Positions 1 to 30,626 of a stretch of DNA of 30,626 bases are shown one piece after another. The translations under genes were made by a program, and so were the position numbers. The stretch is from Glutinoglossum americanum (lineage: Eukaryota > Ascomycota > Geoglossomycetes > Geoglossales > Geoglossaceae). The notes under the pieces were generated by a model. The model was not told where the DNA came from. It made no database searches and worked only from the letters and a program-made list of their open reading frames with translations. The stretch lies in NCBI GenBank assembly GCA_020080175.1, contig JAGHQL010000241.1, positions 1-30,626 of the forward strand, read 5' to 3'. The stretch's first letter is position 1; every line of letters starts with the position of its first letter.

Positions 1-1230
1 TTGCCGCAGGTGGGATTGAGGTTGCAAACACCAGAACCATCGGCAGTATACCCAGTGTCACATACGCAAGAAATAGTGCATCCAGTACCGCCGTCGCAGT
101 CCTCGCCGGCATCTAATTGGCCATTGCCGCAGGTGGGATTGAGGTTGCAAACACCAGAACCATCGGCAGTATACCCAGTGTCACATACGCAAGAAATAGT
201 GCATCCAGTACCGCCGTCGCAGTCCTCGCCGGCATCTAGTTGGCCGTTGCCGCAAAGGGGATTGAGGTTGCAAACACCAGAACCGTCGGCAGTATACCCA
301 GTGTCACATGTGCAAGAAATGGTGCATCCTGTACCGCCGTCGCAGTCCTCGCCGGCATCTAATTGGCCATTGCCGCAGGTAGGATTGAGGTTGCAAACAC
401 CAGAACCGTCCGCAGTATACCCAGTATCGCATGTGCAGGAAATAGTGCATCCAGTACCGCCGTCGCAGTCTTCGCCGGCATCTAGTTGACCATTGCCGCA
501 GGTGGGATTGAGATTGCAAACACCAGAACCATCGGCGGTATACCCAGTGTCACATACGCAAGAAATAGTGCATCCAGTACCGCCGTCGCAGTCTTCGCCG
601 GCATCTAGTTGGCCATTGCCGCAGGTAGGATTGAGATTGCAAACACCAGAACCATCGGCAGTATACCCAGTGTCACATGTGCAAGAAATGGTGCATCCAG
701 TACCGCCGTCGCAGTCTTCGCCGGCATCTAGTTGGCCATTGCCGCAGGTAGGATTGAGATTGCAAACACCAGAACCATCGGCAGTATACCCAGTGTCACA
801 TGTGCAAGAAATGGTGCATCCAGTACCGCCGTCGCAGTCTTCGCCGGCATCTAATTGGCCGTTGCCGCAGGTGGGATTGAGATTGCAAACACCAGAACCG
901 TCGGCAGTATACCCAGTATCACATGTGCAAGAAATGGTACACCCAGTACCGCCGTCGCAGTCCTCGCCGGCATCTAATTGGCCATTGCCACAGGTGGGAT
1001 TGAGATTGCAAACACCAGAACCATCGGCAGTATACCCAGTGTCACATGTGCAAGAAATGGTGCATCCAGTACCGCCGTCGCAGTCCTCGCCGGCATCTAG
1101 TTGGCCGTTGCCGCAGGTAGGATTGAGATTGCAAACACCAGAACCATCGGCAGTATACCCAGTATCACATGTGCAAGAAATGGTACACCCAGTACCGCCG
1201 TCGCAGTCCTCGCCGGCATCCAGTTGGCCA
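1..1230 (-). repeat. Ten tandem 123-bp coding repeats (41 residues each)
   Basis: Units start at 1, 124, 247, 370, 493, 616, 739, 862, 985 and 1108 on the plus strand, exactly 123 bp apart. They differ at only a few positions, mostly silent or conservative on the minus strand, for example GTA/ACA for V/T between the fourth and fifth cysteines. The exact multiple of three and the lack of stops on the minus strand support coding on that strand. High identity suggests recent expansion or gene conversion. Confidence 0.95.
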
Positions 1231-1982
1231 TTACCGCAGTTGAGTACGCAGAGACCACCACTAGCGGTATACCCGGTGTCGCATTGGCAGGAAGATGTAC
1301 ATCCAGGGGTGCTGTCGCAGTCTTCGCCGGCATCTAGTTGGCCATTACCGCAGTTGAGTACGCAGAGACCACCACTAGCGGTATACCCGGTGTCGCATTG
1401 GCAGGAAGATGTACATCCAGGGGTGCTGTCGCAGTCTTCGCCGGCATCTAGTTGGCCATTACCGCAGTTGAGTACGCAGAGACCACCACTAGCGGTATAC
1501 CCGGTGTCGCATCTGCAGGAAGATGTACATCCAGTGGTGCCGTCGCACTCTTCTCCGGGATTGACTTGGTTATTGCCACATCTATTGCTGGTTGTCACAC
1601 AGCCACCTGACCCATCAGGTGTTGTACTTTGCAGGCATAAGCAAGCTGCGGTACAATCAGTACCACCATCGCACTCTTCTCCGGTATCCAGTTGGCCATT
1701 GCCACATGTAGCAGGGATGATTGCGCAGCCTACGTCACCATCAGGACCTGTTCCAGGTCCGCATTTGCAGTTTCCGTCACATCCGAAACCGCCATCGCAG
1801 TCTTCGCCGGTATCCACGACGCCATTGCCGCATTTATTAGCTCGATCAGCTATGTTGTTTGGTGAACCAGTTGTACCGCGAGCAATTATATCCCTGATGT
1901 TGAACTTCAGGGTGCCGGCCGCACTGCATTGGATTTGCAAAGCGACCAAGGTCGCGAGCGCGGCGGTGGTGAGGAACCGCAT
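1..1982 (-). CDS. Secreted cysteine-rich tandem-repeat protein, 5' part (runs off window start); probable frameshift near the signal peptide
   Basis: Read on the minus strand, one frame stays open from about 2017 to base 1 (about 670 codons) and contains no ATG. Around 1836 it begins a series of CGNG-type repeats, each with six cysteines spaced C-x10-C-x5-C-x3-C-x-C-x10/11-C and the signature C-G-N-G-x5-G-E-(D/E)-C-D. This resembles the DUF4215/Myxococcus-type cysteine-rich repeat and EGF-like extracellular modules. The only sensible start is the ATG at 1982, whose frame gives a good signal peptide (MRFLTTAALATLVALQ). That frame hits a stop near residue 44, while the repeat frame is +1 to it. 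No GT-AG intron of normal size fixes this, so I infer a one-base indel or sequence error between about 1982 and 1910. The product is probably a surface or cell-wall protein; its function is unknown. The 3' end lies outside the window. Confidence 0.72.
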   Translation of the reverse strand, partial: MRFLTTAALATLVALQIQCSAAGTLKFNIRDIIARGTTGSPNNIADRANKCGNGVVDTGEDCDGGFGCDGNCKCGPGTGPDGDVGCAIIPATCGNGQLDTGEECDGGTDCTAACLCLQSTTPDGSGGCVTTSNRCGNNQVNPGEECDGTTGCTSSCRCDTGYTASGGLCVLNCGNGQLDAGEDCDSTPGCTSSCQCDTGYTASGGLCVLNCGNGQLDAGEDCDSTPGCTSSCQCDTGYTASGGLCVLNCGNGQLDAGEDCDGGTGCTISCTCDTGYTADGSGVCNLNPTCGNGQLDAGEDCDGGTGCTISCTCDTGYTADGSGVCNLNPTCGNGQLDAGEDCDGGTGCTISCTCDTGYTADGSGVCNLNPTCGNGQLDAGEDCDGGTGCTISCTCDTGYTADGSGVCNLNPTCGNGQLDAGEDCDGGTGCTISCTCDTGYTADGSGVCNLNPTCGNGQLDAGEDCDGGTGCTISCVCDTGYTADGSGVCNLNPTCGNGQLDAGEDCDGGTGCTISCTCDTGYTADGSGVCNLNPTCGNGQLDAGEDCDGGTGCTISCTCDTGYTADGSGVCNLNPLCGNGQLDAGEDCDGGTGCTISCVCDTGYTADGSGVCNLNPTCGNGQLDAGEDCDGGTGCTISCVCDTGYTADGSGVCNLNPTCG
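1231..1572 (-). repeat. Three tandem 114-bp coding repeats (38 residues each)
   Basis: Units start at 1231, 1345 and 1459. The first two are almost identical and the third differs at a few bases. They keep the six-cysteine pattern of the 123-bp units but are three residues shorter after the fifth cysteine. Two further, diverged 126-bp units (1573-1698 and 1699-1824) and a partial one lie nearer the N-terminus, so divergence rises toward the start of the protein and the array seems to have grown away from it. Confidence 0.93.
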
Positions 1983-2552
1983 CCTCCTTTGCTGGGGGGG
2001 GGGGTATTAAGTCGTAGTCAGGTCCGGTGGTAGATTATCAAACGAGTGGAATCCTTTTTACCCGGCCAAAGGAAACTGAAAGGTCCAAAACAAACGAGTG
2101 TATGTCCCAAAAACGAATGAACAAGCCTTTTGGCCAAAGATGCGTTGACATAGAGGATTTCCTCTGAGCCGGAGTGCCCATTCTTAACAATCCCAACATT
2201 CCCCCCTTTCTACCCGATTAGAATATCTCATATTCAACCTTCATAACTATGTCCGCGTTTGTAGTCATGCATTCCACAGCCACAAACCTCCACCTCGATC
2301 CTTATCCGGTTAGTCCCACTCGGCCCTGAAGTTTCTTCACCTTTCTTGAACAGGTTTCGCTAAACCATAGGGCAAGATCCACCTGCACCCTGCTAGCGCT
2401 ACATATACTTTCCTTTCAATAGAACTTATCGCGGAATTGTCCTAGATTCATCTTGGCAGGGGCCAGCGTCTCTCCTCCCGTGTGCTCACCTCTTGGCGCG
2501 CACATCTCGCAAAGGAGGCCTCGCTCGTCGAGGCACCCGACGAGCGAGCAAC

Positions 2553-2601
2553 CCGCTCATCGAGGCAACCCGCTCACCGAGTCAATCCGCTCGTCGAGGC
2601 C
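2553..2601. repeat. Tandem 17-bp repeat, about three copies
   Basis: Copies start at 2553, 2570 and 2587 with the core CCGCTCRYCGAG. Related CTCGTCGAGG words occur just upstream at about 2523-2533, so the array was probably longer. Noncoding as far as I can tell. Confidence 0.8.
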
Positions 2602-2890
2602 TAGATCCCGTAAGCCTAGCATGACACCCCAGGATGAGAGCGAACCCCTTCACCATAGAAACCCAGACTTGGAACTAGAGTTCAGAGCGAAGGGAATGAA
2701 GGAGGCGCGACGGAGGCGATCCTCACAATCAAGCCGCCATAACTTAGCAACAGCATTGCAATGGACTCTCAAACCCCACGGATCGCGCCTTGCTTCCCAA
2801 TATCGTACTCAATAGATGGCGTTGTTCCGCTTGCGCTCGCTCACCGAGTCAGCGTTAGGCTTCGTGAAGGCGCAACACATACTTTCTCGA

Positions 2891-2962
2891 GTGACATCCT
2901 GCTGTCTTCTCGTTGGAGGCTCTTAAGTGACATCCTGCCGCCTCCTCATTGGAGCGGGACTT
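2891..2962. repeat. Direct repeat of about 36 bp, two copies
   Basis: GTGACATCCTG starts at 2891 and again at 2927, and both copies continue with similar TTCTCRTTGGAG-type sequence. It is a two-copy minisatellite in noncoding DNA. Confidence 0.75.
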
Positions 2963-3085
2963 GTCGATGTTCGCCATTCGGCAGCTCGGTAGCGCCAGGG
3001 GATCGCCAAGTATTGGGCGATTCGGCACGTGCCGGGCCAAGGCTTAGCGACGGGTCTCTCCGTCTCCCTTTCTGTCCTGTCATCG

Positions 3086-3182
3086 CCCCTTGCAGACTCT
3101 CCCTCTTCTTCTCCTGTCATCAGCCCCTTGCAGACTCTCCCTCTCCTTCTCTTGGAACCAACCCCTTGCAGACTCTGTCTCT
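3086..3182. repeat. Tandem 38-bp repeat, three copies
   Basis: CCCCTTGCAGACTCTSYCTC recurs at 3086, 3124 and 3162, exactly 38 bp apart, with pyrimidine-rich filler between. No coding meaning is evident in any frame. Confidence 0.88.
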
Positions 3183-3922
3183 CGTCTTGTCATGGAAGCT
3201 CACCCCTTTAACCCATTCCAGCCAGCCTGCCCCCCATTCTCGGAAGGATCGTGGAGATGCGACGCATGCAGGGGCCCAACCGAACCACCATGCAGGCACC
3301 GGAGTTGGCAAGTGTGACGAGATTGGGTTGCTAATTTGGTGGCTCCAGGGCGCGCGTAGTTCCCCCGCCTGTCAGATCGTATGCTGCGGTAGCGTGGATA
3401 GTGTAAACAATGCGAGCGCGGTGCGGTGAGATCATGCCATCCTGCCCATTAGGGTTTTCCATTGTCAAAGCGCCGGTTCGACCGACCATCTAGACCCCGC
3501 GGCCTGCCCTCGCCCCAACGAGCTAACAAACATCAACCGGCAACTCTCGATTCTCCAAACCAACCAGTAAATTAGGAAATCCCACGCGAAAATTAGGCAT
3601 CACCCAGCAAACTTTATTTTATTTGAGACCGATAGAATACGCACGTAGTTCTCGTGGCATAGGGTGGGCTCTTAACCGCTATTGAAGATAAAGTGCTCTC
3701 GCCATACAAATTCTCGACTCTCCACATGGCCATCCCGGCCGTCCTGATGGGCTGGATGCGCGTAGGAATGCATCCTTGTGGATAGCAAGAGACCCAAAAA
3801 AAAAAAAAAAAGAAGGCAGACATGGCTTTTCTCAGCTTCAGTCTAGATGTTAGAAGCCGACAAGGCGTTTTCATTCCGTTTTTCTCTATATTTTTTTTCC
3901 TGTTGAGTCGCAGGGCCACGGC

Positions 3923-4124
3923 AAATGTCCGTGATGGTCCCCTTGTTGGGTGGAGTAACATTTGCAAACCATCTTGTCGACCGGTCTCGCAAGTGTCGGC
4001 GATTGTCCCCTTTTTGGATAGAATGACATTTACAAACACCTTAATTCCGGTCTCGCACAATGCCCGTGATGACCCCTTTTTGGGTTGGATTACATTCGCA
4101 AACCATTTTATTGGCCGGTCGTTT
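3923..4124. repeat. Diverged tandem repeat of about 67 bp, three copies
   Basis: Copies start near 3923, 3991 and 4058. Each contains a TGATGGTCCCCTT-like block, a TGG(R)T..ACATT(T/C)(G/A)CAAAC block and a CCGGTCTCGC-like end. Many differences between copies are C/T or G/A transitions, which fits RIP or age. A 185-codon minus-strand frame across it (3614-4171) is probably a by-product of the repeat. Confidence 0.8.
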
Positions 4125-4439
4125 AAAAGGTTCGAATTTAGGTTCGACGCTTGCAAGCTGCGCGGGAGCAAGGTTGTGGAGCCGTCGCCAGCTGAAAATG
4201 GAATGAAAATTTAATTATTCTAGGCCGATGGTGAATGAATCCCTTTGGGCTAGCACTTGTATTCTCAAGACAGAACTCGAAAAGTTTCCCGCGAGTATAT
4301 CGAAGAACCGCTTTATGATTTCGACCCTGAGCCTGGTCTACAGTCCCTATATTCCCCACAATGTAGGTATCTACTACTTAAAAGAGAATTTTTTCATCAA
4401 GAAGCAAAGGTATCACAAGTTCGCCATACTCATTTGCTG

Positions 4440-6316
4440 TCAGACCCTAGGACGACTCGGCATCCCCCTCTCCTCCTCCCCCTTCTCCGGCTCCAAATGC
4501 TCCGCCAACCTCAGCGAAAGTGCCGCCAACGTCAACGACGGATTCGCCTCCGGGCTGACCGGGAAGACGGATAAATCGCAAACGTACAGGTTCCTAACCC
4601 CCTTAACCTTCAAGTTTTGATCGACGACGCCGGAGGAGCGGGGTCCGTCCATCCGCATGGTGCCGACTTCGTGGGAGAAGACGCCAAAACCTAGGAGCTT
4701 GGGCCGGGGGGACTCGGGGAGGTCCATGGGTGGAGGCGGCGGAGGTGGAGGTGGAGGTGGAGGTGGAGGTGGAGGCGGAGGGGGTGGGCGGTGTGTTTGT
4801 TGAGGAGGGAAGAGGTTGCCAAAGACAAAGATGTCCCGCACCTGCGTGATGATATCCTGCATGCCCCTCTGAACCTTTTCCCCAACGGGCGTGCGCCTAA
4901 CGCGAATAACCGGGTCCGAAGCGGGGAGGTTCAGGACATGATTGCTGTCGTCCAGCTCCGCGGAAAACTCGAACAGGATGGCGATGGTGTCGAAATCCCT
5001 CTTGCGTATCCGCTGGCGTCCCTCGCTCGGGGCGAGGAGGTTGCCGTGCGGACTCCAGTACTGCGTGATGGGCAGCGACGCCGAGCTCCCCGCGAGGAAG
5101 AAATTCGCGTTGATCGTGACCGTGACGAGCGCGGAATGCCCGGCGATGTCGACCATGGATTTCAGGTTGATGGGGCTCATGGGCGTGTCGGAGCGTTCTT
5201 TTGCGAAGCGGACGTACCAGACGTCATGGTCGATAAGGCCTTTGCCGATGAGGCTATTTTTGTATTGGAGACCGCTGTTGAGGGCGATTGAGGCGGTGCC
5301 GATGGATCCAGCGCAGAGGATCACTTTAGCTTTTCCGGTCTTAATGGTGTCGATCTTTTGGTTTGTCGTTGAGCGAATAACTAGAGATTGAACGCCTAAC
5401 AAACTGGATAGCGTGCAAGTGGTGTCAGCAAGCGTCCAAGCTGGCGTTGGGAAATCCAAAACAAAGTTGAGAAGCATAGAGGGGAAGAGGGAAAGAGTAA
5501 AAGAGAGTGTATATATGGACGACGGAAATGAGATTATACAGTCACGTACCGCTGTTGACTCGCTTCCTCATCTAGTGTCTCAGAGCTCATATGAATCCCA
5601 TGACCCTCGACCTGAAGCACCTCGGTGTGCATCAGAACCGTCAGGTTCTGATCCTTCGCATACATTCGGTTCAAAAGCGCGACGGAAGTGCTGTATGCAC
5701 CCTGCGGGAACCGATACGGCGCCGGGGAGTTCAACTCCGTCGCCACAGGCATGAAATCGAATTTCGAGTTCGGAATCGCCATCTCCAATTTCAGTATCAT
5801 CTCCTCCACCTCCGCAGCAGAAATCTCCCCCGTAGGGTACACGGCCTTGGTCTGAGAGTCGTTGGTCACGAGATTAAACGCATCGTCGTATCCGCCGTTC
5901 TGGAGATATCTGCGGACTTCCTGGGGGAAGTAATTGTCGAGCGTTTTGTTGGGGACTCTCGGGGTCCATAGGCCCCAGACGTTGGAGCGGCCACCGAGGC
6001 AATATACAGGCCCGCCGATGTATGCATCGGAGTCTTCGGACGTTTGCACTTTTCCCTTGACGACATCGTAAACGGTCTCGTTGCCTTCGGGGGAGCTGTC
6101 CTTTCCACGGCTAAAGCTAGGGCGCGAGGTGTTGAGGATGTGTGTCGAGAATAAGGGACCCCCTCTTTCAATCAAAAGCACTCTCTTCCCTCTTTGCGCA
6201 AGGGTGTCGGCGAGGATGCCACCGCCGAAGCCGCTACCGACAATGATGTATTCATAGAGATTAAGGGCGCTGAGACGACAGACGACATCAGTGTCGACGC
6301 TCAGGAGACTCTCCAT
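4440..6316 (-). CDS. GMC-type FAD-dependent oxidoreductase (two exons)
   Basis: Exons 6316-5550 and 5403-4440 join across a 146-bp intron (donor GTACGT, branch-like GCTGAC, acceptor CCAG) to give 576 residues in frame. Residues 24-53 form the FAD-binding Rossmann start: G27-x-G29-x-x-G32, then Glu50 in LLIERGG for the ribose. The C-terminal GMC signature has H500 (SHEVGTMRM) and N543 (EANPSLTLAA), the usual His/Asn catalytic pair of the glucose-methanol-choline family, spaced much as in pyranose oxidases. There is no signal peptide, so it is probably intracellular. It likely oxidises an alcohol or sugar with FAD; the substrate is unknown. Residues 462-481 are 20 consecutive prolines encoded by a microsatellite just before the C-terminal signature. 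The start at 6316 fits the family because the FAD motif begins about 24 residues later. Confidence 0.9.
4728..4787 (-). repeat. (GGTGGA)n microsatellite encoding 20 prolines
   Basis: Sixty bases of GGN triplets on the plus strand, with a core of GGTGGA units, read as twenty CCN codons on the minus strand within the GMC oxidoreductase. Length polymorphism is expected and would stay in frame. Confidence 0.95.
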
Positions 6317-8600
6317 GTTTTAGAGTCTGTTGATTCCGCCAAATGGTTGATTTTAGACGAAATTGAGGTCTCGTTGACCAGCCCCGGTGAATTAACTAGA
6401 CAAGGAGAAGTAGATGGGGGGGAGTTTAAAAACCTGAGATGAGAGGGGAAAAAATCGCCCGCCATTATTGAAGATTACAACTGCGGGGCATGTTGTGGGA
6501 GTTGCAAGGCCGAGTGGAGACCGGTCCTGGGAGAGGGGGATTGGGGGAGATTTCACTGGAAGATTAGCGAGGCACGATATGTATGATGTAACACGTAACA
6601 CCACTCAAATTAGGGGTACCAAGGCTCCCTCTACTTCATTAGCCCGGGCAGAGTAGTCCATGACCATCACAAGCAAAGCTTAGAATGCGGGTGGCACCGA
6701 GTGGATCTGAAGCGTTCACTTACCCGCAGGGCTATTATGCTCCGAAACGAATATGGACATGTTAGCGTACGATGCGCTGTCACGCGGCGACTTACCGGAC
6801 TGATGTTTTCGATCAGATAGGGTATCCCGCTGCGGGGTCCCGCGGTGCAGGAGACGCCCTTTTTCTCGGTGCCCTTTCCCATGTCGCCCTCTCCCGACGC
6901 CCTTTTTACAAGCGAGGGTGGACAACACCAGCGAATGGTCGAGCCTTCCGTTATGCCTTACTCTGGCACGCGGATTGAACGACGCTAAGGTTGGGAAATA
7001 TAGTTGAATATCTATTACCCATTGGTTCTTTGACGTTCGGGGCACATGCGAGCCGTACAATCTCTATCGAGTGGATTTTGAATTACACCATTAATCGCCT
7101 CCCACTACTTTTTGGGAGTCTAGGCCTTCTTGCAGTTAGAACCCCCCCTCAAGCTATGTACGGGTGAGAATTTTCTCGCTTTTCCTTTCGCTTTTCATTC
7201 GTAGCTCGTAGTTCCTCGTTTCCGCTTGCGAGAAGCACAGCCCTGTGCCTCGCCCTCTGGCACCCTTAACGAGCTGACTGATAGCCCCATTTTTTAGGGT
7301 TTAGAGGGCTCTTGTGTTCGGCGTTTTGGGAAATCCTTAATTACCTGAGCCTGGAGCTCTGGCTCAGCGGTGCTGTGGGGTGTTTCCGGTACCAGTTGAC
7401 CCCCAGAATCTGGAAGATCCGTGATCGGAAGCGATGAACGAGCTGGCATACAGAGGGCGATAATCGAATTTCCTACGCAGCACTGGCCGGACTCACGTGT
7501 AACATGACCATAACCATCAAGAAATCGACAACCCATACCGTCCCGCCGTGCAAGAGCGAGGATGCTTGTCGAACACCTTTTCGGTCAGGCCGAGCCGAGC
7601 TCGTCATTCGCCCATCCATTTTCGCTTACCCCAATTGCCCAATCAGGAAGTAATAGGCCGTCCTCGTTCTAGGATGGCTGGCGCACTTTTCCCTCGAAGA
7701 TTACCACTGGGGTCAGAGACTACCCGCATGAATCAAGCCATCGTAACATCCTTTGCTGTCACAGCCACGCCCATTGGAAAGCCCGTTTCGTCGAACTCAA
7801 ATCATGAGAGTTACCCGCATCCCTGTTGTTATTGTCTCAGTGGCCCCGGCGGTCCCCATATCACGCCTCTACGGAAGTCTATTATTGTCAATTTCAGTAG
7901 CAATACTCTAGACTCGATCGTTCAGCAAGCAAAGTATGCTGTTGCCGCCGCGGTGTGTGACCCACTCTTTATGCCGCAACGGCAGCTAATCGTAGGCTAA
8001 ATGGGGCTGGGTTATCATTCACCGGTATTATACGCCCCTTTTTTTATATTTCTAATCGCAAAGATAGATAGATAGCTAGTGCATATGCTCTAGCGCTCGC
8101 CGAGTATACTCTAAAGTTGCAGCCTTCCTTTATGCTGAATATTTGATCCCGATACTCTATTTCCTATGGGTTTAGCAGCCAAGGCTATGGCTGATGCTGT
8201 CGGCCCGGTGACGGCCCGGTGACGGCTCTCCAAGCTTAGTACAGCTATATGTTTGAAGATAAGTAGAAGAACTAGAGCTGGTGCTGTCGCGAGATTGGCT
8301 GTCCTCTATTAACTGTACCAATTACTGAACAGGCAGAGGAAAATAGCCAATAAATGATAAAAACAAATTTTTTTTTAGCATACATGGTGGTGGCGAGCTC
8401 TCCCAAATGACCGCATCGGCTGATATGCATACAGTGGAGGGTCAAAATCCGACGCTTTTGCCCTAGTGCTGTACCAGTGGTCATCGCGGAGGTTTGCTTG
8501 GTAGATCTCTATGTTAAGAGGCTCCCCACGCGATCCCTAGATAAGGCGTGCTACTCTACGTGATAAGGTTGCCTACTTTCCCCATCGTACTCCCTTATAG
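6317..8600. other. 2.3-kb spacer, no recognised gene
   Basis: This should hold the promoters of the GMC gene (leftward) and the aminotransferase (rightward). Frames such as 6716-7060 (-), 7294-7536 (-) and 7548-8000 (+, 150 codons) match no family I know, and I would not call them genes without transcript support. Small repeats are visible: GATA units at about 8064-8076 and a doubled CCGGTGACGGC near 8205-8224. Poly-T/A runs lie at about 8039-8048 and 8370. Confidence 0.5.
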
Positions 8601-10127
8601 ATGAATAGAACATACATCATGAACGGAATATCCTCCTCCGCCATCAGTGAAACCACCGAGAGTGGCTACATTTATAAAAATGTTTCCAATACTTCAATTC
8701 CGACCCTTAAGTCGGGTTCAGGCATATACCTGATGATGGAGAATGGGCAGCGGATCCTCGATGCGACATGCGGAGCGGCAGTGTCTGGCATCGGACATGG
8801 AAACGCTCGCGTCAAAGCAGCCATTGTCGCACAGCTGGACGAAGTGTCCTACTGCCATCCAGGCTTCTTCAAGACATTGATCGCAGAGCAGCTGGCCAGC
8901 TTTTTGGTGAAATCGACTCGCGGCCAGATGTCGCGGGCCTTGCTTACCGGCTCGGGTTCGTATTCTGCAGCACCAGGTACTCGAATGCTTTCTGACCCTG
9001 GTTTCTAGGTTCGGAGGCAGTGGAAGCGGCGATGAAGCTTGCACGACAATATTTCTTAGAGCTGTCGCCGCCGCAACCGACGAGGAGTCGATTCATCTCC
9101 CGGCAAGGCTCTTGGCATGGTTGTACTATTGCCGCACTGTCCGCGGGAGACTTCAGGGTCCGAAAGAATCTTTTTGCACCCTTGCTTCCCGACAATGTTT
9201 CTCGAGTATCGGCGTGCAACGTCTACCGTGATTTATGCGAAGGCGAAGATATCAAGGACTACGTTGCCCGGCTTGCTCAGGAGCTGGAAGATGAATTCCA
9301 AAGACTTGGTGTGGAGACCGTCTGTGCTTTCATTGCCGAGCCAGTTGCTGGATCGGTGAGTTGGATATCCTGCGTCCGCTGGCCACTCCGATTTGACTAA
9401 ACTTTTCAAGGCGCTTGGCTGCGCGCCTGCCGTTCCGGGCTACTTTCAGGCAATGAAGGAGGTATGTGATCGCCACGGTGCCCTTTTGATCTTCGATGAA
9501 GTTATGTGCGGGATGGGGCGTACAGGCACTCTGCACGCTTGGGAGCAAGAGGGGGTTGTCCCGGATATCGCAGCAATCGGGAAAGCTCTCGGATGCGGAT
9601 ACGGAACCATGTCTGCCTTGCTTATCACGGACCGAGTCATCTCAGCCCTACAACGAGGACGCGGATATTTTGCACATGGCCAGACTTACCAGGCGAGCCC
9701 CATTGCCTGCGCCGCCGCATTAGAGGTTCAGCGTATCGTCCAAGAGGAAAATCTGGTGGAAAACGTCCGTCGCATGGGATTTTACCTCAAGCACCTGTTT
9801 CGAGAGCGCCTTGGGGGTCACCCAAATGTGGGCGACATCCGGGGTCGAGGCCTACTCTGCGGCATCGAATTCGTGGCCGACAAGATTTCTAAGGAGCCCT
9901 TAGATGCGACTCTGAACGTAAGCAAGAAGATTCACCTCAGAGGCCTTAAGAGAGGATATGACGTTACTATTTTCCCAGGGACGGGGTGTGTGGATGGGTG
10001 GAATGGGGATCACATTCTTCTAGCGCCTCCATTTACTGTGCGAGAAGCAGACATTGAGGAGATTGTAGATCGGGTGAGCAGAGTGATAGAGGACGAATTT
10101 GCAGAGATGGCTGGGAGTAAGAATTAG
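8601..10127 (+). CDS. PLP-dependent class III aminotransferase (three exons)
   Basis: Exons 8601-8955, 9009-9355 and 9411-10127 are separated by introns of 53 bp (GTTCGT...TTCTAG, branch CTGAC) and 55 bp (GTGAGT...TTCAAG, branch TTGACTAAAC) and encode 472 residues. Class III (4-aminobutyrate/omega-aminotransferase) features appear in order: GSGSEAVEAAMKLAR for phosphate binding, SWHGCT where the aromatic stacks on PLP, LIFDEVMCGMGRTG with D263 facing the pyridine nitrogen, and IGKALGCGYG with K292 as the Schiff-base lysine. The length is normal and all key residues are present, so it is probably active in transferring an amino group from an amine or amino acid to a keto acid. The exact substrate cannot be read from sequence, and its neighbours do not form an obvious pathway. 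A second in-frame ATG at 8619 could also serve as start. Confidence 0.92.
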
Positions 10128-10924
10128 ACGATCAAAAGCTGGTCTCGCCAGCCAGATTAGGCGTAGATAAAACGCTGGTAGACGCAGAATGCCAATGCGG
10201 AATACTTCCGGACCTGCATGTTTTCAGCTGAGCGGATGTGCAGCATTCCAAGCATTGCTTTCGTGGCAGCACTCCAACGCGCTCATTCCAACATGCTGAA
10301 TCATGGAGCGAGCCAGGAAAACGCGTGGCAAAAACCCTTAAAGTGACACTCGGGAAAACAAGGCCCCTGTATCAGTTGGATAGCTACAACTGGAACGCCT
10401 GCGAAGCGACCTTGCCAATGGATTGTCTGTCTCCAATTAGCAGGTTTATAAAATAACTTTTTTTTTTCATAGAGATATACTTGCATCTGTCCCCAGTAAT
10501 TTAGCCATACCCGTAGAATATGGCCTTCTATTTTTCTAGCGGTGATCTTTGTTGATCAAGTCAAATCTCCCGGTCGCGTGAAACGTTCCGGAGCTTATGG
10601 CCCGGTACTGTAGATGCCTGACCCGGTAGCTGAAACCGGGTAGGGTACTCCGTACAGTACTAGGTTGTAAATTTCAATACCACTTTCGTGGAAAGGGAAA
10701 TTAATGGACAAATGCATGCTGACACGGGGGACGTGCCATCACCCTATCAAGTTGGCAGCTCAGCCTGCTAGTGTCGCACTGCTTCTACAGGGTCTGCCAA
10801 GCCGCGCTAGCTGAGTAATCAAAGCGAACGTCCAGCACAATCCCATCTCTCCGATAGGCCGCAGCGGGATCAGTCATTTCCGTCTCGATAACAATCCACA
10901 GTAGCGCCGCATCCAACATACATC
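10128..10924. other. Spacer between aminotransferase and REE1-like gene
   Basis: Holds the aminotransferase 3' end, the REE1-like promoter and the nested inverted repeat at 10605-10660. The frame at 10238-10456 has no recognisable content. Confidence 0.5.
10605..10660. repeat. Nested inverted repeat
   Basis: The outer arms GTACTGTA (10605-10612) and TACAGTAC (10653-10660) are perfect, and inside them CCCGGT (10622-10627) pairs with ACCGGG (10635-10640). CTCCGTACAGTAC words like this are common in repeat-rich fungal spacers. It could be a decayed small element or a cruciform; function is unknown. Confidence 0.7.
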
Positions 10925-11506
10925 ATGCAACCCACCAAGAAACCCTTCGCAATAACCGCTCCTCCTGATAGCGATATATGGCGCAAACCACCTTCAAGAG
11001 ACGTCTTCAATGCTAAAACATCTCTGCTCCCGCCCATCCCGCTCACCTCCTTCTCCCGGTCTCGCATTTCCCTAGCCAGCAGCTGGAAATATCGCTACGA
11101 TCAAGGCGGCCTCCTCTTACATCTAACCAAGCCTGGCGAAACAGACAGGTGGCTTAAAGCCGGCGTCGAGTTCTACAACCAGAAACCCTACATCAGCGCT
11201 GCAGGGTGCGACAAGTTTGCGGATTGGAGCATCTATCCCGTTGATGCGGGAGAGGAAGAGTTTACGCTTGAGCTGAGGAGGGAAGGAGATGAGAACGGGA
11301 AGGGACTTTGGGTTTACTGGTTGAAGGGTGGAGGGGATGGGGAGAGGGTGCCGGTTAGGGAAGTGGCATGGTTCTTCGCCAGCGAGGAGGGTTGGGATGT
11401 CAGCGTTGGGGCTTATGCCTGTAGGCCAGCCGGGGAAGATGTGGTGAAGGATAAGGAAAAACTGGAGGTCAGGTTCTGGGGATTTGAGATGGAGGAATTG
11501 CAGTGA
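10925..11506 (+). CDS. DUF1349 / REE1-like protein
   Basis: This is a single-exon gene of 193 residues. The central part (about residues 55-130) has the DUF1349 pattern: a WKYRYDQGGLLLHL-type strand, then W-x-KAGVEFY and later DKFADWS, as expected for a concanavalin-A-like beta-sandwich. In yeast the family is represented by Ree1, implicated in regulating enolase, and many ascomycetes have copies of about 200 residues, so the length is normal. There is no signal peptide or membrane segment, so it is probably cytosolic. The start at 10925 fits homologue length, since the conserved domain starts about 50 residues in. It lies downstream of the aminotransferase on the same strand, but 800 bp separate them. 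No enzymatic activity can be inferred. Confidence 0.8.
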   Translation: MQPTKKPFAITAPPDSDIWRKPPSRDVFNAKTSLLPPIPLTSFSRSRISLASSWKYRYDQGGLLLHLTKPGETDRWLKAGVEFYNQKPYISAAGCDKFADWSIYPVDAGEEEFTLELRREGDENGKGLWVYWLKGGGDGERVPVREVAWFFASEEGWDVSVGAYACRPAGEDVVKDKEKLEVRFWGFEMEELQ

Positions 11507-11919
11507 CTCAGGCCCGCTGCAAAAACTCGTGGACCGCGCCGTTTAATGAAATGTCCTGAAATGCCTTGAGAAGAAGTCGAAGGGTTTACTCTCGTAACCC
11601 CAGCTGGCTCGGGCTGTCAGCGAGCACGTGAAATTCTCTTCCGCTGGCCTCCCCACGACCCCTTTCGCTGGATCCTACGCAATCCGACTGACGGGTATCC
11701 CTCTTTAGTAGGATAGCTGTTCTGTCCGATTAGGGCTTTCTTGTGCATCCGACAAGGATTGCTTTGCTTCACGACGGAGTTTCCGACCGGCGTAGAGTCG
11801 ACCTCCATTCTTTAGTGGGTGAGCACTTTGGTTTTCTTGTCATTCTTCTTTATTCTATGAGTTTTTCAGACCATTTCAATCTGATCCAGGCTTGAGTAAC
11901 GAGCAGAGTGGTTTGCATC
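11507..11919. other. Spacer between REE1-like gene and transposon relic
   Basis: No gene or clear repeat seen. Base composition is ordinary until about 11900, where the A+T-rich element begins. Confidence 0.5.
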
Positions 11920-13070
11920 TACTGTACTAGGTCAAAAGTATTAGAACACTTAACGTGAACATGACATGAACGCGAAAACTGCTACAACAATGTCTCTGAA
12001 CAAGATACTCAAGTATTCAGAATTAAGTTTATATCAACAAGGTCAAATAATTGGAATGCATAATGCTGAAATAACCTTATAAAAAATTACTAAAGTAATT
12101 CCTACATCTTTATCTACTATTTATTATACAAATGACAACTCCCTTTCACACTCTGGCCAAAAAATAACTGCTGAAAAAGATAAAACAATTATCAACTATT
12201 TTAAAGTGAAACCTGATATAATATACAGTTTTACAAGAGCTGAACTTTGTTCACATCTAAGTCTTTTAATATTAAAGTGTTTATTATATACAGAAAATAT
12301 ATGAAAATAGTAAAAACTTTAATAACTACCTCTTAAAGCGGAGCATACTGTAAAGCGATTACAGTAAGCTAGAGAACATATTAATTAGAAAAAATCACAA
12401 TGGAATCAGATTATTTGAAGTAATGAATATTCAGTAGAATATAGTAAAAGAATATAAAAAAAATAGGTTTTTCATATATCAGCAAACAAATGAAAGCTAT
12501 TTGTTATTCAACTATGTTCATATTCTAGAAGAGTATCAGTTATGATTTAGGTAACATTTAGTAGAATATAATATTCTAAATTAATTATTCTTAATAATAA
12601 TTTATTATCTAAAAGAAAAGGAGTTATTAGATAAATTTATCTGAAAATGTTTCAAGACCAACTACTAACTCTTCTCAATAGCAACTTGATTTTTATGTAA
12701 AATAATATATCAATTTACACTTATAAACAGATAACAAATTAGTTTTAAGAAATAGGAATTACAGTAATGAAATAACCTCTTTATTCATCTAATTTAAACT
12801 CTATAAAGTATTCTTGATTTCTATTGAAAAAAAATACTCACATTGTACAAGATAGGTATTTAGATACTGTTGAAGAAAAAAAGTAGATAAAATATATATT
12901 ACAAAAAGTATTGTTAGATACATAGGAAGCAATATTAAATAAAAGGTTTAAGGATTTAATAACTAGTATGAAGAGTAGGTATGAAGCTGTTATTGCAGCA
13001 GATGGATGGTGGACGAAATATTAAATATGTTGCTTCGTGGGTGTTCTAATACTTTTGACCCCAAATAGTA
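11920..13070 (+). mobile_element. Tc1/mariner-type DNA transposon, RIP-degraded copy
   Basis: Perfect 20-bp inverted arms GGTCAAAAGTATTAGAACAC lie at 11930-11949 (plus sense) and 13041-13060 (minus sense). Outside them both ends read TACT..., so the true terminal repeats probably start at about 11920 and 13070, next to a TA target duplication. The 1.15-kb element is extremely A+T-rich, in sharp contrast to both flanks, and holds a transposase relic (next entry). Arm sequence, size and protein ends fit fungal Tc1-like elements. Decay by transitions with length preserved points to RIP. Confidence 0.88.
11990..13024 (+). pseudogene. Decayed Tc1/mariner transposase
   Basis: The frame from the ATG at 11990 to the TAA at 13022-13024 is exactly 345 codons. 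Its N-terminus has the helix-turn-helix style QGQIIGMHNAE and its C-terminus reads SRYEAVIAADGWWTKY then stop, close to the usual ...IxAxGGxTKY end of fungal Tc1-like transposases. Many in-frame stops lie between, beginning about 30 codons in, and the codons are strongly biased to A and T. Start and stop remaining in phase means few or balanced indels, so almost all damage is point mutation, as RIP does. Where the family has Arg-Gly-Gln near the N-terminus this copy has Gln-Gly-Gln, consistent with CGA to CAA. It cannot make a working enzyme. Confidence 0.85.
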
Positions 13071-14108
13071 CCTCGTCAAATGTAGGACTTGAATCGGGTT
13101 GTCTCGCTGCTCTCGCCAAGAGGGTCGCGGGGATCGATCACGCCATCATTAAGCCATTAAGCGCTGGAGAAAAGCTATGGATCTCACGCTAATACTATTT
13201 TGGTTAGGTGGCAGGTGATCCCCTAAAGCGGCGGCTACCCCAAGCTAGTCTCGCTAAAACAGGATATGAAAGCGGCCCCTCTCCCTATGAAATCCCTGGC
13301 TGGCCCTATCTCGTCAACGATACATTCTAGAAACTCTGGCTGCGTCGATTGAGGACAAAAAGCAATGTGGTCTTCATCGTGTATTGGGTGGAGGATCCAC
13401 TCTCGAATCTTGTTTTAATGACGTTATCTGTCTATTACTGTGTGGGAACCGTTAGTTAGAGCAGGGCACACGGTCAGGAGGCGAAAGTGGTGTGGTGAAG
13501 ATCATCCTGAAGTAGGAAACCCATTTTGATACCCTAGAGACCTAGCCAAAGCTATCAGACTCTATACCCTGTAATTAGGTGAAGCTTATTGATGAAAATA
13601 TGTCTGAGGGCGGGGTGATAGCCAATGTCCTTCTCTGGGGTTTTGAGGCCGAAGTAGCATGTATTCTATAAATTATGGGCATTCAGATAATCCTAAAATT
13701 CGACGACAGGTGTTGTAAGCTGGGTACCTCTCTCGGTGGCAGGTTGAAAGAGGCCTAGAGCTTAGAAAACGGGTGGTCTGAGGTGAGGCCCTAGGGCGCA
13801 TTGCGGATCGTCCATATGCTCTTTCCAATAGTGACAATAGTTGAGAGATTTATTATACAACATTCTCACACTCCACCAAGTCTGGGAAAATGTCAGTCTT
13901 GAGGGCCGAAGGCTGACCAAACCAACCCCCCACCTCAGTTCCTCAATGAACCAATCAACCTCACAATTTATATTTAGTGTTGAAGGATTCTGATATTCGT
14001 TCGCAGCCAACAGACCAAAAACTAAATTGCAGATATCTGTGTTGCCCACTAGCTAAATCCGACAGAAATCCCGCATCTTGTTTCATATCTCTTCCCCATC
14101 TCAGAGTC
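13071..14108. other. Spacer downstream of EasG-like gene
   Basis: Base composition returns to normal right after the transposon. A 95-codon minus frame at 13762-14049 matches nothing I recognise. It may overlap the 3' untranslated region of the EasG-like gene. Confidence 0.45.
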
Positions 14109-15065
14109 TCAAACCCATACTTTTTTGTTTACCTCAACAAACTCCTGGAAGGTTTTTGGGGATCGGCCAGTTACAAGCAAAACTTCGTCATTCAGCCTAC
14201 TCTCGACCCCATTGGCGACAGCTGTATCCAACGCCGCCAGCATCTGAGCGTAGTCCGCCTGTAGATTAGCTGATCGAAGATCTGCTGCAGCTTCCGCCTC
14301 TGAGACCCTCACATGGGTAATTTTACGTCCAAGAGTACCGCTGAGGACTTGAGCAACCTTCCCGTTCAGATAATATTAGTTCCTTTGAGAAGTAGGCCGG
14401 TAGGAAAGAGTCTCATACATCATCAAAAGAGAATAGCTCAGGACCTAAAATGAAGTGCTCCGTATTGTGAGCTGGCTCATCTACAAGCGCGCGATATGCT
14501 ACGGCGGCGACATCGTCGGCCGACACCCACGGAATTTTGCCGTCGCAGGTAGCTGAACGAATAATATGTTCGTCACGGATAAGAGCATCATGGACCTCCG
14601 AAAAGTTTTCTAGCCGCAATGAGTTAGCGAACGGCAGCTAGAAGGGAATAATTTGCTGGAATCACCCATAAACCACGTGGGACGGAGGATGCAATAGTCG
14701 ACACCCAAGTTTTTAATATAGTCATGAAATTGTAGCAGGCCCGGGTCACCCTCATTGACTATGCTACCACTAAGTAAGACTAGGCGCTGCACGCCTTTAC
14801 TCAGCGCGAGTTCAGTGAAGGTCTTCATGGGTCCGAAATTGGACATTGTAAACGGCGGTATGAGGTATATCGCGGTAATATCAGAGGCCTGGTTAAATGG
14901 GTTATTGTATGTGGAGGCGTCGAACCAGTCAAAAGTGCATCCTTTGAAAGGAGCTCGGGCGGACCCAGATCTAGATGCCAGGATAACTGGAATATTAGAT
15001 TTTCCGAGAAGGAGTGATATTCTGCTCGATGTCTTTCCAGTGCCGCCAAGAAGAAGTACCGTCAT
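14109..15065 (-). CDS. EasG / festuclavine-agroclavine dehydrogenase-like NAD(P)H reductase (three exons)
   Basis: Exons 15065-14666, 14609-14419 and 14357-14109 join across 56-bp (GTGATT...GGCTAG, branch GCTAAC) and 61-bp (GTATGA...GGGAAG) introns to give 279 residues without a frame break. The N-terminus is a dinucleotide-binding Rossmann start (LLLGGTGKTSS, glycines 7, 8 and 10), followed by the NmrA-like core (FDWFD, IYLIPPF, LSGS, LRPTWFMENFSE) and IPWVSADDVAAVAYRAL. This is the family annotated as ergot alkaloid biosynthesis protein, AFUA_2G17970 type (EasG/FgaFS), whose characterised members reduce a clavine iminium to agroclavine or festuclavine. Related genes outside ergot clusters are common and mostly uncharacterised. 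No dimethylallyltryptophan synthase or other eas gene lies in the window, so the alkaloid role is only a family analogy. Confidence 0.88.
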
Positions 15066-15093
15066 GTTTAGGTACTATGGTCCAGTCTACCTG

Positions 15094-15103
15094 TATATAT
15101 TTA
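15094..15103 (-). promoter_or_regulatory. TATA-like box of EasG-like gene
   Basis: TAAATATATA on the minus strand, about 30-40 bases upstream of the ATG at 15065. The position suits a core promoter with a very short 5' leader. Confidence 0.4.
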
Positions 15104-15610
15104 GGGTGGGCTAGATGAAATTGGTGTCGGATGAGATGATAGTCTTGGGTTCGTCTTGAATCACGTGGATATGATACCCTTCCGGAGGTTATTAGCTTAA
15201 GGCAGCGATGCCCGGGTCCGCAAGCAGCCGACCGCTGTGATAAGTACGAAGCAATGTTACCCCGGTGAACTAAGACAATCGCTGGTTTAGCTGCGCCCAG
15301 GGAGACTCACAAGCCTAGCACTCTAAAAGCACTTGTATGGCGTCACTCCCAGCAAACAAAGCGGTACCGATTTCTTACAGACCGCCTTCCAAGAAAAACC
15401 GTCACGTGTGCTCTAATTAAGCCCTCCTCCAGAGTAAAGGAGACCGAGTCCTGAAAAACTAACAATCACTATCTCTAATAACTCGCCGTCACGAGGTGAG
15501 CCTCTACTAGTAGTGAGTAGGCTACGGGGTATATGGAGAAAAGAAAAGCTAATTTCGGGACTGCATGTCATCTGGACAGGAAGGCCCCTAACTTGAAACG
15601 AATGTTTTAT

Positions 15611-16007
15611 AGGATAATCGCAAAAATGCCACGATTTTTGGGTTTTGTTGCTTAAATACCACAAAAGGTTTGCTCGACTGCCACGACTCCGATCAGCCGG
15701 TCTAGTTCCCGAACAAGTTGGCCAGCTTAGCCGGTAGCTTATAAAGAGGGAGATCACAGCGAATGTATTCTATTTACGTGGAAGATATGTAGGAAGGCGG
15801 GATGACTGCGCGGCTCCTATTTTCGGAAACATCAAGGAAGACTCGAGAATGACAGCATCGGCGAGATGAAAAGTCTAGTAGACGTTAGATAGTATGTAGG
15901 CAGTGTAGGCAAGATGGACGCAACCAACATAGCTACATGGAGTAGGCTGGAGGATCGTGGTAGTTGAGCAAGCTATTCGTGGTATTTGGTATTTTTGCAA
16001 TTATCCC
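15611..16007. repeat. Inverted-repeat pair, possible MITE relic
   Basis: 15611-15631 and the reverse complement of 15987-16007 agree at 18 of 21 positions, and all three differences are transitions. Inside the left arm the sequence continues with TTAAATACCACAAAAGG; inside the right arm, read inverted, with AAATACCACGAA. No coding capacity. Related words near 19510-19790 suggest one dispersed family. Confidence 0.5.
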
Positions 16008-16427
16008 ATGTGACGCTGCTTTAGTTAGCGGGGCGTGCGCGTAAGCCGGGTGGCAAGCAAACCCCCTCCCCTCAATTCGTATGCCGTTGTTTGCTGGGTC
16101 GCTGATTGACCCTTACTGCCGCCACGCTTATCACCTCGATTTTGGCCTATCCGTGATTGCTGTCGAGAAAGAGCTGAAGAACGATGAAGTAGGGGTTGTG
16201 CTTGCGCCGGGTAAGCACAGTGCACGCCCATTTAAAGCAGCGCGGGTTGCCCCACCTGCCAAACCAACTCGACTCATCCAGGTGAAAACCACACCGACGC
16301 TCCCTATCACGTTGCTGTGGTAAGAGAAGTCCCATATCATAGAAGATGCATAGCCCCTGCAGTAGCAATTGTTAACTTCTACACTTTCTACAAGCAGCGG
16401 AGCCTGGAGCGAGGAGCTCTTGTCACT

Positions 16428-18783
16428 ATGGCGGACCCAATTTCAATCGCAGGCCTTGCCGTCGTAGCCGCACAGGTTATTTCGAGTATATATGATTACG
16501 GTATGAATGTGAAGGATGCTCGAAACGACATACGGAGCTTGAGTGAGGAGCTTTTCGCCTTGAAAGGGCTTTTGGAACATATCGGAGCACAACAGAACAA
16601 CTCTGTAACCAGTTCAGGCCTCCTGACCAACCCCCCCCTAGCACGATATGATCCAATAGAGTTTTCCAATATGCTTCAATCGACGGAGGGCTTCTTAAAA
16701 TCATTGTTGATAAGCTTGGAAGAGCCGAAAACCAGGTTTAAAAGGACGATGCAGAGCTTAAAGTGGCCCTTTGAAAAGCGTGACATGGATATACACCTTG
16801 CGCGTTTGGGACGAGTTAAGGCGTGGTTTATATTGGCGACGATGACCGATAGTATCGCGGTTACACGAGATATATATTCGGAAGTGCTAGAATTGACACG
16901 GAGCTTGAATGCCGACCGGGAAATCAGAGAAAGGGAAAAGGCCGACTCTGCCACTCAGGAGCTGCTCGCGTGGCTAGCTCCTGTGGGCCCGGGAGAGGCT
17001 CACGCGCGTGCGTTGCAGGTACGACAGCCGGGAACTGGATCTTGGTTCATCGATGGGCCCTTCCGCGAGTGGCTAAACGCAGAGCCTGGCCACTACCCGG
17101 TGTTGTGGCTCAGTGGCAGCTCAGGTTCTGGGAAGACTGTCCTTCTTTCTTACGCAGTGGAAACAGCTCAGAATGCTTTCCCAGAAGGTTCCGGTACGGG
17201 TATTGGATACTATTACTGCAGTTTCGATGACTCGGCTTCCCAACTACCGGTGAACATCCTTGGCTCCCTTGCTGCGCAACTATCAGTAACCAACCCAATG
17301 CTACTAGAGGAATTTCGCCCCATTTTCGAGAGAGAACAGAAGTCAAAACTACCAAAAACCCTTGGTCTCACAGAGCTAGAGGATTCGATCCTCAAATGTT
17401 CCGCCACCTTGCCAATGGTGCTGTTCTTCATTGATGCATTAAATGAGAGTGATCACTACTCTTTGATTGCCGCATCTCTACTGAGGCTCACCAGCCAATC
17501 CAAAAACCTTCGAATTCTGGTTACAAGCACTTTTGGTCCCCCCAAGACCGAATTTATATGGCCGCCTATCTATAGGATCATCGACATGCCAGCTGCAAAG
17601 ATAGCGAGAGATATTCAAACTTGTGTCGAGTCCAGACTGAAGCAGGATCCGAATCTTCGCGGCTTGAGCGACAAGTTAAAAGACGATGTTCGAAGTGCTC
17701 TTGCCGTCAAATCAGGCGGAATGTAGGCCCCCTTGAATACCCAGCCTGGAGCCTTCGCTCGCTGACAGTTTAAGGTTTCGTTGGGCCCAACTTTCGCTGC
17801 TCCATCTAAGTGCACAACGCACCGGAAGGGATGTCAGAAATGCTTTGGAGGCGATGCCGCAAGATCTAAACAAAACCTATATGGGCATATTGTGCCGAAT
17901 ACCGGAGGTGGATCGGAAGCTAGCCAGGGAAGCTTTGATCTGGCTCTGTTTCGCTGAGAGGCCACTCCATATCGCTGAGCTGAGCGAAGCGGTTGTCCTT
18001 CAGGAATCGGATACTACACTCGACAGTGACAGCAGACTACATGCACCTCAAATTGTCCTTGAAATTTGCCAGGGCCTAGCTCAGTGCCAGTATTCCAATC
18101 TCCGAGTGACTCTTGCTCATTTCTCTATAAAGGCTTTTCTGGTATCTGAGTGGATTAAATCCTCTAGCGCTAACTTCTTCAGCATCGATGCAGCTGAGGC
18201 GAAAAAAGCTCTCATGAGAAAATGCTTGACTTATTTGTGCTTCCGGGACTTTGGAAATGGTTATAGGAAGACCTCCTCCGACGCCGCTGCCTGTTCCAGA
18301 TCCTTTCCTCTTTTCTGGTATGCCGCACATAACTGGGCAATCTATGCCAATTCATGTGAACTGGATGCCGAAGACCATCGCCTTATAGCGAAGTTTTTGG
18401 CTACGAAAGAGCTTCCTCGAGGAGGGAACTTTAGCTCATGGGTCCAATGTCTCGTTCGGGATATGTCGTTCGAGCGGATCGAAGCCACAGAGCCTCTATA
18501 CTACGCAGCTTCATTCGGCCTCCTCTCAGCAGTCCGAGTTATCTTGACGACCCAACCTGGTGTTGATGTAGATGCGCGCGGTGGACGTTTTAATTCGACC
18601 CCACTATTCATTGCTATTTGGCGTGGGCATCTCCAGGTCGTCGAACTCCTTCTCGAACACGGCGCAGACCCGGGGCTCATAGATCCGAGTACCGGCTTTA
18701 CACCACTGAGCTATGCTTATATGAAACGCCTTTCCAAGACTGCGGAACTTCTGAAGAGGCATTTACCTCGCAAGTGCCCATAA
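16428..18783 (+). CDS. NACHT-ankyrin NLR (STAND) protein, two exons
   Basis: Exons 16428-17722 and 17775-18783 join across a 52-bp intron (GTAGGC...TTTAAG, branch CTGAC) to give 767 residues. MADPISIAGLAVVAAQV is the classic start of the fungal NLR N-terminal helical domain, so I chose the ATG at 16428 over upstream in-frame codons. NACHT follows: Walker A GSSGSGKT at 230-237 (K236) and Walker B VLFFIDALNES around D336. The usual SGGMFRWAQLSLLHL helix spans the splice site, and the winged-helix part (IWLCFAERPLHIAELSEAV) comes next. From about residue 671 there are about three ankyrin repeats (STPLFIAIWRGHLQVVELLL is the clearest). Such proteins act as cytosolic nucleotide-dependent switches in fungal non-self recognition and programmed cell death. 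The ankyrin array is short for this class, so the ligand-sensing end may be reduced. All NTPase motifs look intact. Confidence 0.93.
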
Positions 18784-19568
18784 ACTGAGCTTCTAATTCG
18801 TACTAGCACTCATTGGATAGAATGTTGGGAGATGAAGAAAGTCCTTCTGATGGCAAAATAATGGCCGATGAAATGAGTTTGGATGATGCGCTGGTATGAG
18901 TACGAGGCGCCAGAATGACTTTTAGGAAAAGGATAGAAGGTACAAATTGTCTTGGTCCTCGGTCTTCGTCGCTAGGGGGGATCCTCCTTAAGCAGGACAA
19001 CCATAAGTAACGCAATGAAGAAGCGAAATCACAAAACTCAGAACAGGAACAGGTCGTATTGGCCAGAATGCTCGGCTGGAATGTGATGTTTCAAATCCAA
19101 TACAAGCCACTCTTCATTGAAACCTATCGTGATCCCGATGAACCCCATAGGCCTATGATAGACCATTCAATAGAGTGATCGTCAAATGTAATGGTGATTC
19201 GGAGTGGAACAGAACATTCCATGGGTGTCGCTGGTTGATCCTGTATATAAAAGGTAATAGGCCCCCGCCTCAGCTCCCTGCCATGCCGTAGCGATTATAT
19301 TCGAACACGAGAGGGTGAATAAAAATCTGGCTTTGGTAGCCTGATCGCAAATCCGTTGTATCCATTCCTTCAGGTCACGGTCGAAATGCTAGGACTACAC
19401 TAGTTACCCTTTTGGCGATCTAACTTCCTAAAAGGTAAATCTGCTTTGGTAACTAGCTGTAGTGACATATGAAGCCATCGTCAATACTCCCACACGCATA
19501 TCTTGCTGCTGCAACAAAAGGTATTTACTCGAATACCACTGGTTTTCGTTTATATTACTCAGCTACTG
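18784..19568. other. Spacer with possible minus-strand relic
   Basis: One minus-strand frame across about 19190-19400 contains protein-like sequence (RDLKEWIQRICDQATKARF) but has no ATG nearby and breaks into other frames toward 19060. I cannot assign a family. The end near 19510-19560 has ATACCAC and GGTATTT words belonging to the adjoining repeat element. Confidence 0.35.
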
Positions 19569-19791
19569 CAAAAAGTTTACTGAAATACCACGACTTTTTA
19601 CCAACCTCAACGCCAATTATTAGCCCCTCCAAGGCTTCCCGCACGGCTCTAAAGCCATTGATTGTATCCATACCATGTTCGAGGCTGTCACCTTTTGTGA
19701 TGAGATGAGAGAGTAAGTAAGCAATTTTACTCCCGAGGGGCGACCGTGGATGGGTAGGAAATTAAACCGTGGTATTTCAGTAAACTTTTTG
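19569..19791. mobile_element. Small noncoding element with 24-bp terminal inverted repeats (MITE-like)
   Basis: 19569-19592 and 19768-19791 are perfect inverted repeats (core GTTTACTGAAATACCACG). The 223-bp element has no coding capacity. Its right end coincides with the point where ankyrin coding sequence stops on the minus strand, so it sits at the break of the neighbouring pseudogene. No obvious target-site duplication was seen. Similar ATACCAC words lie at 19510-19545 and 15620-15660. Confidence 0.6.
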
Positions 19792-21140
19792 TGGTTTTTC
19801 CCGCCGGATCTCTGGACGAAGGGCTCGCCCCTCGCTCGAGGAGCATCACGACAAGATCGACGGAGCCGCTCTGCACGGCAGCATGGAATGGCGTACTGTC
19901 CTGTTTGTCCTTAGCAAGTGTATCTGCCTGAGCTTCAGGGGAGGCTTTGGCAGTATCGTATGATCCATTCGCGGCGGCGAGATGTAGGGAGTATGGCCTT
20001 TTTCGGCTCGAGCCAAGACGTCAGCTACCTGTCCCAGCAAGCATTTAACAATAACCATCCAGTATCCTGCCGAAGCCATATGAAGAGGGGTGTTATTCTG
20101 ACCATCACGACAGCTGGCAGTTGCACCGAGAGAGAGCAGAGGGAATATAATCTCCTCGTGCCCAAATCTTGCAGCTAGATGCAGGGCTGTTTTGTCCCCT
20201 TTTGTTTCCGAAATTGGCATCGACATTGTGTTCTATTAAGAGATGAACAACCTTACAGATCCGATCTGTGTGGCAAGATGAAGGGGTCTATTGCCATCTA
20301 ATTTGTCCAGTATGTCTACAAAATTCCCAGGATGGTCGGCGGGAGAGTCTTCAGATTCGTGGGACAGTAGAAGCTGCTCCACAATTTCTCGTCTCCGATC
20401 TGAGCAGCCTGACGAAGGGCTGTTTTACCCTTAAATCTCTTTAGCTGGTCAGCGCTGGCTTTGAGAAATATCTTGACGATTTTCGAGTCACGAGAGCGAA
20501 CCGCAGGGTTCAAAGCCCCACTGTTCTCATCAGACCAGGAGCGCCAGTTCCACTGTTTGGAACTGAGAGGCGTTGTTTCCTTAAGGTGTCCGCCAAGCAG
20601 CTCGAACGTCGGCCGATGCCTTCCATTAATTGCGGACATTAGCAAGGGATGTGTAATGGAGCTTTCACGCGTTTCAATAACCACTTCAGAAGGGTGATGT
20701 TGTCTCTTGTAATGGCTAGATAATGCAGTTCTGGGTCCGGCGACAAATTTGTCTTGGCTTAAGATAAAATCGATTGATTCCGAGGCACTGTTCGCCGCTG
20801 AGTAATGCAAAGGAGTACACTTTGAGGTGTGTCTATCGTTAATATCTGTTTCCAGCTCTTCGAGTATTTCCGAGAGGTTTAGCAAGTTTAGCCTGGCAAG
20901 GGTATGGATCGGGCTCCGATCGGTGGGGAATTGGCCCCTGCTAGTGGATTGGCGAAAGGGAGATTTTCAACCTCCCAGCGATTGCTTCCCAAGAAGTCTG
21001 CTGTGAGACCAAACAACAATCTGACACCGTCGCCGCGTAAGGCCATTCGCACATGTTCAAACCAGAATTCTGACGCGTGACGCAGGAAAGGGGTAGTAGA
21101 GAAGTCCAAAGGAGAAACCTGTCTTTCCGGCCCATCGTCT
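19792..21140 (-). pseudogene. Ankyrin-repeat NLR relic (C-terminal half)
   Basis: Minus-strand frames carry NLR and ankyrin sequence in the right order. Near 21060-21110, PFLRHASEFWFEHVRMA resembles the helix that precedes ankyrin arrays in fungal NLRs. From 20885 down come ankyrin-like units (CTPLHYSAA, GKTALRQAAQIGDE, GNRPLHLATQIGS, KTALHLAARFGHEE, NTPLHMASA, STPFHAAVQSGSVD). The coding phase changes at least four times (near 20960, 20380, 20250 and 20000) without plausible introns at each change, so I call it a pseudogene of a host gene. No NACHT domain is present upstream, and the 3' end stops at the inverted-repeat element. Base composition is ordinary, so the decay is by indels rather than heavy RIP. 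It lies tail-to-tail with the intact NACHT-ankyrin gene. Confidence 0.8.
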
Positions 21141-23376
21141 GTCGGTAAGGCTCTGCTCGATATAAGAGCTGTTTTTCAGTTGCATCTTGGTTTATCCTAT
21201 TAGTATGAGTATTACCATACTACGTTGTTTCGTGGCCAGGTGCTCGAGTGCTTTCGCTCCCCTTCCGCGTGTCCCTGCTATTTTTTTGTCCATTTTATGC
21301 CTTTCTATGCCCAGGCCGTTAGTGTAACACAACCCGTAACCGCACCACGGCACACTGCTGTCCACCTGAAATGGTATTAGCGGTAAAACATCGTTTAAAT
21401 ACTGGGAACCTACGGTCCATTTCCGGTGTCTTGAAGTATGTCTATGCTATCCTGGTGCCCACTCCGAAGCAAATATCCGAGATTAGCCAACTGTAGTAGC
21501 TCATCGACGCATTAGACGGGCGTGCGCAACTGCTTCCGGTAGATAAGATGGAGCGACTGAGGAATCGCTTGAGAACGCACAAGGGATCGTGACATGCTGC
21601 GGCGGAGGACTGGTGAAGAAGCGGCCGACTTAGTCAGAGAGGAAAAAAAGTCGAAGCGGACGGATCGCATACAAATGTTCGCCTCGGTGCTTGGTTTGGT
21701 TATCAACATGATCCATATTTTCTTGCAAGGATTCGGCGTTATATGATATGAACGTCATCACTTCCATAGTCTTTAACATTCCTAGTTGGATACCCATTTC
21801 GCCCATATTATAAACATTCAAAACACCCTCGAGTATATCAAACAACCGTAATATTCTCGTAATTCATATGGATTACCTGCGACATCTTCAAAGCTTCTGC
21901 TCGCATTGCCGGTGAGAAATTCCCATAGTATAAAGACGTTTGATATAGTTGATCAAAAGTACCTTTTCCTACTCGGTAGAAGTTCGTGATTTTGTTGCCC
22001 ATTCTGCTCTAGGTATGCGTTCCGCTTTGCGATGATTAATGATAGATCGTGGGGTACCATGTGCGGTATGGATTAGAGCCAGGAGGCCGGGATCGAGCTC
22101 GCGATGGGTTATCAGGGCAAGGCTCGGCCGATTAATGTAATCTATGATAATCGGTGGAGTCGCTTCTTTGGGTCCATTGAGGTGGGGTAGGACAGTGTTT
22201 CTAGCTCTTAGGACCCCCCCGAGTTCACCCCCATATTCGGTAAAACGTCTAGTTCGAGGTCGGAATCCATAAACATCTGGTTTCGGGCATCCTGGGTGTT
22301 TTTGTCTTTTCATTCATCCCCAACGTCTAGCTGTATTCCCAAAGCCCTCTTCCTTCGTCATCTTGTATTCCGCGTTGTATGCGCAGAACCCCAAATCAAC
22401 CACCGGGAAGTATATTTTGGCCATCCGCATATATGACTTCCCTTTTTCTCGGTCGATAGCGACTCTTACTGTGATTTGTCGTCGATGGACCACACCGGTA
22501 GCACTGTATTCTGAAGATGAACTCCGAAAGCCCGCGACGGGCTCGTCCGAGCGGTTTCGCAAGATCGAGGCATTGCTTGTAGAGGCTTACTACTTGACCT
22601 GAATCATCAGGGTCGGGCGCATCAGTCTCAATCCTGATTTTCTCAAGCTTCTTGTAAGGCAAACTCACCGAACCCTCGCGACAAGGCCTCATTCAGGTCC
22701 CGAGACGCCACTCGGCGCCCGCATTACTCAGGACAACAACCCGTGATCTGTACCGATACTGAAGGATTACCTGGAACCGAAGGGTTTCATTCCTGTAGAC
22801 CTGCTCGAAGTCAAAGACTTGGTAATGCAAATTGGGGGTTTCCGTGGTTACCGAGCCCAACTAATTAGTCATCATATGCACGCCGCGGTGAAATGATCCC
22901 GTCTTGCGCCATTCTGGAAAGAGCAAAGGAAAGCGACAGCGGTCTCACACTCCACGCTAACAGCTAACATCACTACCGTCGGTACCGTTGCCGGGCTTGG
23001 TGCGGAGAATACAGCCCGCTTCGTCCTTGCTATTGGGCCAACGAATCATTTCGGAAATGAGCACTTGAGGCGGGCTCTAAGAGCCGATGCTGGTATTGGC
23101 CAACTCAGGGGCGCTCATGCAGTGCAGGCGGAGCTGAACTGCCTTCTGCCGCCATTGGTTGAATGAGTTGCCAAGCTTTGTGCTTGTATGTCTGGGCGCT
23201 TTTCTTTTGGGGGGCTCTGTTGTCCATAAAAAAGCACTTTATGCATTTTGAGCCGACGAGCTGTTTTGACGCACAGCGTTCTATTTAAGCGGACGGAGCT
23301 CCTCTGATCCCCGGTGCCCCATCTTGGCCTCGCGGTTCCGGTTCTTCGCCAGTGACCCTCCTCGTTCCTTGGGGAA
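21141..23376. other. 2.2-kb spacer with unresolved coding-like patches
   Basis: Several segments read like protein but do not form a clean gene: minus 21630-21845 (LGMLKTMEVMTFISYNAE) with a further patch upstream at about 21890-22010; minus 22314-22692 in two overlapping frames (for example VAIDREKGKSYMRMAKIYF) with a possible GTGAGT donor near 22670; and plus about 22760-23165 (GFIPVDLLEVKDLVMQIGG, then VGTVAGLGAENTARFVLAIG), interrupted by one stop near 22893. I recognise none of these families. They may be exons of fast-evolving genes or relics. Confidence 0.4.
23281..23289 (+). promoter_or_regulatory. TATA-like box of CFEM-like gene
   Basis: CTATTTAAG lies about 90 bases upstream of the ATG at 23377, a reasonable distance for a fungal core promoter. 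Confidence 0.35.
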
Positions 23377-24085
23377 ATGCATACCTTTGGGAGATCGGGC
23401 GCTCTATGCTTTCTCTTATCTCTCGTTCGCCCAGCGCTCGGCGACACCCAGAGCATTATACTCGAGTCTGCGTATAGCAGTTTAGACCTGTGTGCACAGA
23501 GCTGTTATCGCCCGCAGGTGCCGGGGTCGACGGCCACCATCGGCGACCTTGTAGGGTCCGCAATGGGCTGTACTGTTTCCTACTACAGCCACGCCCAAAA
23601 CTCTTGCTTTTGCCACCCTACTCTTGAGCCTGCCGCAACGAGTTATCTCTCCGGATGCGTTAAAAAGTCCTGTTCGGGTAACAGTGGCAACATCGATTCT
23701 GCTATTAGCCTTTACGTGAACTATTGTATAAGCAATGGGGGGAACTTAACATTCCCGGCTAGCGTCTCAGCAACGACGACTTCTGCTCAGGGTTAGTTCT
23801 GCCTGCGCTGAGAACTGCGCTGAGAACTGAAGGTGCATTCACTAACGTGGATATTACCACCAAATAGTGACAACCAGTCCCACAACCGCATCCTCGACGG
23901 CACACTCTTCGCCAGCTCCCTCCTCTTCCCCCACAGCTAACGGCTCCGGGATATCCGCTGGTAAAATTGCCGGAGCAGTTGTCGGAGGAGTCATTGCGCT
24001 GGGCCTAATAATTGCTATCTTATGGTATATATTTAAAGGCGATGGTGACGGAGGCCTGGAGGAATTTGCTCAGCGTGGTCCTTAG
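23377..24085 (+). CDS. CFEM-like single-pass membrane protein (two exons)
   Basis: Exons 23377-23791 and 23868-24085 join across a 76-bp intron (GTTAGT...AAATAG, branch CACTAACG) to give 210 residues. Residues 1-22 form a signal peptide (hydrophobic core LCFLLSLV, likely cleavage after ALG). The mature N-terminal part has eight cysteines in a CFEM-like order: C-x3-C, a single C, C-F-C, then C-x4-C and a last C. A Ser/Thr/Pro-rich, probably O-glycosylated stalk follows, then one glycine-rich membrane segment at about 172-194 (IAGAVVGGVIALGLIIAILW) and a 16-residue acidic tail. The protein should sit in the plasma membrane with the cysteine domain outside, where CFEM proteins bind haem, act as sensors or serve in host interaction. 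It lacks a GPI-type end. The CFEM call is from cysteine spacing only. Confidence 0.82.
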
Positions 24086-24508
24086 AAGGAAAGAAGATCG
24101 CAATATTGTGTGAAGTTGATGCTGGTACGCTTCGCCGATATACCCTGCTAGGAGCAACACACGTCTGAGATCTGAGGTGCCTCCGATGCTGGTTGTGATG
24201 GATACACCAGCTTTTGTCGCAGCATTCGTCATTTCTATGGTGGTCAATTACATAATATCTAAACCGTGCGGCATATACCTTAACTCCATCTGCGTTAAAG
24301 CCGCCCGCACGTTAAAATGAGCGCTGCAGTTTTGGGGGTTCGGGCTATGGAGCGAATCAAGACTCATGATATTACGCAGTGAACTAGAAACATGAATCCT
24401 TTTTTTTTAGATATATAAATAGCAACTGTTCATTGATTAATTCATTCGGAATTATGCTAAGATTGCTAAATAGAGCGAGATCGTGCTTTGCTCTACTCGT
24501 AGATGATG
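24086..24508. other. Convergent 3' spacer
   Basis: This 423-bp spacer between the 3' ends of the CFEM-like gene and the PNP-SesB gene contains A+T-rich stretches around 24400-24470 that may serve as polyadenylation regions for both. No gene seen. Confidence 0.5.
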
Positions 24509-27500
24509 TTACCGCCATTTCGATGCGTACTCATACCACCCTTTCTTTTCATAGCAGTTTGCGATGCTCGCCCTCGTCCTGAGTGTTGCTGGATCCTGTT
24601 TGCCGAGGGTATTCTTCCTCTCTGTATAGATGTCGCCATACCACTTGAGTGCCTTGTCAAACTTTCCTTGCTTTTCGTAGATGCCGGCAATTTCTTCAGC
24701 AGAGTTCAAGATATTCGGGCTTTTCCAGTTGCCATGGGGGCCTATCATTTGCTTTAATTGCTTTTTGCACGACTTTAGCTCGCTTGATAAGTCCCTGCCT
24801 TTCTCCGTACTAGCATTACGACCAAATGGGTTTTCGCCCCGCCGCGAGCCCACTGCCGCTGGGTTGCATGCACCGAGGCTGCTACCTGGACGGTTCGTAT
24901 CCAGTAAAGGTTGAGCGGAAGTACGACTGCTTAGATTAGGATCCGATCGCCAAGCCACTGTCCCTTGGTAGGGCACGTTGAGACTACTGCTTCTGGTTGA
25001 AGCCTCATCGACGGATTTCTATTGCAAATAAGCAACTGTATGCCATGCGTGGGTAGTAGTTTCCGGACCTCTTCAGCATCTGGGTAGTGTTGGTATACAC
25101 CTAGAGAGCTTTTGGTTATCCTGAGCGATTCCAATTGGTACTCGTGTGGTGTATTACTTCCGTTAAAGTAATCCGTACTATATAAGAAAGCCTTAACGAG
25201 TTTTCTGCCTAGCCTATCCTGAGTAGGGCTTACCGGTGACCGATAGTATGTCCTGCACTGCCGAAGCCCACAGCAGCTCCTTTTAGCTGGCTAGAGGAGC
25301 TTCCTCCTTGTTCCAGAGCTTTAGGCGCTATGTACCTCGACATCTGCGCAGGCTGAGGATCCCAGCCATTTCGAATTCCGGCGGGGGGAGGTCTTCTATC
25401 GATCCGCCGGCTGGACTCCGCCTGGCTCATTTGCCCTGCTTCAGTTATACCGCGGCTACTCGATGAGATAACTTCATTTACCCATCTCCGAAGCTGCCCA
25501 GCGACGGCAATAAAGCCAGGGTCGTCTCGGTTATCAAACTTTGTCATACCATGGTGGTTATCCGGTATCCCTATGTAGTTATACCCGGCTAGGATAGCCG
25601 AATCACGAGAGACGACCTGAGTTAATGTGAGCATATAGAGATTAGGCAAGGTATACCGCACAGCTTACCATACCGACGCCTGGTAAAGGCAACTCCTCGT
25701 AGAAGCAGGTGATCTTGATTGGCGGAAGCCCGTCCTCATTCCGTGATCTGATGAGAGTATGGAAATTATTTGGAATCCGCGAAAGAACCTCAGAGTCCTT
25801 CCTTAGGACCGAGATGACGTGAGGATTCGTGTGCCTTATAAGTTCGATGGATTTAGCCAGTATCTCGGCCCAGTCCGCGAGCGCGGCGCCACGGTGTGGA
25901 GTTCCGAGAAATATAATTCCATAGGTGAAATTAAGGATGTCCCGTAGATGGCGTTCCGGTGGTTGTTGCGCCGTTACTAAAGCCTGCAGCATACATAAGC
26001 AGGACATCTACAGAACGCCGGACACAAAAACACCGCAGAACTTACATCCTCACAGACGAGACCCCCTAAGCCATGGCAGACAAAGATAATAGGACGTTTG
26101 TTCTATAAGAGTAAGCGTAATACGTCAATACGGCCTCGCAAGATTTACAGTTCCATCGTCCTCCCTATATATAGCGATGGCATTCAGCAGGTTCATCGCA
26201 TGATTCCCAATCCTATTCTCAGACACCATGTCTTGCCAGTCTACGACATATGCATCGTATCCAAAGGTAAGAACGCGGGAGTTAGGGACTTTGAAAGGTA
26301 ATAATGTCTGAGGCCACGGAGCAGTGGCATCCCTCGCTGTCCACGTCTCCTCACGATCTCCAGTTAGACCATGGACGAATATGATACTAGTGTTTAACGT
26401 TATATGGTTAGAAACTGGGTCTGGGAATTTCTAGAGTACTGAAGGAAAGCTGACCCGAGCCAGCAAAGTAAAGCCTACATACTCGACCGCACTATCCTCA
26501 GCCTCGTAGAGTATCTTAATACCGGAGGGGAAAGTCTTCCTTGACAGTGTGGTTATGTGGCCGCTCGCGGAAGTAGAGCCCCTGTCGCTAGCGGGGTTCC
26601 TAGACTCTCGGGGGGACCACCGCCGTATGGCCGTGGACTTTGCGCTGGGCGCGCCACCGATGGCAGGCCGTGTGGGCATTGAGGGGAGCGTTCGATGGTA
26701 TATGCTCTCACCGCCGGTTTGATGCCAGGCCCCGCTAAGATAGTGTGATTCCGTAGTAGATTCGAAATTGAAACTACTATCCGTAGCCTCTTGGCCATCG
26801 ATAACTTGACTCGCTATACGTGTCGTCGCTACTTCGGCGACGGGTATGACTGACAGGACCTCCTTGGCACATGCGGCGGCTGCTGCTGCTGCATATGGCT
26901 GCCATTTCTTATTCTTGTGCGAGTCGGCATAATCACAAATACCTCGGATGACAAGGCACGGGAAGTCGTTCATCAAGCCCGCCGCCTCCATCTCGAAGCA
27001 GAGTACGCCTCCATAATCCGAACTAAGCCTGTCCCTAGTAACCCCATCCTTGATGACTTGATTACCAGAGGCAATTGTCCCATAGTGTACGACAACCTCC
27101 TCTTCACGCGGACTCCGCTTCACCAGCCGGTCCCTGTCGCACGAGTTGCACGTCGGCCCTCCAACATGACTATAGTCCGCCTCGAAGGTGATGTCGTCGC
27201 CTGCATTACTGCGCGTAAATTTCGGCAGACGGTTAAATACGGACATGTATGTCGAGAGACTGCTCCTGGACCTGTTGTAATTGGCTTGTAACTGGGTAAG
27301 CGCGTTCAGCAGGGTTGTTGGCGGTGCGTTGAGGAAACTCGTCCGCTCGAATCCGCCTGAGGTGGTCTTCCCCATATCATATTGTATCACCCCTCCATGG
27401 CCCTTGGACGGTTGACTGATTACCACATCCCCGAGCCGCACGTCGGACCCGCTTGGCACTCCGCCTCCTATCCCTACCATTAGGCCGAATCGAATCGCTG

Positions 27501-27747
27501 TGAATGTCGACTTCATCTGAATAGCTACCGTAGCGGCAGAGTTAGTCCCTATCCGGCCTGCAGGTAGGCAAGCAATAACGACATTGTGGCCAGCGGTACA
27601 ACCAAGGCTGTACAGGTTGGTGTCGGCCACGTCTCGAGGGGCTTGGTGCTCTTCGTCCAGCATCTCCTGCGCGGCAGCCAGCTCGATCGGGAGGGCACAC
27701 ACCCATCCTATAGTGTAGTCTTCGCGACGAAGGCGGCGATTACCCAT
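24509..27747 (-). CDS. Nucleoside phosphorylase - SesB hydrolase - TPR protein lacking a nucleotide-binding domain (about seven exons)
   Basis: Exons well supported by family match and phase: 27747-26479, 26430-26149, 26102-26046, 25983-25669 and 25616-25272. Their introns are 48, 46, 62 and 52 bp, all phase 0. Tentative: 25218-25069 and 25018-24509 (introns 53 and 50 bp with weak donors). Total about 975 residues. Residues 9-300 are a PNP_UDP_1 domain (YTIGWVCALPIELAAAQ, VGIGGGVPSG, then CFEMEAAGLMNDFPCLVIRG). After a linker, residues 439-620 are the SesB-type alpha/beta-hydrolase of fungal NLRs (IIFVHGLTGDREETW, FLGTPHRGAALADWAE, ITCFYEELPLPGVG). At residue 528 the nucleophile motif reads HGLGG rather than HSLGG. 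The C-terminus has about one and a half kinesin-light-chain-type TPRs (YEKQGKFDKALKWYGDIY) ending abruptly. NLRs of this type normally carry NB-ARC between SesB and TPR; none is visible here. It may be a decoy, a signalling remnant or a decaying gene. Confidence 0.8.
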
Positions 27748-28084
27748 CTAAGCAGCATCTAGAGACAATATAATTGCGACAGGATCAGCGGGAGGATGTC
27801 GGGTCGATTCCTGTTTTGAGCTTTACGAATGGGTGGTCGAAGCGGCTCTGCCCTGGGAGAAGCGGTTTTCCGGTTCAGCCTCAGTGCGCAGTCGGCAACG
27901 GCCAGCGGTGCAGAAGGTTTCGTTCAGTGTTTAGCCTATCCAGGCGACAGAAGATCGCGCAAATCCTTGGCCTAAAGGAAGGAAGGTTGTACACGTTTCT
28001 CGGTGCGTTAATCGCGGATAATGGAATCGAAGTCGTTAATATTAGCGTGGGGCCCTTCGCGTAACGTTAATAATCCAACGAGAG
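27748..28084. promoter_or_regulatory. Divergent promoter region between PNP-SesB and ECHDC3-like genes
   Basis: The two start codons face away from each other across 337 bp, so this stretch should carry both promoters. No TATA box is convincing. A 96-codon plus frame at 27774-28064 has no family signature and I treat it as chance. Confidence 0.45.
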
Positions 28085-29097
28085 ATGGCTCCGGGCCAAT
28101 TGACCCCATCTAACATGACTCTGCCTAAGCTACCAGCGCGAGCGACGTATCTACACCTTTCCAACGCCGCAAAGCGCAACGCGCTCTCACTCTCTGTCCT
28201 CCGCCAGCTGCGCTCACAGCTACATGCCTTCAACACATCTCCAAGTGGGAGGCTATTGATACTCCCTCCATTCAAGCCAGAAATACTGTCGGCGATTGAA
28301 GCACATGACGAGGAGCACATCTGGCTGCTCGATGCCTCAGTCTGGCGAAGGGAGCGAAAAGACCTCCCAAACGTTATTGTACTCCGCTCGGAAGGACCAG
28401 TATTCTCGAGTGGACATGATCTAATGGAAATTAAGCGCTTGAGTCATGATGAGGTGAAAGAGACGTTCGCATTGTGTGCGGAGGTGATGAGCTTGATACG
28501 GCGAAGCCCAGCACTAGTCGTTTGTCCGATTCAAGGTATGCCTTCTCATCTCTAGCCCTACTAGTCCTCGCGCTAATCTCCCGTGCCCTACCAGGCCTGG
28601 CCACCGCCGCAGGCTTCCAGCTAGCCATGAGCACCGACTACCCTATCGCTCTAGCGGACACTCCTTTCCGCCTACCCGGCGCCTCCATCGGCCTGCCCTG
28701 TACCTCTCCTTCCACCGCTGTTTCTAGACGTCTTCCTCCATCGCTCGCTTACCGTCTCCTCGCAACCGCTGAGACCGTAACCGCGGCAGAGCTGCAAGGT
28801 GCCGTTGACGTGGTCCCCGTGCCTGAAGACGCGAAAGCCACAGATACTACAAGAGCGTTCGGGGACCGCGTTGAGGTCGTCGTGCGGAGATTAGCGGATG
28901 AGACAGCGGGACAGCCACAGGCCCTAGGGAAGTGGGCGTTTTGGACACAGGCGGGGATGAGAGACGGAGGCGGATATGGGTACGAGGCGGCAGCTGCATG
29001 GGCGGGGAGGGTCATGGCGTTGCACACTAGGAGCGAAGATGCAAAGGAGGGTATTGATGCTTTCTTCGGAAAGAGGAAGGCGGTTTGGAAGACTTGA
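28085..29097 (+). CDS. Enoyl-CoA hydratase/isomerase-family protein, ECHDC3-like (two exons)
   Basis: Exons 28085-28535 and 28595-29097 join across a 59-bp intron (GTATGC...TACCAG) to give 317 residues. Crotonase-fold features are present: LSNAAKRNALS near the N-terminus, the first oxyanion-hole segment SSGHDLMEI at about 110-118, and the second PIQGLATAAGFQLAMSTD across the splice. The C-terminus EGIDAFFGKRKAVWK closely follows the end of animal ECHDC3. An insertion at about 57-85 (around the FKPEILSAIEAHDEEH segment) is longer than in typical crotonases. ECHDC3 members are mitochondrial, and the basic, acid-poor N-terminus would suit import, but no clear cleavage site is visible. It probably binds an acyl-CoA; ECHDC3-type proteins lack the usual catalytic glutamates, so hydratase activity is uncertain. 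An in-frame ATG at 28115 is a possible alternative start. Confidence 0.88.
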
Positions 29098-30626
29098 ACA
29101 CCGCATTCGCCCTACCTCGACTACGACTTTCAACACCCATTGCTCATTTAGCCTTCATGAATAGGTGGAATCACCCCAATTACTCCATCCTAGCGTTATC
29201 CTTAATGATTGCACGTTTGCGGGCAATTACACATGGAAGTGGGGTAAGAGGATCTTTGGGCTAAGCATCCAGGCGGAGTCTCCCCTCCCCTCCGTTACTC
29301 TATACCAGTGCGGACGGCTCAAAGGAGAAGACACCGATATAGCAATCGCGAACGTGCAAGATGCCTACAGGGAGCCGCTAGTGCAGCGAGATCAAATACG
29401 AATATACTAGCGAGCTAGTGGTGAAGGTTAGTCGCACCCCCTCCTTCAGACCCACTCATTCAATCCCCATCTCTCTAACCCTTGGGTAATGTTGTCGTTT
29501 GGTGTAACGACACCATGAATGCTTGGTAGGCGTGAAACGAGATCCGCCTGGTGTTGAGCATGCTGCTCGGCAGAATGCGTAATCCCGTATGGCATGCTAC
29601 ATTGTAATTGAAAAGCCTGCTGCCGGTGAGAAACCTTCTCCGTTGCATGCCGATCTCAGTGCTCCGTTTGAGCACTCTGAGGATTGGCCATGATGGCTAT
29701 CCTATGCACCTCTTCTTTTATCATATATACTCTACGGTTGCCACTCCTTCATTTAATGGCGGCTAGAATACCTTTCAATTTGCGATACTGTGGTCAATAA
29801 TTTGCCACCCATGTTCCTGGTCGGGTCGCTGGGGATCGTAGGCTGCCAACTGTAAAGAATGTGCGGAGTAGTGGTGGTTTTAGCCGCTCCCGATTAAAAG
29901 AAGCCCGCGCCACAGCCAAGATTCGCCTCGGAAAAACTTCCTAGGGGCCAACGTGCAGATATGCACAGAACCAAATAAGGGTAATTAGTTTTTTCCCGGA
30001 ATAGCGATAGCGCTAGGTACGATAGGTCCACCTCTTCTCGATATGATGTATTTGACCGTGAGTTCGCCGGCAAGCAAGATCCTACCTTCACTCAATCACT
30101 CAATTCGGGAACCTTACTCCATACTCAGTTCTTCTCATTTAGCTATAGAAATTTATATAGAGTTAGTCTAGTATATAAATGGCTCATTTACGCAATATTG
30201 AAGCAATTTACCATGTATTGGTGGAGTGGTAGGGCGACCCTCTATATGACTATATTTTACTATCTCTACCCATAATAAGATGATGCAATTTAACGCGTAT
30301 TGTAGGCTATGGCGACTCTCGCGGTATGGTGGAGGAGTTCGTGATGTATGACGTCACCAGACGTCGTTGCGAGGGCACGAATACGTGGGCACAGGTGTAT
30401 GTAGAATCAATTCTATTGACTATGTAATGACTGCTGTAACGACTGACTATTCTACATGGTGCATCCGGGCACCTTATATGTGTCTTCGGGGTCGCGCCCC
30501 TCGGGCGCAAATAGGGGCAACCTAAAACACGTTGCTCCTATTCCGTGTTCCGGGTGTCGTGGCCCGCCTTCCTGCGACAACGCCACATTAATGCCGTTCC
30601 AGCGGCCGCGCAGCATATCCACAACA
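29098..30626. other. Right-hand spacer, no gene recognised
   Basis: Frames at 29165-29410 (+), 29475-29675 (-) and 29894-30091 (-) have no known signature. The part from about 30120 to 30300 is A+T-rich. Beyond 30300 the sequence contains a pair of 8-bp inverted words (TGTAGAAT near 30397 and ATTCTACA near 30448) and a strong hairpin at 30510-30542, and may be the edge of a repeat that continues outside the window. Confidence 0.45.
30510..30542. repeat. Hairpin-forming inverted repeat
   Basis: AATAGGGGCAAC (30510-30521) and GTTGCTCCTATT (30531-30542) pair at 11 of 12 positions around a 9-base loop. A second short stem, GCGCCC/GGGCGC, lies just upstream at about 30494-30508. It could be a structured end of an element or a cruciform; no transcription unit is visible to make it a terminator. 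Confidence 0.6.

Follow-up and report, generated by a model that had tools for sequence, protein, structure and literature searches.

A PNP_UDP_1 domain joined to a SesB-like hydrolase domain, with no nucleotide-binding switch detected, in the fungus Glutinoglossum americanum

Background

Shuffling of effector, switch and repeat domains is a known feature of fungal NLRs. Among their N-terminal effectors, PNP_UDP domains are frequent, according to the available text of PMC4986451. Bacterial relatives of PNP domains are ATP-cleaving immune enzymes, as presented in the accessible sections of PMC10197012 and PMC11249213, the latter a review that attributes ATP cleavage to the PNP of Detocs. PNP effectors can also stand outside the NLR chain, where they bear amyloid motifs that are matched by NLRs (PMC9815663, available portion).

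The window analyzed here is the entire contig C159 (30,626 nucleotides, or 30.6 kb) of Glutinoglossum americanum, whose genome comprises 25.8 Mb in 317 contigs; all paralogue comparisons are drawn from this one genome. Its minus strand carries a gene, called here the PNP-SesB gene, that resembles several described systems in part. The PNP domain is like that of fungal PNP-NACHT and PNP-NB-ARC NLRs, with a SesB domain instead of their NOD. Intron positions and the SesB module are like those of SesB-NACHT-ANK NLRs; unlike them, the PNP-SesB gene has a PNP domain in front, glycine as the residue in the nucleophile position, no NACHT and no ankyrin repeats. The stand-alone PNP_UDP PUASM effectors, as described in the available text of Wojciechowski et al. 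2022 (PMC9815663), also have a PNP domain without a NOD, and their motif is C-terminal to PNP. In contrast to these effectors, the PNP-SesB gene has a loose motif resemblance only, no partner that we found, and an added SesB domain. In comparison with bacterial PNP effectors of the Detocs and CBASS type, the PADLOC PN-superfamily profile matches the PNP-SesB gene, whereas the gene context differs.

We found no description of a PNP-SesB tandem in literature search listings or in the accessible parts of PMC4986451, PMC9815663, PMC12258605, PMC12881547, PMC10197012 and PMC3689799. Because a survey of Sordariales NLRs has a "mixed" category for several canonical domains (PMC12258605, available text) and double-domain N-termini are tabulated in the supplement of PMC9815663, we do not claim that such a tandem is absent from print.

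Results and discussion

Gene structure

The PNP-SesB gene begins with a minus-strand open frame of 438 codons (27747-26431) that encodes a whole PNP_UDP_1 domain and then the beginning of a SesB-like alpha/beta hydrolase domain. Its exons, with identities to the SesB-NACHT-ANK paralogues C24 and C143 given in that order, are as follows.

26483..27747, minus strand: exon 1, PNP_UDP_1 (aa 12-298), linker 1 (~aa 315-402) and the SesB-like start (KTFPSGIKILYEAEDSAV)
26149..26386, minus strand: exon 2, SesB-like hydrolase (IIFVHGLTGDREETWTA...), 70 and 74% identity
26046..26102, minus strand: exon 3, nucleophile elbow (VCHGLGGLVCED), Gly in the Ser position at aa 512
25669..25983, minus strand: exon 4, SesB-like hydrolase, 64 and 58% identity
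25272..25616, minus strand: exon 5, last part of the SesB-like domain, then the beginning of linker 2, open until a stop at 25230
25099..25218, minus strand: putative exon 6, linker, with weak splice sites and the best codon score of six frames
24509..25018, minus strand: putative exon 7, linker and truncated TPR, with TPR_12 at 32.1 bits in this frame

Because the PNP domain and the SesB start (residues 1-13 of the SesB query) share the 438-codon frame, the tandem is independent of splicing. From base composition, the chance that codons 301-421 would be open is ~1.3%. The continuity of this frame, with the SesB start inside it, argues against an artifact of the gene model, in which the fusion would be only apparent and would come from two genes, one for PNP and one for SesB, or from a join made during assembly. 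Such an artifact would fit the shortness of the contig (30.6 kb) and the codon score of linker 1, which, as in the linkers of exons 5 and 7, does not prefer the assigned frame among the six; we consider the artifact very improbable.

Introns 1-4 are 96, 46, 62 and 52 nt long. With these removed, the SesB-like domain is collinear with its paralogues, and exons 1-5 are open across 740 codons. When the sequences were read by eye, C24 and C143 proved to have introns 1-4 in matching positions. Intron 3 was missed by a donor-plus-branch-site scan, yet it is backed by the paralogues. The original prediction placed all introns in phase 0, so that domains could be gained or lost without breaking the frame. 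Introns 2-4 are in phase 0. However, intron 1 (26482-26387), which has a CTAAC branch site 25 nt before its end, is in phase 2, and by eye it has the same phase and place in C24 and C143. Thus, the proposed ease of shuffling fails at the SesB boundary.

The PNP_UDP_1 domain

The PNP_UDP_1 domain (PF01048; aa 12-298) scores 46.8 bits against a Pfam cut-off of 25.1. It is 44-66% identical to the domains of five genes of the same genome, with the catalytic residues retained, and its closest paralogues are C123 and C283 (66%). Residues E22, E252, M253, E254 and D272 are invariant in six of six aligned sequences, and the profile that holds them aligns to MTA/SAH nucleosidases (1zos). We take E22, E252-M253-E254 and D272 to be active-site residues of the MTA/SAH-nucleosidase type. 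As judged from these alignments, the PNP part has the residues of an active nucleosidase. It is also matched by the PADLOC profile "Effector, PN-superfamily" (E 1.6e-17, 61.2 bits), which is presumably linked to CBASS.

The SesB-like domain

The SesB-like domain spans ~aa 403-670 and is 47% identical over 266 aa to C275, an intronless SesB-NACHT paralogue on whose contiguous sequence the SesB fold was checked. Pfam alone gives no SesB call (DUF676, 14.2 bits with a cut-off of 20.3; Abhydrolase_6, 15.2 bits with a cut-off of 26.3), and in the paralogue comparison the SesB-like homology covers the whole domain. Exon 5 is 53 and 60% identical to C24 and C143, respectively, and the SesB module has 63-65% amino-acid identity to the two over 249 codons.

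The elbow of this domain is HGLGG (aa 511-515), in which Gly512 replaces the serine nucleophile. A profile built from the paralogues puts the position of aa 512 on the elbow serine of the lipase BlEst2 (E 0.0022). Because the nucleophile is glycine, the SesB part is not expected to act as a serine hydrolase, and the domain should be a dead hydrolase. The earlier description of the gene as carrying two effectors was therefore an overstatement: it suits the PNP domain, which keeps its catalytic residues, but not the SesB domain with its glycine.

The elbow was read at 19 places in the genome, and the residue is serine in 16, glycine in two (the PNP-SesB gene and C56) and asparagine in one. At L017 1438-2619 (the C56:49003 region), a SesB-like frame with the elbow HGLGG is followed by a P-loop, as read by eye. 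The elbow of C291 is HNLGG. Loss of the nucleophile may be recurrent in the SesB family, given the HGLGG of C56 and the HNLGG of C291.

Paralogues and divergence

Exon-level matches in the genome number at least 20 for PNP, one of which is the PNP-SesB gene, and at least 91 for SesB, four of which belong to it. Among the matches listed, PNP lies within 5 kb of SesB only at the PNP-SesB locus. PNP-NACHT is found as separate genes on C283, C306 and C268, and C123 has no NOD within 1.4 kb downstream of its PNP. In C195, PNP is followed by an NB-ARC-like NTPase (23.2 bits, cut-off 23.5), with a TPR stretch further on. SesB is joined to NACHT in C275 and to NACHT and ankyrin repeats in C24 and C143; in C56 it is followed by a P-loop (by eye) and by a DUF7779 match below the cut-off. 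An NB-ARC label for C195 and C56 was rejected: the former is just below the Pfam cut-off, the latter has only the sub-cut-off DUF7779 match, and the PF00931 matches include neither of them.

Nonsynonymous divergence (dN, NG86) was calculated with paralogue exons joined around the first three introns only. In SesB, dN is 0.240 between the window and C143, 0.264 between the window and C24, and 0.239 between C24 and C143. In PNP, the values are 0.249 (window-C123), 0.235 (window-C283) and 0.287 (C123-C283). Thus, the window branch is no faster than the paralogues in either domain. Because dS is either saturated or undefined for each of the pairs, the dN comparison reflects a long history, with which recent decay is compatible. 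It says only that the PNP and SesB domains appear to have been constrained for most of that history, and the date of the fusion is outside its reach.

Absence of a nucleotide-binding switch

Pfam (E<=1) detected no NB-ARC, NACHT or NPHP3_N, either in the spliced protein or in any of five exon frames. Genome searches with PF00931 and PF05729 produced no match inside the PNP-SesB gene, and PF24883 produced none there among the matches listed. No minus-strand frame of the window contains a Walker A pattern. A hidden NB-ARC or NACHT domain was rejected on the basis of these three families together with the Pfam and P-loop scans. Of the features of a fungal NLR (STAND receptor), the N-terminal effector domain is present (PNP_UDP_1, SesB-like) and no central NB-ARC or NACHT with a P-loop was found. 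The original prediction of tandem effector-type domains without a nucleotide-binding switch is upheld. PF05729 alone misses the NLR that neighbors the gene, whereas PF24883 detects it.

16236..18783, plus strand: neighboring NLR, NACHT (NPHP3_N) and ankyrin repeats, with an intron near 17730 placed by eye

A switch could have been lost if a PNP-SesB-NOD-TPR NLR had recently had its NB-ARC or NACHT deleted. Such an ancestor would account for a TPR at the gene end, and NB-ARC/TPR is the most frequent pairing of NB-ARC NLRs in Sordariales, according to the accessible text of PMC12258605. However, the ~690 bp from SesB to TPR hold no NOD trace, and the nearest relatives of the SesB module are NACHT-type genes. 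We consider this deletion quite improbable.

The 3' end of the gene

The TPR exon is reached only by way of two further introns (53 and 80 nt), neither of which was listed by the donor-plus-branch-site scan. Intron 5 has the donor GTGGGC and is 58% GC, in comparison with 41-48% in introns 1-4. The codon score ranks the assigned frame first of six for exon 6 and likewise for the TPR. The TPR consists of one repeat and part of a second, inside which it ends; TPR_12, whose cut-off is 30.1 bits, scores 29.3 bits in the spliced protein and 32.1 bits for the exon frame alone. Exon 7 is weakly matched by TPR stretches on C195, C7, C49, C266 and C286 (E 7e-5 to 1e-3). A search of the genome for the origin of linker 2 gave no match beyond the linker itself and TPRs, and at E<=1 Pfam matches none of the linker frames.

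Alternatively, the gene may stop at 25230, short of the TPR exon. Thus, in the proposed order of PNP_UDP_1, SesB and TPR, the first two domains stand, whereas the TPR end depends on two weak introns. From the sequence, we regard PNP-SesB as firm and PNP-SesB-TPR as possible.

Origin of the fusion and possible function

Residues 374-421, which include part of linker 1, can be aligned to the N-terminal end of the SesB protein of C143 (E 0.009), such that Ile374 (ATA) faces the start Met of that protein. Taken by itself, the portion upstream of KTFPSG is not clearly better than shuffled sequence (shuffle fraction 0.057 for C143 and 0.40 for C24). This match is no more than suggestive of a trace left by a PNP gene that read into a SesB gene lacking its original start. 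Structure prediction of linker 1 had very low confidence, and we assign it no fold.

Our preferred reading, which we hold tentatively, is that the gene is a chimera of two fungal NLR-type N-termini that has lost the switch and combines a PNP effector with a dead SesB scaffold or bait. A PNP module of the PNP-NACHT class would now read into a SesB module of the SesB-NACHT-ANK class, and the nucleotide-binding switch and most repeats would be absent from the product. Presuming that the chimera is expressed, its switch-less PNP effector would cleave a purine nucleoside or nucleotide, and the dead SesB domain might act as a scaffold, docking site or bait. Gating, if there is any, would be supplied by a partner or by assembly. 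A regulator paired with a full NLR, a decoy and a deletion product had all been proposed earlier. Chimera formation with loss of the switch is the best supported of such accounts because the SesB introns are as in SesB-NACHT-ANK genes, the linker holds a possible SesB N-terminal tail and the TPR is short; a partner role is possible only. A PNP domain without a gate, if active, should be toxic. We identified no gate for this PNP domain, which counts against a switch-less active effector.

The main rival is that the gene is debris of NLR turnover, a chance fusion produced by birth-and-death that is non-functional now or has always been so. The genome is rich in NLRs (156 NPHP3_N, 73 NACHT and 19 NB-ARC matches in 25.8 Mb, with overlap between families), and debris of this kind would fit the loss of the SesB nucleophile, a TPR that stops inside its second repeat and the weakness of introns 5 and 6. 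It would also fit an ankyrin remnant found on the same strand, 3.5 kb downstream.

19760..20966, minus strand: ankyrin-repeat remnant in more than one frame, between the neighboring NLR and the PNP-SesB gene

However, exons 1-5 are open across their 740 codons, introns 1-4 are common to the paralogues, and the protein has changed at no greater rate than those paralogues have. We regard debris as somewhat unlikely.

A third reading gives the dead SesB domain a more active part. As a sensor or bait, it would directly control the fused PNP nucleosidase and so replace the NLR switch in a functional immune protein. The loss of the nucleophile in C56 (Gly) and C291 (Asn) would fit repeated conversion of SesB domains to non-catalytic modules. 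We consider such direct control unlikely.

If the chimera interpretation is correct, then switch-less proteins are a further product of the recycling of NLR parts, and the PNP-SesB gene offers a natural test of a non-catalytic role for SesB domains. If the gene is debris, it is a record of how fusions arise in NLR turnover.

Genomic neighborhood

The neighboring NLR scores 106.1 bits for NPHP3_N, 77.3 bits for Ank_2 and, at its N-terminus, 16.4 bits for PigL_N (cut-off 27.2). Its NPHP3_N match (17031-17528, plus strand) is the sole one of the NB-ARC, NACHT and NPHP3_N searches on the contig among the matches listed. The NLR and the PNP-SesB gene are tail to tail on opposite strands, and 5.7 kb separates the former from the end of the latter. 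From the genome density, an NPHP3_N match within 6 kb is expected for ~7% of genes, and the neighbor is for this reason not strong evidence of pairing.

The PNP-SesB gene might nevertheless form a two-gene system with this NLR, in which it would be the effector or the adaptor, like NOD-less PNP effectors that pair through amyloid motifs. The separation is below the cluster distance of 40 kb used for Sordariales in the available text of PMC12258605. In addition, a stretch after PNP (~aa 335-350) fits six of seven positions of a relaxed PUASM pattern (FxGxGxQxxGxGxF, after the pattern in the accessible part of PMC9815663), with residue classes that were picked after the sequence had been seen (shuffle fraction 0.012). 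On the other hand, the neighboring NLR has an N-terminal domain-like region of its own, and no matching motif was seen in it by eye. At E<=10, a 30-residue query containing the PUASM-like stretch matches nothing else in the genome, a weak test with so short a query. We give such a two-gene system only a small chance.

The ankyrin-repeat remnant is probably a decayed NLR or ankyrin gene. The idea that it is a lost tail of the PNP-SesB gene is not supported: in comparison with C24 and C143, its similarity is merely at the level of ankyrin repeats in general. Its 216-aa frame has no second copy in the genome, and queries with NACHT parts gave no match between 21000 and 24500.

Also between the NLR and the PNP-SesB gene, shortly beyond the end of the latter, is a small CFEM-like frame (23356-23796, plus strand; 18.5 bits, cut-off 22). 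It is followed, up to 24085 on the same strand, by a frame in which a serine-rich stretch and a transmembrane segment were recognized by eye. At the other end of the window (3-2006, minus strand), a long series of near-identical cysteine-rich repeats (CGNGQLDAGEDCDGGTGCTISCTCDTGYTADGSGVCNLNPT) lies in a frame that is open to the contig end.
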